This document shows positions 1 to 64,000 of a stretch of 64,000 nucleotides of DNA, piece after piece. Positions within the stretch are counted from its first letter, which is position 1; every line of letters starts with the position of its first letter. The notes under the pieces were generated by a model that saw nothing but the letters and a program-made list of their open reading frames with translations, had not been told where the DNA came from and made no database searches. The position numbers and the translations under genes are program-made. The DNA comes from Zhongshania aquatica (lineage in GTDB: Bacteria > Pseudomonadota > Gammaproteobacteria > Pseudomonadales > Spongiibacteraceae). Where the stretch lies: the NCBI RefSeq assembly GCF_027257955.1, contig NZ_JANZNQ010000011.1:1-64000 (forward strand), in the 5' to 3' direction.

Positions 1-29
1 CGAAAACTGATGACTACATTGACTGAAGA

Positions 30-84
30 TGATCACTTAAAGTAAAAAGACGGCACATGATGTATGAGGTGGATTAAGTGATCA
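30..84. repeat. 11-bp perfect inverted repeat at the truncated hydrolase end
   Basis: TGATCACTTAA at 30-40 is exactly repeated in inverse at 74-84 with a 33-nt spacer. The right arm contains the stop codon of the truncated amidohydrolase. It could be a terminator hairpin for that gene or a scar of the event that removed its 3' end; there is no U-tract to decide. Confidence 0.4.
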
Positions 85-634
85 CGTTCAAGCGGTACGA
101 CTGATCAGGTTCAGCGGAATACGCAAGGTCGTCGTGGCGGGTGAGTACCTCGCCAATACCCTGCCAAACATTGGGGTAGGTTTCTAGCATTTGGCGCAGA
201 TGTTTGTCGGCGTTTTTGTCGGTGGGGTTAAAGCCGCATAAGAAGGGGTGCAGTCTTTCACGCTGTTCTTTGGGAAGCTTGCGATAAGCTTCGGCTACGT
301 AGCTGTCGGTGGCGCTATACCAGTACATGCCGGCGTCGTCACCGGCGTAGTAGCGCGGTCGTTTTGGCTCGTTCTCATGCCATTTTTTCATGAGTGGAAT
401 GCCGCTAATCATGGCGTGGTCAATCCCGCCTTTGTCCATCGCTCGAATGAGATCGGGTAGGGGGTCACCCTTTTGAAAGAAATCAACTATGTGGAGATGG
501 GCGTCGCTATAAGAATACTTAGTAGTGGCGGATTTGGCTGTGTCGGCAAAGTTGCTGGGGGATGCCAGGGCGAGTAATAGGGCGACTAGGGTGTATATGT
601 GAGTGGCAAATTGGCCTTGTCGTAATGTTGGCAT
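74..634 (-). pseudogene. Amidohydrolase-family protein, C-terminally truncated
   Basis: The 186-residue product has an N-terminal signal peptide (about residues 1-30) followed by the start of a TIM-barrel metal-dependent hydrolase: Y-S-D-A-H-L-H-I near residue 42 is the first-strand HxH metal motif of the amidohydrolase_2 group. The text stays family-like up to G-E-V-L-T-R-H-D-D-L near residue 170 and then ends after about 16 unrelated residues. Family members run to well over 300 residues, so the remaining barrel strands and metal ligands are absent. I infer a truncated, probably inactive gene. The stop codon lies inside one arm of an 11-bp inverted repeat (30-40 / 74-84). A short functional relative cannot be excluded. 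Confidence 0.55.
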
Positions 635-770
635 TGTGTCCTCAGCGAAGGGGTTGCGAGCATTCAGACAGGAGGTTCGCTATCGGGTTCATAATTTTAT
701 TGCAGTGAATCGTGGCGCTCCGGTGCAAGTGTGTGGTCGGGTGGTGAGCGGGAGGTGCTAGAGCGGGGGC

Positions 771-1646
771 TTACGCGCCGAAATTCGCCAGCCGTGGGTC
801 TAGCGGTGTGGTGGCTTGCGCGGTGTTATCACCCGAGTTAGCCCCACTCTGCTGTTGGGCGCGGCGCTGAATATGGTCAATACGTTGGCGTAAGTCGGGA
901 TGGCTAGTAAATAAGGCCTGCCAGCGCGCTTGCTCATGTTGGGCTAACACCTTGCTAAAAAACTCTTCGGTGCCTTCTAGGTGACCATAGTATTTTTTCA
1001 GCGTGTTAAGTGCAGCGTCATCGGCGTTACTTTCCATTTGGCGACTAAATCCCAGCATTGTTAGCAGCCCCGTTTGCTGGGCGGTGCTTTGCAGTGCCGC
1101 AGCATTTTGGCCGCCAGTGATTGCACTCAAAAATAACTGCACCAGTAATCCGCCACTAAAAGACTTGGCGGGATGGCGAAACTTGATATGAGCTATTTCA
1201 TGGGCAATTACCATCGCCAGTGCATTTTCTGAAGATACTTCTTTCAGTAATCCAGTGGTGACAAAGATATGCCCACCAAGTGTGGCAAAGGCGTTCGGTA
1301 CGTCTGCTTGCTCGATAAGATGAAGCTGCACGCTGATTTCTGGCGCTAAGTCGGAATGTGTCGCAAGGCGCTGACCAAGCTCTTGTATGGCTACTTCTGC
1401 ATCCAAAAAGGCGACGCTTTGGTCGCTTTCGGTGTTGGACCACTCGGCGTATTTATTGCTTAATTGCTGCTCGTAACGAAAGGGGATGTAAGGCGCTAAG
1501 GTGTTTGCAAATAGCATTAGTAGGGCCACTGTTGCACCAAGTACGAAGAGTACGCCCCCAAACATAATAAAGAATTCTTTGAGGGGGTTTTCCGTAGAGG
1601 TATTTATGCCCTCGGGAATTTTGGGGTTTTGTTTTGCAAAGCTCAT
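771..1646 (-). CDS. M48-family membrane-anchored metallopeptidase
   Basis: The 291-residue protein has one hydrophobic anchor at about residues 26-52 and then an M48 peptidase domain. The zinc motif is H149-E150-x-x-H153 (A-H-E-I-A-H-I), and the third-ligand region is M-E-S-N-A-D-D, where family members carry E-x-x-A-D. By family knowledge this is an HtpX/BepA/LoiP-type zinc protease acting on envelope proteins. A low-complexity Gln/Ala/Thr tail follows the domain. It sits just downstream of two YbjQ-family genes on the same strand (7-bp gap), probably one transcription unit. Its substrate is unknown. Confidence 0.85.
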   Translation of the reverse strand: MSFAKQNPKIPEGINTSTENPLKEFFIMFGGVLFVLGATVALLMLFANTLAPYIPFRYEQQLSNKYAEWSNTESDQSVAFLDAEVAIQELGQRLATHSDLAPEISVQLHLIEQADVPNAFATLGGHIFVTTGLLKEVSSENALAMVIAHEIAHIKFRHPAKSFSGGLLVQLFLSAITGGQNAAALQSTAQQTGLLTMLGFSRQMESNADDAALNTLKKYYGHLEGTEEFFSKVLAQHEQARWQALFTSHPDLRQRIDHIQRRAQQQSGANSGDNTAQATTPLDPRLANFGA

Positions 1647-1653
1647 GGGTTAC

Positions 1654-2118
1654 TTAGCGTTTGTTTTTAGGGCTTAAGGCCGTGCCATAGGCCAAGACCT
1701 CGATTGAAGCCACACCTTTGTTGCTGTTGCCGGATATACGACTAGTTTCAAATTTGGTATTGATAATGGCGTCAGCGCCGGCTGCACGAGCTTGTTCTTG
1801 CATACGTAATAAGGCCTCTCGGCGAGCGCGATCTAGCAAGGTTTCATAGCTGCGAATGCGGCCACCGACTAGGGCTCGCAGGCCTGCAGACACGCGCTTG
1901 AAATAGTCGACTGAAATGACCACATTGCCGCTGACTAGCTGGGCATTGTGATTCGTAAATTCGATAGGGGGGAAGCGGTCGGTAGACACCACAATTTGCC
2001 GTAACTCATCTTCGCGGGCGAAGATGCTTTGGTAGTGTTTTGCTTCGGCTCGGCGTCCAAAGAAAAACCCGAGTCCCAGTAGTAGCGCAAATATACCTAA
2101 CTGAATAAGCGCTTCCAT
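1654..2118 (-). CDS. YbjQ-family protein with N-terminal membrane anchor
   Basis: The 154-residue protein starts with a transmembrane segment (about residues 5-22) and carries a YbjQ/DUF74-type domain: the region R-S-Y-E-T-L-L-D-R-A-R-R-E-A-L followed by A-x-G-A-D-A-I-I-N and a late L-A-Y-G-T-A. The family forms pentamers of unproven function, sometimes called heavy-metal binding. The next gene upstream, 2 bp away, is a second soluble copy of the same domain, so this looks like an anchored/soluble pair made together. Confidence 0.75.
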   Translation of the reverse strand: MEALIQLGIFALLLGLGFFFGRRAEAKHYQSIFAREDELRQIVVSTDRFPPIEFTNHNAQLVSGNVVISVDYFKRVSAGLRALVGGRIRSYETLLDRARREALLRMQEQARAAGADAIINTKFETSRISGNSNKGVASIEVLAYGTALSPKNKR

Positions 2119-2120
2119 GG

Positions 2121-2450
2121 CTATTTTTCCTCGAGGACGACAGCGGTGCCATAAGCGAGTATTTCGGATGCCCCTGCAGCGATGGAGGAGGTGGAATAGC
2201 GCACATTGATGACTGCGTTAGCACCAATCGCTTTGGCCTGCTCAGTCATGCGGTCGGTTGCTTCTTGGCGAGCTTCAGACAGTAGCTCGGTGTAACCGCC
2301 GAGTTCGCCGCCAAAGATGTTCTTTAGTCCCGCCATGATGTCTTTACCCGCGTGCTTAGCGCGAACTGTGCTGCCTAGCACTAAGCCAAGGTGTTGGCTT
2401 ACGCGTTTGCCAGGGATAATTTCTATATTGCTGAGTAGGATGGTGGTCAT
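2121..2450 (-). CDS. YbjQ-family (DUF74) soluble protein
   Basis: At 109 residues this is a full-length stand-alone YbjQ/DUF74 protein: I-P-G-K-R-V-S-Q-H-L-G-L-V-L-G-S-T-V near the start, G-G-E-L-G-G-Y-T-E-L-L-S-E-A-R in the middle and I-G-A-N-A-V-I-N-V-R-Y then L-A-Y-G-T-A-V at the end. It has no signal peptide. It is first of a likely three-gene unit with the anchored YbjQ copy and the M48 peptidase. The biochemical role of the family is not established. Confidence 0.85.
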   Translation of the reverse strand: MTTILLSNIEIIPGKRVSQHLGLVLGSTVRAKHAGKDIMAGLKNIFGGELGGYTELLSEARQEATDRMTEQAKAIGANAVINVRYSTSSIAAGASEILAYGTAVVLEEK

Positions 2451-2477
2451 TATCTGTTCCTTTGGTATTTACTTTAA

Positions 2478-2533
2478 GGCACCTCCGATTAATTCGGTGA
2501 CGCTGAGATATTACCGAATTAATCAGAGGTGCC
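2478..2533. repeat. Near-perfect 21-bp inverted repeat (hairpin or MITE-like element)
   Basis: Arms 2478-2498 and 2513-2533 are inverted copies matching at 20 of 21 positions, beginning GGCACCTC and ending AATTCGGT, with a 14-nt spacer. It sits about 180 bp beyond the apbE stop and 28 bp upstream of the YbjQ start. There is no U-tract, the arms are unusually long for a terminator, and the layout resembles paired terminal repeats of a tiny non-autonomous element. Only one copy is present in this window. Confidence 0.55.
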
Positions 2534-2707
2534 ATAAGTGCTTCCCTGCATGATGTTGCGGCTTAGGAGTCGTATCAAACCCTGATTTTGTGGGTGTGTC
2601 TATATTGGCGTTCTAGCTATGGTTTTGGCTGAGATAGTTAACGTTTAATTTTGGCCAGTTGATTGATGTGTCTTATTGGGCCATACCTATCCAAGCCCTA
2701 TGCGGAG

Positions 2708-3601
2708 TTAGTGCTGAATCCAATGCAATACGTCTTGCTCGGCCAGAAAAGAGTCAGCATCAGCACCCGCAAGCATGGCGAAGGTGGCAATAAGCCCGGC
2801 CTCGACGCAGCTAGGCGCCGCGACGGTGACCGAGCGTGGCGCATTCATTATGGGCCATCCGGTTTTGGGGTTAAGGACGTGTGGGTAGCGAATATTATCT
2901 TTTATTAAATAGCGATTGGCGTCGCCGCTGGTGGCGAGGCCACCGCGTTTTAATTGAATCATTGCAGATTGACCGCCACCAACCTGTTCTACACCAACCA
3001 GCCAATGGGGGGCGTTGCGCGGAGGGCTGGTGGCGAGCAAGTCGCCACCAAAGTTAATTAGCGCCGCGCAGTCGGTTTTTTGCTTGAGCAGCGTTGCGGC
3101 TCGATCTACAGCGTACTCTTTGCCGATGCCACCGAAGTCGATTTCCATGCCGGCTTGTAATGTCAGTAGCGGCCGTTGCCACCTGACTTTATGCCAGCCA
3201 ATGTTATCGCACAATGCTGTTGCAGCTTCGTAAGTAGGAATGTTGGCGCTGCCGTCAAAGCGCCATAGTTTGCGTAAAACCCCAGAGCTTAGGTCAAACA
3301 AGCCGTCACTAAGTTGATATGCATTTTCGGCAAAATCCAAAAGTCCGGCGGTTTCTTCGTCAACCGACACGGCCTTGCCTTGGCTATTGTTGATTTGATA
3401 AACAATATTGTCGTCGCGATAGCGGCTGAATTTGGTTTCAATTCGCCATGCTTCTGCGGCGACGATATTGCCCAGTTCTTGAATTAGGCTCTCGTCATCG
3501 CTGTCGAGCAATAATTCGCAGGGGCTGGCCATGGCACGGAACTGCGCGACCCAGCCATTGCTGTTTTTTTTGAATTCAATTTCCCTTGTGGGGGCTGACA
3601 T
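2708..3601 (-). CDS. apbE: FAD:protein FMN transferase (ApbE), no signal peptide
   Basis: The 297-residue protein matches ApbE along its length: M-A-S-P-C near residue 25, I-D-F-G-G-I-G-K-E-Y-A-V-D near 155, I-N-F-G-G-D-L near 183, and T-S-G-D-A-N-R-Y with H-V-L-N-P-K-T-G-W-P near 225-245. ApbE transfers FMN from FAD to a Ser/Thr of target proteins in a D-x-x-(S/T)-G-A-(T/S) motif. An in-frame TAA lies two codons before the ATG, so the start is fixed and there is no signal peptide or lipobox, unlike most ApbE proteins. It is 36 bp downstream of dsbD. The DUF3570 protein close by carries a matching acceptor motif. Confidence 0.92.
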   Translation of the reverse strand: MSAPTREIEFKKNSNGWVAQFRAMASPCELLLDSDDESLIQELGNIVAAEAWRIETKFSRYRDDNIVYQINNSQGKAVSVDEETAGLLDFAENAYQLSDGLFDLSSGVLRKLWRFDGSANIPTYEAATALCDNIGWHKVRWQRPLLTLQAGMEIDFGGIGKEYAVDRAATLLKQKTDCAALINFGGDLLATSPPRNAPHWLVGVEQVGGGQSAMIQLKRGGLATSGDANRYLIKDNIRYPHVLNPKTGWPIMNAPRSVTVAAPSCVEAGLIATFAMLAGADADSFLAEQDVLHWIQH

Positions 3602-3637
3602 AGTTTATAAACACCGCGCTTTTATCATGGTGAAAGC

Positions 3638-5392
3638 CTACGACGATTTCGTAAAAATGGCGAGCAGCGCGTCGACACTCAGTAACTGTGGCAGAACGAT
3701 GGGCTCTTGGTTACCACCGGGAAAATACACATACAGGGGTACGCCGCTGCGCTCATAAGCCGCCAGTAACTGAGTGATATCATCGTCTTGATTGGTCCAG
3801 TCTGCCTTCACGTAGCGCAGGCCCAGATCTTTGAAGCGATCTTTGATCTTGTCAGAAGAGAGGGCGACGCGTTCATTGGCTAAACAGGTAATACACCAAT
3901 CAGCGGTCACATTTAAAAATATTGGCTGCGCGTCGCGCTGTAACTCGGTGAGTATTCCTGGCCGATAGGCGATGATCTCTTCGTTAGTGGCAGAGATTAG
4001 CGGCTTTGCATCTAGCGAGGATGAGGCGAGAATAAACGCGGCAAAGAGGGTCGCCACCACCGAGATACCGCGCTGCCAAGGAGTGCGAGACCAAAAATAC
4101 AGGGCGATAACAATCAGCAAGCAGCCGATTAGCACAAGCATTACGGCGTCTACGCCACTCTGTCTGCCAAGTACCCACAATAACCATATCGCCGTGAGGT
4201 ACATGGGAAAGGCCAAGACCTCTTTCATGGTCACCATCCACTTACCCGGCCGTGGCAGCAGTCGCGCGATGTGGGGCGACCAAGAAAGCAGTAAGAATGG
4301 CGTCGCCATACCTAACCCAAGGGCGACGAACACGGTTAGGGCGACAATCATTGGTTGCGTTAATGCAAAACCTAGGGATGCGCCCATAAACGGAGCGGTG
4401 CAGGGGCTGGCTACTAATACGGCGAGTACGCCGGTAAAAAACGAGCCGCTCATGCCGCTCTTTTCGGTTAGTGCTTGGCCGGCGCCCGCAAACCGCGCAC
4501 CCAGTTCGATCATGCCGGAAAAGCTCAAACCGACCACAAAGAACAAATACACCATGGCGGCGACAAACCACGGAGATTGCAGTTGATAGCCCCAGCCCAG
4601 TTGCTGACCTGTTGCACGCAGGATCATTAATAAGCCTGCCACAGCGACAAAGCTACTGACCACGCCGGCGGTGTACACCAGTCCGTGAAGACGGCGTTGT
4701 CGTGGTGAAATGTCGGTGGATTCCACCAAGCTCAGCCCTTTTAAGGCCAGCACCGGGAAGACGCAGGGCATGAGGTTAAGAATGAGACCACCGGCAAATG
4801 CCATACCGGCCATAGTCAGCAGTGTGAGAAGCGAGATGTTGTTAATGGGCGTTGATGCAGACGGTTTTAGGGCTGTGTTCGGGGTGTTTGCAACGGGTTT
4901 ATTGATTTCTACGACCGACCCCGATGCGGGATTTATATCAAACCATTGGTGATGTGGTGGGTAGCAAAGGCCCGCGTCCGCACATCCCTGAAAACTAATT
5001 TTTAAGGTGATTGGCGCTGTACTGTTGAGTGCTGGCCTAACGCTAAGACCGTGGTAGAAAACATGGGTGTCGCCAATATTGGGATCTTGCTTTAACTTGC
5101 CTTCGGGCAGGTTTGTGGCGAGCTCATCCAATTGATCTCCGTTGATTTGGCGAACATGAATGCGATCGCGATATAAATAATAGCCCTCAGCAATATGCCA
5201 ATTAATGATTGGCTGCTGATTTTCTACGCGAATGCTTAAAGCGTAAGCTTCTTCTACGGGAAGAAATGTACTTTCTGTTTCTTGAGCTTGGCTTGTGTCG
5301 ACGGGGGTAGCTCTAGCTTCGCTCGCGTTTGTGACTAATCCCACCAGTGATAAAGCGGTGGCTAGGACTAGGTAATAAAACGTTTTTTTCAT
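3638..5392 (-). CDS. dsbD: Thiol:disulfide interchange protein DsbD
   Basis: The 584-residue protein shows all three DsbD modules. A signal peptide (about 1-28) leads into the periplasmic alpha domain with C137 and C143. Eight or so membrane segments follow (about 185-455) with the redox pair C210 (L-M-P-C-V-F-P) and C331 (A-S-P-C-T-A-P). A C-terminal periplasmic thioredoxin domain carries W-C-I-T-C (C499, C502). DsbD passes electrons from cytoplasmic thioredoxin to periplasmic thiol proteins. The neighbouring TlpA-like thioredoxin is a natural client. A strong terminator separates it from the upstream DUF3570 gene, so it probably has its own promoter as well. Confidence 0.95.
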   Translation of the reverse strand: MKKTFYYLVLATALSLVGLVTNASEARATPVDTSQAQETESTFLPVEEAYALSIRVENQQPIINWHIAEGYYLYRDRIHVRQINGDQLDELATNLPEGKLKQDPNIGDTHVFYHGLSVRPALNSTAPITLKISFQGCADAGLCYPPHHQWFDINPASGSVVEINKPVANTPNTALKPSASTPINNISLLTLLTMAGMAFAGGLILNLMPCVFPVLALKGLSLVESTDISPRQRRLHGLVYTAGVVSSFVAVAGLLMILRATGQQLGWGYQLQSPWFVAAMVYLFFVVGLSFSGMIELGARFAGAGQALTEKSGMSGSFFTGVLAVLVASPCTAPFMGASLGFALTQPMIVALTVFVALGLGMATPFLLLSWSPHIARLLPRPGKWMVTMKEVLAFPMYLTAIWLLWVLGRQSGVDAVMLVLIGCLLIVIALYFWSRTPWQRGISVVATLFAAFILASSSLDAKPLISATNEEIIAYRPGILTELQRDAQPIFLNVTADWCITCLANERVALSSDKIKDRFKDLGLRYVKADWTNQDDDITQLLAAYERSGVPLYVYFPGGNQEPIVLPQLLSVDALLAIFTKSS

Positions 5393-5425
5393 GCAAAATA
5401 CTTCCCGCTGGAATCACACCCTTAT

Positions 5426-5462
5426 AAAAAAAAGGGGAGAAAAACGTCGCCGCCTTTCTCCC
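5426..5462 (-). terminator. Rho-independent terminator after the DUF3570 gene
   Basis: Read on the minus strand, GGGAGAAA pairs perfectly with TTTCTCCC across a 12-nt loop and is followed by a C and eight T residues. It begins 27 bp after the DUF3570 stop codon and ends before dsbD, dividing the redox cluster into tlpA-DUF4266-DUF3570 and dsbD-apbE. Confidence 0.85.
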
Positions 5463-5488
5463 GCTCGGTTAACGATACATGGTCTTGA

Positions 5489-6814
5489 TTAGAAGTCGTA
5501 AACGACTCGCAGCATCAAGGCGTCAACGTCGGGGTAAAGCTCCTGATTTTTCAGTTCGCCAAAGGCCTGTGATGGCTCATCGCCGGTCTGTAGGTAGTAC
5601 TCAAGTGCAACACTCCAAGAGTTACTGGGATTGTCTTGGCCGTATTCTAAGCCCACGGTGTAGGCCATAAATTCACCAAGGCGGTAATCCGCTGAGGCTT
5701 CGCTATTGGTGTCGCCAACGGTCGGCTGTTGGCCATCAATAAAGAAGGGCGTGTAGAAATCTGCAGCACTTTGTTGATACACCCGAACATGGGGTTGCAA
5801 GTATTGGGTGTCTGCAAATTTCCAACGATATTTAACGTCAATCGTATTTGAGGTAATGCCCCAGTCGTCAACCATAAAGCGGTATGAGGTATCGAGAACA
5901 TCACCGCCAATATAGCGTTTGTACTGGCCGAAGACGCTGTGCTTTAAGCGGCTGTCGGGTCTGTTTTCATACACCACGGTAGGTAAGTCAGGTTGCGCAT
6001 TGTTTTCAAACAGCGGAATGCCCGTTGTCGGATCAACCACGCTGATAAACTTGTATGGATCGGTTAGGTAACCACTTGAAGAGCTCAGCGAGTAACTCAG
6101 TTGGAAGAGGCTATTTTGATCGATAACTTGTGTTACTCCGACCACGATATCGACCAAACTCTTGGTGTCATCGCTTCCGTTTTTGACCTTGTTGCCATCG
6201 TCATCTTCGTCGTCATCATCCCCTTGGGTTTGGAGTGTGCCAAACGCTACGGGCTTACCATTCACTGGTTCTATCATGTCCATGCCAAGCGACAGGCCGG
6301 CCATTAGCGTGGTGTTGCTGTTGTTTATATCTTTTGCAAAAGTGGAGCTGACCGCGAAGGAGGTGTAGTCATACTCGGTTGAGAAGTTGGTGCCTAGTAC
6401 CATGGTAAGGTCTTTGGCGATGGGTTTTTCCCAGGCTGCATTTACCGCTACGCGGGTATCTTTAAAGGACTCGTCAAGCGGGGTTTCACCGGCTGCTGTA
6501 TAGGCGGACGTTCCGCCTGACGGACTGGTGAATGATTGTGGACGATTCGTTGGTACCGCGCCGTTGGCCGATGCGCCTGTTAGCGTATCTAAGGTCAGTT
6601 TGAGGGTGAGTGTTTCGTCGGTGTCGATTTGTTTTTTAGCGGAAATAACCGGCTCTGTTGCGGTAACACGATCTGGCTCGCTGTAAAAAAGTAGGGCGGC
6701 GCTAATATCCCAATCACCCACATCGTGTTTGTCTTCGGCCATGGCGCCGTGACTGCCAAGTAGGGCACAGCTTGCGGCTGCCAGTGATAATCTAATATTT
6801 TTCTTCATTGTCAT
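5489..6814 (-). CDS. DUF3570 outer-membrane beta-barrel-like protein with flavinylation-like motif
   Basis: The 441-residue protein has a signal peptide (about 1-26), alternating amphipathic strands throughout and a terminal aromatic residue (R-V-V-Y-D-F), as expected of an outer-membrane barrel. It matches the DUF3570 family, which commonly sits with DUF4266, thioredoxin and ApbE genes. Residues 76-82 read D-T-L-T-G-A-S, fitting the ApbE acceptor pattern D-x-x-(S/T)-G-A-(T/S), with S82 the predicted FMN site. An acidic D/E/N-rich insert lies near residues 203-218. The gene follows the DUF4266 gene by 5 bp and is closed by a terminator. Covalent flavin on this protein is inference. Confidence 0.85.
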   Translation of the reverse strand: MTMKKNIRLSLAAASCALLGSHGAMAEDKHDVGDWDISAALLFYSEPDRVTATEPVISAKKQIDTDETLTLKLTLDTLTGASANGAVPTNRPQSFTSPSGGTSAYTAAGETPLDESFKDTRVAVNAAWEKPIAKDLTMVLGTNFSTEYDYTSFAVSSTFAKDINNSNTTLMAGLSLGMDMIEPVNGKPVAFGTLQTQGDDDDEDDDGNKVKNGSDDTKSLVDIVVGVTQVIDQNSLFQLSYSLSSSSGYLTDPYKFISVVDPTTGIPLFENNAQPDLPTVVYENRPDSRLKHSVFGQYKRYIGGDVLDTSYRFMVDDWGITSNTIDVKYRWKFADTQYLQPHVRVYQQSAADFYTPFFIDGQQPTVGDTNSEASADYRLGEFMAYTVGLEYGQDNPSNSWSVALEYYLQTGDEPSQAFGELKNQELYPDVDALMLRVVYDF

Positions 6815-6819
6815 GTCCC

Positions 6820-7041
6820 TTAGTTACAACCGCATCCACCGCCACCAAAACTACGACCACCGCTTGACGCCTCTTTACTAAAGTAAATATGGTCGTCCAG
6901 CGCGGTGTTCAGCGGTGAGCTGTCTAAGGCCATTTCTGGTTTGGCAAGGTTTTGTCGCTGCCACGGGTCAACGCCCATCGAGCTGCAGGCTGTTAGCGTG
7001 CTGCTTGCTATCACAGCAATCCATAGCATGTGTTTTCTCAT
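6820..7041 (-). CDS. DUF4266 small lipoprotein
   Basis: The 73-residue protein has a lipobox L-T-A-C ending at C19, so the mature part is about 54 residues and lipid-anchored. It carries the family's D-P-W-Q-R-x-x-L-A-K-P-E-M motif and H-I-Y-F-S-K-E-A-S-S-G-G, and ends in a glycine run with two cysteines (G-C-G-C-N). It overlaps the thioredoxin gene by 4 bp (ATGA) and is 5 bp before the DUF3570 gene, so the three are surely cotranscribed. The C-terminal Cys pair may be a substrate of the adjacent thioredoxin or a metal site; neither is shown. Confidence 0.85.
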   Translation of the reverse strand: MRKHMLWIAVIASSTLTACSSMGVDPWQRQNLAKPEMALDSSPLNTALDDHIYFSKEASSGGRSFGGGGCGCN

Positions 7042-7484
7042 TGAGATTTCCCCAAAGTGTTATCGATTAGTTCGCGAATGTGTTGTGGATCTTTGACGGT
7101 AAAGCCGTCGTGGCGGGATACCAGCTTGCCACTGCGGTCAAATAGGAATGAATTGGGCATGCCGCGTACGCCGTATTGTTTGGCTAGTCCGCCTTCCGGG
7201 TCATAGATGACGCTGAAGTCAGCGGGAATTTCTTTTAAAAAGTCATCAGCATCTTGGCGTTCTTCATCTAAATTAACCGACACCACAGCGAGTTCATTGC
7301 CGTACTCTTTTACTAAGTCGTTCATAAAGGGGAAGGACGCGCGGCAGGGGCCGCACCACGATGCCCAGAAATCGACATAAACCAGTTTGCCCTTGTAGCG
7401 AGCGAGGTCTAATTCCGCCGCCTGAGAGCAGATACTTACACTGAATAATAAAAAAGCCAGAATTCGCGGCAGTGTTAGCTTCAT
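7038..7484 (-). CDS. TlpA/ResA-like periplasmic thioredoxin
   Basis: The 148-residue protein has a signal peptide (about 1-22) and a thioredoxin fold with W-C-G-P-C at C44 and C47, plus the cis-Pro region G-V-R-G-M-P-N-S-F. Such TlpA-like proteins reduce specific periplasmic disulfides and receive electrons from DsbD or CcdA. It heads the tlpA-DUF4266-DUF3570 unit, with dsbD and apbE just beyond on the same strand. The context suggests it keeps cysteines of the DUF4266 lipoprotein or its partner reduced. Confidence 0.9.
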   Translation of the reverse strand: MKLTLPRILAFLLFSVSICSQAAELDLARYKGKLVYVDFWASWCGPCRASFPFMNDLVKEYGNELAVVSVNLDEERQDADDFLKEIPADFSVIYDPEGGLAKQYGVRGMPNSFLFDRSGKLVSRHDGFTVKDPQHIRELIDNTLGKSQ

Positions 7485-7630
7485 GAGTGAACCTTATCGT
7501 TATGAGTAAGTGACTGAGTTTTTAAAACGAAGTCGGCAGATATGAGCGTAAGGCTAGTGTTAAAAACTTAAGGTTTTATTAAAGATTGCTTTAGGGGTGA
7601 GATACATCGCCAGCTAAACACGGCATCAGT

Positions 7631-7662
7631 ATGCTCATTGTGATCTAGGGGAATGCTCATTG
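7631..7662. repeat. 10-bp direct repeat ATGCTCATTG, 22-bp period
   Basis: ATGCTCATTG occurs at 7631-7640 and again at 7653-7662, two helical turns apart, in the gap between the 3' end of the LysR gene and the 5' end of the thioredoxin gene. The spacing fits a pair of protein-binding half sites in the control region of the tlpA-DUF4266-DUF3570 unit. No known regulator motif was recognised. Confidence 0.3.
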
Positions 7663-7709
7663 GGCGAGAATTTAAGGTGTGAGTTTGGGGTAGGTTTGGG
7701 GAAGTTGGC

Positions 7710-8612
7710 TTAATCGGCTCGGTGTAAAAGCTTGTGAAACGCCTTGGTTAGTGGGTTTAGGTGCTTGCCGCGCGGATGAACTGTGCACCACGACCGCCGA
7801 ATGGGAAAGCCCTGTACCGGCAGTAAGATGAGTGATCCTGCTGAAATCGCGCCGCTAACCATGGCGGTCGGCAGCACTGCGCAATTTGTGCCACTGTTTA
7901 AGGCGTGTTGTATGGCGCTATTGCTACCCATTTGGCGGATATGTTGAATCACGCAGCTTTGCTGCTGGCAAAAATGCTCAAATATTTGACGGGTACCAGA
8001 GCCGCTTTCGCGCAGCAAAATGGGGTATTCCAATAATTCGATGAGGGTGATGCTGTCTTTTTGATTGAGCGGGTGATTGGGGTTGGCGACCAGTGACAGC
8101 TTGTGCTCTGCAAACGGCGTGTAGGTGAGGGCGCGGCCCTCGGGTACTTGGGTCATGATGGCGAGATCGTCGAGGTTATCGCGCAGCCGCTCTAACAGGC
8201 GCTGATGGTTTACCACATGCAGTACGACTTCGACGTCGGGATGTTGCTCGCAGAAGGCGTTAATATAGGGCGGCAACAAGTGCTCGGCGCTGGACTCAAT
8301 AGCGATGTTTAAGCTGCCTTGCAAACGCCCGTGTAAATCGGTGAGCTCAATTTCTAAATGCACGAGGCGCTGCTTTAATTCACGGGCGGCCCGCTGCATT
8401 ACCTCGCCGGCGGAGGTCAGAAAGAGTTGCTTGCCTATGTAGTCAAAAAGCGCCTGGCCTACGACGTCTTCTAGACTGCGTATTTGGGAGCTGACGGCGG
8501 GTTGTGTCAGTGCGAGTTGCTCCGCCGCTTTGGAATAGCTGCGATGCAGGCACACGGCCAGAAAGACATCTATTTGACGTAGGGTGAGGCGGTTTAAGTA
8601 GCTAACTTCCAT
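7710..8612 (-). CDS. pycR: LysR-type regulator, divergent from pyruvate carboxylase (PycR-like)
   Basis: From the ATG at 8612 the product is 300 residues: an N-terminal LysR HTH (L-T-L-R-Q-I-D-V-F, S-K-A-A-E-Q-L-A-L-T-Q-P-A-V-S-S-Q-I) and a substrate-binding domain. An upstream in-frame ATG at 8690 would add 26 residues rich in Ile, Tyr and Lys and would bury the operator-like dyad at 8638-8657, so I prefer the shorter form. It is divergent from pycA-pycB, the arrangement of PycR in Pseudomonas, and it probably controls those genes. The effector is unknown. Confidence 0.85.
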   Translation of the reverse strand: MEVSYLNRLTLRQIDVFLAVCLHRSYSKAAEQLALTQPAVSSQIRSLEDVVGQALFDYIGKQLFLTSAGEVMQRAARELKQRLVHLEIELTDLHGRLQGSLNIAIESSAEHLLPPYINAFCEQHPDVEVVLHVVNHQRLLERLRDNLDDLAIMTQVPEGRALTYTPFAEHKLSLVANPNHPLNQKDSITLIELLEYPILLRESGSGTRQIFEHFCQQQSCVIQHIRQMGSNSAIQHALNSGTNCAVLPTAMVSGAISAGSLILLPVQGFPIRRSWCTVHPRGKHLNPLTKAFHKLLHRAD

Positions 8613-8637
8613 AGCGGGCCTGGGTGCAAATTTAATC

Positions 8638-8657
8638 AGGTATAAGTAATACCTTAT
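8638..8657. promoter_or_regulatory. Candidate LysR operator in the pycR-pycA gap
   Basis: AGGTAT (8638-8643) and ATACCT (8649-8654) form a dyad over 5 nt, nested with ATAAG/CTTAT. It lies 26 bp upstream of the LysR start and 120 bp from pycA, where a LysR autoregulatory T-N11-A type site would be expected. Confidence 0.4.
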
Positions 8658-8777
8658 TCTAACTAAAATAAATATTAATTTTTTATTCAAGTTGTTTTTC
8701 TGTACGGTGGCAAAGTGATGTTGTCAGGCGCCGGAGCGGCATGGAACCGGATTTAACGCCCCTTATGGAGATTCACG

Positions 8778-10193
8778 ATGCTGAAGAAAATCCTGATCGC
8801 TAACCGTGGTGAAATTGCGGTGCGAATCGTTCGGGCCTGTGCCGAAATGGGCATACGGTCGGCTGCTGTGTATACCGAGCCAGACCGCTTTTCCCTTCAT
8901 GTTAAGCGCGCCGACGAGGCCTATAATGTGGGCGCTGACCCGCTCGAAGGCTATTTAAATCCGCGTAAATTAGTGGGTTTAGCGGTGGAAACCGGCTGTG
9001 ATGGCTTGCATCCGGGGTATGGATTTTTGTCTGAGAACGCCGAACTCGCCGAAATATGTGCTGAGCGCGGCATTACCTTTATCGGACCTAGCGCCGAAGT
9101 TATTCGCCGCATGGGTGACAAAACCGAAGCTCGTCGTGCAATGACGGCTGCCGGTGTACCGGTCACGCCAGGCACCGAAGAAAATTTAAAGGGCATTGAA
9201 GACGCGGTGACGGTGGCGGCCGGAATTGGTTATCCAGTGATGCTAAAAGCAACGTCTGGCGGTGGTGGTCGTGGTATTCGGCGCTGCGACAGTGAGGCGG
9301 ATTTGCGGCGTCAGTTCGACCGAGTGGTGTCGGAGGCAACCAAGGCCTTTGGCCGCGCCGATGTTTTTCTTGAGAAATGTATTGTGAATCCGCGTCATAT
9401 CGAGGCGCAGATTTTGGCAGACAGCCACGGCAATGTGATTCACCTCTTTGAGCGCGACTGCTCAATTCAGCGTCGCAACCAAAAGCTCATAGAGATTGCG
9501 CCGTCTCCCCAGCTTACTCCAGAGCAGCGTGCCTATATCGGCGAGATGTCGGTGCGTGCCGCGGAGGCGGTTGGCTACGAAAACGCCGGTACGGTGGAGT
9601 TCTTGCTCGCCGATAATCAAATCTATTTTATGGAAATGAACACGCGGGTTCAGGTTGAACACACCATCACCGAGCAGATCACCGGGGTGGATATTGTCCG
9701 CGAACAAATTCGTATCGCCTCTGGCTTGCCGCTGGGTTATCGCCAGCAAGATATTTCTTATCGCGGTTTTGCCATGCAGTTTCGGGTTAATGCCGAAGAT
9801 CCCAAAAACGATTTTCTGCCCAGTTTTGGCAAAATCAGTCGCTACTATGCGCCCGGTGGTCCGGGGGTTCGGGTCGATACCGCGATTTACACGGGCTACA
9901 CCATTCCGCCTTATTTCGATTCCATGTGTCTCAAATTAATTGTCTGGGGCTTGACCTGGGAAGACGTTTTGGATCGCGGAGTGCGTGCGCTTAATGATAT
10001 GCGTCTGCAGGGTGTGAAAACCACTGCAACGTACTATCAGCAAATTTTAAAACACCCCGACTTCCGTTCCGGGCATTTCGATACCAGCTTTGTAGAAAGC
10101 CACCCTGAACTGACCCAATACTCGGATAAAAGCCGCCCTGAAGATATTGCGCTGGCGGTGGCTGCAGCCATTGCTGCCCACGCTGGCCTGTAA
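8778..10193 (+). CDS. pycA: Pyruvate carboxylase subunit A (biotin carboxylase)
   Basis: The 471-residue protein is a stand-alone biotin carboxylase: K-I-L-I-A-N-R-G-E-I-A-V-R-I at the N-terminus, the ATP-grasp glycine loop G-G-G-G-R-G-I-R near residue 160, the H-I-E-A-Q-I-L-A-D segment and E-M-N-T-R-V-Q-V-E-H-T near residue 290. It carboxylates biotin on the partner subunit using ATP and bicarbonate. A GGAG Shine-Dalgarno precedes the ATG. The next gene, 15 bp on, encodes the carboxyltransferase/biotin subunit, so this is the two-subunit pyruvate carboxylase that feeds oxaloacetate to the TCA cycle, not the fatty-acid AccC. Confidence 0.93.
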   Translation: MLKKILIANRGEIAVRIVRACAEMGIRSAAVYTEPDRFSLHVKRADEAYNVGADPLEGYLNPRKLVGLAVETGCDGLHPGYGFLSENAELAEICAERGITFIGPSAEVIRRMGDKTEARRAMTAAGVPVTPGTEENLKGIEDAVTVAAGIGYPVMLKATSGGGGRGIRRCDSEADLRRQFDRVVSEATKAFGRADVFLEKCIVNPRHIEAQILADSHGNVIHLFERDCSIQRRNQKLIEIAPSPQLTPEQRAYIGEMSVRAAEAVGYENAGTVEFLLADNQIYFMEMNTRVQVEHTITEQITGVDIVREQIRIASGLPLGYRQQDISYRGFAMQFRVNAEDPKNDFLPSFGKISRYYAPGGPGVRVDTAIYTGYTIPPYFDSMCLKLIVWGLTWEDVLDRGVRALNDMRLQGVKTTATYYQQILKHPDFRSGHFDTSFVESHPELTQYSDKSRPEDIALAVAAAIAAHAGL

Positions 10194-10208
10194 GAAATGG
10201 AGTTGACG

Positions 10209-12020
10209 ATGAGCAAAGATAAAGCTGTTCTGATTACTGATGTAACCCTGCGTGATGGCCACCAGTCGTTATTGGCGACCCGTATGCGCACCGAAGATAT
10301 GTTGCCGGTGTGTGCCGAACTGGACGCTATTGGATTTTGGTCGCTGGAAGTCTGGGGTGGCGCAACCTTTGACGCCTGTGTGCGTTTTCTAAAAGAAGAT
10401 CCTTGGGAACGTCTGCGCAAACTGCGCGAGGCCCTGCCGAACACCAAATTACAAATGTTGGTACGCGGTCAAAACCTGCTGGGTTACCGGCATTATGCCG
10501 ACGACGTTGTGGAGGCGTTCATTCAAAAATCCGCTGACAACGGCATGGATATTTTCCGTGTATTTGACGCCATGAATGACGTGCGCAATTTGCAAACCGC
10601 CGTCGCCGCCGTGAAAAAGTCGGGCAAGCATGCTCAGGGCACTATTTGTTATACGACCAGTCCGGTGCATACCACGGCTAAATTTGTTCAGCAGGCTAAG
10701 GACATGGTGGCGCTGGGTGTCGACTCCATCGCCATTAAGGACATGGCCGGCCTGTTAACCCCAATGGCGACCTCCGAGTTGGTTAGCGCGCTCAAAGACA
10801 CCGTCGATGTGCCATTGGCACTGCACTCGCACATGACTTCTGGGCTCGCCGGTTTGTGTCAGTTAAAGGCGATTGAAGCGGGCATCGACATTATTGATAC
10901 GGCCATGTCTGCATTTGCCAACGGCACTAGTCATCCGGCGACAGAAACAATGGTTGCTGCCTTAAAAGGCACACCGAGAGATTCCGGTTTGGATTTACCT
11001 GCTCTGCAGGAAATCGCTGCGCAGCTCTGGGAAGTGCGTAAGAAATATCATCAATTTGAAAGTGAGTTTACCCGCGAAGACGTAAGTGTGCAGATTAACC
11101 AAGTGCCCGGCGGCATGATGTCTAACCTCGCGAATCAGCTCAAAGAGCAAGGCGCCTTGAATCGCATTGGCGATGTGTTTGCTGAAATCCCCGCCGTGCG
11201 TAAAGACCTCGGCTACCCGCCATTGGTAACACCAACCTCACAGATTGTCGGCACCCAAGCGGTGATGAATATACTGGCAGACAAACGTTATACAACCATT
11301 ACTAACGAAGTGAAGCGTTACCTGCAAGGCCACTACGGTGCGGCACCGGCGGAGGTGGATAAAGACCTGCGTGCTCGTGCGATTGGCAGTGAAGACGTTA
11401 TTGATGTGCGTCCTGCCGATTTGTTATCCCCTGAACTGGCAAAACTTCGCAAAGAAGTCGGTGAACTAGCCAAATCAGAAGAAGACGTGCTGACCTACGC
11501 GATGTTCCCAGATTTGGGCCGCGCATTTTTAAGCGAGCGCGAAGCTGGCACCTTGGTCCCTGAGGTTCTCGAACCTGTCGGTCAATCCACTCGCCCTGTT
11601 AGTGAAGGTGGTGTTCCCACTGAGTTTGTTATCGATGTGCACGGCGAAAGTTACCAAGTGGCGATTACCGGCGTCGGTATAAAAGGCGCGGGCAAACGTC
11701 ATATCTACATGACACTTGATGGCATGCCTGAAGAGGTCGTTTTCGAAGCGCTAAATGAATATAAAGCTGAAGGCGCCAGCAGCCGCAAATCCGCCAGTAA
11801 ACCCGGCCACGTTAGTACCAATATGCCGGGCAATATTGTCGACGTATTGGTGGCTGTGGGCGATACCGTTAAGGTCGGGCAGGCTGTGCTGGTTACCGAA
11901 GCCATGAAGATGGAAGCGGAAGTACAAGCCCCCATTAGCGGCAAAGTGAAAGAGATCTTTGTTAAGAAGGGTGACCGTGTAACGCCGGGTGAGGTATTGA
12001 TTGAGATAGAGGCAGTGTGA
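10209..12020 (+). CDS. pycB: Pyruvate carboxylase subunit B / OadA-like carboxyltransferase with biotin domain
   Basis: The ATG at 10209 has GGAG six bases upstream and is preferred over the ATG at 10197, giving about 603 residues. The carboxyltransferase TIM barrel starts with T-D-V-T-L-R-D-G-H-Q-S and has the metal-binding H-S-H-M-T-S-G-L-A segment. A conserved PYC/OAD middle domain follows and a biotinyl domain ends the protein with E-A-M-K-M-E, biotin on about K567. It transfers CO2 from biotin to pyruvate. No beta/gamma OAD membrane subunits follow, which supports pyruvate carboxylase over sodium-pumping oxaloacetate decarboxylase. Confidence 0.93.
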   Translation: MSKDKAVLITDVTLRDGHQSLLATRMRTEDMLPVCAELDAIGFWSLEVWGGATFDACVRFLKEDPWERLRKLREALPNTKLQMLVRGQNLLGYRHYADDVVEAFIQKSADNGMDIFRVFDAMNDVRNLQTAVAAVKKSGKHAQGTICYTTSPVHTTAKFVQQAKDMVALGVDSIAIKDMAGLLTPMATSELVSALKDTVDVPLALHSHMTSGLAGLCQLKAIEAGIDIIDTAMSAFANGTSHPATETMVAALKGTPRDSGLDLPALQEIAAQLWEVRKKYHQFESEFTREDVSVQINQVPGGMMSNLANQLKEQGALNRIGDVFAEIPAVRKDLGYPPLVTPTSQIVGTQAVMNILADKRYTTITNEVKRYLQGHYGAAPAEVDKDLRARAIGSEDVIDVRPADLLSPELAKLRKEVGELAKSEEDVLTYAMFPDLGRAFLSEREAGTLVPEVLEPVGQSTRPVSEGGVPTEFVIDVHGESYQVAITGVGIKGAGKRHIYMTLDGMPEEVVFEALNEYKAEGASSRKSASKPGHVSTNMPGNIVDVLVAVGDTVKVGQAVLVTEAMKMEAEVQAPISGKVKEIFVKKGDRVTPGEVLIEIEAV

Positions 12021-12038
12021 TCGTAAAGTAAAACAAAA

Positions 12039-12066
12039 GGCGTTAGTAAAGAAGTATACTGACGCC
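12039..12066 (+). terminator. Hairpin after pycB
   Basis: GGCGTTAGT and ACTGACGCC form a 9-bp stem with one G-T pair and a 10-nt loop, 19 bp after the pycB stop. There is no U-tract, so it may be only a 3' stabilising hairpin. Confidence 0.4.
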
Positions 12067-12151
12067 ATCTAGTTTCGAATAAATTTACTTTAATCAATAT
12101 TTTTGTTTTCATATTCTCGGCGTCGCGTTTGGCGCCTTCCCACAAAAAAAA

Positions 12152-12193
12152 GCTGCCGATAAAAGGTGGTAACGGTTGCTAAGGATCGGCAGC
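12152..12193. other. 9-bp perfect hairpin upstream of the VWA lipoprotein gene
   Basis: GCTGCCGAT at 12152-12160 pairs with ATCGGCAGC at 12185-12193 over 24 nt. Eight A residues precede it, so on the minus strand it would look like a terminator with a U-tract, yet no minus-strand gene ends here. On the plus strand it would lie in the 5' leader of the VWA gene, 27 bp before the ATG. Confidence 0.45.
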
Positions 12194-12219
12194 AAAATTA
12201 GACAATATGGAGTGTCGCT

Positions 12220-13917
12220 ATGGATTTCCCTAGAATTCTGCTCGCCTCAGTGCTGTGTTTTTCAACGCTGGGTATAACTGCGTGCGATGGTAATAAAAAT
12301 AGTAGTAATGGCGGTGGGGGTAGCAATACCCCCCCTACAGTTGAGGAGCCATCTTCAAGTGCTGCTGTATCTAGTGAAAAAGCTAATATCGCCTTGTATG
12401 GTGATATCCCAGAGGATAAAACAAAAGAGGTTGGAGAAAATCAACCTTCATTATTACTGGATGATGACGATCTAGAATACGCCGGCTTTGGGATGGCTTT
12501 TGCTCAGCCTGAAGCGGCTGAGACAGCGGTGGCCCGTGCAAATGCGGATACCTCTGATATTCAAGATGACGTTGACGCCAAGGTGTCAATTGTGACGGCT
12601 GCCTTAGTCAACGATGGCGCCAGTGTTAACCAGCTTGTAAATAAAAGCGCGGCTGGTATTGAAGCGGCGGTCGCGATTGTCGTTTTGGATGTTCAGTATA
12701 ATTCTGGTGGTCGCAGTAGCGCTGATTTACGAAATACTTTATTGGCTGAATTAGGTTCTGATGCCGACATAGCTGTGCTTCCGCTTGGCAGCGGTAGCGG
12801 AAGAGAATTCCGCGTGTCACTTGCATTCTGGAAAGTTGATGAGGATCTGTTTACTTGGTTAGCGGTATTTTCTAACGGTTTTGCAGAGCAAGTTAAAGCT
12901 GCCTACGGAGACGTTAATAGTGGCGTAGCCGTTACGTCGGCCAGGGGCGCGACGAGTTTTGTAGCGGCTAGCCAATCCTTTACCCAAGTGGAAGACGCAA
13001 ATAACGCAGCGGATATTTTATGGGTTATTGATAATTCTGGTTCTATGTCGGAGGAGCAGGAAAATCTTGGCAATGGTATAGATCAATTTTTTGATAGTTT
13101 AAATGCTGCGGGACTTGATTTCCGGTTGGCGGTAACAACCACCGACGGTTCAGATTGCGAGGAATTGCTCTCGCTGCCAGATGATGCCTCCGCCAACTTT
13201 ATTTCGGCATCAACGCCTGACGGTAAGCTTCAGTGGGGCGATGACGTTAATGGTATTGCTAGGCCGGGAACTGGTGGAAGTGCGAATGAAACCGGTTTTT
13301 ATTGCGCAGATAAGGTTGATTTGACCGGTTTTGACCGAGAGTCTGCGCCAAATATTGTCGTGTTCGTATCTGATGAGCCAGAGAATGAAAGTGCATATCA
13401 GTCTTTTCCGTCAGGTAGCGATACTGACTATGATCCGCGGGATTTTAATACCTATAAACAAGCGTTTATCGATAGCGGCGCGACATATTTTGCAATCTCC
13501 GGTCCTTCGTCAACAATACGCCCAACATTTGCTGATCCTACTCCTTCATTCACTGTCACTGATTTTAATTGCTCCGGGGAAGGTGGAACGGCATCCGGTG
13601 GGGCGCATTTTAGAGAAATTGCCTCATTAACGGGTGGAAGCTCCGCATCTATCTGCGCACCGTCTGCATCGTGGAGTGTGATGTACGATCAGATCATTCA
13701 GGCCGCAACAGGCTTAGCGAGCAGCTTTAAATTGGATTTCTCTCCTTTGGCTAGCTCGGTAGTTGTGAAAGTAAATGGTGTTGAGGTAAGTCGAGATGTG
13801 TCTCACAGCGACGGCTTTGATGTTTTATTTGGCAGCGAAGAGGCGTCTATTGTGTTTTATGGTCAGGCCATACCAGGTGCGGGAGACGAAATAGTCGTAT
13901 CTTACGATCATATTTAG
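12220..13917 (+). CDS. VWA-domain lipoprotein of unknown function
   Basis: The 565-residue protein has a lipobox I-T-A-C ending at C22, then a Ser/Gly/Asn-rich linker. A middle region (about 50-250) has no match I recognise. A von Willebrand A domain starts with D271-N-S-G-S (V-I-D-N-S-G-S-M-S), the metal-ion-dependent adhesion site, and contains V-F-V-S-D-E-P-E-N near residue 380. Several Cys residues may form extracytoplasmic disulfides. The C-terminal 60 residues look like a small beta domain. A cell-surface ligand-binding or adhesion role is plausible but unproven. The gene stands alone, followed by the candidate Fur-controlled sRNA. Confidence 0.8.
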   Translation: MDFPRILLASVLCFSTLGITACDGNKNSSNGGGGSNTPPTVEEPSSSAAVSSEKANIALYGDIPEDKTKEVGENQPSLLLDDDDLEYAGFGMAFAQPEAAETAVARANADTSDIQDDVDAKVSIVTAALVNDGASVNQLVNKSAAGIEAAVAIVVLDVQYNSGGRSSADLRNTLLAELGSDADIAVLPLGSGSGREFRVSLAFWKVDEDLFTWLAVFSNGFAEQVKAAYGDVNSGVAVTSARGATSFVAASQSFTQVEDANNAADILWVIDNSGSMSEEQENLGNGIDQFFDSLNAAGLDFRLAVTTTDGSDCEELLSLPDDASANFISASTPDGKLQWGDDVNGIARPGTGGSANETGFYCADKVDLTGFDRESAPNIVVFVSDEPENESAYQSFPSGSDTDYDPRDFNTYKQAFIDSGATYFAISGPSSTIRPTFADPTPSFTVTDFNCSGEGGTASGGAHFREIASLTGGSSASICAPSASWSVMYDQIIQAATGLASSFKLDFSPLASSVVVKVNGVEVSRDVSHSDGFDVLFGSEEASIVFYGQAIPGAGDEIVVSYDHI

Positions 13918-13925
13918 TAGGGGGG

Positions 13926-13954
13926 TTGATATTTTAAATGATAACCATTATCAT
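13926..13954 (+). promoter_or_regulatory. Promoter with embedded Fur box
   Basis: TTGATA (13926-13931) and TATCAT (13949-13954) are spaced by 17 bp, a good sigma-70 promoter. Between and over the -10 lies TGATAACCATTATCA (13939-13953), matching the 7-1-7 Fur box TGATAATnATTATCA at all but one defined position and extended by flanking AAA/TTT. Fur-Fe binding there would block RNA polymerase. Both flanking protein genes end toward this site, so the promoter must serve something between them. Confidence 0.8.
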
Positions 13955-13960
13955 TTAAGT

Positions 13961-14059
13961 CAGGTCGGGGTTGTGCTCTATGTGAGCCCCCATTTGCACG
14001 GTACCTCCCCGATTCTCTCCAATTTTCCCCGTAATCAGCATTGAGTACGGGGCTTTTTT
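13961..14059 (+). ncRNA. Candidate Fur-repressed small RNA (RyhB/PrrF-type)
   Basis: A predicted start about 7 nt after the -10 gives a transcript of about 99 nt ending at a Rho-independent terminator: CCCCGTA (14027-14033) pairs with TACGGGG (14046-14052) and is followed by C then six T residues. The body has a 5' G-rich segment (TCGGGG) that can pair with CCCCGA, and then C/U-rich patches near 14003-14030 complementary to GGAG-type ribosome binding sites, as in iron-stress sRNAs that silence iron-protein mRNAs. There is no credible ORF. I do not recognise the sequence as RyhB or PrrF, so it would be an analogue found by architecture. Confidence 0.7.
14027..14059 (+). terminator. Terminator of the candidate sRNA
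   Basis: A 7-bp perfect GC-rich stem with a 12-nt loop is followed by a T-tract (six T, G, four T). It lies 110 bp beyond the VWA stop and could also end read-through from that gene. Confidence 0.8.
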
Positions 14060-14154
14060 GTTTTGTGGCAGCATTTAATAATAAATAACATTTAATCTTG
14101 TGACACTCTTGAGTCAGCTTAGCGCTGTTAGACTCTGCAATAACGCGGTGACTG

Positions 14155-14580
14155 TTATAGGTGATTTTTGCCGTTAATACTTACGGTTAACCACATGTCC
14201 TGCCATCGCCTGTATTTATCGTCGGGACTAAGCTGCTTGGGTGAAACGGGAATGCTCCGCTGATGGTTTACCTCGGATAGAAATGTCGCATTTACGGCGC
14301 CTTTAAGGCCGTCCGTAAATGGGTAAACTACGGCGACCAGTGAGCAGCAGCGAGCGCAGCTTAAAAATAAAGCCTGCTCAGAGCCTTGTTTAGTGATATT
14401 TAGCGGTGAAAATGCGGTTATTTGAAGGCGGCCATCAGGGTCAGATAAATAGGAGGCGTCGCGTGAAAGGCAAAAATCGCAGTCGCAGGCTCTCGGAGTG
14501 TAGTGATCAACGTGCTTGGGGAGGCTAAGCGAGAGTTGAACCTCGCTACATTGACAATGGCCGGCGAATTTGTGGCTCAT
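14155..14580 (-). CDS. GFA/CENP-V-type zinc protein
   Basis: The 141-residue protein has the cysteine layout of the glutathione-dependent formaldehyde-activating (GFA) fold: G-H-C-Q-C near residue 8, C-D-C-D-F-C near 33 and C-A-R-C-C near 76. These Cys residues bind zinc in the family. Most such paralogues have no proven formaldehyde activity. It lies 26 bp downstream of a parvulin gene on the same strand and may be cotranscribed with it. Confidence 0.8.
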   Translation of the reverse strand: MSHKFAGHCQCSEVQLSLSLPKHVDHYTPRACDCDFCLSRDASYLSDPDGRLQITAFSPLNITKQGSEQALFLSCARCCSLVAVVYPFTDGLKGAVNATFLSEVNHQRSIPVSPKQLSPDDKYRRWQDMWLTVSINGKNHL

Positions 14581-14606
14581 TGACGATTCCTTCCCCGGGT
14601 ATAGCG

Positions 14607-14885
14607 CTAGTTGCGGTAAATGGTTTGTATCAGGTGATAGCCAAATTGAGTTTTCACGGGGCCGTGAACTTCTAAAACCGCTTCTTTAAATACTACGTCG
14701 TCAAAGGGCTTTACCATTTGGCCGGGACGGAATTCTCCTAAGTCACCACCTTTTTTTCCTGACGGGCAGTCTGAGAACTTCTTTGCCAGCTCACCAAAAT
14801 CAGCGCCTTTGGCTATTTGGTTTTTTAAATCTTGGGCTTGGTCTTGTGTTTTTACCAGGATATGGCGTGCGCTAGCGACGGTCAT
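14607..14885 (-). CDS. ppiC: Parvulin-type peptidyl-prolyl cis-trans isomerase
   Basis: At 92 residues this is a single-domain cytoplasmic parvulin, the size of PpiC. It shows A-R-H-I-L-V-K at the start, [14 protein letters not shown] in the middle, [16 protein letters not shown] and the closing [12 protein letters not shown]. It has no signal peptide. It catalyses proline isomerisation in folding proteins. Confidence 0.92.
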
Positions 14886-15028
14886 GGATGAGTCCTTGTT
14901 GAATGATTTTGGCGATTATAGCAGGCGAAGCAGTGGCGAACAGGTATCAATTTGCGAAATCACCACGGCTTTTTTGATCGCTTAAGGTGACGTCTCGTGG
15001 TGTCGAGACGCCAGAAGGGCAGGCAGAG

Positions 15029-17083
15029 TTAGAATTTATAGCCCATTGAAAATCGAACTGTGCGCGGCTCAATGACGTGATAGTGGATATCGTCGGTAGC
15101 TACGCCTGCCGGTTCACTCGCCAGGCGCGAGGCATAAAAATAATCGATATCGTGATCGTCACTGTCGCTAAGATTGAGAACATCGGCCTTGAAGACCCAG
15201 TTGCTCATGCGGTAACCGGCGCGCAGATTCCAAATTGTGCTGTCGTCAGATTTGACGGAGCCGTCCTCTACCAAGGGTCTTTCGCCGAAGTGACGCACAC
15301 GCAGACTGCCGAACCAGCCACTGCTGAAATCAGCATTTAAGCCAGCCTGAAAAACATTCTTAATGGCGCCGGGAATTTTATTTCCTTCTGGAGCGGATTC
15401 AGTAAATTTTGAATTCGTATAGGCGTACTCGATATCCAGGCTTATCTGGTCGGTAAAGTGGTAGTAGCCTGTGATTTCAATGCCGTTTCTTTCTGACGCG
15501 CGACTTGGCTCGGTATTGCCAGCGTCGCCGACAAATAGCAGTTCGCTATCTAGTTCTAAGGTCCACAGTGAGATGGACGTGTTGATACGATCGCTGATGA
15601 AACCACGGGTACCGACCTCGTATCCCAGTGAGCGCACCAGGGGGTCTACGCTATGGATGACACTGCCGTCAGTTGGATCTAGCCGAATCGTTGTGCCGCG
15701 TGCGTCATTTGAGTGGAAGCCTTGCCCAGCGGAAATATAGCCTTCCCATTCGTCATTAAAGGTATAAATCAGGCTGGCTTTTACAGAGCTAATGCTGTCG
15801 TCTGATGTGCCGCCGTTGCCACTCAGGTCGATATTATTAATATTAATGCCGGTTTTGTCGTCGACATCAAAATCATAGTAATCGTATCGCGCTCCCAGCA
15901 CGCTGCGCAGCGAATCAGTCCATGTGATGCGATTTTCCCAGTACAAGCCGATGCTCGATTCTGTTACTTGGTCGCTGCGAATCGCCCCCAGTCGCTGACG
16001 CGCTTGGCTACGATAAAGTCCAACTTCATTGATATCATCGACTCGGAGGTCGCCGCCGAATTTATTGCTCATGGTGCGGCCAGCTAATGCGCCCTCTAAA
16101 AGGTAGGCAAGTTGGCCACCATAGATGGTGCGGTTGTCGACTTGTTCGAACTGGTCGCCATTGGTTTCATCGTCGAGAAAGTAGGTGAAGTTGGACCACA
16201 AATTGAGATCGTAGTCGATGACATACGCTGAGCCTACCCATTTGCCAAGCTCCAAATTGGCGTTCAGGCTGTAGCGACTTGATTCGCCGCCGACGGTTTT
16301 GTCGATGGAGCCTAATTCGTCAATAATTCCCTGTTCTACCGCGCGTGAGGGAATTTGATCTGCGCTATTCCAGCTGTTGTCATAGGCCATGACGGTGAAA
16401 CTAAGCTGGCCGTCTTCAAGCGGTATGGCGTGTTTTAGGAAGACGTTTATCTTGTCCAGGTCTTCTTCGATATCAGACCAAGGACCGTCATAGCGATTGC
16501 CTTCAACCGCGATGGTGGTGGTTCCGCCCCCTATTTGCAGGCTGTTCATTGCCAGCACACGGTAAAAGTTGTCTTCACCTAGGGTGAGTTCGAGCAAACC
16601 TTGCTCTAGCGATCTAGTGGTGCTGATTTGCGCGCCGCCGGCGCCGCTGAAATCACCGACATCAGCGTAGTAAGCGCCTTTTTTATAGGCTAGCTGGGAC
16701 ACGACTTCGGGAATGAGAAAATTGAGATCAGAATAGCCCTGGCCGTGACCATGGGTGCGCATATTGACGGGCATACCGTCTACCGACGTGGCAAAATCAG
16801 TTCCGTGGTCCAGGTTGAATCCGCGCAGAAAATACTGGTTGGCTTTGCCGGTGCCGCTGTGTTGGGTGACGACCATGCCTGGCACCAGCTCTAGTACTTC
16901 GCCGGTGCGCAGAAGTGGCCGAAGCGAAATTTCCTGCTGGCCGACAATACCCTCTGATGCAGATACGGCTTCGCCGACGAGATTAATACGTCGTCCCTCT
17001 ACCTCAACTGTTTCTATTTTTTGTTCAGCGGCGATAACTTGATTGCCACATAGTATTAATAAAACCCAAGCCAGCCTTTTCAT
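15029..17083 (-). CDS. TonB-dependent outer-membrane receptor
   Basis: The 684-residue protein has a signal peptide (about 1-18), a TonB-box-like V-E-V-E-G-R-R, a plug domain (G-E-V-L-E-L-V-P-G-M-V-V, F-L-R-G-F-N-L-D-H-G-T, V-D-G-M-P-V-N-M) and a long beta-barrel ending in F-S-M-G-Y-K-F. The plug has an H-T-H-G-H-G run (R-T-H-G-H-G-Q-G), a possible metal-binding feature. Substrate cannot be told from sequence. It is divergent from a BlaI/M56 regulatory pair, an unusual neighbour that may control it. No Fur box was found upstream. Confidence 0.9.
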   Translation of the reverse strand: MKRLAWVLLILCGNQVIAAEQKIETVEVEGRRINLVGEAVSASEGIVGQQEISLRPLLRTGEVLELVPGMVVTQHSGTGKANQYFLRGFNLDHGTDFATSVDGMPVNMRTHGHGQGYSDLNFLIPEVVSQLAYKKGAYYADVGDFSGAGGAQISTTRSLEQGLLELTLGEDNFYRVLAMNSLQIGGGTTTIAVEGNRYDGPWSDIEEDLDKINVFLKHAIPLEDGQLSFTVMAYDNSWNSADQIPSRAVEQGIIDELGSIDKTVGGESSRYSLNANLELGKWVGSAYVIDYDLNLWSNFTYFLDDETNGDQFEQVDNRTIYGGQLAYLLEGALAGRTMSNKFGGDLRVDDINEVGLYRSQARQRLGAIRSDQVTESSIGLYWENRITWTDSLRSVLGARYDYYDFDVDDKTGININNIDLSGNGGTSDDSISSVKASLIYTFNDEWEGYISAGQGFHSNDARGTTIRLDPTDGSVIHSVDPLVRSLGYEVGTRGFISDRINTSISLWTLELDSELLFVGDAGNTEPSRASERNGIEITGYYHFTDQISLDIEYAYTNSKFTESAPEGNKIPGAIKNVFQAGLNADFSSGWFGSLRVRHFGERPLVEDGSVKSDDSTIWNLRAGYRMSNWVFKADVLNLSDSDDHDIDYFYASRLASEPAGVATDDIHYHVIEPRTVRFSMGYKF

Positions 17084-17100
17084 CGTATGTTCTCATATCT

Positions 17101-17121
17101 ATTATTGACGGCGTACGTAAT
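17101..17121. promoter_or_regulatory. Imperfect palindrome between the TonB receptor and BlaI-like genes
   Basis: ATTATTGACG and CGTACGTAAT-type halves meet near 17110 with 7 of 10 symmetric matches. The position between divergent starts fits an operator for the BlaI-like repressor, but the match to known BlaI/MecI operators is weak. Confidence 0.3.
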
Positions 17122-17640
17122 ATGCCATCGGCAATTACACGCTTTGTCGAATACGCTATTCTCCGCCACACCGTTAAAACCTATATGGGGTCGGTTTTTG
17201 TGAAATCCTTTACCGCAGAAATGGGACGCTTATTGCGTCACCGCCGAGACAAACGGCAAGCGCCAACCTTGGGTGCGCGGGAATTGGAGGTCATGAAGAT
17301 ACTGTGGCGGGGTGACGTGCTGTCGGCACAAGACGTTTTACAGGCAGTAAGCGATAGCAGCTTAAGTCTGAGTACGATGCAAAGTACCTTGGAGCGTCTT
17401 TATAGAAAGGAGCTAGTGTCTCGGGAAAAGACTGGTCGCTACTATCTTTATCGCGCAGCCATTAGCCGGAATGCGGTTATTACCCAGCTGCTGGGGGAAA
17501 TTGCTGATCAAGTCGGTGATGGTGATATGGCACCGATGATTTCAGGGTTTATGTCGTTTATCGATCAGGAGACATCCGAGCCGCTCTCCTCTGAGATGCG
17601 TGATGCTATTCAGCGCCTACCTTCAGAACGCGATGACTGA
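17122..17640 (+). CDS. BlaI/MecI/CopY-family transcriptional repressor
   Basis: The winged-helix core begins near residue 50 (L-G-A-R-E-L-E-V-M-K-I-L-W) and includes S-T-M-Q-S-T-L-E-R-L-Y-R-K-E-L-V and R-E-K-T-G-R-Y-Y-L-Y-R-A, standard for BlaI proteins that bind dyad operators as dimers and are cut by a partner M56 protease. Family members are about 125-140 residues, so a start at GTG 17200 or ATG 17221 is likely truer than 17122; none has a strong ribosome site. It overlaps the M56 peptidase gene by an ATGACTGA junction. Confidence 0.8.
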   Translation: MPSAITRFVEYAILRHTVKTYMGSVFVKSFTAEMGRLLRHRRDKRQAPTLGARELEVMKILWRGDVLSAQDVLQAVSDSSLSLSTMQSTLERLYRKELVSREKTGRYYLYRAAISRNAVITQLLGEIADQVGDGDMAPMISGFMSFIDQETSEPLSSEMRDAIQRLPSERDD

Positions 17641-18592
17641 TACGCTCACCGTTATCGGGAATTATCTTTTCGGTTGGACCGTTATAAGCTTGGCGGTTTC
17701 TTGGTGCTTGGCACTTGTTTACCCGCTAATGCTTCGCTCGATGGCTGAATCTTCAGCCGAGTATGCATCGTTTTTTACTCTGATATACAGTTTGTTGGCG
17801 CCGCTTTCAGCGGTCTTCGCACTGATTATTTTGTCGCTGCCAGAGTTGGCGTTTCCCTTTATTAGCGAGCATTGCCACGACACGATTTGTTCGCCACACA
17901 CTCTTCATATGACCACGGATACCGTTGAAGGTGTTCTCGCTGTGTTCGTGGTTGTTCTTCTGCTGTCTGGTTTTGTTGTGTTAATGGCCAGACAGTTACA
18001 CCGAAGTCGCCGGCACGTTAAAACATTGAGTAGTTTGTCTGAGCCTAGTTCTGCATCTTACCTCGTCGTGGAAAGTCCTCATTATATGGCATGGTGTGCA
18101 GGTCTACGTAAGCCGCAAGTTTTTTTGTCCCGTGGCTTAGTTGATGTCATGGATGCGCGGCAATTGCGGCTGATTCTTGCTCATGAGCAAACCCACGCGT
18201 TTCGTCGCGATAATTTGCGTAAGTGGGTTTTGCATTGGGTGACTATTGCGTGGCCTAAAGGTCGCAAGCAGCGCATAAGACAAAACTTCTCAAATTACAG
18301 TGAACATATTTGCGACCTAGTTGCTGCGCGCTGTGAGAATGGCGTGACGGAACTCGCCCATGTTATAGAAACCGTGGCCACGTGTAATGGCGATACTAGC
18401 AAGCCCATGAGTTCCCTGGAGCACCATCGGCAGCAGCGAATTACCGCGTTGCGGAGAGAGTTATATTTGCAACAGGGAGAGGGAAAGCAAAGCTATGTTA
18501 AGCCCGCAGCGTTCTTAGCTTGCGCGTGGATAATCGCCACAATGACCGCAATCCATTTTGGCCACCCTTTGCTTGAGTTCTTGTCTCGGTAA
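17633..18592 (+). CDS. M56-family (BlaR1/MecR1-like) membrane peptidase without sensor domain
   Basis: Starting at the ATG overlapping the blaI stop, the product is about 319 residues. It has several N-terminal membrane segments, then the cytoplasmic zinc protease motif H-E-Q-T-H (I-L-A-H-E-Q-T-H-A-F-R-R-D-N), and a final hydrophobic segment near the C-terminus. BlaR1 itself carries an extra penicillin-binding sensor of about 250 residues, which is absent here. By family knowledge it cleaves the BlaI partner to relieve repression; the signal is unknown. A GTG at 17600 is an alternative start. Confidence 0.82.
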   Translation: MTDTLTVIGNYLFGWTVISLAVSWCLALVYPLMLRSMAESSAEYASFFTLIYSLLAPLSAVFALIILSLPELAFPFISEHCHDTICSPHTLHMTTDTVEGVLAVFVVVLLLSGFVVLMARQLHRSRRHVKTLSSLSEPSSASYLVVESPHYMAWCAGLRKPQVFLSRGLVDVMDARQLRLILAHEQTHAFRRDNLRKWVLHWVTIAWPKGRKQRIRQNFSNYSEHICDLVAARCENGVTELAHVIETVATCNGDTSKPMSSLEHHRQQRITALRRELYLQQGEGKQSYVKPAAFLACAWIIATMTAIHFGHPLLEFLSR

Positions 18593-18647
18593 TTGAATGG
18601 CCGCTCGGAGCCCTAGAGAAGAGCTGTGGTCGTCGATCTGGGATGCA

Positions 18648-18679
18648 TTAAATGGGGTTGCTGATCCAACCCCATTTAA
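18648..18679. terminator. Bidirectional hairpin between convergent genes
   Basis: A perfect 13-bp stem (18648-18660 with 18667-18679, core AATGGGGTTG/CAACCCCATT) and a 6-nt loop lie between the M56 gene and the acyl-CoA dehydrogenase gene, which end toward each other. No long U-tract follows on either strand. Confidence 0.6.
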
Positions 18680-18695
18680 CGTTCTGAATGAGCAG

Positions 18696-19844
18696 TTACT
18701 TAAGTAAATCTCTGCCGATAATCAATTTCATGACTTCGTTGGTACCAGCGTATATGCGTTGTACCCGAGAGTCCGCAAAAGCGCGTGCCACTGGGTATTC
18801 CCACATAAAGCCGTAGCCGCCGTGTAATTGCAGGCATTCGTCGATGACTTTGCACTGCAGGTCGGTGGTCATTAACTTGGCCTTGGCAGCCATTACCGAA
18901 TCAAACTTGTGTTCGATATGAAGTTCCAGGCAGCGATCTAAAAAGACCCTTGCCACGCTCACTTGGGTTTCCAGTTCGGCCAATTTAAATTGGGTGTTTT
19001 GGAAGGTGGCGATCGACTTACCGAAGGCGTTGCGCTCTTTTACATAGGCAACGGTTTGCTCCAGGATCGACTCTGCGTTGGCTATTGCAATAATCGATAC
19101 ATTCAAGCGTTCTTGGGGGAGGTCTTGCATCATGTAGATGAAGCCCATGCCTTCTTCACCCAATAACTGGTCTTTTGAAACGCGAACATCCTGGAAGAAC
19201 AGCTCGGAGGTGTCCTGCGCTTTTAAACCAATTTTTTCCAGATTTTTACCTTTTTCGAAGCCAGGGGTGCCAGCTTCTAGTAAAAACAGGCTAATGCCTT
19301 TGGCGCCAGCGGTGGGATCCGTTTTCGCGACCACAATAACCAAGTCAGCGTGTTGGCCGTTGGTGATAAAGGTTTTTGAGCCATTAATAATATAATCGTC
19401 GCCATCTTTGACGGCGGTGGTTTTGATGCCTTGTAAATCAGAGCCGGCGGCGGGTTCTGTCATCGCGATTGCCATCACGATTTCGCCAGACACGCATTTT
19501 GGCAAATACTTTTGCTTTTGCTCTTCGCTGCCGTAGCGCTCGATATAAGGTACTGCGATATCTGAGTGCAAGCCCCAGCCAATACCAGTAAAGCCAGAGC
19601 GACCACATTCCTCATCGACAATGGCGTTATAGCGGAAGTCGACGCCGACGCCGCCGTACTCTTCCTTCACGCTCGGAGACAGAAAGCCTTGCTCGCCGGC
19701 TTTTAGCCACAGTGCGCGATCGACTTGACCGTCTTTTTCCCACTGGGCGTGGTAGGGCGCAGCTTCTGTTTCTAAGAATTTTCTTACCGAGCTACGAAAC
19801 AGCTCATGCTCTTCTTCGTAAACGGTTCTTGGGATCGCGGACAT
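18696..19844 (-). CDS. Acyl-CoA dehydrogenase
   Basis: The 382-residue flavoprotein covers the full ACAD fold: M-T-E-P-A-A-G-S-D near 128, Y-I-I-N-G-S-K-T-F-I-T-N-G near 151, and C-terminal Q-L-H-G-G-Y-G-F-M-W-E-Y-P and R-I-Y-A-G-T-N-E-V. The usual catalytic Glu before G-T is Ala, but E245 in P-Q-E-R-L sits at the helix-G position used by long-chain and isovaleryl-CoA dehydrogenases. It oxidises an acyl-CoA to the trans-2-enoyl-CoA, passing electrons to ETF. The substrate is probably medium/long or branched. It has no operon partner. Confidence 0.92.
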   Translation of the reverse strand: MSAIPRTVYEEEHELFRSSVRKFLETEAAPYHAQWEKDGQVDRALWLKAGEQGFLSPSVKEEYGGVGVDFRYNAIVDEECGRSGFTGIGWGLHSDIAVPYIERYGSEEQKQKYLPKCVSGEIVMAIAMTEPAAGSDLQGIKTTAVKDGDDYIINGSKTFITNGQHADLVIVVAKTDPTAGAKGISLFLLEAGTPGFEKGKNLEKIGLKAQDTSELFFQDVRVSKDQLLGEEGMGFIYMMQDLPQERLNVSIIAIANAESILEQTVAYVKERNAFGKSIATFQNTQFKLAELETQVSVARVFLDRCLELHIEHKFDSVMAAKAKLMTTDLQCKVIDECLQLHGGYGFMWEYPVARAFADSRVQRIYAGTNEVMKLIIGRDLLK

Positions 19845-19998
19845 GGGGTTTCCTCCGGGTGGGTTTAGTCGCTATTATTACGGCTATGTTAGCAGAGTAA
19901 ACTTTAATTACTAGTGTATCTTTTTCATCGGGCATGTAAGCTCCTGCCGTGGTTTTTTATCACTAGTTCCCCTATCTAAAAAACTGAGAATTATCGCG

Positions 19999-20421
19999 AT
20001 GACTATCTGGAAACGAAGCTACGATGTAAGCCAAGCAAATGCCATGATGAGCAATACAATTGCGGACTCATTGGGTTTGCTTATAACTGAAATTGGTCCT
20101 GATTTTGTTGCTGGCACGATGCCAGTTGATAAGCGAACCCACCAACCGATGGGCATATTGCACGGTGGCGCGTCTGTAGTGTTGGCCGAGAGCTTGGGTA
20201 GTTTTGCGGCCACTTTAGCCTGTGATACTGGCTTTGCCTGCGTCGGTTTAGATATTAACGCTAATCATATTCGCTCTGTGCGCTCAGGTTTCGTCACTGG
20301 GGTGGCTCGCCCAATTCACATTGGTCGCCGTACGCAAGTGTGGGAAATTCGCATCGCGGATGACGCCGATAAAACCGTGTGTGTATCGCGCTTAACAATG
20401 GCGGTCATCGACGCCGTGTAG
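19999..20421 (+). CDS. Hotdog-fold thioesterase (PaaI/YdiI type)
   Basis: The 140-residue protein matches the PaaI/MenI-type hotdog family: G-T-M-P-V-D near 38, H-Q-P-M-G-I-L-H-G-G-A-S-V-V-L-A-E-S-L-G-S near 48-68, with the catalytic acid in the L-A-E-S helix. Such enzymes hydrolyse acyl- or aroyl-CoA thioesters. It is divergent from an acyl-CoA dehydrogenase and 100 bp ahead of trmH. The natural substrate cannot be told. Confidence 0.88.
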   Translation: MTIWKRSYDVSQANAMMSNTIADSLGLLITEIGPDFVAGTMPVDKRTHQPMGILHGGASVVLAESLGSFAATLACDTGFACVGLDINANHIRSVRSGFVTGVARPIHIGRRTQVWEIRIADDADKTVCVSRLTMAVIDAV

Positions 20422-20521
20422 TTTTATATTGGGCTTTATGGGCTCACGTCGCGCCGAGTTATTTGCCAATGCATAAGCCTGAAGTAGAATAGTCGGCTTT
20501 TTATTTGTAGAGGCCATCGGC

Positions 20522-21223
20522 ATGACAGCAGCACGCTTTCAACGCCTGCGTCAGGTACTTGAGTGCCGACAACCAGACCTAACGATTGTGACCGATAACG
20601 TTCACAAGAGTCGAAATTTATCGGCGATTGTCCGCACCGCCGATGCGGCGGGCATTGGCAAGATGTATTGCGCGATGCCAGACAAGGATTACAAGGCGTT
20701 TCGCGGCACCGCGATGGGTTCCCACAGTTGGGTGTCAGTGCAGCGCAAACCCGATGTGAGTGCAGCACTCATTCCATTGAAAGAGCAGGGCTATCAAGTC
20801 TTGGCGACGCATTTGGCCAGCGATTCTGTAGATTTTCGCGAAGCTGACTATACCCGTCCCACCGTAATTTTACTCGGAGCCGAAAAGCTGGGGGTGAGCG
20901 TGGCGGGTTGTGAATTGGCGGATATGCACATCACCATTCCCATGCGCGGCATGGTGCAGTCTTTTAATGTGTCGGTCGCGGCGGGCATTATTTTGGCAGA
21001 AGCCGAGCGGCAGCGGCAGTTGGCGGGTTTATATGCCAATCGCCGCTTGGATGATAAGACCTACTATCGGACTTTATTTGAATGGGCACAGCCCAAACTT
21101 AGTGAGTATTGTCGCGAGAATGGCTTGGCCTACCCGGCCCTCGATGACGACGGCGAACTCGTTGATGGCTTGGCGTGGCAGCATGCGGTGCGAGATGATC
21201 GCGCGGCGAAATTTGACTGGTAA
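20522..21223 (+). CDS. trmH: tRNA (guanosine-18-2'-O)-methyltransferase TrmH
   Basis: The 233-residue SPOUT methyltransferase carries the three family motifs: N-L-S-A-I-V-R-T-A-D-A near residue 33, I-L-L-G-A-E-K-L-G-V near 118, and I-P-M-R-G-M-V-Q-S-F-N-V-S-V-A-A-G near 139. A C-terminal basic/aromatic extension follows, as in TrmH. It methylates the 2'-OH of G18 in the tRNA D-loop using S-adenosylmethionine. The gene is monocistronic. Confidence 0.93.
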   Translation: MTAARFQRLRQVLECRQPDLTIVTDNVHKSRNLSAIVRTADAAGIGKMYCAMPDKDYKAFRGTAMGSHSWVSVQRKPDVSAALIPLKEQGYQVLATHLASDSVDFREADYTRPTVILLGAEKLGVSVAGCELADMHITIPMRGMVQSFNVSVAAGIILAEAERQRQLAGLYANRRLDDKTYYRTLFEWAQPKLSEYCRENGLAYPALDDDGELVDGLAWQHAVRDDRAAKFDW

Positions 21224-21332
21224 ATTTATTAGCGTCACCGAGCTATAGACCGAAATCTGCGTCATCTGTCTGGGTGATGTGGGGCATACCTATTACTGTC
21301 AGAATCTGGCTGATAAAAATAGGAGGATTACC

Positions 21333-22442
21333 ATGCCGGAAAATACCCAGAAACCCCTCGTTGAGATTGATGCGTGGGACGCATTTTGCGATCAGCTAAA
21401 GGCCGCTGGTCAGCAAATTATCCGGCCTGAAGCGCCAACGGATGATCTGAGCCGAGCGGAAGGCTGGCGCTATCTCACCAGGCTAACCCGCATTGCCCTA
21501 GATATGTTTATGGAGTGCAGTGATCGCGATTTCCCCAGCTTTTATCGACCCTCCCATGAGACCGCTAAAATAGGTGCGGACAATCCTGATAATTACTATT
21601 TACGCGCTGAGATAAACGGCAAACACGACTACCGTATAAGCGGTAGCAGAGGCACGGTTGCCTACCTCGGTTTTATTGCCATTGCCGGTGGATATGAGGA
21701 AGCAGATGGCAATATGCGGTCGGTAAGTGCGATTGATACCCATAGTGGTTTGACTATCAATGACGACGGCACCATTGATGTTATTTTGTCTAAGACGCCT
21801 CAGCCGGGCAACTGGCTAAAAATTACCGACGATACACTGGCTGTGTTGGTGCGCGAGACCTTTCTAGATCGCAATACAGAAGTATTTGCTGATTTGAAAA
21901 TAAGCCGTTTAGATAACGACAACGTTAAGCCCGCGGCGCTCACTGGCGAAAAATTAAAAGCAGATTTGGCTAGCACCGCTGCTTTTGTAAAAGGCACCGC
22001 AACACTGTTTGCGGAATGGGCGAAAGGCTTTAAAGAACACCCCAATACCTTGCCGCCAGCGGATCAGGAATATTGTCAAAAGCTCGGTGGTGACCCCAAT
22101 ATTTATTATTACCACAGCTATTTTAATTTGGCTGACGACGAAGCCCTAGTGATTGAAGTTGATGATATACCCGAGTGTGATAACTGGAATTTCCAGCTAA
22201 ATAACTACTGGATGGAATCATTGGAGTATCGCTACGTGCAGATTCACGTAAACAAACACACTGCGCAATATCGCCCAGATGGCAGCGTCAGAATTGTGGT
22301 CTCTGCACAAGACCCGCAATGTGAGAACTGGCTTGATACTACAGGTCATCGTGAAGGCACGATGGCGTTCAGGTGGATAGGCGCAGATCGTATAGTGCAT
22401 CCGCGCTGTTCAGTGGTGAAGCTAGCCGATTTATCTAATTAA
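21333..22442 (+). CDS. DUF1214-domain protein
   Basis: AGGAGG sits 7 bp before the ATG at 21333, which is preferred to 21279, giving 369 residues. The C-terminal half matches DUF1214: D-D-E-A-L-V-I-E-V-D-D-I-P, then W-N-F-Q-L-N-N-Y-W-M-E-S and I-V-V-S-A-Q-D-P. It has no signal peptide. DUF1214 proteins of this length are common near sulfotransferases and lipid-degradation genes in sterol-degrading bacteria; their activity is not established. The next gene, 30 bp on, is a sulfotransferase. Confidence 0.8.
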   Translation: MPENTQKPLVEIDAWDAFCDQLKAAGQQIIRPEAPTDDLSRAEGWRYLTRLTRIALDMFMECSDRDFPSFYRPSHETAKIGADNPDNYYLRAEINGKHDYRISGSRGTVAYLGFIAIAGGYEEADGNMRSVSAIDTHSGLTINDDGTIDVILSKTPQPGNWLKITDDTLAVLVRETFLDRNTEVFADLKISRLDNDNVKPAALTGEKLKADLASTAAFVKGTATLFAEWAKGFKEHPNTLPPADQEYCQKLGGDPNIYYYHSYFNLADDEALVIEVDDIPECDNWNFQLNNYWMESLEYRYVQIHVNKHTAQYRPDGSVRIVVSAQDPQCENWLDTTGHREGTMAFRWIGADRIVHPRCSVVKLADLSN

Positions 22443-22472
22443 ATAACAGAACAATAAGACGGAGACTGAATT

Positions 22473-23666
22473 TTGAGCACTGAAGAGCAGAATCAAGCGT
22501 TTGCTATTCCTGACGTTGACCTCAGCGCTGAAGCGCTGCTGGCAGCGGCGACAGAAGCCACCGGGTTGTCAGATTTCGGTGATGAATCTTTCCGCACACC
22601 GTTTGAGGTTTTAGTTAAATCCTTGAATGAGGAAGCCAACTTAAATGCAGGTGGTCGTTTCGGTCAGTATCAGCGTATTTTAAATATTTTGATCAACCGC
22701 TTACGGGTTGAGGCGTGGATTAAAAAGCATCCTGAAATCCTCGATGAAGAGATTACATCTCCCGTTGTTATTATTGGTTTGCAGCGCACAGGTTCTACCT
22801 TTTTTCATCGCATACTGGCTGCGGATAAGCGTTTTTATGCGCCGCTATGGTATGAGGTCCGCAACCCTGCGCCAGAGTTAGATTGGGACTTTAGCGGTAA
22901 AGACGCTCGCATAACCTCTGCTGAAGAAGAGGTGGCGGGTATGCTAGCTGCCAATCCTGAATTGGCTGCTATTCATCCTATGGATCCGGTGGCTGCCGAC
23001 GAAGATATACTGCTGTTAGAGCACAGTTTCTATAGCACAGTGCCAGATGCTTTTTGTAATGTGCCGACCTACGGCAAATGGAATGACGAGCACGACAATA
23101 CACCGGCTTATCAATACTTAAAGCGGTTGCTGCAATGTTTACAGTGGCAGAAAAAACAAATAGGGCAGGTCGCTGAGCGTTGGTTGTTGAAAACACCGCA
23201 TCATCTTCATCATATCGCGACCTTGTTGAAGGTATTTCCCGACGCAAAAATTGTTCAGACCCATCGTGATCCACTGCAAACTATTCCCTCAGCCGCGAGT
23301 ATGAACTACAACCTGTGGATAATGTGCAGCGACAATGTTGATGGCAAAGTGGTGGGCGAGCAGTGGTCGGCAAAATATGCCCGTGGCACCTTGCATACCC
23401 TGAAAACCAGAGACCAACAGCCGCAAGCATTTTTGGATGTGTGGTACAAAGATACGGTTGTCGATCCGTTGTCATCGGTTAAAAAGGTTTATGACTTTAT
23501 CGGCATGGATTTGACAGAGACCGCGCGCGCTGCGATGGAGCAACATCAAGAAGATAATCGCCGCGATAGCCGACCTAGTCATGAATATACGCTGGAGCAA
23601 TTTGGTTTGACCGAGGCGGGTTTGAAACAGCAGTTTGCGGAATACCGTAAGCGCTTTGTCGACTAA
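22473..23666 (+). CDS. Sulfotransferase-family protein
   Basis: The 397-residue protein starts at a TTG with GGAG upstream. The PAPS 5'-phosphosulfate loop is G-L-Q-R-T-G-S-T at 102-109 and the 3'-phosphate region is K-T-P-H-H-L-H-H-I-A-T followed by V-Q-T-H-R-D-P near 255-270. It would transfer sulfate from PAPS to an acceptor hydroxyl, though many bacterial members have unknown activity. It probably forms an operon with the DUF1214 gene. Acceptors could be sterol- or lipid-like given the wider neighbourhood, but that is inference. Confidence 0.85.
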   Translation: MSTEEQNQAFAIPDVDLSAEALLAAATEATGLSDFGDESFRTPFEVLVKSLNEEANLNAGGRFGQYQRILNILINRLRVEAWIKKHPEILDEEITSPVVIIGLQRTGSTFFHRILAADKRFYAPLWYEVRNPAPELDWDFSGKDARITSAEEEVAGMLAANPELAAIHPMDPVAADEDILLLEHSFYSTVPDAFCNVPTYGKWNDEHDNTPAYQYLKRLLQCLQWQKKQIGQVAERWLLKTPHHLHHIATLLKVFPDAKIVQTHRDPLQTIPSAASMNYNLWIMCSDNVDGKVVGEQWSAKYARGTLHTLKTRDQQPQAFLDVWYKDTVVDPLSSVKKVYDFIGMDLTETARAAMEQHQEDNRRDSRPSHEYTLEQFGLTEAGLKQQFAEYRKRFVD

Positions 23667-23726
23667 ATAGCATTTGGCGGGATTTGCTTTATTATTGGGA
23701 AAATATTTGTTTTCTTGAGGTAACAC

Positions 23727-24209
23727 ATGCGTCCAAATTCAGCTTGGTCTATGGCATCAGCGCGTCGATTCGCTACTTTCATGGCTGTGATGCTGATGGC
23801 ATCACATGGCTATGGGGCCGAAGTGACTGACGAAAATACTCAAAAAATTAAGGCGCTTGAATCGCAAGTCGAAAAGTTACAGGCCAGTCTCAGCACTGCA
23901 ATGAAACAAATTAGTAGCGCTAATGCCGAGATTAAGCGACTTAATGACCATCAGGCTGCGCTAAGCAATGTAGTGCAAATCCAGTCCGGGAAAATCGTAA
24001 TAAACTCATCCGGTGCGATTGAATTGCGCGCAAACAGTTCGATTCTATTAAAAAGTAATGCGACAACGATCGATGCTGGACTCGTAAACTTGGGAAGCGG
24101 TAGTTCAAGAGTGCCGGCAACGTATCAAGGAGCGCCGGTTAGTGTGTCGCCTAGTGGCAGCAATGGAACCGTGTTGGTGGGGTCAAAAAGCGTCTTGATC
24201 GCACGCTAG
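23727..24209 (+). CDS. Exported coiled-coil protein with beta-rich tail
   Basis: The 160-residue protein has a signal peptide (about 1-31, cut near Y-G-A-E), a coiled coil at about 38-78 with heptads such as I-K-A-L-E-S-Q-V-E-K-L, and then a repetitive beta-rich stretch (I-V-I-N-S-S-G-A-I-E-L-R-A-N-S-S-I-L-L-K) reminiscent of the stacked strands of phage spike and VgrG tips. No family was recognised. Its stop codon overlaps the GTG start of the following glycosylase gene (TAGTG), implying coupled translation of two seemingly unrelated products. Confidence 0.65.
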   Translation: MRPNSAWSMASARRFATFMAVMLMASHGYGAEVTDENTQKIKALESQVEKLQASLSTAMKQISSANAEIKRLNDHQAALSNVVQIQSGKIVINSSGAIELRANSSILLKSNATTIDAGLVNLGSGSSRVPATYQGAPVSVSPSGSNGTVLVGSKSVLIAR

Positions 24210-25162
24210 TGGGAGCATCTCTAGAGTTTTCATTACCCTTAGCCGCTGATTTTAGTGTCGATGATTTTTTAGCTTTTCACGGCCGCGATAGCGAGCAGGT
24301 GTCAGAACGTATATATACGAAAATCACAGAACACCCTGAAAACATCACAGGTAACTGCATAGATAAAGCAATACTGTGGGACGAGTTTCCCGCTTGCATT
24401 AAACTTTGCTTCACGGCTGATACTGTCCAAGTGTCGCTGAATGTCGATACAGATATTCAGCGAGATACATGGCCCGTGCGCTTAGAGAAGCTTTGCCGTC
24501 GTATGTTGGGTTTGGATCAAGATTTACTCAGTTTTGAAAAACACATTGCAGGTCATAGGGAATTAGCCGGGCTTGTAAGCAAGCACCGAGGATTGCGCGT
24601 ACCACTCTCAGCAAATCCATTTGAAGCGCTTTGTTGGGCGGTGACAGGTCAACAAATTAGCGTTTATGCGGCAGTTTCTATTAGGCGTCGATTTATTCAA
24701 TTGCTCGGAGCGCAGCATTCTGGCGGACTTCTATGCCACCCCGATCCTGCTGCAGTTGCTGGCAGTAATGTTGAGCAACTTCGCCGCGTCGGTTTGTCAT
24801 TGGCAAAGGCGAATGGCCTTATTGCGTTGGCATCTGCTATACAGCAAGAGACCCTGAACTTACCGACGCTTGACGACGGTGTAATACTAGATGAAACGTC
24901 CGCAGATACTATTCGCGGCACCCTGTTGACTATTCGCGGAATAGGACCTTGGACGGTAAATTACGTTTTGCTACGAGGCTTTGGATACTTAGATGGTTCA
25001 CTTCACGGTGATGTTGCCGTTAGGCGAAATTTGCAGTTGCTACTTGGGCAAGAACAGAAAATATCCGCCAGCGAAACCGAACAATGGTTAGCGCAGTTTT
25101 CACCCTGGAGGGCATTGGTGGCGGCGCATCTATGGGCGATGCAAAGCGATGTTACTGACTAG
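24209..25162 (+). CDS. AlkA-like DNA-3-methyladenine glycosylase
   Basis: The 317-residue protein resembles AlkA: an N-terminal beta domain (about 1-110), then the helix-hairpin-helix glycosylase fold with N-P-F-E-A-L-C-W-A-V-T-G-Q-Q-I-S near 136, the HhH T-I-R-G-I-G-P-W-T-V-N-Y near 241-252 and the catalytic Asp in H-G-D-V-A-V (D268). The closing F-S-P-W-R-A-L-V-A-A-H-L-W matches the AlkA C-terminus. It removes alkylated purines from DNA in base excision repair. The GTG start overlaps the previous stop codon by one base. Confidence 0.87.
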   Translation: MGASLEFSLPLAADFSVDDFLAFHGRDSEQVSERIYTKITEHPENITGNCIDKAILWDEFPACIKLCFTADTVQVSLNVDTDIQRDTWPVRLEKLCRRMLGLDQDLLSFEKHIAGHRELAGLVSKHRGLRVPLSANPFEALCWAVTGQQISVYAAVSIRRRFIQLLGAQHSGGLLCHPDPAAVAGSNVEQLRRVGLSLAKANGLIALASAIQQETLNLPTLDDGVILDETSADTIRGTLLTIRGIGPWTVNYVLLRGFGYLDGSLHGDVAVRRNLQLLLGQEQKISASETEQWLAQFSPWRALVAAHLWAMQSDVTD

Positions 25163-25314
25163 TTGAGGGTAGGGATATCAGTTTAATCTGAAGTTTCAAT
25201 ATGTATTTCTATTGTAATTTACTCGATATACCGAGAATTAATACTTAAAATGTGATTTTGGTTGCTGATGGATGTCAGTTCGAATTTTTATCTAAATCAA
25301 AGAAAGGGATTTCA

Positions 25315-26232
25315 ATGAAACCAAAAGTAATTGGCAGTATATTTTTTTGTTTTGCTTCACTGGTCGGCTGTGGAGGTTCCTCTAGCGACAGCTCTGATGT
25401 CAATGGAATCACTTCCAATGGCGGGGCGACTTGTGATCCAGTGGCAACTACGACCGATCGATATTTAGCAACGAGTTATGAGTCCTGTAATGTATCTAGG
25501 AACAGTCTCGTTGGCTTATGGATGATTGTGTCTGATTACCAAATCGACAATGGTAATGTATTTAGGGACAAGCAGCAGCGCGTAGTTATGTCCATCACAG
25601 AATCTGCCGACGGTCTAAATGCGTTTGTATGCAATCGAACCCCCGAGTTTCGCAACTTTCGCTTCTCAAGTGCTGATAGTATTCTTGATATATATGATGA
25701 TTATGCGGAGGCTAGCGTAGAATTATCCATTGAAAGTAACGTGTTAATGAAGGGCGCGCATTATGGTGAGGGCTTTGTTTCGGTTGACAGAAGTTCTGTC
25801 ACCGCTGTGAAAATAAGTAATTCTGTCGCGTTAGCTAAATTAAATCTTGATTACACAATGGATGGCTATTCCTTCAGTGAAGACGATATTCCGATATCTT
25901 GTTTTTCACAGGTCAAAGGGAAAACAGATATTAAAAATCCCGATATTAATTTTGATGCCGACTATATTTATTTTTTCGCTGATGTAAATAACAACGGTTT
26001 TAATGAAGAGGTATTTATCAGTATCGGCGTTCCTGCCATAAGGGAAACCGGTCCAGATTTTGATCTTGATTTTGTTACAAGTAATCAATTTTTTGACAGC
26101 GAAGACGCGGAGAATACTATAATTAGTTATAGCGCCAATTCGAATGATAAAATTTATCTTAGAGTGGACTCAGTTGACGATTTTGAGCCGAATGATTCTG
26201 CTTCTTTAATATTTACCTTTGACATAGACTAA
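25315..26232 (+). CDS. Hypothetical lipoprotein
   Basis: The ATG at 25315 follows AAAGGGA and begins a lipoprotein signal with lipobox L-V-G-C (about residues 15-18), giving 305 residues; the earlier start at 25252 would spoil the signal. A Ser/Asp/Gly linker follows. The rest is beta-rich and acidic with two Cys pairs likely disulfide bonded, and contains D-V-N-N-N-G-F-N-E-E, an EF-hand or calcium-loop-like stretch. No family was recognised. Base composition is more AT-rich than its neighbours, which may indicate a recent arrival. Confidence 0.7.
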   Translation: MKPKVIGSIFFCFASLVGCGGSSSDSSDVNGITSNGGATCDPVATTTDRYLATSYESCNVSRNSLVGLWMIVSDYQIDNGNVFRDKQQRVVMSITESADGLNAFVCNRTPEFRNFRFSSADSILDIYDDYAEASVELSIESNVLMKGAHYGEGFVSVDRSSVTAVKISNSVALAKLNLDYTMDGYSFSEDDIPISCFSQVKGKTDIKNPDINFDADYIYFFADVNNNGFNEEVFISIGVPAIRETGPDFDLDFVTSNQFFDSEDAENTIISYSANSNDKIYLRVDSVDDFEPNDSASLIFTFDID

Positions 26233-26248
26233 TTTGCATAGCTTCATG

Positions 26249-26287
26249 GAATACCTTTAAATTATTCGGTATGTTTTAAAGGTATTC
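26249..26287. terminator. Bidirectional hairpin between lipoprotein gene and liuD
   Basis: A perfect 13-bp stem, GAATACCTTTAAA with TTTAAAGGTATTC, with a 13-nt loop lies in the 75-bp gap between two convergent genes. The A/T-rich inner stem can serve as part of a U-tract on both strands. Confidence 0.65.
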
Positions 26288-26307
26288 TAATCGGCTTTTA
26301 AGTTTAT

Positions 26308-28314
26308 TTATTCACTTCGCTCAAACAGAATTAATTCTGCGCCGCCACTAACTAATTCACCCGCTTGAAAATAAAATACTGTCACTGTGCCATCGGCGGG
26401 GGCGCGAATGGTGTGTTCCATTTTCATCGCTTCCATGATCATAAGTGGCGTTCCCTTGCTAACGATACTGCCGGCGTCTACCAAGTGGCTGACGATGGTT
26501 CCGTTCATGGGAGCAAGCAATTGATTCTCGCCAGCGTCATTACTGTTGTCGCCTAAGTCATGCCCTACAATACTAAAATGGACCGTCCGCGCGTTGCTAA
26601 ATAGGCTATAGCTGCCGTTGTGGGCAGAAACCGTTGCAGTGAGTTTGTGACCGTCGATATTTGCCTTGAGGATACGACCAGCTAAGCTGCCATTCGCGGT
26701 GTAGCTAACATCGCCACTTCGTATGTTGAAAGAAGAATCGGTAGCCGAGTTAACCGTGACTGACACAACGTGTGACTCGTCGCCGATTTTAAGAGTGAAG
26801 CGATGTTCAGCCGCTTGGTTTAGCCGCCAGTTATTGGCGTTGTTCCAAGGTGAATCGCAGTCGCCGCTTGCCTTGGCATATTCGTCTACTCGCTGTTGTT
26901 GAGACAGTGCTAAATATAGGGCGGCGAGAGGTAGGCTGTTTGGATTAACGTCGTACTCCATACCGAGTAAGCTAGCTTCGTTTTTGCCTATAAATCCAGT
27001 ATCAAAATCCGCTGCGGCAAACACGGGGTGGCGACTAATGGTGTGTAGGAAATCGATATTGTTAATCACACCGCTAATTCGATATTGCTTTAACGCTGTG
27101 CTGAGACGTCTCAACGCTGCGTCGCGGTCTGTGTCCCACACGATGAGTTTGGCAATCATCGGGTCATAGAACACACTGACTTCGTCGCCTTCGCGCACGC
27201 CGGTATCAACACGAACATGGTCAGACTCAGTCGGCGTTTCTAGAAAGTGCAAGGTGCCGGTTTGCGGAAGAAATTCATTGTCTGGATCTTCCGCGTATAT
27301 ACGAGCTTCAATGGCATGACCGCGAATCTGTAATTCTTCTTGCTTCAAGGGTAGCGCGCCGTCGGCGGCTACCTGAAGCTGCCAATCGACTAAATCTAAT
27401 CCGGTGATCATTTCTGTAACGGGATGTTCTACCTGCAGACGGGTATTCATTTCCATAAAGTAGAAGCTGCCGTCACTGTCTAGCAGAAATTCGACGGTGC
27501 CTGCACCAACGTAATCGATTGCCTGTGCTGCGCGTACTGCGGCGTTACCCATAGCGCTGCGTAATGACTCGCTTAAACCGGGTGCGGGTGCTTCTTCAAT
27601 GACCTTTTGGTGGCGGCGTTGAATTGAGCAGTCGCGTTCAAAGAGGTAAACCGCGTTGCCGTGGCTGTCGCAAAAAACTTGTATTTCAATATGGCGGGGC
27701 TGAGTGAGATATTTCTCAACCAACATGGTGTCGTCGCCAAAGCCATTAAGTGCTTCGCGCTTTGCCGCTTGCAGGGCGCTGTCGAATTCCTCGGCGCTCC
27801 ATACTTGGCGCATACCTTTGCCGCCGCCACCCGCAGTGGCTTTAAGTAGCACTGGGTAGCCCATGTCGTTTGCGGCTTTGCGAATTATTTCTGGGTTTTG
27901 GTCATCGCCGTGATAGCCGGGCACCAGTGGAACACCGGCTTTTTCCATGATTTGTTTGGCGGCCGACTTTGATCCCATCGCAACGATGGCGCTGGTTGGT
28001 GGCCCAATAAATACGATATTTTCCGCTGCGCAGCGGCGGCAGAATTCGGCGTTTTCAGATAAGAATCCGTAGCCGGGGTGAATGGCCTGCGCGCCGGTTA
28101 CGAGGGCTGCGTCAATTATTTTATCGACATCTAAATAGGACTCCCGCGCTGGAGATGCACCTATGTAGATAGCCTCGTCTGCCATGCTAACGTGTAGCGC
28201 ATTGCGGTCAGCATCGCTGTATACAGCAACAGTAAGAATGCCCATTTTGCGGGCGGTTTTAATTACGCGGCAGGCGATTTCACCACGGTTTGCAATTAAT
28301 ATTTTATCAAACAT
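26308..28314 (-). CDS. liuD: 3-methylcrotonyl-CoA carboxylase alpha (biotin) subunit
   Basis: The 668-residue protein fuses a biotin carboxylase (I-L-I-A-N-R-G-E-I-A-C-R-V, A-G-G-G-G-K-G-M near 160, M-N-T-R-L-Q-V-E-H-P near 290), a linker domain and a biotinyl domain with E-A-M-K-M-E, biotin on about K631. With the beta subunit it carboxylates 3-methylcrotonyl-CoA to 3-methylglutaconyl-CoA in leucine degradation. Neighbouring liuB and liuA fix the substrate assignment; on sequence alone other acyl-CoA carboxylases would be possible. It is last in the liu transcription unit, 83 bp after liuB. Confidence 0.92.
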   Translation of the reverse strand: MFDKILIANRGEIACRVIKTARKMGILTVAVYSDADRNALHVSMADEAIYIGASPARESYLDVDKIIDAALVTGAQAIHPGYGFLSENAEFCRRCAAENIVFIGPPTSAIVAMGSKSAAKQIMEKAGVPLVPGYHGDDQNPEIIRKAANDMGYPVLLKATAGGGGKGMRQVWSAEEFDSALQAAKREALNGFGDDTMLVEKYLTQPRHIEIQVFCDSHGNAVYLFERDCSIQRRHQKVIEEAPAPGLSESLRSAMGNAAVRAAQAIDYVGAGTVEFLLDSDGSFYFMEMNTRLQVEHPVTEMITGLDLVDWQLQVAADGALPLKQEELQIRGHAIEARIYAEDPDNEFLPQTGTLHFLETPTESDHVRVDTGVREGDEVSVFYDPMIAKLIVWDTDRDAALRRLSTALKQYRISGVINNIDFLHTISRHPVFAAADFDTGFIGKNEASLLGMEYDVNPNSLPLAALYLALSQQQRVDEYAKASGDCDSPWNNANNWRLNQAAEHRFTLKIGDESHVVSVTVNSATDSSFNIRSGDVSYTANGSLAGRILKANIDGHKLTATVSAHNGSYSLFSNARTVHFSIVGHDLGDNSNDAGENQLLAPMNGTIVSHLVDAGSIVSKGTPLMIMEAMKMEHTIRAPADGTVTVFYFQAGELVSGGAELILFERSE

Positions 28315-28397
28315 GTTTCTGCTTCCTGGGTGCTACCCGAATTTGTTTTTCACAGTTACGCTATTGCGAATGCGGATACTTGGCGTTGTGGCAGTTA

Positions 28398-30005
<1,608 letters not shown>

Positions 30006-30068
30006 GTTCGCGGTGCCTATAACTATTTAATTTAGTTTTCGAATCCAATTAACGGCTTTTCACTTTGC

Positions 30069-31238
30069 TTACTGTGTTTCTTTGAAAAGTTCACGGCCAA
30101 TCAGCATGCGTCTTATTTCAGAGGTGCCAGCGCCAATCTCATAAAGCTTGGCGTCACGCAATAAACGGCCCGTGGGGAATTCGTTGGTGTAGCCATTGCC
30201 GCCCAGGGCTTGAATTGCTTGTAAGGCCATTTGGGTGGCGCGTTCTGCGGTATACAAAATAACCGCAGCGGCGTCTTTGCGACTGGCTTCGCCTCGGTCA
30301 CAGGCCTTAGCAACTGTATAGAGATAGGCGCGGCTGGCATTTAACTCGGTATACATGTCTGCCAATTTGCCCTGCATCAATTGGAATTCGCCGATGCTTT
30401 GGCCAAACTGTTTACGGTCGTGGAGATAGGGGATCACCACGTCGAGGCAGGCTTGCATGATGCCGGTGGGGCCGCCTGACAATACGGTGCGTTCAAAGTC
30501 GAGGCCGCTCATCAGTACTTTAACGCCGTCGCCTTCATTGCCAAGTATGTTTTCTGCTGGGACTTTGCAATTATCAAACACTAATTCGCAGGTGTTTGAA
30601 CCGCGCATCCCCAGTTTGTCGAGCTTGGGTGAGCGGCTAAAGCCGGGGTAATCGCGCTCGACAATAAAGGCCGTAATGCCGCGTGGGCCGCCATGGATGT
30701 CGGTCTTTGCATAGATCACATAGGTGTGGGCATCGGGGCCGTTGGTGATCCACATTTTATTGCCGTTCAGTACATAGTGGTCGCCGTCTTTATCGGCTCG
30801 CAGTTTCATGCTGACAACGTCTGAACCGGCATTGGGCTCAGACATGGCCAATGCGCCAATATGCTCGCCGGAGCATAGCTTGGGCAGATATTTTTCGCGC
30901 TGGCGGTCGTTGCCGTTCTTGAAAATTTGGTTAACGCACAAGTTTGAATGCGCGCCGTAAGACAGGCCGACAGATGCAGAGGCGCGGCTGATTTCTTCCA
31001 TTGCAATCACGTGGGCTAAGTAGCCCATGTCACTGCCGCCATATTGTTCTGACACGGTGATGCCAAGCAGACCCATGTCACCCATTTTTCGCCACAGGTC
31101 CATCGGGAAGGCGTTGTCTTTATCGATACTCTCTGCGCGGGGCGCAATTTCTTGTTGAGCGAATTGGCGGGTGGCATCCCGCAACATTTCAATCTCTTCA
31201 CCGAGGCCGAAATTCAATGTGGGGTAAGACGTGCTCAT
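30069..31238 (-). CDS. liuA: Isovaleryl-CoA dehydrogenase
   Basis: The 389-residue ACAD matches isovaleryl-CoA dehydrogenase: [10 protein letters not shown] near 131, K-M-W-I-T-N-G near 161, and the diagnostic S-G-L-D-F-E-R, where E249 is the helix-G catalytic base, with [13 protein letters not shown] at the C-terminus. It oxidises isovaleryl-CoA to 3-methylcrotonyl-CoA, the step before LiuBD. It follows the MerR regulator gene by 32 bp. Confidence 0.95.
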
Positions 31239-31270
31239 GGTGTTGTCCTTTGAATTGCTGAAAATGTGAG

Positions 31271-31675
31271 TTAGAAATTCTTCTTATTCATTTCATCTAA
31301 TGCTTCTTGGCAGCGATCTTCCGCTTCGTTCAATTCGTAAATCATGTCTTCAAGATCCTGTAGCTGCTGCTTGAGTTGTTCTTTTAACAGGCGGCGACGT
31401 TCACGTATTTTTTCAATGAGTTTGATGAGCTGAGGACTGTTGTCATGCTCGGGGTCGTACATCTCGATAATGTCTTTACTGTCTTCGAGCGAGAGGCCCA
31501 AGCGTTTGCCGCGCAAAATGAGTTTTAGCTTGATGCGGTCGGCTGCGCTGTAAATTCGAGTTTGGCCGTCGCGCAGGGGCGTGAGTAGGCCTTTTTCTTC
31601 GTAAAAGCGAATGGTACGGGTCGTAACGTCAAAATCTGACGCCAAATCCGAGATGGTGTAAGTCTTGTCAGCCAT
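31271..31675 (-). CDS. liuR: MerR-family regulator of leucine catabolism
   Basis: The 134-residue protein has an N-terminal MerR HTH ([26 protein letters not shown]) and a long coiled-coil C-terminus (about 75-125) without metal-binding cysteines in the usual positions. As first gene of liuRABD it matches LiuR, which controls branched-chain amino acid degradation in many proteobacteria. The effector is thought to be an acyl-CoA intermediate. Confidence 0.92.
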
Positions 31676-31814
31676 GGTTGCGGCTACCCTGCGATATCGA
31701 ATGCGTCAACCCTATCTGCAGTTTACGTTAACGTCAACATGTTTTAGCCAACGGTTCTGTTAATTAGGTGGCTTTATTGCAGGCTTTTTCTTTGGCGATG
31801 AGCGGAGAGAAGTA

Positions 31815-31854
31815 GCTCTGTGTCAGCGATATCAAGGTATTACTGACACAGAGC
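31815..31854. terminator. 12-bp perfect hairpin beyond the P450 gene
   Basis: GCTCTGTGTCAG and CTGACACAGAGC pair perfectly over a 16-nt loop, 28 bp past the P450 stop. It lies between the P450 gene's end and the liuR promoter. It has no U-tract and may be a 3' hairpin or an operator. Confidence 0.45.
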
Positions 31855-31882
31855 GAGGTGTTATCTATGAGCTATCGAGGTA

Positions 31883-33241
31883 CTACCTCGCCGTAATTGT
31901 TACCGGTAAACCGTCGGTGGGGAAGGAGATGGGCACCGCATTGTATTTCATTTGGTAGCCGGGCTTGGTGCTGATCTTGTAGTTGCGAAGCAAGTGGAAC
32001 ATAAACAACTTAACCTGCATTTCCGCAAAGTTTAAGCCTATGCATTTATGGCCGCCGCCGCCAAAAGGTATCCACTGGTATAGATGCCGTTTGTGTTCGG
32101 CGCGTTCAGCGGAAAAGCGTTCGGGGTCAAACTTGGTCGGTTCGCTCCACCATTCTTCCATGTAGTGGGTGAACAGTGGCGAGATACCAATGCCGGTATT
32201 GGCGGGCAGGGTGTAACCCATAATTTCGGTTTCTTTAATTAAACGACGCGGAATGGCAGGCACGGGCGGGTACATGCGCAGCGCTTCTTTCATTACTAAA
32301 GCGGCTTTATCTAATTTTGGTAGATCGTCATAGTTAAGGTGATCGCCGTCAATCTGTTTGCATTCTTCGTAAAGAATATCTTGCCACTCTGGGTTTTTAG
32401 CCAGTGCATAAATGATTGAACACAATGTACTGGTGGTAGTGTCGTGGGCGGCGAATAACAAAAATATGGTGTGATCGCGCACTGCTTCATTACTTAGCGT
32501 ATTGCCGTCTTCGTCCTTGGCATGACAAAACTGCGAGAAAAAGTCGCTACTCTCGGTGGCACGTTTTGCTTCAATATGCTTTTCAATAAAGTTCTTGAGC
32601 GTTTTGCGGCCATTCAAGCCTTTCTGCCATGTTGTGCCCGGAATGGGGAGTTTAACAACCGCCATTGAGGCTTCCATTGCATGAAGAAAACCTTTGTTGA
32701 TGGCGTCTGCCTCGCCACCCATTTTTACGCCCATAAAAACCTGGGCGGCAACGTCTAGCAACAGTGATTTAATACTGTCTTTGAAGCCGAATTCAGCATT
32801 TTTAGGAAAGTCCGCTACTCCTTCGCGCATGCGAGGATTCATGTCATCGAGATAGCCTTGGAGGGCATCTTTTTTAAAGGCGGCTTGGAGTATGCGTCGA
32901 TGAAAACGGTGCTCGTCGAAATCTCGTAACATGAGTCCGTCTGGGAAAAGTTTATCTAGAATCGGGTCCCAGGCTTTTTTACTGGAGAAAATCTTTCCGC
33001 TATCTTTCAGAACCAGCTCATTGGCCTCTGGCCCCAGCAGTGCAATGGATCTTTGCAGCAGGGCGTTGTTACGGAAAATTGGACCATAGAGCTTATGCTT
33101 GCGAGTGACAAGACCTAAATAGTCTGTCAGGAATTCAACAGTATCACCAAGAATGGGCAGTGCGCCTTTGTCGCCAGGGACATGATTTATATCGTCTGTC
33201 GATTTGCGCGGTAGGTCTAAATAATCAGTTGATGCTTTCAT
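31883..33241 (-). CDS. Cytochrome P450
   Basis: The 452-residue protein has the I-helix oxygen-activation motif A-A-H-D-T-T-T, the K-helix E-A-L-R in K-E-A-L-R-M-Y-P-P and the heme-ligand loop F-G-G-G-G-H-K-C-I-G with C400. It has no membrane anchor. The longer form and K-C-I-G loop place it nearer CYP120/CYP51-like enzymes than the short bacterial CYP125/CYP142 sterol hydroxylases. It is 18 bp downstream of a TetR regulator gene, so substrate-induced control is likely. No dedicated ferredoxin gene is nearby. Confidence 0.92.
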   Translation of the reverse strand: MKASTDYLDLPRKSTDDINHVPGDKGALPILGDTVEFLTDYLGLVTRKHKLYGPIFRNNALLQRSIALLGPEANELVLKDSGKIFSSKKAWDPILDKLFPDGLMLRDFDEHRFHRRILQAAFKKDALQGYLDDMNPRMREGVADFPKNAEFGFKDSIKSLLLDVAAQVFMGVKMGGEADAINKGFLHAMEASMAVVKLPIPGTTWQKGLNGRKTLKNFIEKHIEAKRATESSDFFSQFCHAKDEDGNTLSNEAVRDHTIFLLFAAHDTTTSTLCSIIYALAKNPEWQDILYEECKQIDGDHLNYDDLPKLDKAALVMKEALRMYPPVPAIPRRLIKETEIMGYTLPANTGIGISPLFTHYMEEWWSEPTKFDPERFSAERAEHKRHLYQWIPFGGGGHKCIGLNFAEMQVKLFMFHLLRNYKISTKPGYQMKYNAVPISFPTDGLPVTITAR

Positions 33242-33259
33242 CTAGGGTCTCCGTTTTTG

Positions 33260-33913
33260 TTATTTGCGCCAGCCGTGAAACAGCAGGTCTATGGATTGTT
33301 GAATATGGGTTTCTACAAACTCGGGAGCTAATTCGGTTTTACCCGTTAAGCGTTGATAAAACGGTAATTGAACGACTGGAGCGGTGGCAGACTGAACCAC
33401 AAAAAATAATGTCTCGATGGGCATGTCTTTGATAATGCCTAGCTCATCGACTTTGCCGACCATGTCACTAATAAGCTGCCATGCGGGTTCAAAATAGTGT
33501 TTATGAATATAACTGAGTCGCGGCCCTTCGCGCAGCGATTCCTGCTGGCAAATATGGTAGAGCGCAGGGTGTTCAAACGCGCTTCGGATATACACCGCAA
33601 TAGCTTCCTTCAATGCATCGAGTTCATTTTGACCTTCATCAATATGTTGAAGCGCCTCTAATACTTTGGCTGTGGTTGCACCACACAATCTATCAACCAC
33701 CGCCTGCCACAGCTGTTCCTTTGAATTGAAGTAGTGGTGAAAAAAGGTGTAGCTAACATTCAACTCGTCCTGCAGCTTGCGCAGGGACACGCCGTCATAG
33801 CCGTCACGGGCGAAGATATCCGCCGATGCATCAAGCAGTTGTTCGATGGACAGGGCAGGCGCTTCGCTCTTCTTGGGGCGGCCGCGTTTTCTGGGGGCTG
33901 GGCTAATATTCAT
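33260..33913 (-). CDS. TetR/AcrR-family regulator
   Basis: The 217-residue protein begins with a basic A-P-R-K-R-G-R-P-K-K tail and a TetR HTH (A-S-A-D-I-F-A-R-D-G-Y-D-G-V-S-L-R-K-L then V-S-Y-T-F-F-H-H-Y-F). The C-terminal ligand domain is generic. It precedes the P450 gene in one operon. A 40-bp perfect palindrome 32-71 bp upstream of its ATG is the obvious operator, so it probably represses itself and the P450 until a hydrophobic ligand binds. Confidence 0.9.
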   Translation of the reverse strand: MNISPAPRKRGRPKKSEAPALSIEQLLDASADIFARDGYDGVSLRKLQDELNVSYTFFHHYFNSKEQLWQAVVDRLCGATTAKVLEALQHIDEGQNELDALKEAIAVYIRSAFEHPALYHICQQESLREGPRLSYIHKHYFEPAWQLISDMVGKVDELGIIKDMPIETLFFVVQSATAPVVQLPFYQRLTGKTELAPEFVETHIQQSIDLLFHGWRK

Positions 33914-33944
33914 AGTTTAGTGTTCATGGGCTAAGGCTGGTTGC

Positions 33945-33984
33945 GCTCACTCAATATTAAACATCTGTTTAATATTGAGTGAGC
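33945..33984. promoter_or_regulatory. 40-bp perfect palindrome, probable TetR operator
   Basis: GCTCACTCAATATTAAACA (33945-33963) is followed by TC and its exact inverse complement (33966-33984): 19-bp arms with a 2-bp centre. It lies just upstream of the TetR-P450 operon in the gap to the divergent DUF486 gene. The length and tight symmetry suit two TetR dimers or one large site. It is AT-rich and has no U-tract, so it is not a terminator. Confidence 0.75.
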
Positions 33985-34211
33985 TATCGCTTGGCGTCAA
34001 GTTAAATTGTGTGAGGTGGTTAAAATTGCCACTGGAAATGTCCGTGGTTAGTCGCTTTGCTGATGGCTAATACCCAGATTGGAACAGTTTATTCCGCGGC
34101 GTTTTTTATCTGTCGCACAGGCGGATATTAGGTTTCGGAACCGAGTTCAGAGCCAAGTTGTCGAAGCGGAATCTGGCTTCGGCGCCCTTATTCTTTCTAT
34201 AGTGAGATATC

Positions 34212-34562
34212 ATGCCACCCGTACTCATTTCGATATGTTTGTTACTTTGCAGCAATGTATTTATGACATTCGCGTGGTATGCACATCTCAAAGAGATGAA
34301 TAATAAACCGTGGATCATTGCCGCGCTGGTTAGTTGGGGAATCGCATTATTTGAGTACCTATTTCAGGTTCCTGCAAATAGAATCGGTTTTACTGTGTTG
34401 AGCGTTGGTCAGCTAAAGGTTATTCAAGAGGTGATTACGTTAACGGTATTTGTTCCGTTTTCAGTGATGTATCTCAAGGAACCGCTCAAGCTTGATTATC
34501 TATGGGCGGGTCTATGCCTTGTTGGAGCGGTGTATTTTATTTTTAGAAGCAAGTTTGCATAG
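34212..34562 (+). CDS. DMT-superfamily small membrane protein (DUF486)
   Basis: The 116-residue protein has four hydrophobic segments (about 5-22, 33-50, 68-88, 93-112) and the DUF486 signatures M-T-F-A-W-Y-A-H-L-K, F-E-Y-L-F-Q-V-P-A-N-R-I-G and L-K-V-I-Q-E-V-I-T-L. It belongs to the small multidrug-resistance-like fold group, function unassigned. It stands alone, divergent from the TetR gene, and its promoter may overlap the TetR palindrome. Confidence 0.88.
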   Translation: MPPVLISICLLLCSNVFMTFAWYAHLKEMNNKPWIIAALVSWGIALFEYLFQVPANRIGFTVLSVGQLKVIQEVITLTVFVPFSVMYLKEPLKLDYLWAGLCLVGAVYFIFRSKFA

Positions 34563-34746
34563 TTATACTTTGCGATTCGAGCTTGCCTGAAAAGACATTC
34601 GGATTAGAGAGATAGCGCGTTTCACTTCGTTTTTATCTGTAGCTACAATGGGATTTTAGATCGATTTAGAGTAGTAAATAGGCTGTTATTACACGATTTT
34701 ACCTTAATCCATAACTCGCGTTAAATTATCTAAGAATGGTGTTTTT

Positions 34747-36948
34747 TTAGTAAGTATCTTCCAAATAACGGCTCGCCTTTTTCAGTGTCGCAACGTCCAG
34801 AGATAGTGGCGCTAATATCGTATTCATGGTGCTGGCGACGTCATCGGCCATTCGGCGACCACCGCATACTAGTAGCTGCGCATCTTGGTTAATCATATTG
34901 CGAATCTGAACAGCGTCTTCTAAAAGTTTGTTTTGTACATAGGCAGGTTCTGGGCATCGCGAGAATGCCGTATGCAGCCGCGATAGTCGTTTGTCGGCTA
35001 AATAGGAGCGCAGCTCCTTTTCATACAAAAAGTCAGATTCTGCCAAGCGACCACCCCAGTATAAGTGCATGCTACGGTGTTTTTTGTTCGCTCGAATGAA
35101 TCCTATCAGTGGGCCAATGCCGGTTCCTGCGCCGATAAGAATGATGGGGGATTTTCCCCTGCTAGGTTTGAAGCGTGCGTTTCTTTGAATAAAGATATTC
35201 GCGTGTTCACCGAGCTTCATATTGTATAAGTAACCTGAACACAGTCCGTCTTCTTGGCGCCGGACGCAAATTTCCAGTACACCATCCTTGCTCGTTGAGG
35301 CAAGTGAGTAAAAACGCGGTGCGTCGCAGTTCGGTGGCAGGATGCCGACTAGATCTCCTGCGGCGAAGGCAGGCAGTGATCTACCCGGTTTTGCTGGCTT
35401 GAATCGCAGAATACAGGTGTGCGCGTTTACCTGCTCACCATAGGTCTTACGAGCAATTAAAGTAAGTGATTTGGTTGCGCGGGGAAGTGGTTTGTAGTGG
35501 AGCGACAGCGGCATGTCTATCGCTGCGCCGAGGACAGTACCCCATTGTTCGAAGCTGGGGCCGGATTGCCTGTCGATATAGTTAGTTTCAAGAATTTGGG
35601 GCCAATCCCGTTGCTTAAGTTTCTCAGTGACTAGGTCTGCAAATGCACAGAAGTTACCGAATTGACGATCGCCGAATCCAAGCACTGCCCAGGACATTGC
35701 CGGCGAAGTCGCTAGCTTTTCAAGCTTGTGTAGAAATTGATTTGCAGAGGCGGGCGCATCTCCATCGCCATAGGTCGATGTCAGAATAAGTAAGCGGCTC
35801 GCGTTGGGGTAGTGGTCGACGAGATCGTTCATGGGGGCAACGTGGACATGCTTGCCCGCTGCTGACATTCCATCGAGGAGGGATTTGGCGAAGCCCCAGG
35901 TAGCATTCGTCTCGGAACCCACTAGTACAATAGTGTCGGCTAAATGTGAGGGCGAGTTACCTTTTAGTTTGGGCATAGATTGGCGACGTTGCCACCAGAT
36001 AAGTCCGCCGGTAACTGCTAAAACCGGTACGGTTAAGGCCGCAAGGCCCATGATTAACCCAAGCCACCAATAGGCTTCGCCGGTGTGCAATTCCTTAATG
36101 AAAGTTTGCAGCGTGGCTCCGCTACCGTAGTCGGCGTAAGAGAGCCACTCTCCAGAGCCTTGATCCACATAACCCGATCCCTGATGGGTTCTCAACGAGT
36201 AAACGTCGCTAGGGTCATTTCGGAAGGGGAAAATAAGCTGATGCAGATCCATAAGATCCACCGCTTGCAGCGCCGGCAATGAACCTATGTCAGCCGGTGG
36301 TGGGCCTGCCGCGGATTGTCGAAACTCCGCTTCCATCTCTCGGGCTTCCGGTATCAATTCAAAGCGAATGGCTGATAGCCAAACACCGGTAAGCGCAGAG
36401 ACAAGGAGGCCGAGTGCGGCCGCGCGGGCTAGCTCGGCATGCAGCCGTGGACTAGTAGCGCCAGCTCCCGTACTGCGAATCGGGGCAAAAAGTTTGTGCC
36501 ACCCTCCGGCACGTGAGGCAAGCAGGAAAACGCCGGACAAGCACATAAAGGCCATGAGCAGGGCGCCAATGCCTGCAATAGCGCGACCTCGGTCGTCCCA
36601 TAAAAATGCGCGGTGTAGATCGGTTAACCAAGAGAAAACAGCTGAGGTTTCATAAGACGATACCCGCTTGCCGTTCATGGGGTTGATAAGGTCTGCACCT
36701 GAATTATCGTCTTGGGTGAAGTAAACCAGCACCGCTCCCGAGGGTAGACGCTCAATTTGTTCAACGCCGGGATAGGCCCGCAAGGCTCTTTGGGCGACAT
36801 CCGCAACGTTGACGGCCCCGCGTGGGGGAACGATTGCGCCGGCCCGTTCCAATGCGGGATTTAATGACAGAATCGCGCCACTTGTGGCGATTACCAGTAA
36901 TAGCAAGGCGGCAAAAAGACCTGGCAGTGAATGCAGGCGACGGAGCAT
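34747..36948 (-). CDS. PepSY membrane domain fused to flavodoxin and NADPH:flavin reductase domains
   Basis: The 733-residue protein has a PepSY_TM region with four membrane segments (about 10-30, 125-145, 175-195, 295-315), then a flavodoxin domain (V-G-S-E-T-N-A-T-W-G near 345, S-T-Y-G-D-G-D-A near 395), then a CPR/CysJ-like FAD-NADPH module (R-F-Y-S-L-A-S near 550, G-A-G-T-G-I-G-P-L near 610, C-G-G-R-R-M-A near 700). It should carry electrons from NADPH through FAD and FMN to the membrane and on to the periplasm. The adjacent exported DUF2271 protein, with a flavinylation-like motif, is a plausible acceptor; iron reduction is a known role for similar proteins. Confidence 0.88.
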   Translation of the reverse strand: MLRRLHSLPGLFAALLLLVIATSGAILSLNPALERAGAIVPPRGAVNVADVAQRALRAYPGVEQIERLPSGAVLVYFTQDDNSGADLINPMNGKRVSSYETSAVFSWLTDLHRAFLWDDRGRAIAGIGALLMAFMCLSGVFLLASRAGGWHKLFAPIRSTGAGATSPRLHAELARAAALGLLVSALTGVWLSAIRFELIPEAREMEAEFRQSAAGPPPADIGSLPALQAVDLMDLHQLIFPFRNDPSDVYSLRTHQGSGYVDQGSGEWLSYADYGSGATLQTFIKELHTGEAYWWLGLIMGLAALTVPVLAVTGGLIWWQRRQSMPKLKGNSPSHLADTIVLVGSETNATWGFAKSLLDGMSAAGKHVHVAPMNDLVDHYPNASRLLILTSTYGDGDAPASANQFLHKLEKLATSPAMSWAVLGFGDRQFGNFCAFADLVTEKLKQRDWPQILETNYIDRQSGPSFEQWGTVLGAAIDMPLSLHYKPLPRATKSLTLIARKTYGEQVNAHTCILRFKPAKPGRSLPAFAAGDLVGILPPNCDAPRFYSLASTSKDGVLEICVRRQEDGLCSGYLYNMKLGEHANIFIQRNARFKPSRGKSPIILIGAGTGIGPLIGFIRANKKHRSMHLYWGGRLAESDFLYEKELRSYLADKRLSRLHTAFSRCPEPAYVQNKLLEDAVQIRNMINQDAQLLVCGGRRMADDVASTMNTILAPLSLDVATLKKASRYLEDTY

Positions 36949-36972
36949 GACGCTTGTCTCTAAATGTTAAGG

Positions 36973-37443
36973 CTAGAGGGAGTAGCTCAATGTGTTGACA
37001 TAGCCGCGGCCGCTCACGGGCGTGCCTGCGCCACTCGTTGTCAGTGTCACTTCGGCATCAATGCGGTTTTCGCGTTTATCTTCTACGGCGCTGTCGACGC
37101 GGATTAGGTAGCCCGCGTCTATGAGTGCGTCATCAATGTCAGCCTTTATGGTTAGGCTGTCACCGCCACTAACACTGGCGCCGGTCATCCCTTCATACTC
37201 GGCAGTCTTCAGCCCGCTGCCCCGCGCCCAGTCCAATAGATGTTTGTAATACTTGCTTTTTTTGCCAGCTACCCAGAGTGTCTGTTTGTACTTTCCGTCT
37301 GGATTAGTGAGATAGATCGCCAAGTATGCGGCATTTCCGCGATAGGTGTTTAGCGTGGTGGTGATGGTCACTTCGCGTGCCTGAGTTGCGGCGGCAACGC
37401 ATAGTCCTAGGCTTAGTCCTATGATTGTGAATAATTTGTTCAT
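36973..37443 (-). CDS. DUF2271 periplasmic protein with flavinylation-like motif
   Basis: The 156-residue protein has a signal peptide (about 1-22) and a compact beta domain of DUF2271 type. Residues 84-90 read E-G-M-T-G-A-S, close to the ApbE acceptor pattern D-x-x-(S/T)-G-A-(T/S) with Glu for Asp. Many family members have a D-x-x-T-G-A-T here, so S90 may carry FMN. It lies 24 bp before the PepSY/flavodoxin/FNR gene and 24 bp after a PepSY gene, forming a tight three-gene unit for transmembrane electron transfer. Confidence 0.85.
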   Translation of the reverse strand: MNKLFTIIGLSLGLCVAAATQAREVTITTTLNTYRGNAAYLAIYLTNPDGKYKQTLWVAGKKSKYYKHLLDWARGSGLKTAEYEGMTGASVSGGDSLTIKADIDDALIDAGYLIRVDSAVEDKRENRIDAEVTLTTSGAGTPVSGRGYVNTLSYSL

Positions 37444-37467
37444 GTGATTTTCCTTTGCTATCGATGC

Positions 37468-37827
37468 TTATCGAGAGTGAGAGTGAGAGTGAGAGTGGGG
37501 CTGATGGTGTTCCCGCTGTTCGTGCTCTTCGTCTTCGACCTCAAATTCCAGTAACTTAAGGGTGGCTGGCGCGTAGCGGGCTTCGACGCGACGACCTTGA
37601 TCGTCTATAGCGCGCACCTCATAACAGCGGTCATCAATTCGGATGCGGCGTACACGCCAGCCGTGAGCCTCTAGGCGTTTTTTAAGAGTTTCACGCGCTT
37701 GCCATTTTGCGACTGGATCTCTGCAATCGTCGTCGTCCGCAAAGGCACTTACGCCCAGAACACTAAGGCTTATGGCGAAAGCTAAGGCAATTACCAGCTT
37801 TGCAGAACGGGGAAGCACGTTTTTCAT
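37468..37827 (-). CDS. Exported PepSY-domain protein with His-rich tail
   Basis: The 119-residue protein has a signal peptide (about 1-30), one PepSY domain (W-R-V-R-R-I-R-I-D-D-R-C-Y-E-V-R-A-I-D near 57-75) and a C-terminal acidic/His tail ending H-S-H-S-H-S-H-S-R, likely able to bind metal ions. The tail is encoded by a perfect hexanucleotide repeat. It is first of the PepSY-DUF2271-PepSY/FNR unit. Confidence 0.82.
   Translation of the reverse strand: MKNVLPRSAKLVIALAFAISLSVLGVSAFADDDDCRDPVAKWQARETLKKRLEAHGWRVRRIRIDDRCYEVRAIDDQGRRVEARYAPATLKLLEFEVEDEEHEQREHHQPHSHSHSHSR
37473..37496. repeat. Hexanucleotide tandem repeat GAGAGT x4
   Basis: Four perfect copies of GAGAGT (plus strand) encode alternating His-Ser at the C-terminus of the PepSY protein. 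Slippage by whole units would add or remove His-Ser pairs without changing frame. Confidence 0.8.
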
Positions 37828-38021
37828 ATTGCTCTCTGATGGACATACCTAAAGTGCCAGCGATGCAGTCATAGTGAAGTAATCGGTCTACACAAGCTTT
37901 GATCTAAATCTATCGGAAGTGAATTAAGTGAGTATTAAGACAAATATTTGATTGGAGGAGGGGATAAAAAATTAAGGATACGTGGTGATCCAAAGAAAAT
38001 TAGCTACAAAATGATTTGTGA

Positions 38022-38728
38022 CTAGTTTCCCTTGGATCGCTTTGCTTGTAATGCTAGCTCATTGTTGAGCAAAACTAGCCCGCTGTGAAGATAAGGTGCG
38101 GTATAGGTCAGGTTGCGCAGTGATGGTACGCGCCACATATTTTGATCTTTTATTTTTCCGCTCTGAACAGCCTTGCCGCCGTCATCAAGTAAATGGCATT
38201 GCGCTACATATAGTGAATTAGGGTAGGCTGGGAATTTCATGATAAAGCCGGTGCCTAGTGGTAGGGCTGGGCCGCTGAAATTTGCCCCGGAATGACAAGC
38301 TATACAACCGTTGTGGGCAAAGGTTTGCATGCCACGCTGTTGCTGCATTTTTTACACCTGAATACCTGCTTAAATAGTGCTTGATAGCCCGGGATTTGCT
38401 CAATGTAATCGACGGCTAAGCCCATTTTTTTCCCATTTCTATCGGATTGCCAATGGGTCCTTTGGCTTGGTTTTCTAGCGTCGCTGCTCGTCCATCTCAA
38501 AATTGCACAGATAAGAATGTCGCATTCCATACTGTCGGTGCATTGCGGCCGCCTAGCTGACTGCACGCGGATCTAAATAGAGCATTTTACCCAGTTCAAC
38601 GTTTGCCGGGGTCGTCGGATTATCTGTGGCGTTGGAGGTTAGTCAGGCAGCGCTTGCCAATTGGCGGAAAAAGTAGCCGCGCTCATAATCATCAGTGTTG
38701 CAGGTAATATACGCCGGAACTTCATCAT
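38022..38728 (-). pseudogene. Di-heme cytochrome c peroxidase (CcpA/MauG family), multiply disrupted
   Basis: Fragments in order on the minus strand: ATG and signal-like M-K-F-R-R-I-L-P-A-T (38728), then after a frameshift P-T-T-P-A-N-V-E-L-G-K-M-L-Y-L-D-P-R, then a join straight to Q-L-G-G-R-N-A-P-T-V-W-N-A-T-F (the first heme C-x-x-C-H segment is deleted), then Q-F-stop-D-G-R-A-A-T-L-E (TGA where the family has Trp), then a frameshift at an A7 run before V-D-Y-I-E-Q-I-P-G-Y-Q-A-L-F-K, another deletion, then G-M-Q-T-F-A-H-N-G-C-I-A-C-H-S-G and V-P-S-L-R-N-L-T-Y-T-A-P-Y-L-H. The gene cannot make active enzyme. Confidence 0.88.
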
Positions 38729-39271
38729 GAAATCCTTTTGATAGCGGAGTGTAAAGCTAAATACGGACGATTGATTTGGTATTTATAGAAATCAACCTAA
38801 AGTACTATTTGCTTATTTTGAATTGGCGATAACGGTGCAGAAATTAGTCGGATCTATAGTGATACGAGTAATTCGGTGATGTTTATAAGTCGTAGATATT
38901 TTATACCTCATTCGTTGCGATTTTTTGCTAGTAAATGTCGCCAGTAAATATATCTCGATTATATTTAACTGGATAAAAAATAAAGGAAAGTACGTATTTA
39001 TTTTACATTTTTATGTGTGATTATTCCGATTAAATTTATACCTTAGATTTTGGGTTTTATCAGCGATGTCTTCTTTGGATGCATGGCTGTACCGTAAGTG
39101 ATTTTCTCACCATGATTTTTGACGATAAATACTAGTTTATCATTGAGATGTGTCTAGTGTTCTTTTGTGAAAATCCTAATTTTTTTGGAGGCTTTGTTGT
39201 TAGGTGACTTGTCATTTATAACTATTCATAAGTGTGAAGTTGGCGACGCAACATGAGAGGCCCCAATTGAT
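38729..39271. other. AT-rich gap without a recognisable gene
   Basis: This 543-bp stretch between the peroxidase pseudogene and the diguanylate cyclase gene has stops in all frames and strongly AT-rich runs around 38940-39060. I see no RNA gene, terminator or clear operator. It presumably holds the dgcZ promoter near its right end. Confidence 0.5.
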
Positions 39272-40156
39272 ATGACATCCTTCACAAACCAGCAATTACA
39301 GTCACTTATAGCGCAGCTGGATCAGTCGATTTATAGCCACGATCAGTGGTATAAGAATTTGCTACGTATTTTGATTACACATTTACCACCTGAAACGGCT
39401 GATTTATTGCCAGATGCCCACCGTCATTGTCGGTTTGGTCAATGGTATGAAAATTATCAGTCTTCGTTTATCAAAGAAAATCCGCTGTTTATTTCTCTTG
39501 GCGATGCACATGAAAAGATGCATCTCGGCGCCACTAAACTACTTCGGCGAGTATCTGATGGGCTGCCTATTTCCCCAAATGAATGGGATCACTTTGATAA
39601 CTTGCTAGATCGGGTGCGCTTAGAGTTCCAAGCCTTAAGGCAAGAATTCGCCACTGCAGCACAAAATCGAGACCCTCTCACGGAAGCGCAAACCAGGGGG
39701 ACTATGTTATCTGAGCTTCGCGAGCAAGACGCTTTGGCTAAGCGAGGGCGGCAAGAGTGTGCGCTTATCATGTTTGATCTAGACCATTTTAAGCGCGTCA
39801 ATGATGCATATGGTCACGCGGCTGGCGACCTGGTGCTCGTCTCAGTGGTTAAATGCGTTAAGGCGCTTCTTCGCCCCTACGACAAAATTTACCGCTACGG
39901 TGGTGAAGAGTTTCTTATTTGCATGCCCAGCGCAAATTTAGAGGAGGCCACTCAAGTTGCTGAGCGTATGCGATCAGCTATTGCTCGACAGTCTATGCGC
40001 TACAATCAGGCAGCCGAGCCCTTGCAGGTGACAGCATCATTCGGTGTTGCGGCGCTGTCATCGCATCGAACAATTGAAGAGTCATTGGCTTGCGTCGACA
40101 GGGCAATGTATAGCGCAAAGGCTGCGGGCCGAAATTGCGTCATTGTTAATGGCTGA
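39272..40156 (+). CDS. dgcZ: Diguanylate cyclase with N-terminal zinc-sensing CZB domain (DgcZ-like)
   Basis: The 294-residue protein has the layout and length of E. coli DgcZ (about 296). The CZB domain keeps the His3Cys zinc set: H23, C53 (H-x-C-R-F-G-Q-W), H80 and H84 (A-H-E-K-M-H). The GGDEF domain follows with D-L-D-H-F-K-R-V-N-D near 169 and active site G-G-E-E-F at 210-214. An R-P-Y-D inhibitory I-site (201-204) lies exactly five residues before it. It makes c-di-GMP from GTP and should be inhibited by zinc and by product, favouring biofilm when zinc is low. Confidence 0.9.
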   Translation: MTSFTNQQLQSLIAQLDQSIYSHDQWYKNLLRILITHLPPETADLLPDAHRHCRFGQWYENYQSSFIKENPLFISLGDAHEKMHLGATKLLRRVSDGLPISPNEWDHFDNLLDRVRLEFQALRQEFATAAQNRDPLTEAQTRGTMLSELREQDALAKRGRQECALIMFDLDHFKRVNDAYGHAAGDLVLVSVVKCVKALLRPYDKIYRYGGEEFLICMPSANLEEATQVAERMRSAIARQSMRYNQAAEPLQVTASFGVAALSSHRTIEESLACVDRAMYSAKAAGRNCVIVNG

Positions 40157-40162
40157 GTAATT

Positions 40163-40606
40163 TTAATCAGTATCTAATTTAGGCTCAGGCTGTTTTGCAA
40201 TATAGATGCTTATGACGGCCGCAGCGCAAATCATCATGACACTCAGCCAGTGTATTTTTACAATAAGCAAGGCGCTAGTCAGTATCGTTATCCACAGCAT
40301 GCCAATGATGAGAAATTTGACTCGCCGAGGAATGCCTTGGCCGTCTAGGTAGTAACGAATATATCTCCCCCACCAGCGGTGCTCGGTTAGCCACACATAA
40401 AAACGAGGAGAGCTGCGTAAAAAGCATGCGGCGCTGAGCAGCAAAAAGGGCGTAGTCGGTACCACGGGTAATAACAGACCAATCATACCTAAAACGAAGG
40501 AAATCCAGCCGATAATAAATAGCGTGTAGCGTATCACTGGATTGGGATGCTGCTGGGGTGTTTTCATCAATACTCGATCTGAATTGTTGCGTTGCAACTT
40601 TATCAA
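40163..40606 (-). CDS. YbaN-family inner-membrane protein (DUF454)
   Basis: The 147-residue protein has the DUF454 signature G-W-I-S-F-V-L-G-M-I-G-L-L-L-P-V-V-P-T-T-P-F-L-L-L-split by nothing, then A-C-F-L-R-S-S-P-R-F and W-G-R-Y-I-R-Y-Y-L, with three or four membrane segments. Function is not established. A second in-frame ATG at 40564 (14 residues later) may be the true start; neither has a strong ribosome site. It converges on dgcZ with a 6-bp gap. Confidence 0.85.
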   Translation of the reverse strand: MIKLQRNNSDRVLMKTPQQHPNPVIRYTLFIIGWISFVLGMIGLLLPVVPTTPFLLLSAACFLRSSPRFYVWLTEHRWWGRYIRYYLDGQGIPRRVKFLIIGMLWITILTSALLIVKIHWLSVMMICAAAVISIYIAKQPEPKLDTD

Positions 40607-40893
40607 ATATGCTTGCTTGGCGCGAAAGACATTTCGGGAGTACGTCGCAGTGTGTTCTTGTTGACTGCCTTAGGCACCCATTGTTCCCCGCTTGAATCTT
40701 CTAGTACCTAAATCTGCTTATAGCGACGCCATTGTCGTTTATTCACAGTTCATGATCGTTTTTGTCATGTACTTGATCAGCAGCGACATTGTTCGATTTC
40801 AGGCTCACAGAGATACTTCTTCCCACGCTGGTGAGTCGCGCAGCATGTTTATTGCGCAGCGCTCACCGAATTTAAACACGAAGGAGAGACCTG

Positions 40894-41871
40894 ATGTCGT
40901 CATCGGCTGAAATTCTTAGCCAAGCCTTTACGCTAGGCTATACCTATACGCGGTCCACCGGGCCTATTGTGGGTCAGTTTTTGACCTCCTTGCGCGCTCG
41001 CAAAATGGTTGGCATTAAAGCCAGCGATGGCAAAGTCCTGGTGCCACCGGTGGAGTTTGATCCGGTTAGCGCCGCAGCTTTGACTGAATTTGTCGATGTG
41101 GCAGATGCAGGTGTAGTTAAGACGTGGTGCTGGGTTAAAGAACCTCGTAAAGCACATCCCAGTGATAAGCCATTCGCTTGGGCGATGATTCAACTGGACG
41201 GCGCAGACACACCAATGCTGCACTGGGTTGATGCCGGCGACGAAGCTGCAATGAGCACCGGTATGCGCGTAAAAGTGCGTTGGGCAGAAGAAACCAAGGG
41301 CTTGATGAGCGATGTGAATGGTTTTGTGCCTGAGGCGGTGGCGTTGTTGGGTGAGTTGAAGCCCGCGACGTCTGACGAGCAGATCACCGGTATGGAAGCG
41401 CCGATCTACCTTACCTACAACTTCACTGCCGGTAAGGCCACTGCACGTTATTTGCAGTCGATGAAAAAAGGTAAGTTGGTTGGCCAGCGCTGCCCAAATT
41501 GCCGCAATGTCTACATTCCACCACGTGGCTCTTGTGCCGCCTGTGGCGTACCGACTGAAGAAGAAGTGACTTTGGGTAATAAGGCCACCGTTGAGTCCTT
41601 CACCATTGTTTATATTCCTATCCCAGGTAACCCGATCAAGCCGCCTTACGTTATTGCCAACTTGGTATTAGACGGTGCGAACTTGAGCTTCCTGCATCTG
41701 CTCAGCGAATGCAAAAACGAGGACGTCCGTATAGGTATGCGCGTAGAAGCACTTTGGAAGCCAGAAGCAGAGTGGGGCTATGCCATGGAAAATATTCAGT
41801 ACTTTAAGCCAATTGATGAGCCGGATGTGCCGGTAGATCAAATTGGCAAATTAATTGATGAGGGCCGATAA
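40894..41871 (+). CDS. Tandem DUF35 (OB-fold, zinc-ribbon) acyl-CoA-binding protein
   Basis: AAGGAGA precedes the ATG. The 325-residue protein has two DUF35 halves. The C-terminal one (about 180-315) has the rubredoxin-like ribbon C200-x2-C203 and C214-x2-C217 followed by an OB fold. The N-terminal one (about 35-155) keeps the fold pattern but has lost the cysteines (G-I-K-A-S-D-G-K-V-L-V-P-P). DUF35 proteins pair with thiolase-fold enzymes and hold their acyl-CoA. Length and order match mycobacterial Rv3521 beside ltp4 and ltp3. It is first gene of a sterol-side-chain-like cluster. Confidence 0.88.
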   Translation: MSSSAEILSQAFTLGYTYTRSTGPIVGQFLTSLRARKMVGIKASDGKVLVPPVEFDPVSAAALTEFVDVADAGVVKTWCWVKEPRKAHPSDKPFAWAMIQLDGADTPMLHWVDAGDEAAMSTGMRVKVRWAEETKGLMSDVNGFVPEAVALLGELKPATSDEQITGMEAPIYLTYNFTAGKATARYLQSMKKGKLVGQRCPNCRNVYIPPRGSCAACGVPTEEEVTLGNKATVESFTIVYIPIPGNPIKPPYVIANLVLDGANLSFLHLLSECKNEDVRIGMRVEALWKPEAEWGYAMENIQYFKPIDEPDVPVDQIGKLIDEGR

Positions 41872-41872
41872 G

Positions 41873-42931
41873 ATGCGTGATGTCGCGATAGTTGCCTTTG
41901 CGCAATCAAATTGCCAGCGCGACGCTGGTGCGCAAAACGAAGTTGAGCTGATTATGCCGGTGCTCACTGAAGTGTTTAAGCAAACCGGAATTAAAAGTGC
42001 TCAGGACGTGGATTTCACCTGTTCCGGTAGTTGTGACTACCAGCAGGGTGCGGCGTTCGCCTTTGTTGCTGGTGTTGACGCGCTTGGCGCGGTGCCGCCA
42101 ATCAAAGAGTCGCATGTGGAAATGGATGCAGCGTGGGCGCTTTATGAAGCCTGGCTGAAAATCCAGATGGGTAGCGCTGAGTCAGCGCTGCTGTACGGGT
42201 TTGGTAAATCTTCTCCGGGTGAACTGCCGATAGTGCTGTCTCAGCAGCTTGATCCGTATTACCTCGCGCCACTGTGGGTAGACACCATTGCGTTTGCTGC
42301 GATGCAGGCGAGAACCATGCTCGATTCCGGTGAAATCACTGAAGCCGATATGGCAGAAGTAGTAGCGCGTTCGCGCAATAACGCCCTGAAAAATCCCCAT
42401 GCACAATTGAAGGGTGATCAAACGGTAGCGGATTTGCTTAAAGAAGCGACCTACGTGTCACCTTTGCGTCGTCACGATTGCTGCCCAATTTCTGACGGTG
42501 CCTGCGCCATGATTATTTGCACTATCGAGAAAGCTGAAGAGTGGGGCAAGCCGTATGCGATTATCAAGGGGATCGATCATCGTATTGAGACTCACCATAT
42601 TGGCTCGCGTGATTTAAGCCGTTCAGTATCAACTGAAATTGCAGGCAAAGCAGCGGGCGTGGCAAATGGGCCAGTGGATGTTGCTGAGCTTTACGCGCCG
42701 TTTAGTCACCAAGAAATTATTCTTAAAAAGGCCTTAGGTTTGGGTGATGACACAGTGATTAACCCGTCGGGCGGTGTGCTTGCTGGCAATGTCATGATGG
42801 CATCTGGGCTGTCGCGTATCGGTGAAGTTGCTATGCGAATTATCCGTGGTGAAGCAAAACGCGGTGTTGCCCACGCGACATCAGGTCCGTGCTTGCAACA
42901 AAACCTGATTACCGTACTGGAGGCGAAATAA
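41873..42931 (+). CDS. Lipid-transfer-protein-like thiolase-fold enzyme (Ltp4-like)
   Basis: The ATG one base after the DUF35 stop gives 352 residues, as long as mycobacterial Ltp4. The thiolase fold is clear (D-G-A-C-A-M-I near 205, N-P-S-G-G-V-L-A-G-N near 300) but the nucleophile segment reads H-V-E-M-D-A-A-W (81-88), without the Cys of true thiolases, and the G-H-P motif is N-P-S-G-G. Such non-thiolytic members act as retro-aldolases or acyl-CoA lyases with a DUF35 partner, as Ltp2 does in steroid side-chain removal. Its stop overlaps the next ATG by one base. Confidence 0.85.
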   Translation: MRDVAIVAFAQSNCQRDAGAQNEVELIMPVLTEVFKQTGIKSAQDVDFTCSGSCDYQQGAAFAFVAGVDALGAVPPIKESHVEMDAAWALYEAWLKIQMGSAESALLYGFGKSSPGELPIVLSQQLDPYYLAPLWVDTIAFAAMQARTMLDSGEITEADMAEVVARSRNNALKNPHAQLKGDQTVADLLKEATYVSPLRRHDCCPISDGACAMIICTIEKAEEWGKPYAIIKGIDHRIETHHIGSRDLSRSVSTEIAGKAAGVANGPVDVAELYAPFSHQEIILKKALGLGDDTVINPSGGVLAGNVMMASGLSRIGEVAMRIIRGEAKRGVAHATSGPCLQQNLITVLEAK

Positions 42932-44094
42932 TGGCTCAGTTAGCTGCTGTTGTTGGCGTAGGCCAAACTAAATATAAAACCAAGCGCAAAGACGTATCTA
43001 TTGCGGGTATGGTGAGAGAAGCTGCTGTTAACGCCCTGGAAGATGCGGGCTTAACATGGAATGACATTGACGCGGTGATTATTGGTAAAGCGCCAGATAT
43101 GTTCGAAGGTGTGATCATGCCTGAGCTTTATCTGACCGATGCGCTGGGCTGTAATGGCAAGCCAATGCTGCGTGTTCACACGGCGGGTTCAGTGGGTGGC
43201 TCTACCGCCATCGTTGCTGCAACCTATGTGCAAAGTGGCGTGTTTAAACGCATTTTGACCGTGTCGTTTGAGAAGCAGTCTGAGTCTAATGCGATGTGGG
43301 CACTGTCAAATCCACAGCCGTTTTCTCCCCATTTAAATGCCGGTGCTGGTGGTTATTTTGCACCGATTATTCGCGAGTACATGCGCCGCTCGAATGCGCC
43401 GTATGATGCGGGTATAAAAGTTGCGGTAAAGGACCGTTTGCACGGCGCAAAGAATCCATTGGCGCATCTGCAACTACCTGAAATTACGATGAAGGAAGTA
43501 GAAGACAGCCCCATGTTGTGGGAACCGCTGCGTTTCTTAGAGGCTTGTCCATCGTCAGATGGTGCTTGCGCTATGGTTATCGCTAATGAGGAACTGGCAG
43601 CCAAGTCACCGCGTAAACCAGCGTGGATTCGCGGTGCCGCGATGCGCTCTGAACCAACCATGTACGCTGGTCGTGAGCAGGTTAACCCGCGCGCTGGTAT
43701 TGATTGTGCCAAAGACGTGTATGCGCAGGCTGGTATCCACAATCCGCGTAAGGATCTTGATTGCGCGGAAGTCTATGTACCGTTTTCCTGGTACGAACCG
43801 ATGTGGTTAGAAAACCTTGGCTTTGCCGATGAGGGTAAAGGTTGGGAATTAACGATGTCTGGCGCAACCTCATTGACTGAAGGCGGCGATATACCCTGGA
43901 ATCCGTCTGGTGGTGTATTGTGTTCTAACCCGATTGGCGCGTCTGGGATGATTCGCTTTGCGGAAGCGGCACAACAGGTGCGTGGTGAAGCAGGTGATCA
44001 TCAGGTTGATGGTGCTAAAACAGCACTGGGACACGCTTATGGCGGTGGTGCACAGTTTTACTCGATGTGGGTTGTCAGCTCAGAGAAAGCGTAA
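42931..44094 (+). CDS. Lipid-transfer-protein-like thiolase-fold enzyme (Ltp3-like)
   Basis: Starting at the ATG overlapping the previous stop (TAATG), the product is 387 residues, matching Ltp3 in size. It has the SCP2-thiolase pattern (V-H-T-A-G-S-V-G-G-S-T at 82-92, N-P-S-G-G-V-L-C-S-N-P-I-G-A-S-G, T-A-L-G-H-A-Y-G-G-G) but Gly/Ala where thiolases have the nucleophilic Cys. It is translationally coupled to the other thiolase and likely forms a heteromeric complex with it and the DUF35 protein. The reaction is not proven; carbon-carbon cleavage in a branched sterol side chain is the best guess. Confidence 0.85.
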   Translation: MAQLAAVVGVGQTKYKTKRKDVSIAGMVREAAVNALEDAGLTWNDIDAVIIGKAPDMFEGVIMPELYLTDALGCNGKPMLRVHTAGSVGGSTAIVAATYVQSGVFKRILTVSFEKQSESNAMWALSNPQPFSPHLNAGAGGYFAPIIREYMRRSNAPYDAGIKVAVKDRLHGAKNPLAHLQLPEITMKEVEDSPMLWEPLRFLEACPSSDGACAMVIANEELAAKSPRKPAWIRGAAMRSEPTMYAGREQVNPRAGIDCAKDVYAQAGIHNPRKDLDCAEVYVPFSWYEPMWLENLGFADEGKGWELTMSGATSLTEGGDIPWNPSGGVLCSNPIGASGMIRFAEAAQQVRGEAGDHQVDGAKTALGHAYGGGAQFYSMWVVSSEKA

Positions 44095-44106
44095 TTAACT
44101 GAGTTT

Positions 44107-44158
44107 GCAAACTGGCTTCACAGTCTCGTCCCTTGGGAGGATGGTGACGCCAGTTTGC
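44107..44158 (+). other. Long intercistronic hairpin in the sterol-like cluster
   Basis: GCAAACTGGC (44107-44116) pairs perfectly with GCCAGTTTGC (44149-44158), continued inward by TCAC/GTGA and a small TCCC/GGGA loop stem. It lies 13 bp after the Ltp3-like stop and 110 bp before the acyl-CoA synthetase ATG. No U-tract follows, so mRNA stabilisation or partial termination is more likely than full termination. Confidence 0.6.
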
Positions 44159-44268
44159 GCTTGGTACATTGGTGGAGTGTTTGTTTAGACTACGTTTTGC
44201 TAGCTTGTTAAACGAGCATTTCTCAATAAAAATCGACACTCGCTCAGAAAAAAATAAGGATAGAGAAT

Positions 44269-45900
44269 ATGGCTATGCATTTTAACCTCGCTGATTTGTT
44301 TGAAGCCGTTGCCGACAAAGTGCCGGAGCGCGAGGCGTTGGTTTGTGGTACTAGCCGCTGTAGTTATGCGGAGTTAGATGCCGGTGCTAACCAGATGGCA
44401 CATTACCTTGCGTCGCAGGGTGTTAAAGCGGGTGATCACGTCGGCTTGTATATGTATAACTGCAACGAATATCTTGAGGCGATGTTAGCCTGCTTTAAGA
44501 TTCGCGCAGTGCCGATCAATGTGAACTACCGCTATGTTAAAGATGAGCTGCTTTATATTTTCGACAACGCCGACATGGTTGCCTGTATTCATCATCGTGA
44601 ATTCATTCCGGCGATTGCTGAAGTTCGCAGTGCTGCTAAAACCCTAAAGCTGTGTGTGTCAGTTGCTGATGCCAGCGAAGAACCACTGTCGTCAATTGGC
44701 GCTGTGGATTATCACACTGTTCGGGATACGCAGAATAAGGGGCGCGATTTTGGAGAGCGCTCTGGGGATGATTATTTCATTCTCTATACCGGTGGCACTA
44801 CCGGTATGCCCAAGGGCGTAATGTGGCCGCACAAAAACGTATTTTTTGCCGCAATGGGAGGCGGCGGTCATTTTTCTCCGCTGGGCGCTTGTGAAAAGCC
44901 AGAGGACATGGCGAGCCGCGTGACCGAGCATCCGCTGCGTGGTATCGCACTGGCACCGCTGATGCACGGCGCGTCATGGTGGTACGCCTGTATTCAGTTA
45001 TTGGCGGGCAATGCCTTAGTGCTAAATCATCAGCGCTCGTTTAATGGCGAAGCAGTGTGGCAAATTGTCGCCGATGAGAAAGTAAATGCGGTGCAGATAG
45101 TCGGCGACGCGATGGCAATTCCATTGTTGGATGCCTTGGAAGGCAATACTGACCGCTGGGACTTAAGTGCAGTATTTAACGTGGGTTCTGGCGGTGCAAT
45201 TTTCTCAGATGCCAAGCAAGAGGCCTTTAAAAAGTACTTCCCCAATGTATTCATCACCAATAGCTTCGGTTCATCCGAAGGTGGTCAGATGGGGATGGAT
45301 AATGGCAGCAAGAAAACTGCATCAGGCCTTGGTAATGTCAGCCGCACAGATTTCATGGACGTTATTATCGACGTAGAGGGTGAACCACGACGTCATGCCG
45401 AGTTAGGTGAAACTGGCATATTTGCCCGCGCAGGTTACATACCTAACGGTTACTACAACGACCCTGAAAAAACTGCAAAGACCTTTATTCAAGTTGATGG
45501 CAAAACCTGGTTGCTGACCGGCGATGCCGCCAAGCTAGAAGATGATGGCTCAATCACCGTGTTTGGGCGTGGATCAAATTGCATTAATAGCGGCGGTGAA
45601 AAGATATTCCCTGAAGAAGTGGAAGATGCACTGAAAGCTCACGACGGTATCTTTGATGCCTTGGTTGTTGGTGTCTCAGATGAACGCTGGGGAAGTCGTG
45701 TAAGTGCCATTATACAGCCACGCAAGGGTACTCAATTGAGCTTGGAGAATATTCAAGACCATTGCCGCAAGCATATTGCCGGCTACAAAGTGCCGCGTGA
45801 AATCCATCTTATCGACGAATTGCCCCGCGCTCCCAGTGGTAAACCTGACTATAAAACCGCAAAGGCGTTTGCTGAAAGCGGCAAGGGCGCAGTCGCTTAA
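44269..45900 (+). CDS. Acyl-CoA synthetase (FadD19-like)
   Basis: The 543-residue AMP-forming ligase has the P-loop Y-T-G-G-T-T-G-M-P-K-G at 173-183, the A8-region motif W-L-L-T-G-D-A near 422 and the lysine loop P-S-G-K-P-D-Y-K at the end. Segments such as V-N-Y-R-Y-V-K-D-E-L-L-Y-I-F-D-N-A-D and F-G-E-R-S-G-D-D-Y recall actinobacterial FadD19/FadD17, which activate C24-branched sterol side chains. It converts a carboxylate to acyl-CoA with ATP. AAGGAT lies before the ATG. Confidence 0.9.
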   Translation: MAMHFNLADLFEAVADKVPEREALVCGTSRCSYAELDAGANQMAHYLASQGVKAGDHVGLYMYNCNEYLEAMLACFKIRAVPINVNYRYVKDELLYIFDNADMVACIHHREFIPAIAEVRSAAKTLKLCVSVADASEEPLSSIGAVDYHTVRDTQNKGRDFGERSGDDYFILYTGGTTGMPKGVMWPHKNVFFAAMGGGGHFSPLGACEKPEDMASRVTEHPLRGIALAPLMHGASWWYACIQLLAGNALVLNHQRSFNGEAVWQIVADEKVNAVQIVGDAMAIPLLDALEGNTDRWDLSAVFNVGSGGAIFSDAKQEAFKKYFPNVFITNSFGSSEGGQMGMDNGSKKTASGLGNVSRTDFMDVIIDVEGEPRRHAELGETGIFARAGYIPNGYYNDPEKTAKTFIQVDGKTWLLTGDAAKLEDDGSITVFGRGSNCINSGGEKIFPEEVEDALKAHDGIFDALVVGVSDERWGSRVSAIIQPRKGTQLSLENIQDHCRKHIAGYKVPREIHLIDELPRAPSGKPDYKTAKAFAESGKGAVA

Positions 45901-45924
45901 ACTAATTTTTATGGAGTTAAAATA

Positions 45925-46746
45925 ATGGCAACCGAATTAGCCATCAGCACGAAGACGTGTATTGTTGAACAAGAAGGCAATGTCTTGATTGTCACGCTTA
46001 ATCGACCAGAAGCGAAAAATGCCTTTAATCCAGAAATGCTATTGGGCTTGTATAAGGCGTGGCGCCTATTGGATGAAGATGACAATTTGTACTGCGCTAT
46101 TCTTACCGCCAATGGCGATACGTTTTGCGCGGGTATGGATTTAAAAGTCGGCCCAGATGGCGACCAAGGCACCACCCAAGAATTTATGGATTTAATGGCG
46201 ACGGTTCCAAACATTCACTGGCAGGCTTTGCTCCGTGAAAATCGTCCCTGCAAACCTTTGCTGCTTGCCGTTGAAGGCTATGCCTTGGCCGGTGGTACCG
46301 AGATTTTGCAAGGTACGGATATCCGCGTTGCCGCCGAAGACGCTATTTTTGGTGTGACCGAAGTGGCCCGTGGTTTATATCCGATGTCGGGTTCGACTAT
46401 TCGTCTGCGTAAGCAAATTCCGTATTGTTTGGCCGCTGAAATTTTATTGCTGGGCGAACATGTTTCTGCGCAGCAAGCACTGGATTTCGGTTTAATCAAT
46501 CGCGTGGTACCAAAGGGCGAAACCTTAAATGAGGCGAAAAAATTAGCGGAGAAAATTTGCGCTAATGGGCCCTTGGCCGTGAAAGCTGTGGTTCGCTCAC
46601 TTCGTGAACATACCGAGCATTTGGCAGAAGACGAGGCGATGCAGAAATCTGATGAGTTGGCTGGGCCAGTGTTTGGCTCAAAAGACGCCAAAGAGGGTAT
46701 GCGCGCCTTCAAAGAAAAACGTCCTGCAGTATTTACCGGCGAATAA
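45925..46746 (+). CDS. Enoyl-CoA hydratase/isomerase (EchA19-like crotonase)
   Basis: The 273-residue crotonase has both oxyanion-hole segments, C-A-G-M-D-L near 69 and A-L-A-G-G-T-E near 114, and the E-V-A-R-G-L-Y-P-M-S-G-S-T-I-R-L-R region near 145-160 that recalls mycobacterial EchA19, a sterol-side-chain enoyl-CoA hydratase. It starts 24 bp after the synthetase stop with a ribosome site. It would hydrate the enoyl-CoA formed by an acyl-CoA dehydrogenase before C-C cleavage by the thiolase-fold partner. Confidence 0.88.
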   Translation: MATELAISTKTCIVEQEGNVLIVTLNRPEAKNAFNPEMLLGLYKAWRLLDEDDNLYCAILTANGDTFCAGMDLKVGPDGDQGTTQEFMDLMATVPNIHWQALLRENRPCKPLLLAVEGYALAGGTEILQGTDIRVAAEDAIFGVTEVARGLYPMSGSTIRLRKQIPYCLAAEILLLGEHVSAQQALDFGLINRVVPKGETLNEAKKLAEKICANGPLAVKAVVRSLREHTEHLAEDEAMQKSDELAGPVFGSKDAKEGMRAFKEKRPAVFTGE

Positions 46747-46759
46747 ACCTCCTCGTCAC

Positions 46760-46791
46760 GCGGCGGAGTTCAGCTTCTGAATTTCCGTCGC
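46760..46791 (+). terminator. Imperfect hairpin between echA19-like and racemase genes
   Basis: TTCAG/CTGAA around a 3-nt loop extends through a bulged GCGGCGGA/TCCGTCGC outer stem; a T5 run follows 10 nt later (46801-46805). It may attenuate transcription within the cluster. Confidence 0.4.
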
Positions 46792-46838
46792 GCTCCTTCC
46801 TTTTTCGTAGCACTCCGCTTAATACAAAGAGTACCGCC

Positions 46839-47990
46839 ATGTCTGGTCCATTAACTGGTTTACGTATTATTGAAATGGCGGGTATCGGTCCTGCGCCCTA
46901 CGCCTGCATGTTGTTGTCAGACCTCGGCGCGGAAGTGATTCGCGTTGATAGAACTAGCGGCGGTGGTTTAGGTGCTCATCCAGGTGACGTGACGGCACGG
47001 GGAAGAAAGTCAATCGCGGTAAATCTAAAAAGCCCAGAGGGTGTCGAGGTCGTTTTGCAGTTACTTGAATCTGCCGATGTCCTTATAGAATGCTTTCGCC
47101 CCGGTGTAATGGAAAAATTAGGCTTGGGGCCTGAGATCTGCGCGAAACGTAATCCTGCTCTTGTGTATGGCAGAATGACGGGGTGGGGGCAGGACGGCCC
47201 GATGGCTAAACAGGCGGGCCATGACCTTAATTACATTGCGATAACAGGGCTATTAGATAGCTTTGGTACGGTGGGCGAAGCGCCACCAACTCCGTTGAAC
47301 GTCATCGGAGATTTGGGCGGTGGCTCAATGTTTCTATTACTCGGTGTGTTAGCTGCGTTATTGGAGCGCAAACAATCTGGGCTTGGACAAGTCGTCGATG
47401 CTGCAATATGCGACGGTACGGTGAGTTTGCTGAGTACCATTCATGGCTTAAAAGGTATTCAGTATTGGGATACTGAGCGCGAGCAAAACTTATTGGATGG
47501 CGGCGCGCCATTTTATCGAAGTTATTTGTGTAAGGATGGTCGCTCTATATCGGTTGGTGCAATAGAGCCGCAATTCTATACTCAGTTGCTAACAATTTTG
47601 GACTTGGATTTTGGTGGTAGCGACTACTTTGCACAAATGGACAAGGCTCAATGGCCAGCGCGCCGAGCGCAAATGGCGGCGCGAATTTTAGAGAAAACGC
47701 GGGATGAATGGGCCGCGTTGTTTGAAGGCAGTGATGCCTGCGTAGCGCCGATCTTAGATATGGATGAGGCTGAGCACTATGCTCACAATGTAGTTAGGAA
47801 AAACCTTGTCCGTCGAGACAATGTTTTGCAGTCCGCTCCAGCGCCGCGGTTTTCCCGAACACCGGGTGAGATTCAGCATTCTCCAGTCGCAGAAGGCGCT
47901 GACACCGTGTCTATAATGGCTGGCTTGGGGTGGAATGACGATGCAATAACGCAGTTTTTGAATAGCGGTGTAATTAAACAAACGGATTGA
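46839..47990 (+). CDS. Alpha-methylacyl-CoA racemase (CaiB/BaiF family)
   Basis: The 383-residue protein aligns with mycobacterial MCR/human AMACR: G-I-G-P-A-P-Y-A at the N-terminus, G-H-D-L-N-Y with H128, G-D-L-G-G-G-S with D158 and G-A-I-E-P-Q-F-Y with E243, each offset by two from the MCR residues H126, D156 and E241. It interconverts 2R- and 2S-methylacyl-CoA so that methyl-branched chains, such as C25/C26-oxidised sterol side chains, can enter beta-oxidation. This strongly supports a methyl-branched substrate for the cluster. Confidence 0.93.
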   Translation: MSGPLTGLRIIEMAGIGPAPYACMLLSDLGAEVIRVDRTSGGGLGAHPGDVTARGRKSIAVNLKSPEGVEVVLQLLESADVLIECFRPGVMEKLGLGPEICAKRNPALVYGRMTGWGQDGPMAKQAGHDLNYIAITGLLDSFGTVGEAPPTPLNVIGDLGGGSMFLLLGVLAALLERKQSGLGQVVDAAICDGTVSLLSTIHGLKGIQYWDTEREQNLLDGGAPFYRSYLCKDGRSISVGAIEPQFYTQLLTILDLDFGGSDYFAQMDKAQWPARRAQMAARILEKTRDEWAALFEGSDACVAPILDMDEAEHYAHNVVRKNLVRRDNVLQSAPAPRFSRTPGEIQHSPVAEGADTVSIMAGLGWNDDAITQFLNSGVIKQTD

Positions 47991-47991
47991 G

Positions 47992-48669
47992 ATGATGAGC
48001 AAAACCTTAGAAGTGTTTAGTGACCTTGTTAAGGCGCGCCGTTCGGTACGCGCATTTTTGCCGGAGCCTCTAACACAGTCAGTTTTAGAATCGATATTCA
48101 CACTCGCACAGCGCGCGCCATCTAACTGCAATACTCAGCCTTGGCAGATTGCTGTGGCGAGCGGTACAAGCATAGAGAATCTGCGTAGCAAGATTCCAAC
48201 GGCGTTTAGTGCCGGTGAGTGGACTATGGATTTCCCTTACGATGGTAAATACGAGGGTGTGTACAAAGAGCGTCAATATAAGGCTGCGGCTGATTTGTAC
48301 GATGCCATGGGTATTACCCGTGACAATAAAGTGGCGCGCAATGCGCAGTTCATGAAAAATTATGAATTCTTTGATGCACCTCATGTCGCTTTTTTATTCC
48401 TGCCAGAGGGTTTCGGCCTTCGTGAAGCTGCCGACTTGGGCATGTATGCCCAGACGCTTATGCTAAGTCTTAGTGCTCATGGTTTGGCCAGTTGCCCGCA
48501 AACGGCGCTGAGCTTCAATTGTGATTTAGTTAGGCAGGAACTCGACATTGATTCCAGCAATAAATTATTGTTTGGCATTTCTTTTGGTCATGAAGATACC
48601 ACAAATTCCGCCAATGGCTGCCGCACCGAGAGAGCCGCGTTGGCGGACACTGTGACATTCTATAATTAG
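47992..48669 (+). CDS. Nitroreductase-family flavoprotein
   Basis: The 225-residue protein has the FMN-binding K-A-R-R-S-V-R-A-F at the N-terminus, A-Q-R-A-P-S-N-C-N-T-Q-P-W near 37-49 and the C-terminal L-L-F-G-I-S-F-G of NfsB/BluB-like reductases. It uses NAD(P)H to reduce quinones, nitro groups or, in some catabolic clusters, conjugated enones. It starts one base after the racemase stop and is surely in the same operon. Its role in acyl-CoA degradation is unclear. Confidence 0.88.
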   Translation: MMSKTLEVFSDLVKARRSVRAFLPEPLTQSVLESIFTLAQRAPSNCNTQPWQIAVASGTSIENLRSKIPTAFSAGEWTMDFPYDGKYEGVYKERQYKAAADLYDAMGITRDNKVARNAQFMKNYEFFDAPHVAFLFLPEGFGLREAADLGMYAQTLMLSLSAHGLASCPQTALSFNCDLVRQELDIDSSNKLLFGISFGHEDTTNSANGCRTERAALADTVTFYN

Positions 48670-48688
48670 CACTAATATAGGGATAACC

Positions 48689-49456
48689 ATGAGCGATACC
48701 GTACTGCAGCAACTCGATGATGACGGCGTTTTATTGCTGACTTTAAATCGACCTAACAAGAAAAATGCGTTCAATAACGAGCAGTGGCTAGCGTTTAGAG
48801 ATGCCCTAGTAGCTGCCAGTGACAATCCGAAGGTGGCCTGCGTCGTGATTACTGGTGCAGGAAGAGATTTCTCATCTGGGGTTGATCTCAATGATTTCTC
48901 AGAGGCTGATGGTGAGCATCCATTTGAAATTTCAGCCAAAGCCCTGGTGGACTTCGATAAGCCGGTCGTCAGCGCGGCCCGCGGTGTTGCAGTGGGTGGC
49001 GGCGCGACTTTATTGCTGCATACCGATGTGGTGTACGTCGGCAGTAGTTTGCGTTTGCGCTTTCCGTTTACTGCCTTGGGCTTGGTGCCGGAGTGGGGCA
49101 GCAGCTATCAGTTGCAGGCCATTATTGGCGCACGTAAAGCCGCCGAACTAATGTATACCTCAGAGTGGGTAAATGCGGAAAAGGCCGTTGATTTAGGGAT
49201 TGCCACTGCGACCTTTGGCGATGAAGAGGTCTTGGAACGCGCGATGGAAAAAGCGCGGGAAATTGCCCATTGGCCGATACCATCTCTAGTGGAAACTAAA
49301 AAGTTAATGCGTAGTGTGCACCGTGCGGCAATTCATTCTGCAATGGGCGGGGAGGCGGAAGGCATGTCTCGTTTGGCTGGAACACCGGAAAATATTGAAG
49401 CCGTTGTGGCGATTATGGAAAAACGCCCAGCAGATTTTAAACAGTTCCGTAAGTAA
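48689..49456 (+). CDS. Enoyl-CoA hydratase/isomerase family protein
   Basis: The 255-residue crotonase has the oxyanion segments F-S-S-G-V-D-L near 63 and G-V-A-V-G-G-G-A-T near 100, and P-E-W-G-S-S near 130 with a Glu at one usual catalytic position. It resembles delta3-delta2 enoyl-CoA isomerase-type crotonases more than EchA19. It is last in the cluster, 19 bp after the nitroreductase gene. Confidence 0.88.
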   Translation: MSDTVLQQLDDDGVLLLTLNRPNKKNAFNNEQWLAFRDALVAASDNPKVACVVITGAGRDFSSGVDLNDFSEADGEHPFEISAKALVDFDKPVVSAARGVAVGGGATLLLHTDVVYVGSSLRLRFPFTALGLVPEWGSSYQLQAIIGARKAAELMYTSEWVNAEKAVDLGIATATFGDEEVLERAMEKAREIAHWPIPSLVETKKLMRSVHRAAIHSAMGGEAEGMSRLAGTPENIEAVVAIMEKRPADFKQFRK

Positions 49457-49474
49457 TTGCGGGGGATTTGTAAA

Positions 49475-49502
49475 ACTGCGCCGCTACAAATTGCGGCGCA
49501 GT
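49475..49502 (+). terminator. GC-rich hairpin closing the sterol-like cluster
   Basis: ACTGCGCCGC and GCGGCGCAGT pair perfectly over an 8-nt loop, 18 bp after the last crotonase stop, followed by A/T bases but no T-run. Confidence 0.6.
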
Positions 49503-49512
49503 ATATTGGACG

Positions 49513-49677
49513 CTATAAACTTGTCGCAAGACGATAGGTTGAATCCAGTGCGCGTTTTACAATGTGCTTTTCTTCCGGAAGTTTATAAGAAATATCAGCT
49601 TTTTGAGCCTCGCGGAAGATAGGCATCTTTTCAAGCCTTTTTATAATGTCACCGACATTGCGGGTCGGATCAGCCAT
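49513..49677 (-). CDS. Small hypothetical ORF, perhaps a gene remnant
   Basis: From the ATG at 49677 (GGGAG three bases before it) the product is 54 residues, charged and helical, e.g. K-R-L-E-K-M-P-I-F-R-E-A-Q-K. Upstream in the same frame the reading continues without stop to about 49755 through credible protein sequence (A-L-R-S-D-E-T-K-R-L-I-H-F-W-E-S) but with no good start. This suggests either an unusual start or the C-terminal relic of a longer gene. No family was recognised. Confidence 0.3.
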   Translation of the reverse strand: MADPTRNVGDIIKRLEKMPIFREAQKADISYKLPEEKHIVKRALDSTYRLATSL

Positions 49678-49820
49678 ACTCTCCCAAAAATGTATCAAAC
49701 GTTTGGTTTCGTCGCTACGTAAAGCCTGAATATTTAAATTTTCTACGCTGGGGCGTTACGGCGTGACTAGATAAGTGTGTGACCAAATTTGATATCAGCT
49801 ATCGATGAGATTTTTCGCGT

Positions 49821-51584
49821 TTAAAACCGTTTTTCTGTCGTCACCCGCCATTGGTAGCTAGAAATGCCATCGCTACGATCTAAGGGTTTGACTAGGTCTA
49901 CATGAAGAATGCCGTGAGAACCTTCTTCTTTGTTGCCGGTTCTTGTTGGAGAGAAGCGTAAGCCAACGCCAACGTCTTTCAGCCAGCCGAGGTCTTTGTT
50001 TGCTCCCGCAAGTGTTGGGTCGAAGGTGTCGCCCCAAGCGCGACCGGCGTCAAAGAATATCGCGGCGCCAGCATGGAATAGAGAGAACCATTCCTTTTCA
50101 CCGAAAAAATGCTGCTCCATGGTGAATAGTACTTTGCGATCACCGGTTTGAAAGTGGCTGGGGTAACCACGCAGACCGTTGTCGCCATCTAAAACGATAT
50201 TGTGATCTTGGTATAAGTTATAGCCTTTCATTCCTGATAGCTGGGTTAGAAATTGGCCATTGTGAATGTTTTTCCAGTACCAAGAAATTTCACTTTCTAA
50301 GACGCTATCCACTAGTCCGTGGTCGGTGTAGCGGCCACTAAAGCTGATCTCGTGCAATATCATATTGTTGTCGCCTAACATGGTGCCAACTTTGTTTTCT
50401 ATTTCAAAAATAGTGCCGTCATCATTGCCACCGATATTTGATTTTGCATAGCCAAGGCGGGTGCGAAACTGATTTCCTAAATTAAAATATTCAGCGCGAT
50501 TTATTTGCTGCACATTGGTGGTTTTAATATAGCCGTCGTAGATTTTTTGATACTCAATCCACATGCTGTCGTCTGACCTGTCCTCCGGCAGTTCAAAGAG
50601 TACAGGAGAATCGAGATCTTGACTGAATTCGTCTTCTATTTTGTCGACGCCGACAATTACACGGCGGGCGAACCTGTCGTCTGAGGAAAGCTTGTCTAGT
50701 CTCCGCCCATAATTCACCGAATTGACTATTTTGCGATGACCAAAGCTAGCGACCTCTTTACCGGCGATATAGTTCGACTCCGACAGCATGGTGTCGTCGT
50801 GGTTAATTTCCCCAGTCCACTTTGTACTTAAATCTAAGAATGGCCTATTAAGGGTGACACGCTTTTCGGTGCCATCATTGTTGTCTGAGTAGCGAATACG
50901 AAATTCACTATTATAGGCGCCGGTATTTGGGTCATGGTAGTCCAGTACACTTCCTGAGCGGACGTCATCGCTGAAGTGCATCAGCGACACCGCTTTACCC
51001 GTTCCTAGAAAGTTACTGTCTTCAAAGCCATAGCTCGAATTGCTATTGCCGCCCGAGCGGGAGAAGCTAAGTTTCGGTTTTAATGTCCAAACGTCGCGAA
51101 CTTCGACTTTTACATTCGCATTGTTAGAGCAGGGGTCGATGGTCGTGGTAACGCTAGATTGGTTAAGGTAGCGACGGGTGTTAAGCGTTCGTTCGCTAGT
51201 ATCTAGGAGGGTTTGATTTACTGGGTCGTTAACGTCAACAAGAATATCGTCTCGGACGACTTTTTTTCGTGTTGGAATATGAAGTCTATTCGCTAATCGA
51301 AATAGCCAGTTGTTTTCTTCGGGTTTACTCTCATCGAAAATCGGATTGACGACTATCTCTACCGACTCAATTTTCCCGGTTTTGCTTTTTGCGGATGGGT
51401 CTGTTTCAGTGTTGCTGATCGCGTCAATGCGCTGTGAACTACCTGTTTCCTCTTCCTTGATAGTGTCTGTGTCAATGCAGTCATATTGAATGTCGCCATT
51501 ATCATTTTCTTCGGCGGAAACGATAGCACTTCCACTTAGGCTGAATGCGGCGACCAGAACCAGCAGTGGAGCTTTATAACGCAT
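49821..51584 (-). CDS. BamA/TamA-superfamily outer-membrane protein
   Basis: The 587-residue protein has a signal peptide (about 1-24), an Asp/Glu/Ser-rich linker, a single POTRA-like region (about 70-175, I-E-S-V-E-I-V-V-N-P-I-F) and a C-terminal beta-barrel with G-L-R-G-Y-P-S near 485 (the L6-loop VRGF-type motif) and a final R-V-T-T-E-K-R-F. True BamA has five POTRAs, so this is a shorter relative of the surface-antigen group, possibly for export or insertion of a specific surface protein. It stands alone. Confidence 0.82.
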   Translation of the reverse strand: MRYKAPLLVLVAAFSLSGSAIVSAEENDNGDIQYDCIDTDTIKEEETGSSQRIDAISNTETDPSAKSKTGKIESVEIVVNPIFDESKPEENNWLFRLANRLHIPTRKKVVRDDILVDVNDPVNQTLLDTSERTLNTRRYLNQSSVTTTIDPCSNNANVKVEVRDVWTLKPKLSFSRSGGNSNSSYGFEDSNFLGTGKAVSLMHFSDDVRSGSVLDYHDPNTGAYNSEFRIRYSDNNDGTEKRVTLNRPFLDLSTKWTGEINHDDTMLSESNYIAGKEVASFGHRKIVNSVNYGRRLDKLSSDDRFARRVIVGVDKIEDEFSQDLDSPVLFELPEDRSDDSMWIEYQKIYDGYIKTTNVQQINRAEYFNLGNQFRTRLGYAKSNIGGNDDGTIFEIENKVGTMLGDNNMILHEISFSGRYTDHGLVDSVLESEISWYWKNIHNGQFLTQLSGMKGYNLYQDHNIVLDGDNGLRGYPSHFQTGDRKVLFTMEQHFFGEKEWFSLFHAGAAIFFDAGRAWGDTFDPTLAGANKDLGWLKDVGVGLRFSPTRTGNKEEGSHGILHVDLVKPLDRSDGISSYQWRVTTEKRF

Positions 51585-51717
51585 GACCGGCCTACCTATT
51601 TATTATCACTACGATATAGGTAAGCTAGCGCTCAATACTTAAGCATTACTTAAGAAGTGAGGGGCATTTGAAATAAAATAATGTTTAGTACCTTGTTACG
51701 GGTGATGGTGGTGAGCT

Positions 51718-52584
51718 TTAACTGCCTCGCTTTTTACGCATGATACCTTCCTGCGCGCTACTGGCGACTAATCTGCCCTTGCGGTCGTATATTTTCCCGC
51801 GCACAAATCCGCGTCCGTTTGATGCGCTAGGGCTGTCCATGTCGTAGAGCAGCCAGTCATTAAAGTCGAAAGGTCGGTGGAACCACATGCTGTGGTCAAT
51901 GGTTGCCATACGCATCTCTTCTGTTAAGAAGGACACTTCATGGGGTTGGCTGGCCGTAGCCAGAAAGAAAAAGTCAGAGGCATAGGCGAGCATATAATTG
52001 TGTATGCTCTGGTCGTCCGGCAGGCGACCATTGGGTCTCATCCATGTTTGTTTGACGGGTTGACCTTTGTAGGGGTTTTTGAGGTCGTAATATTCTACGG
52101 AACGAAAATCGATGGCACGTACCGCGTTAAATTTGGGCAACCACTCCTCAGGGGCGAAGCGCAGATCTTCCTCGCGCAGCTCTAACTCTTGGGGTAAGTC
52201 GTCTGGTGGCGGCACGACTGGCATAACGCTTTGGTGATCGTAACTGTCGATATTTAGCTGAAACGAACTTGTCATAAAAAAGATGGTTTGTCCGCGCTGA
52301 ACGGCTTTCACTCGGCGGTTAGATATTGTGCCAGCGTCGAGGTTGCTTTCTACCTCAAAGATGATGGGGTACTCGGGATTTCCAGGCCGGAGGAAGTAGC
52401 TGTGAAAAGAGTGTATATGGCGCTCTGGAGATACTTGTTGGGCCGCGGCTGATAAGGCTTGTGCGATAACTTGCCCGCCATATACTCGACCCCAATCGGT
52501 ATCCTCTGATTGACCGCGATAGATGTTTTCGTCAATTTTTTCGAGTGTTAAGAGGTCAATAAGGGTTTTAAGTCCGTCAGACAT
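51718..52584 (-). CDS. tesB: Acyl-CoA thioesterase II
   Basis: The 288-residue protein is a double-hotdog TesB: N-I-Y-R-G-Q-S near 17, R-V-Y-G-G-Q-V-I-A-Q-A-L near 33, H-S-F-H-S-Y-F-L-R-P-G near 57 and the C-terminal A-T-I-D-H-S-M-W-F-H-R-P-F and A-S-S-A-Q-E-G motifs holding the catalytic residues. It hydrolyses medium and long acyl-CoAs and may relieve CoA trapping during side-chain breakdown. Two more genes of a thioesterase/dehydrogenase group lie upstream on this strand. Confidence 0.94.
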   Translation of the reverse strand: MSDGLKTLIDLLTLEKIDENIYRGQSEDTDWGRVYGGQVIAQALSAAAQQVSPERHIHSFHSYFLRPGNPEYPIIFEVESNLDAGTISNRRVKAVQRGQTIFFMTSSFQLNIDSYDHQSVMPVVPPPDDLPQELELREEDLRFAPEEWLPKFNAVRAIDFRSVEYYDLKNPYKGQPVKQTWMRPNGRLPDDQSIHNYMLAYASDFFFLATASQPHEVSFLTEEMRMATIDHSMWFHRPFDFNDWLLYDMDSPSASNGRGFVRGKIYDRKGRLVASSAQEGIMRKKRGS

Positions 52585-52631
52585 GCAGGCTCCTGTTGGC
52601 CACGGGCCAGAATACGGTAATGTATTGTGGG

Positions 52632-53075
52632 CTATTCTTCTCTAAGGAGAGGCGTTAAAACCGCCCTCACTTCCTTGGGGATACTTACTGGTCGATTCGT
52701 TTTTCGGTCAACATAGACATGCACAAAGCTACCCATAGCCGATGCATTTATTTCGTCGTTTCGAAACAAGCCAGTTTGATAGCGCACACTGCTATTGCCC
52801 AGATGTACCACTTTTAAGCCGATAGTGACAAGGTCGGGGAAACTCACGGCAGAAAAGTAGCGACATTGGGTTTCAATGACTAAGCCAATGGCTGGGCTAT
52901 TGGCTACATCCAATACGCCGCTATTAATCAGGTGTTGATTTACCGCCGTATCGAAAAAGGAATAATACACGACGTTGTTGACGTGTTGATACACATCGTT
53001 GTCGTGCCAGCGGGTTTGAATTTCTGAAAAATAGGGGAAATCACTGCGGGTGGGAATGGCGGGCTTGTCGCTCAC
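52632..53075 (-). CDS. 4HBT/YbgC-family acyl-CoA thioesterase
   Basis: The 147-residue hotdog protein shows T-R-W-H-D-N-D-V-Y-Q-H-V-N-N-V-V-Y near 21-37, the 4-hydroxybenzoyl-CoA thioesterase motif with the catalytic Asp. It overlaps the iron alcohol dehydrogenase gene by 4 bp (ATGA) and lies 47 bp before tesB. Substrate not predictable. Confidence 0.9.
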   Translation of the reverse strand: MSDKPAIPTRSDFPYFSEIQTRWHDNDVYQHVNNVVYYSFFDTAVNQHLINSGVLDVANSPAIGLVIETQCRYFSAVSFPDLVTIGLKVVHLGNSSVRYQTGLFRNDEINASAMGSFVHVYVDRKTNRPVSIPKEVRAVLTPLLREE

Positions 53076-54223
53076 AAAGCCTCCTTATAAAGTGCGATGG
53101 CGTCTGCTAGGTGAATTTCTCGTGGGTTGTTAATCAAAAGGCGGGTCTGCTTCATGGCATCTTCCGCGAGCAGCGCAACATCGCTTTCAGTGATGCCTAC
53201 CTCCCTCAACGTTTCGGCAATACCTAGCTCCTTGGGCAACTCTTTAAAATAATTTAAAAGCGATGTTGCTCTGGTTTGTGGATTACCAACCGCCGCAGGA
53301 AACACCACATCTGCCAATTCCGCGTAGAGATGCTCCGCGTCTCTCAAATTGAAGCGCAGCACCGCGTTGAGCATGAGTGAATTAGACAGGCCATGGGGTA
53401 CGTGAAAGCGCGCGCCTACAGGGTAAGCTAGTGCGTGTACACCGCCGACCGGCGCATTGGCAAATGCCATACCGGCTAAGCAGGAGCCAAGCAGCATGTT
53501 TTCTCGCGCTTGAATATTCTCTCCGTGTTGACATGCCGTATGAATGTTGGAAGCCAATAGGCGAAGGGCGTCTTTGGCGAGGCTGTCTGAGATAGGATTT
53601 TTAAGGCGTTTGCTAGTGAAGGCTTCGATGGCATGAACCATCGCATCAATACCCGTAGCTGCAGTAATACTACTGGGTAGGCCTAGGGTGAGCTCGGCAT
53701 CTAAAAGTGCGATATCTGGAAGTAATAATGGCGATACTACCCCCTTTTTTTCATTCTCCCCAGTAGTCACGATGGCGATCGCGGTAACCTCTGAGCCTGT
53801 ACCGGCTGTTGTGGGTACAAGTATCAGCGGTAGTCTTTGACCCTGCGCCGCATTGACTCCATAAATATCGTTAAGACGTTGACCAGTATTTGCTAATAAT
53901 GCGATTAGCTTGGCAACGTCCATAGAGCTGCCGCCGCCAAACCCGATAATACAGTCGGCTTTGCAGAGCTTTGCGGCAGCAACACCTCGTTCAATAACGG
54001 ATTCTGGCGGGTCGGCCACCACATCGGGAAACACGGAAATAGGAATGTTAAACTCGGCAAAATTTGCGAGCGTTGCGCTTAGTAAACCGGCGTTGACAAC
54101 GCCATTGTCGCTAATCAGTAAGACAGACTGGTAATTCATTTCGCGAATGCGTTCAGCTAAACGAGCTGCAGATCCGCGTTCAACAATAATCGATTTAGTG
54201 GTGTGAAACTCAAAGGCTTTCAT
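53072..54223 (-). CDS. Iron-containing alcohol dehydrogenase
   Basis: The 383-residue protein is a group III alcohol dehydrogenase: NAD-binding G-G-G-S-S-M-D at 97-103 and metal ligands D193, H197, H263 and H277 in I-D-A-M-V-H-A-I-E and H-A-L-A-Y-P-V-G-A-R-F-H-V-P-H-G. It interconverts an alcohol and aldehyde or ketone. It is first of the ADH-4HBT-tesB unit and divergent from an AraC regulator, which probably controls it. Confidence 0.92.
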   Translation of the reverse strand: MKAFEFHTTKSIIVERGSAARLAERIREMNYQSVLLISDNGVVNAGLLSATLANFAEFNIPISVFPDVVADPPESVIERGVAAAKLCKADCIIGFGGGSSMDVAKLIALLANTGQRLNDIYGVNAAQGQRLPLILVPTTAGTGSEVTAIAIVTTGENEKKGVVSPLLLPDIALLDAELTLGLPSSITAATGIDAMVHAIEAFTSKRLKNPISDSLAKDALRLLASNIHTACQHGENIQARENMLLGSCLAGMAFANAPVGGVHALAYPVGARFHVPHGLSNSLMLNAVLRFNLRDAEHLYAELADVVFPAAVGNPQTRATSLLNYFKELPKELGIAETLREVGITESDVALLAEDAMKQTRLLINNPREIHLADAIALYKEAL

Positions 54224-54300
54224 AAACGTTTGCCCGGATGTCGATGCGATGTTTTACGTTATTATGCTGTAACGCCTGTGCCTAAAATGTAAGGCGGCGG

Positions 54301-54330
54301 TGTTTGCACAATGTTAGCATGCCAAACATT
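54301..54330. promoter_or_regulatory. Nested dyads between ADH and AraC genes
   Basis: TGTTTG (54301-54306) mirrors CAAACA (54323-54328) and AATGTT (54310-54315) mirrors AACATT (54325-54330) in the divergent promoter region. They may be half-sites for the AraC-type regulator; evidence is positional only. Confidence 0.3.
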
Positions 54331-54414
54331 ATAGTGTAGTGGGGAAATAGGTCTATGCCTGAGTCCGTAAAGGGTTCCCCGCCGGGAATATATTGAAGGC
54401 TATATTGAACATTT

Positions 54415-55476
54415 ATGCTTTTTGATGACGAATCAACTAAGTTAGTCCCTGTGCCGCGTAAGGGTGTTGACGGGCAGCGCCCGTGGACGGTGAATAGCTC
54501 TGCAATAAGTACTCTGTTTCAGGCGGCAAAATCCTTAGGTGCGGATATTGATTCGCTCTCCGCTCAAGTGGGGATTTCATCTAAAGATTTGCTTGACGGA
54601 GAAAAGCGTTTTCCCGTGGCAGATTTGCTCAGTTTGTATTGCGTTGTGGCGCGATCTACAAACACGCCTGATATTGGATTGTATGTTGGGCGTATCGACT
54701 ATATAAATCGCCTCAACCTCCAATTATATGCCTGCTCCGCCTGCGGAACGTTTCGTGAATACCTGAATGTTATGCCCAGTGTATTGCGAATTGTAGGCGA
54801 TATTGGCGAGGTTAAAGTGCGTCGGGAGGAGCAGTTTATTCGTCTGGATTGGCAGCCCCTGGCCGTGGCAACCAACTCCCAACGTTTCTTGTCTGACTCG
54901 TCTCTGGGCGTTGCCGCGGCCATTGTTAATTCCGTGTGCGTGCAGCCCATTCCGGTACGGGCTGCGCATTTCAGCTACGCTCAACCGCAGAATTTAAGTT
55001 TACTCACGCAGCAGTTTGGCCAGAATCTGCTATTCGATCAGCCGGTTAGCTGTTTATACCTCGACCGAGAGTGCCTAGATTACCCGCTTATCGGTTTAGA
55101 TGCCGACTGGGGGCAGGTATTGGCACAGCCAATTCGCCATCTATTTGAGAACAGCAGTGAGATTAATGACTTTATTATCACTCTGCGTAAGACCCTGTTG
55201 CGACTGTTGCCCAGCGGTGACATGGGCGTAGATAAGGTCGCCGCAGCGCTGAATATTTCCCGCCGCACGCTACAGCGTCGCTTGGCCGAGCAGGGGACTC
55301 AGTTTTTGCAGATACTGCAGGAGCTACGCGCAGAACTTGCACAGCAATACTTGGGTGATGAGCGTCTGAGTATTACCGATATTGCCTTTTTACTCGGCTA
55401 TATGGATCAAAGCTCATTTTCAGCTGCCTTTCGTGGTTGGTATGGACTGTCCCCGCGGGAATTCCGTAAAAAGTAA
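54415..55476 (+). CDS. AraC-family regulator with N-terminal arabinose-binding-like domain
   Basis: The 353-residue protein has an Arabinose_bd-type N-terminal domain (about 20-220) and a C-terminal AraC HTH pair (V-A-A-A-L-N-I-S-R-R-T-L-Q-R-R-L near 285 and I-T-D-I-A-F-L-L-G-Y-M-D-Q-S-S-F-S near 322). This class often activates alcohol, lipid or alkane catabolism genes. It lies between the divergent alcohol dehydrogenase gene and the downstream acyl-CoA dehydrogenases and could control both. Confidence 0.92.
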   Translation: MLFDDESTKLVPVPRKGVDGQRPWTVNSSAISTLFQAAKSLGADIDSLSAQVGISSKDLLDGEKRFPVADLLSLYCVVARSTNTPDIGLYVGRIDYINRLNLQLYACSACGTFREYLNVMPSVLRIVGDIGEVKVRREEQFIRLDWQPLAVATNSQRFLSDSSLGVAAAIVNSVCVQPIPVRAAHFSYAQPQNLSLLTQQFGQNLLFDQPVSCLYLDRECLDYPLIGLDADWGQVLAQPIRHLFENSSEINDFIITLRKTLLRLLPSGDMGVDKVAAALNISRRTLQRRLAEQGTQFLQILQELRAELAQQYLGDERLSITDIAFLLGYMDQSSFSAAFRGWYGLSPREFRKK

Positions 55477-55583
55477 TGACCCAATATGGCACGAAATCCC
55501 GAGTTTCTGGCACCAATACCCAAGCCATAAATATCAGTACCTATAGACTAAGCCGATAGCAATAAATTAAAAAAGGTATCGGC

Positions 55584-56759
55584 ATGTCCCTCAACTTTGA
55601 TAGTGCACGTTTGTTTAATCCCCATTTACGGCCGGAGCATGAGGAGTGGCGAACTCAGCTTAGAAAATGGCTGGAAAAGGAAGTTGTGCCCTTTCTGGAT
55701 GATTGGGAAGAAGCCGGCAAAATACCCGATGAGCTATGGCAAAAAGCGGCTGAGATCGGGGTAATGCAAATGGGCTACCCTGAAGCCTATGGCGGAATCT
55801 CTGAAGGTATCGATCAGTGGCACGTCAATATCACCAATGAAGAGTTTACCCGTGCCGGCTCTGCTGGCGGTTTAATCAGTAACTTACTCATTCATGGCAT
55901 TGGTCTGCCGCCGGTCATGAACTACGGTAGCGATGCGCTCAAACAAATGGTGGCACCGCTGGTATTAGCGGGTGAAAAACGAATTTCACTGGGTATTACC
56001 GAACCCTCTGGCGGCTCAGATGTGGCAAATATCACGACCACTGCGGTGCGGGATGGCGATCACTACATTGTGAACGGCAGCAAGACCTTTATTTCTGGGG
56101 TGATGGGCGCCGACTGGGTGTCTACGGCAGTGCGCACCGGAGGCGAAGGGGGGCGCGGTGTTTCTATGCTGCTAATACCCACTGACTTGCCCGGTGTTGC
56201 AAGAACTCCTCTAGACAGGAAGCAGGGTTGGTGGTGCGCTGATACCGGCACTATTTATTTCGACAATGTGCGGGTGCCAGTGGAGAATTTACTCGGTGAA
56301 GAAGGCCAGGGCTTCTGGGTCATTATGACCAACTTTAACCCAGAGCGACTAAGTTTAGCGGTAACCATGGAGGCCGCTGCGCGGGCGTGTTTAGAAGACG
56401 CGGTTGAATGGGCGCAGCAACGTAAGACCTTTGGTAAACGCTTGGCCGATCACCAGGTAATTCGCCATAAAATTGCGACCATGAAGCAAAAAATCAATGC
56501 GACCCAAACTTATCTGCAGTATTTAACACAAGCCTATCTAGAAGGTCGATGCGATCCTGGTGATTTAGCGATGGCGAAAGTTCAGGCCAGTGAAACCATG
56601 GAATATTGCGCCCGCGAGGCCAGCCAAATTTTAGGCGGCGCAAGTTACTTGCGTGGCAATCGCGTTGAACGTTTTTATCGGGAGGTTCGCGTAAACGCCA
56701 TCGGCGGTGGATCTGAAGAAATCATGCGTGACCTTGCCGCGCGCCAATACAAGCTGTAA
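55584..56759 (+). CDS. Acyl-CoA dehydrogenase
   Basis: The 391-residue ACAD has I-T-E-P-S-G-G-S-D near 138, V-N-G-S-K-T-F-I-S-G near 163 and C-terminal I-L-G-G-A-S-Y-L-R-G-N-R with G-G-G-S-E-E-I-M-R. The helix-G base E254 is in F-N-P-E-R-L. It differs from the dehydrogenase two genes on, so the pair may act on different chain positions or stereochemistry. AAAGG precedes the ATG. Confidence 0.92.
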   Translation: MSLNFDSARLFNPHLRPEHEEWRTQLRKWLEKEVVPFLDDWEEAGKIPDELWQKAAEIGVMQMGYPEAYGGISEGIDQWHVNITNEEFTRAGSAGGLISNLLIHGIGLPPVMNYGSDALKQMVAPLVLAGEKRISLGITEPSGGSDVANITTTAVRDGDHYIVNGSKTFISGVMGADWVSTAVRTGGEGGRGVSMLLIPTDLPGVARTPLDRKQGWWCADTGTIYFDNVRVPVENLLGEEGQGFWVIMTNFNPERLSLAVTMEAAARACLEDAVEWAQQRKTFGKRLADHQVIRHKIATMKQKINATQTYLQYLTQAYLEGRCDPGDLAMAKVQASETMEYCAREASQILGGASYLRGNRVERFYREVRVNAIGGGSEEIMRDLAARQYKL

Positions 56760-56770
56760 TAGGACGCATT

Positions 56771-57460
56771 ATGAAATCAGTAAAACCGCCTAAACTCTGG
56801 CATTGCTATACCGCGCGCTCGCTTAGGGCTCTATGGGCGCTTGAGGAAATGGATATTGAGTATGAGCTTGAGGTGTTGGCCTTTCCCCCGCGCATGTTTC
56901 AACGGGAGTTTTTAGAGGTCAACTCCTTGGGCACCGTACCGTATTTTGTAGACGGCGATACCCATATGACCGAGTCTTCAGCAATTGGCCTGTATTTGGT
57001 TGAACGCTACCAGCGCTATGATTTTGGACTAAGGGTAGATCATGCAGAATACGGTGACTATCTGAATTGGCTGTTTCATAGCGATGCGACGTTGACGTTT
57101 CCTCAAACGCTGGTGTTGCGCTATTCCCAGCTAGAGCCAATGGATCGTCGCCAGCCACAGGTTGTTGAGGACTACTACAAATGGTTCTTAGCACGTCTCA
57201 AACGTTTGAATGCGCATATAGCAGACCGCGAGTTTTTATGTGATAACCGATTTACCGTTGCAGATATTGCGATTGCTTATGCGCTGTATCTAGGTGATGG
57301 TCTGGGCTTGTCGCAGTTTTATGAGCCGCAGGTGCTGGACTACTTTAAACGTATGACCGCGAGACCGGCGTTTCAAAAGGTGGAATCCATGGGTAAAGAA
57401 CACTCTTTGTTTTCGCCGACCCCTTATCCATTTGAAAATGTGCCCGACTTATTCGCCTAA
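56771..57460 (+). CDS. Glutathione S-transferase
   Basis: The 229-residue protein has an N-terminal thioredoxin-like domain (S-L-R-A-L-W-A-L-E-E-M-D near 20, V-N-S-L-G-T-V-P near 53, T-E-S-S-A-I near 71 for glutathione) and an all-helical C-terminal domain with F-T-V-A-D-I-A near 161. GSTs in catabolic clusters conjugate or isomerise reactive intermediates. It is 11 bp after one acyl-CoA dehydrogenase gene and 37 bp before another. Confidence 0.9.
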   Translation: MKSVKPPKLWHCYTARSLRALWALEEMDIEYELEVLAFPPRMFQREFLEVNSLGTVPYFVDGDTHMTESSAIGLYLVERYQRYDFGLRVDHAEYGDYLNWLFHSDATLTFPQTLVLRYSQLEPMDRRQPQVVEDYYKWFLARLKRLNAHIADREFLCDNRFTVADIAIAYALYLGDGLGLSQFYEPQVLDYFKRMTARPAFQKVESMGKEHSLFSPTPYPFENVPDLFA

Positions 57461-57497
57461 CGTCTGAAAATTATAATTAGTATTTACGGAGTGACAC

Positions 57498-58655
57498 ATG
57501 ATTCTGACCGAAGAACACGAAGCGATTCGCCAAACCACCGCAAAGTTTATTGATAGTGAAATTAATCCCTACGCGGACAAGTGGGAAGCTGAGGGTATTT
57601 TCCCCGCCCATGAACTTTTCAAAAAAATGGGTGATCTCGGTCTACTTGGTATCTGCAAACCCACCGAGTATGGCGGTATGGGTTTGGACTACAGCTATCA
57701 AATCGTGTTCTCTGAGGAGTTGGGCCGCATCGCAACCGGCGGCGTGTCTATGGGGATTGGTGTCCAAACGGATATGGCAACACCAGCTTTGGCGCGCTTT
57801 GGTAGCGACGAGCTACGTAAAGAATTTCTTGTTCCGGCAATTAGCGGCGAAGCGGTGTTTTCTATAGCGGTGAGTGAACCCCATGCTGGTTCTGATGTGG
57901 CCGCTATTAAAACAACGGCAAAGAAAGATGGCGACGATTACGTCATCAATGGCTCTAAAATGTGGATAACCAACTCCACCCAAGCGGATTATTTTTGTCT
58001 ACTGGCTAACACCAGTGACGATAAACCACACCTCAATAAATCGTTGATTGTTGTGCCGAGCAATACGCCGGGCATTTCGTTTTCTGAAAAATTAGACAAA
58101 CTGGGCATGCGCTCATCAGATACCGCACAGGTTTTTTTCGACAATGTGCGAGTACCGCAACGCAATCTTATTGGTGAAGAAGGCCACGGCTTTATCTATC
58201 AAATGCTGCAGTTCCAAGAGGAGCGCCTATTCGCCGCCGCAGGTAGTTTAAAGGCAATGGAAGAGTGTATTAATAAAACTATCGACTACACCCGCGAGCG
58301 CAAAATATTTGGTCAGTCAGTATTAGATAACCAAGTCGTGCATTTTCGACTGGCGGAACTGCAAACAGAAGTAGAAGCACTCCGCGCGCTTACCTTTGAT
58401 GCGGTAGAAGGTTATATCAACGGAACCGACGTTACCCGAAAAGCCTCAATGGCGAAACTTAAAGCGGGACGTTTACTCCGTGAAGTAACCGACAGCTGCA
58501 TGCAGTACTGGGGCGGTATGGGCTATATGTGGGACAACCCCATCGCCCGTGCCTACCGCGACACCCGTTTAACCTCGATCGGTGGAGGCGCCGATGAAGT
58601 GATGCTGAGCATTATTTGTAAGACTATGGGAACCTTGCCCAGCCGTAAAAAGTAG
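57498..58655 (+). CDS. Acyl-CoA dehydrogenase (AtuD/citronellyl-CoA dehydrogenase-like)
   Basis: The 385-residue ACAD shows S-E-P-H-A-G-S-D near 126, V-I-N-G-S-K-M-W-I-T-N near 149 and G-G-M-G-Y-M-W-D-N-P and G-G-G-A-D-E-V near the end. E242 in F-Q-E-E-R-L is the likely base. The stretch M-G-L-D-Y-S-Y and G-V-Q-T-D-M-A-T-P-A-L-A-R-F-G-S-D-E-L-R recalls the AtuD group acting on methyl-branched terpenoid acyl-CoAs. The substrate is inferred only. A terminator-like hairpin follows. Confidence 0.9.
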   Translation: MILTEEHEAIRQTTAKFIDSEINPYADKWEAEGIFPAHELFKKMGDLGLLGICKPTEYGGMGLDYSYQIVFSEELGRIATGGVSMGIGVQTDMATPALARFGSDELRKEFLVPAISGEAVFSIAVSEPHAGSDVAAIKTTAKKDGDDYVINGSKMWITNSTQADYFCLLANTSDDKPHLNKSLIVVPSNTPGISFSEKLDKLGMRSSDTAQVFFDNVRVPQRNLIGEEGHGFIYQMLQFQEERLFAAAGSLKAMEECINKTIDYTRERKIFGQSVLDNQVVHFRLAELQTEVEALRALTFDAVEGYINGTDVTRKASMAKLKAGRLLREVTDSCMQYWGGMGYMWDNPIARAYRDTRLTSIGGGADEVMLSIICKTMGTLPSRKK

Positions 58656-58674
58656 CTTGTGTTGATGTTTCTAT

Positions 58675-58700
58675 CTGGCTCATAGAGCCAGTTAGCTTTT
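58675..58700 (+). terminator. Terminator after the acyl-CoA dehydrogenase
   Basis: CTGGCTC pairs with GAGCCAG over a 3-nt loop (58675-58691), followed by TTAGCTTTT, 19 bp past the stop. Confidence 0.7.
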
Positions 58701-59092
58701 CTACGCGATACGTGCCTATTCTATTCGCGTCTGACTGGCCGGGAGGTTCTTTTTCTGTCCTTAGACGGCCTAGCCGAATGCTGTCCGCCAGGCCGACAGT
58801 CTCAAGACACTTTCTACACGCCATGTGCCTTTATTTAAGCGATTTTTTTACCAATAACTTGGCCAGCAGTTTACCTATATGACAGTCGGAAAGTACTGGG
58901 AGTGTTTGGCTCTAGCGTCACATTAGCGGTCAGTCATCGTAGCCGGGGGAGTCCAAGTAAAGCTGCCAATCTCGTATTCAGCAGCATTGCGCTCACTAAT
59001 ACTGGCGGAATTCACTTAAGTAATTGATTTTTCTTGATAAGCGATTATGCTCATGGCTAAGGGATTCCACATCGAATGCAGGATGCACACAT
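58701..59092. other. Non-coding gap left of the cassette array
   Basis: No convincing gene, and in particular no integrase reading frame on the minus strand where intI normally sits. It separates ordinary chromosomal genes from the cassette array. I saw no further attC-like site here. Confidence 0.5.
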
Positions 59093-59191
59093 ATGAAAAA
59101 AACATTTCAGACTTACTATCCTCCTGATTTAAATAGAATTATCCTGCTTAATCACCTCAAACCTTCGTTTCGCCGTGTACACGAGTTATAA
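59093..59191 (+). CDS. 32-codon ORF at the array edge, possible fragment
   Basis: ATG at 59093 opens a 32-residue frame (M-K-K-T-F-Q-T-Y-Y-P-P-D-L-N-R-I-I-L-L-N and on to R-V-H-E-L) with AGGATG upstream. The Y-P-P-D-L-N start is vaguely like the N-termini of IS91-type transposases, but there is too little to assign. It may be a real microprotein, a transposase remnant or chance. Confidence 0.25.
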   Translation: MKKTFQTYYPPDLNRIILLNHLKPSFRRVHEL

Positions 59192-59221
59192 AGCGCAACG
59201 CATTTGAATTCACTGTTATGT
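59185..59221 (+). other. Left boundary core site of the cassette array (attI- or attC-like)
   Basis: GTTATGT at 59215-59221 fits the recombination core GTTRRRY that begins the first cassette. A second GTTATAA at 59185-59191 lies 30 bp upstream. No matching R'' inverse core or hairpin was seen, so this could be an attI-like simple site or a degraded attC. Confidence 0.5.
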
Positions 59222-59239
59222 GTAAAAAGGAGAAAAGCA

Positions 59240-59614
59240 ATGACTGTTAGCGATTGCATCTTGCTGCTTTCAGCAATCATTGTTGTGGTTGGCTGGTTCG
59301 TGAATAGCTATTTGAATCGAAGGCACGAGATAGCAAAAAAGCGGATAGATCACAGACTGGAGACTTTAAAAAGCTATCTCTCCTTCTTTATAGAGGCTCA
59401 AAAATCTAAGTCTCTAGATGGTTTTAATGATGTCCAAGTATCGTTCTATTTATATGGGTATGACGACGAAATTGAACTGGTTGAGAAAATTACCTCCATT
59501 GTTACTACAAAACCGGATAATCCGGAATGGCTGAAGCTGTTGACCGATCTGAGTATATTGGTCAGGAATCGGTTAAGGAAACAACTAGGTCTTCCAAAAG
59601 TGAAAAAACCGTGA
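59240..59614 (+). CDS. Cassette 1: membrane-anchored hypothetical protein
   Basis: The ATG at 59240 has AGGAG 9 bp upstream and gives 124 residues. One N-terminal membrane segment (about 5-25) is followed by a basic helical region (R-R-H-E-I-A-K-K-R-I-D-H-R-L-E) and an acidic/basic tail ending K-V-K-K-P. No family was recognised. The cassette starts 24 bp before the ATG at the GTTATGT core, and the first full attC follows 3 bp after the stop. Confidence 0.7.
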   Translation: MTVSDCILLLSAIIVVVGWFVNSYLNRRHEIAKKRIDHRLETLKSYLSFFIEAQKSKSLDGFNDVQVSFYLYGYDDEIELVEKITSIVTTKPDNPEWLKLLTDLSILVRNRLRKQLGLPKVKKP

Positions 59615-59617
59615 ATC

Positions 59618-59705
59618 ACATAACAATGCAAATTCACTCGGACGGCAAAAAGCGCCGCTCCTTCGTCGCTATGCTTTTGGCCGCCGGTGATTTGCGGCGT
59701 TATGG
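59618..59705 (+). other. attC site 1
   Basis: R'' ACATAAC (59618-59624) and R' GTTATGG (59699-59705) enclose an 88-bp imperfect palindrome; GCAAATTCAC near the left matches GTGATTTGC near the right, and GGCAAAAAGC matches GCTTTTGGCC in the centre. Confidence 0.85.
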
Positions 59706-59723
59706 GGCAACAACTAAGAGAAT

Positions 59724-60137
59724 ATGAATAAGCTATTTGCCGTAATTCTAATCACTTTATCTAGTTCAGCTTTCTCTGCGACTTTAACGCAAAAGGATCT
59801 GATTGGGAGTTGGGTGCCGAGCGAACAGGTTCCAACAAGTCGTGAAGTGGTAAAATACAACCTGACAGTCAGTCAGGATTTATCAGCCACCTATAAATCA
59901 ACTGGCAAGCAATCTTTCGAGCTGGCTTGCAAGCATATGCCTAGTGCTACCCAGCAAAGTGTTTTCGTGTTCTATTGCTACTTGAAAGGGCAGCACTTGA
60001 TCACATTAAGTTTAAGTGGCTGGGTGAAAAAAGGTGCGGAGAAAATGGCCTATGGATACGAGTACTGGCTTGGTTCGCCAGAACCGGGTAGCACATACGG
60101 CGGGGTACCAGTTAGTTTTGTGCCAGCCCGCCCATAA
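59724..60137 (+). CDS. Cassette 2: secreted hypothetical protein
   Basis: The 137-residue protein has a signal peptide (about 1-19, A-F-S-A) and a mature beta-rich domain starting L-I-G-S-W-V-P, like small lipocalin-type secreted proteins, with two Cys that may pair (C-K-H, F-Y-C-Y). No named family. Its stop codon lies inside the R'' core of the following attC, a common cassette arrangement. Confidence 0.7.
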   Translation: MNKLFAVILITLSSSAFSATLTQKDLIGSWVPSEQVPTSREVVKYNLTVSQDLSATYKSTGKQSFELACKHMPSATQQSVFVFYCYLKGQHLITLSLSGWVKKGAEKMAYGYEYWLGSPEPGSTYGGVPVSFVPARP

Positions 60138-60186
60138 CAAGCAAAGGCAGCCGACGCATACTGCGCGGCTGCTTTGAGCGTTATGT
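60132..60186 (+). other. attC site 2
   Basis: R'' CCATAAC (60132-60138) and R' GTTATGT (60180-60186) bracket a 55-bp hairpin: GCAAAGGCAGCCG pairs with CGGCTGCTTTGAGC around a short loop. The stop codon of cassette 2 overlaps R''. Confidence 0.88.
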
Positions 60187-60237
60187 AACCACCCGAAAAT
60201 TCCGGTGGACGAAGCTGTATTTGATTTTAAGGTGACT

Positions 60238-61056
60238 ATGTTTGATCTACGTAGACTTTACTTAGAAAATCCTCAAAAACATGATGAGCTATCTGCCTTT
60301 CACTGGTTCACGAAAGCTATATGTCTCGAGTACGAAAGTTTAGATCTCACCGAGAGGCCGGACTTTATAATCGTTTCGGATCAGAGAAAAATAGGTATTG
60401 AAATTACACTTGCTGAGCGTAATTCCTCATCGAGAAAATATTCCTCTCAACAAATAGAAGCTGAGCAGACGAAGTTTTCTGAAAATTTGCTTCAGTCAAT
60501 CAATCCAAAAATCCCCCTGGACGTTGGCTTAATTTTTGAGGATGGTGTAGTGGTTGATACAAAACAAATTAAAGGAGTTAGAAAGGCTCTTGCGCAGAGT
60601 ATAAATGAGATTTCCGTAAATATGACTCCCCACTCTGTGGAGCTGATTGTGAGATCTGAAGAGGACATGTGCCGTAGCAATCATAGGAAGCACATTTTTC
60701 CTGACCTCCCTAAATTCCTGCAACATATTCAATTGCTTAACGACGGCCATACAGAATCAGTTGTGACCGGAGCTAGGGGATGTATTCTTGATACATTTAC
60801 GGAAGCTGACATATCGTCAATATTAGAGAAGAAGCACCGGGCTCTTATTGGGTACCAGAAGTGTGATGAGCAGTGGCTTGTAATAGTTTCGGGGCCGGTG
60901 CCTCCTCTCTTTGTGGAGCATGATAGTCGGCCAAAAGTACTTCTTGCATCCATCGCAACCAGTTACGCTGGAATTGATGCCAAACTGCCGTTAAAGTCAA
61001 ATTTTGAAAATGTGTACTTTTTTAACAGCCCTACTCATGCCACATTACTTACATAA
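60238..61056 (+). CDS. Cassette 3: hypothetical protein with nuclease-like motif
   Basis: The ATG at 60238 has AAGG 6 bp upstream and is preferred to GTG 60205, giving 272 residues. Residues 40-58 read R-P-D-F-I-I-V then K-I-G-I-E-I-T-L, so D42 and E55-x-T57 with E31 recall the PD-(D/E)XK nuclease core with Thr replacing the usual Lys. The C-terminal half has no match I recognise. It could be a nuclease-type defence protein, but the motif is short. Confidence 0.65.
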   Translation: MFDLRRLYLENPQKHDELSAFHWFTKAICLEYESLDLTERPDFIIVSDQRKIGIEITLAERNSSSRKYSSQQIEAEQTKFSENLLQSINPKIPLDVGLIFEDGVVVDTKQIKGVRKALAQSINEISVNMTPHSVELIVRSEEDMCRSNHRKHIFPDLPKFLQHIQLLNDGHTESVVTGARGCILDTFTEADISSILEKKHRALIGYQKCDEQWLVIVSGPVPPLFVEHDSRPKVLLASIATSYAGIDAKLPLKSNFENVYFFNSPTHATLLT

Positions 61057-61152
61057 CAAGGTTGTCAAATTGACAGTTTTTCCGTCGCTCCTTTTTGTGC
61101 TAAATAGCACAAAAAGGCTCCTCCAAAACCGCAATTTACAACGGCGTTATGC
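61051..61152 (+). other. attC site 3
   Basis: R'' ACATAAC (61051-61057) and R' GTTATGC (61146-61152) span 102 bp. The centre has a 13-bp perfect stem, CCTTTTTGTGCTA with TAGCACAAAAAGG. The cassette 3 stop overlaps R''. Confidence 0.9.
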
Positions 61153-61167
61153 ATTTCCCCCACATAT

Positions 61168-61539
61168 ATGAACGTAACTGAATTTTCAAAACGTGTCGGA
61201 TTGAACCCACATACGGTGAGATACTACGACAAAATTGGCTTATTAGACGATGTACATCGACTATCTAATGGCCACCGGTCATTCTCTGAGAAAGATGTGA
61301 CATGGATTGAATTTGTACAAAGATTAAAAAACACTGGCATGCCTCTTGAAAAAATACTTGAGTATGCATTGTTAAGGAAAAAAGGTAGTGAGACTTTGGC
61401 TCAGCGAAAAGAATTACTCGCAGAGCACTCAAGCAATCTACAACAGCGAATTTCCTTGGAAAAGCAACACCTTAAAAAACTGTGTGAAAAAATAGAGCTT
61501 TATCAGTCCGCCCTGGAAGGAAAAACATCACTTGACTGA
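61168..61539 (+). CDS. Cassette 4a: MerR-family regulator
   Basis: The 123-residue protein has a MerR HTH (F-S-K-R-V-G-L-N-P-H-T-V-R-Y-Y-D-K-I-G-L-L) and a coiled-coil tail (about 80-118) with only one Cys (C110-region), so metal sensing is unlikely. It shares its cassette with the carboxymuconolactone decarboxylase-like gene 57 bp downstream, and a MerR-style promoter lies between, so it probably activates that gene. Confidence 0.85.
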   Translation: MNVTEFSKRVGLNPHTVRYYDKIGLLDDVHRLSNGHRSFSEKDVTWIEFVQRLKNTGMPLEKILEYALLRKKGSETLAQRKELLAEHSSNLQQRISLEKQHLKKLCEKIELYQSALEGKTSLD

Positions 61540-61562
61540 GAGTAAACTCTAAGGCTTAGCCT
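61532..61562 (+). promoter_or_regulatory. MerR-type promoter inside cassette 4
   Basis: TTGACT (61532-61537) and a weak TAGCCT (61557-61562) are spaced 19 bp, the stretched spacer typical of MerR-activated promoters. A perfect dyad AGAGT-AA-ACTCT (61539-61550) fills the spacer where MerR proteins bind. Confidence 0.6.
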
Positions 61563-61595
61563 AGTTGATAGAGTGAAACAGCGGAGAGTAAACAG

Positions 61596-62135
61596 ATGCA
61601 ATCTAGGCAAAATCAACCTGATGAAAGCAAACGAGAATTCCTTCAATCATCCCTGATTTTGGCGGCGATTTCCTTTGGATATTTAGTATTAGATGGCTGT
61701 TCATCTCTATCTTATTCAACTATAGCCAAGGAGCAAACTATGAACACTGAAGGTAACGAACGATTTACTAGAGGATGGGATAAGCTTAAGGAAATTGATG
61801 GGGAGGCTGGCGAAAAAGTGATTGAATCATTGAAGAATATAGCCCCAGATTTGGGGCGATACACGATTGAATACCCATTTGGGGATATCTATAGTCGGCA
61901 AGGCTTGGATTTAAAATCTCGTGAAATTGCAACTGTAGCGGCTCTTACCTCTATGGGTAATGCAGCTCCCCAACTCAAAGTCCATATTAATGCAGCGTTG
62001 AACGTTGGATGCACACCAGAGGAAATAGTCGAAATCATTATTCAAATGTCTGTCTACGCTGGGTTTCCAGCTGCATTAAATGCAGCATCTGCTGCTAAAA
62101 TAGTGTTTGTTGAGCGGGGAATAATCAATGTATAA
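61596..62135 (+). CDS. Cassette 4b: carboxymuconolactone decarboxylase-family protein
   Basis: The C-terminal 110 residues match the CMD family (S-R-E-I-A-T-V-A-A-L, H-I-N-A-A-L-N-V-G-C-T-P-E-E-I-V-E, Y-A-G-F-P-A-A-L-N-A) and lack the AhpD C-x-x-C. The full 179-residue form begins with a Tat-like K-R-E-F-L-Q and a lipobox L-D-G-C, suggesting an exported lipoprotein. An internal ATG at 61740 has AAGGAG six bases upstream and would give a 131-residue cytoplasmic form. Both starts are credible and both might be used. Confidence 0.8.
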   Translation: MQSRQNQPDESKREFLQSSLILAAISFGYLVLDGCSSLSYSTIAKEQTMNTEGNERFTRGWDKLKEIDGEAGEKVIESLKNIAPDLGRYTIEYPFGDIYSRQGLDLKSREIATVAALTSMGNAAPQLKVHINAALNVGCTPEEIVEIIIQMSVYAGFPAALNAASAAKIVFVERGIINV

Positions 62136-62177
62136 CAAAGCGTTGCACCGGACAAGCCGGTGAACGCGACGTTAGGT
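62130..62177 (+). other. attC site 4
   Basis: GTATAAC (62130-62136) and GTTAGGT (62171-62177), the latter a perfect GTTRRRY, bracket a compact 48-bp hairpin with GCGTTGCACCGG pairing CCGGTGAACGC. The cassette 4 stop overlaps the left core. Confidence 0.82.
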
Positions 62178-62214
62178 TGCAAAGGATTTATATACATACA
62201 AGGAACAATCGCAG

Positions 62215-62655
62215 ATGCTCATTCTTGAAATCATCGCATTGCTGTCGTGCTCTCTGTTTGCGGGTGCTGCAATTTACATAAACATCGCGGAACATCCGGC
62301 CCGATTAGAATGTGGTACCGAACTTGCCGCAAGCGTCTTTGGGCCAAGCTATCGCCGAGCGGCAGCAATGCAGGCGTCACTAGCATTGATCGCAACGATT
62401 AGCGGTTTAGCCGTTGCTACTACCGCCGGCTCATATCTTTGGTATTTGGGCTCCGCACTAATATTCTCGGTGGTGCCTTTCACGTTCATTGCAATCATGC
62501 CAACGAACAAGCAATTGCTTGATCTAGAGCGGGACCGAGCATCAGACGATACCCTCAAGCTGTTGCGGAAGTGGGGCCGATTGCATGCAGTTCGAAGTGG
62601 CCTAAGTATTGTCTCAGCAATCTTGTTTTCATATGCCGCAATCGCCGCAACCTAA
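62215..62655 (+). CDS. Cassette 5: DUF1772 membrane protein
   Basis: The 146-residue protein has four hydrophobic segments (about 4-22, 52-72, 76-95, 123-143) and the DUF1772 signatures Y-I-N-I-A-E-H-P-A-R and A-I-M-P-T-N-K-Q-L. The fold is shared with fungal anthrone oxygenases, but bacterial members have no proven role. Its base composition differs from the flanking AT-rich cassettes, as expected of independently acquired cassettes. Confidence 0.85.
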   Translation: MLILEIIALLSCSLFAGAAIYINIAEHPARLECGTELAASVFGPSYRRAAAMQASLALIATISGLAVATTAGSYLWYLGSALIFSVVPFTFIAIMPTNKQLLDLERDRASDDTLKLLRKWGRLHAVRSGLSIVSAILFSYAAIAAT

Positions 62656-62890
62656 CAATCCAGGGCAGTGGGACGCTCTTATTGTGCGTCGGTTTTCCGC
62701 TCTTGTTGCTGTTGCATGCGTGGCGCACATATAGCCGTAGGCCAGCAAAAATCGCGGTAGTATTTCGGGCTTTATCCATCAATGGCTTCACTTCATGGTT
62801 ACTTGTCATTCAAACCTGAGTTCTAGAAAATGGTAGTTCCCAAAGCCAAGTTCAATCGCCTGCAAAAAAAGCATCCTAGCAGCGTTATAT
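62650..62890 (+). other. Composite or overlong attC region 5
   Basis: R'' ACCTAAC (62650-62656) overlaps the cassette 5 stop, but the next closing core, GTTATAT (62884-62890), is 241 bp away, longer than ordinary attC sites. No clear pairing of L'' and L' arms was found. It may be two partly deleted attC sites flanking the remains of a lost cassette. Confidence 0.5.
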
Positions 62891-62902
62891 TTCAAGGAAA
62901 CT

Positions 62903-63307
62903 ATGTACTACGAATATGAAGATTATCGTATAAGTGATGATCATGAAGAGATTCAGCTAGAGATCGTAGAATCTCTATTAAGATCGTCATACTGGGCCAG
63001 TGAGAGAAGCTTAGAAACTATGAAAATATCCATAGAAAATAGCATTTGCTTTTCACTTTTCTTCAATGGTGATCAAGTTGGTTTTGCACGAGTAGTAACC
63101 GATTTTGCTTCGGTCGCCTATATCGCTGATCTAATAATTCATCCCGATCACCGTTCTAAGGGCATAGGGAAATGGATGTTCGGAGTTATAGTTAATGACC
63201 CACGTTGGTGTTCCATGTTCCAATTTTTAGCTACAGATGATGCTCATGGTTTATATGAGCAGTTCGGCTTTTCGGGCAGCACTAAATTAATGAGTACAAA
63301 AATATAG
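62903..63307 (+). CDS. Cassette 6: GNAT-family acetyltransferase
   Basis: The 134-residue protein has the GNAT core: V-G-F-A-R-V-V-T-D near 53, the acetyl-CoA loop H-P-D-H-R-S-K-G-I-G-K-W near 76-88 (R/Q-x-x-G-x-G/A) and Y-E-Q-F-G-F near 120. It transfers acetyl from acetyl-CoA to an amine; substrate unknown. GNAT genes are among the commonest integron cassettes, including resistance ones, but nothing here points to an antibiotic. Confidence 0.88.
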   Translation: MYYEYEDYRISDDHEEIQLEIVESLLRSSYWASERSLETMKISIENSICFSLFFNGDQVGFARVVTDFASVAYIADLIIHPDHRSKGIGKWMFGVIVNDPRWCSMFQFLATDDAHGLYEQFGFSGSTKLMSTKI

Positions 63308-63402
63308 CGGCTGCACTGGACAAATTTCCGTTGCCACCTTTTGTGCAAAAATACCCACAAAAGCCGCCATCAAAAATTTTCTCGGTGACCCTAGCGTTAT
63401 GT
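63302..63402 (+). other. attC site 6
   Basis: A degenerate left core ATATAGC (63302-63308) holds the cassette 6 stop and the right core is GTTATGT (63396-63402). The centre pairs CTTTTGTG with CACAAAAG. Length 101 bp. Confidence 0.75.
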
Positions 63403-63426
63403 ATTTAATGCCCAAAGGAGTGATAT

Positions 63427-64000
63427 GTGAAAAGAAGTAATTCAACAACAGAAAGGCTGTTTAGGTCTGCAGGAATTTCTGAGGGCATGAAAGTCCTTGA
63501 ACTGGGAAGTGGCCCCGGAGAGATATCTGAACTTCTGAGTGATATTGTCGGTCCTGCTGGCAGTGTGCTAGCCATTGATCGCAGTGAAGATATGATATCT
63601 TTCGCCTCGAAAAGTCTCGAGAAATCAGGAAGGAGCAATGTACGTTTTTTACAAGCCGATTTGAATGATGCTCCGAAGTACTTGGAAAGCATTGATCTTT
63701 TGTCTTTTGATGCAGTGGTTGGCCGTCGGGTTCTGATGTATTTGCCCCGCCCTGATAGAGTTCTTTCCAGTTTGTTACCTTGGTTGCGAGAGGGTGGCTT
63801 AGTCGTTTTTGAGGAGCACGACTCTACTATTTGTCCGGGTTTTGTTACTGCTATGCCAGCACACGAACGAGGCGTATCTTTGCTCGAAAAAATGCTTGCC
63901 GAAGAAGGTGTTGATACGTCTATGGGATTCCATTTGCCGGCTACTTTTTCTAAAGCCGGACTAAAGTTTGAGGCAATTTGGGCAGAGGCGGTTATCGACG
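63427..64000 (+). CDS. Cassette 7: SAM-dependent methyltransferase, cut by window end
   Basis: GTG at 63427 follows AAAGGAG by 6 bp. The 191 visible residues form a class I methyltransferase: motif I V-L-E-L-G-S-G-P-G near 23-31, the acidic end of strand 2 A-I-D-R-S near 50, Q-A-D-L-N near 77 and V-V-G-R-R-V-L-M-Y-L-P near 97-107. No stop is reached by 64000. Substrate unknown. It begins 25 bp after the attC core, as the first gene of its cassette. Confidence 0.85.
   Translation, partial: MKRSNSTTERLFRSAGISEGMKVLELGSGPGEISELLSDIVGPAGSVLAIDRSEDMISFASKSLEKSGRSNVRFLQADLNDAPKYLESIDLLSFDAVVGRRVLMYLPRPDRVLSSLLPWLREGGLVVFEEHDSTICPGFVTAMPAHERGVSLLEKMLAEEGVDTSMGFHLPATFSKAGLKFEAIWAEAVID

Follow-up and report, generated by a model that had tools for sequence, protein, structure and literature searches.

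In the genome of Zhongshania aquatica, a promoter overlapped by a Fur box is situated between two genes that end towards each other, which raises the question of what such a promoter transcribes. A sequence-only reading of the 64,000-nucleotide stretch of DNA analysed here (contig NZ_JANZNQ010000011.1, positions 1 to 64,000; hereafter the window) had proposed an undescribed Fur-controlled small RNA (sRNA) at 13926..14059, and both these coordinates and the claimed convergence of the flanking genes have proved right. On the plus strand, an open reading frame (ORF) that appears lipoprotein-like by eye and has no Pfam match (12220..13917) ends 9 nt before the −35 element, and on the far side an ORF of the minus strand, also without a Pfam match (14155..14580), ends at 14155. 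Further upstream lies a plus-strand gene (10197..12020) which we take, from its sequence, to be oadA-like (oxaloacetate decarboxylase / pyruvate carboxylase subunit B type) and which is the syntenic anchor of the sRNA in the genus. The lipoprotein-like ORF follows oadA only in the window, G007 and G010, and in the 12 other sRNA loci the RNA directly follows oadA; such a gene has been gained or lost next to the sRNA, and the sRNA persists in two of the three loci concerned. The third ORF past the sRNA, on the opposite strand (15029-17083, minus), encodes a TonB-dependent receptor (PF00593, PF07715).

The promoter consists of a −35 element, TTGATA (13926..13931, plus strand), and a −10 element, TATCAT (13949..13954), with a spacing of 17 nt, and matches 10 of the 12 sigma-70 consensus bases; alone, promoter-like sites of such quality are not rare (3 observed in 2 kb, 3.1 expected). 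The Fur box TGATAACCATTATCA (13939..13953, plus strand), of the 7-1-7 type, overlaps the −10 element and matches 13 of the 14 defined bases, or 14 of 15 when the N is counted, of what we take to be the Fur consensus, in agreement with the 14/15 match originally noted. It is the sole site in the 64-kb window with one mismatch or fewer, and sites with up to three mismatches number 7 against 3.5 expected, a count reached by 9 of 100 shuffles. Comparison of homologous loci in relatives demonstrates that at least 11 of the 14 bases are retained in 13 of 14 homologues, the exception being G005 with 9/14, and that a TTG at −35 with the 17-nt spacing is present in 12 of 14 as chosen by the script, G001 permitting the same equally by eye; promoter and Fur box together are recognisable in 13 of the 14 loci, window included. 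Because the box overlaps the −10 element and is kept to this extent among the homologues, Fur control of the sRNA promoter is strongly predicted.

The predicted transcript, with its 5' end placed from the −10 element, extends over approximately 98 nt (13962..14059, plus strand), a length similar to that of RyhB, which is about 100 nt. Its predicted body comprises two hairpins separated by an open linker. Hairpin 1 (13963..14014, plus strand) carries the C-rich apical loop CCCCCA (13987..13992), a possible second pairing site; the single-stranded linker CUCUCCAAUUUU (14015..14026) begins with the invariant hexamer CUCUCC (14015-14020), which is present in the linker of all 14 homologues; and the second hairpin is, as previously proposed, an intrinsic terminator (14027..14059), with its stem at 14027-14052 and its U-run at 14054-14059. 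The 103-nt body folds more stably than its shuffled versions (z −3.16; 1 of 200 as good). A simple scanner of promoters and terminators listed no terminator at 14027-14059, apparently because loops of more than 8 nt are disallowed there. A run of at least five C residues is found in the apical region of all 14 homologues, with a predicted unpaired probability of 0.89-1.0 (1.0 in the window).

Beyond the window, a DNA search of 57 genomes identified the block at 83-85% identity in four congeners, and such conservation among relatives indicates that it is more than a chance assembly of signals. Reading of 21 genomes of the family located the element after oadA in 14 of the 18 genomes of the genus, the window's included and one copy decayed, all 14 carrying the fold and the terminator at this one gene junction; the persistence of Fur box (13/14) and terminator (14/18) in relatives is what the original proposal had anticipated. 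Only a remnant near the terminator is left in G010, and the element was not found in G002, G009 and G015 (420 nt after oadA; no Fur-linked match among those read), nor in three sister-genus genomes (420 nt after oadA; in G020, 278 nt up to the contig end). The homologues form a window-like group, clade A (G000, G008, G016, G003, G017, G005, G007), and a second group, clade B (G014, G004, G006, G011, G012, G013, G001), the latter not being one clade on the oadA tree, and the stems of the two groups share little sequence. The copy downstream of oadA in G005 (L065) is decaying, with a degraded Fur box and a linker predicted to be paired, and it keeps the terminator and the C-run.

A covariance model, R2, built solely from four distant relatives of clade B, finds the window's RNA at 25.4 bits at the right place and on the right strand in a search of 21 loci. 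In a 15-row alignment, 91.9% of the cells are paired, and both partners have changed in 20 of 26 pairs, among them 14 of the 15 in the main helix of hairpin 1. None of 500 shuffles was as high, and sliding the partners by one to three columns reduced pairing to 51% or less. The alignment was fitted to the covariance model, since RNAalifold on plain sequence alignments (7 and 14 rows) failed to align hairpin 1; the pair count therefore leans towards the model, although the contrast with the controls is large, and two of the 15 rows are a terminator without homology (L067) and an incomplete copy (L065). The comparison indicates that the stems drift in sequence while the fold is maintained by paired changes.

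The position of the element also permits another reading, in which it represents the 3' end of the oadA transcript (here that of the lipoprotein-like gene), namely a structured 3' UTR with its terminator and a fortuitous Fur box, and no independent iron-controlled RNA exists. The RNA does lie directly after oadA on the same strand in 12 of the 14 loci, and the terminator would end the oadA mRNA too; nevertheless, the interval from the stop codon to the RNA retains a Fur box and a promoter whose spacing is 17 nt, the block persists when another gene intervenes (window, G007), and the linker matches sodB and sdhC, as detailed below, which renders this reading highly improbable. The sRNA reading is supported by covariation and synteny, and the element is in all likelihood a real iron-controlled small RNA.

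Whether this RNA belongs to a described family can be judged from several comparisons. In the window, no match to an Rfam family attains the gathering score of that family, and permissive thresholds likewise assign the RNA to no family; RyhB (RF00057) is unmatched in the window at its gathering score and at E up to 10, and, when the relatives' loci are included, at E up to 5. The PrrF model (RF00444) gives only 17.1-17.2 bits on the window against a gathering score of 90, which places the RNA outside that family by its own threshold. No published work on a small RNA in Zhongshania was found among the papers searched, and the literature on Fur-regulated RNAs, as far as the available portions of the sources extend, covers RyhB, PrrF, NrrF, HrrF, BrrF, IsrR and others, this genus being absent among the matches listed. 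Within the scope of these searches, the description of the RNA as undescribed is supported.

The RNA could alternatively be a highly diverged PrrF, sharing common ancestry with the Pseudomonas iron RNAs and having drifted past recognition. PrrF1 and PrrF2 of Pseudomonas follow the same plan, with a Fur-box promoter, a 5' hairpin and a CUCC-bearing seed before the terminator (Rfam alignment); full-length matches to the PrrF model rise from 17.2 bits in the window to 26.7 bits in G006 and 35.4 bits in G011, the best among nine relatives' loci; and PrrF was found with strict filters in 32 of 194 genomes of the order. These scores nevertheless stay far under 90, the agreement resides mainly in the Fur box and terminator with the PrrF 5' hairpin unaligned (in the two alignments shown), and the sRNA differs from PrrF in its 5' hairpin, its seed and its locus after oadA. 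In the same 194-genome draw with strict filters, PrrF was found in no genome of the genus, at least seven of which are among the misses listed. Descent from PrrF is accordingly regarded as improbable.

Functional parallels exist as well. Both sdhC and sodB are named as confirmed targets of RyhB and PrrF (PMC7377471). The sRNA resembles RyhB of enterobacteria, Vibrio and Shewanella in its predicted Fur repression and in having sodB and sdhC as predicted targets, but differs from it in seed and fold. Similarly, IsrR of Staphylococcus is described as a Fur-controlled RNA whose single-stranded C-rich regions target the ribosome-binding sites of iron-protein mRNAs (PMC9410917); Fur control and exposed C-rich regions are also predicted for the RNA described here, in which these regions may likewise be directed towards ribosome-binding sites, whereas IsrR has three C-rich regions and three stem-loops before its terminator and belongs to another phylum. 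BrrF of Burkholderia, HrrF of Pasteurellaceae and NrrF of Neisseria are likewise lineage-specific iron-regulated sRNAs, although in other hosts and loci, and were compared with the present RNA in sequence via Rfam alone. BrrF and HrrF are reported as lacking sequence similarity to RyhB/PrrF, and sdh is named among the targets of BrrF and of NrrF (for the latter, PMC5586341). On the tests made, the best reading is that the sRNA would be a functional analogue of RyhB/PrrF forming a separate family, a member of neither.

The range of such a family was further assessed by an order-wide search with R2 (390 genomes, strict filters), which returned nine matches outside the genus at E up to 0.01, and the seven of these that were read with 80 nt upstream (all but L092 and L094) had no Fur box by eye. 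At the same threshold the search missed the known copies of the window, G005, G007 and G016, and G003 is not among the matches listed, so that the search speaks neither for nor against members of the family outside the genus. Matches to model R1 away from oadA were also read (L039, L040, L042, L043 and L045-L047, leaving out L044 and L048-L055) and were rejected, as they looked like bare terminators or unrelated sequence. The RNA has so far been seen solely in this genus.

Five target candidates were selected from knowledge of RyhB/PrrF-type regulators, namely sdhC, sodB, acnA, acnB and leuC, and were compared with a background of 391 genes from 464 kb of the window's genome. The start codons of the background were picked by a script favouring strong ribosome-binding sites, those of the five candidates were set by hand, and the opening cost in the pairing energies refers to the mRNA site only, not to that of the sRNA. 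Among these candidates sodB, encoding the iron superoxide dismutase, fits well. Its ribosome-binding site in the window's genome reads CAGGAGAGAATCAC-ATG, in which GGAGAGAAUC is the exact 10-nt complement of GAUUCUCUCC in the sRNA (14011-14020), so that the computed pairing joins a seed to the ribosome-binding site of an iron protein; the GAUU portion (14011-14014) belongs to the base-paired foot of hairpin 1, which would have to open. Pairing of the linker with the region −35..+15 of sodB reaches −18.0 kcal/mol, which none of the 391 background genes equals, and with the mRNA-site opening cost it amounts to −16.2, compared with −10.9 for the best background gene; over the whole range −150..+30, before opening costs, two of the 391 genes equal sodB.

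Within the genus, sodB was found in 17 of the 18 genomes, the exception being the 84%-complete G003. The complement between linker and sodB extends to 11 nt in G008, G016, G017 and G007. In clade B, where the site is GGAGAGAC, contiguous pairing with the RNA spans 7 to 9 nt (7 nt in four genomes), with a matching G-C exchange in G014, G004 and G011 and a mismatch at that position in the other four. The sequence GGAGAGAAUC alone is no proof of selection for pairing, because three sRNA-less genomes (G010, G002, G015) keep it, while G009 has another sequence; likewise, conservation of GGAGAG in sodB is partly expected, as it is itself a good ribosome-binding site.

The second candidate, sdhC, is present in 18 of the 18 genomes, starts with GTG, and is preceded by a leader that measures 129-164 nt when counted from the predicted promoter. 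The motif GGAGAG stands at −77 to −82 relative to the start codon in all 13 genomes with an intact RNA and is absent in all five in which the RNA is missing or decayed (G010, G002, G015, G009, G005). In the minimum-energy fold of the leader the motif lies in a hairpin in 12 of these 13 genomes, not in G004, and the stems of this hairpin change in a paired manner by eye. By eye, G010, G002 and G015 retain a similar stem with another loop; G005 reads UAGAGAA, and G009 contains nothing similar. The poor Fur box of G005 had been noted before sdhC was compared, and this genome shows degradation in the Fur box (9/14), in the accessibility of the linker (unpaired at 0.09) and in the sdhC loop alike. 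The five GGAGAG-less genomes occupy three places on the oadA tree (G015 with G010 and G002; G009; G005), of which strongly supported branches force only two changes of presence label, as a minimum; G009 may never have had the RNA. Outside the genus, GGAGAG occurs in none of 14 sdhC leaders within 230 nt upstream of the SdhC match.

Energetically, the raw duplex of linker and sdhC reaches −21.5 kcal/mol in the window's genome, equalled by only one of 391 background genes, and becomes ordinary once the cost of opening the stem is included (104 of 391); the case for sdhC thus rests on the shared absence of site and sRNA, and pairing would be of loop to linker. Only six contiguous pairs are available at the sdhC loop in G006, G012, G013, G001 and G004. 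In only 9 of 14 genomes does the sdhC leader pair better with the linker of the same genome than with the average linker (worse in G005, G014, G004, G006 and G001), and the leader of the sRNA-less G009 still reaches −18.3 with some foreign linker.

A GGA in a hairpin loop resembles the sites of CsrA/RsmA, and the predicted sdhC loop measures 4 to 8 nt in most genomes, so that the GGAGAG loop might instead be bound by a CsrA/RsmA-like protein and accompany the sRNA by coincidence or through an indirect effect. However, GGAGAG is gone in exactly the five genomes whose sRNA is missing or decayed, and other parts of the leader stay there; this explanation is consequently considered very unlikely.

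The same motif may also bear on translation of the leader. In 11 of 13 genomes, a leader frame has an NTG codon 4 to 10 nt after GGAGAG, which is TTG or GTG in seven of them and CTG in the other four, where no other start codon follows the motif; DPLPLNR-like codons come next. The stop codon of this frame overlaps the sdhC start in G000, G014 and G006; with G001, which lacks a start codon, the genomes whose frame terminates on the sdhC start number 4 of 18. In two further genomes the frame runs slightly beyond that point, and in the rest it stops earlier; two of the genomes that carry the sRNA offer no start codon for it. Translational coupling through this frame is considered a possible route to sdhC and not the main claim. 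As separate observations, the sdhC leader has by eye no clear ribosome-binding site before its GTG (e.g. L126, G000, 1363-1500), a CCACU...AGUGUGG pairing is predicted in many leader folds, and the DPLP-NR codons are kept in 17 of 18 genomes.

For the remaining candidates the outcome is different. The genes presumed from their protein sequences to be acnA, acnB and leuC, all matching PF00330, rank in the bulk of the 391-gene background as targets of either linker or apical loop, and were rejected. Of the targets initially suggested (sdh, sod and acn), sodB thus fits by pairing and sdhC by its phylogenetic pattern, and aconitase does not fit. The approximately 100 nt upstream of acnB (ATCGAT...ATCGAT, CCCGG repeats) look, in their own right, highly conserved by eye across the 17 genomes of the genus that were read, whether or not the sRNA is present (e.g. 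L283 of G000, L284-L299), and may constitute a cis-acting RNA element. Among genes with GGAGAGAAT before an ATG in five clade-A genomes, sodB recurs in 5/5, a Bac_globin-like protein in 3/5 and rubredoxin (PF00301) in 2/5, and no other protein recurs by eye. The globin scores 18.1 bits, below the Pfam cut-off of 21, has a match in 12 of 18 genus genomes and none in that of the window, and its pairing is weak in three genomes of clade B, which makes it a weak lead as a target. The exact 11-nt complement of the clade-B linker, AATACGGAGAG, occurs, apart from the sRNA gene itself, at three sites in the seven genomes, of which G013, G004 and G001 have one each; as these sites are not recurrent, the seven genomes give no sign of a shared target that would form a long perfect duplex 3' of CUCUCC. 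A second near-perfect Fur palindrome was encountered elsewhere in the genome (G000:C19:84825-84848, L021; relatives L020, L022, L023, L008, L010), and the 100-130 nt that follow it are alike by eye in several congeners (AAAGACCG, CATTGACC, GCGAGACT).

The C/U-rich unpaired patches initially described as complementary to ribosome-binding sites are present: the linker CUCUCC shows predictable pairing, but the C-rich apical loop pairs with none of sodB, sdhC, acnA, acnB and leuC. Conservation of the C-run in 14 of 14 homologues and its predicted openness (0.89-1.0) might nevertheless mean that the main job of the RNA is performed by this loop on other mRNAs, in the manner of IsrR, whose C-rich regions are active (PMC9410917), with sodB and sdhC being side effects. 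As no target of the loop emerged among the five candidates, such a division of labour is judged unlikely.

The explanation that best accommodates these observations, and one held with high confidence, is a Fur-repressed, trans-acting, iron-sparing sRNA that acts on sodB and sdhC. With iron present, Fe-Fur would occupy the box over the −10 element and block transcription, and when iron is short, the transcript of about 98 nt would be produced and end at the terminator. Hairpin 1 and the terminator are predicted to hold CUCUCC single-stranded between them, allowing the linker and the opened foot of hairpin 1 to pair, by computation, with the sodB ribosome-binding site (GGAGAGAAUC), which would block translation of the iron superoxide dismutase. 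In the least certain step, the same linker may pair with the hairpin loop that presents GGAGAG some 80 nt ahead of the sdhC start codon; succinate dehydrogenase might then be lowered directly, by mRNA decay, or via the leader frame, if GGAGAG serves as its ribosome-binding site. The outcome would be iron sparing, as with RyhB and PrrF. A bolder version, which is tentatively raised and remains doubtful, is that a genus-specific iron RNA has replaced PrrF and controls sdhC through a dedicated loop that exists only with the RNA, is discarded when the RNA decays, and doubles as the ribosome-binding site of the leader frame, regulation proceeding by shutting off leader translation. Such control would be reminiscent of RyhB acting on uof-fur.

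Most likely, then, scarcity of iron induces an sRNA that turns off the iron superoxide dismutase as well as succinate dehydrogenase; the family of this RNA would be new, and its role one for which other bacteria provide precedents. It offers a candidate iron-sparing regulator for a marine genus in which PrrF was not found in the genomes searched, and it would be one more example of RNAs that look unrelated filling this role in different lineages. Furthermore, natural losses in which the sRNA and its putative target site are seen disappearing together make the target assignment testable by comparison of sister species.
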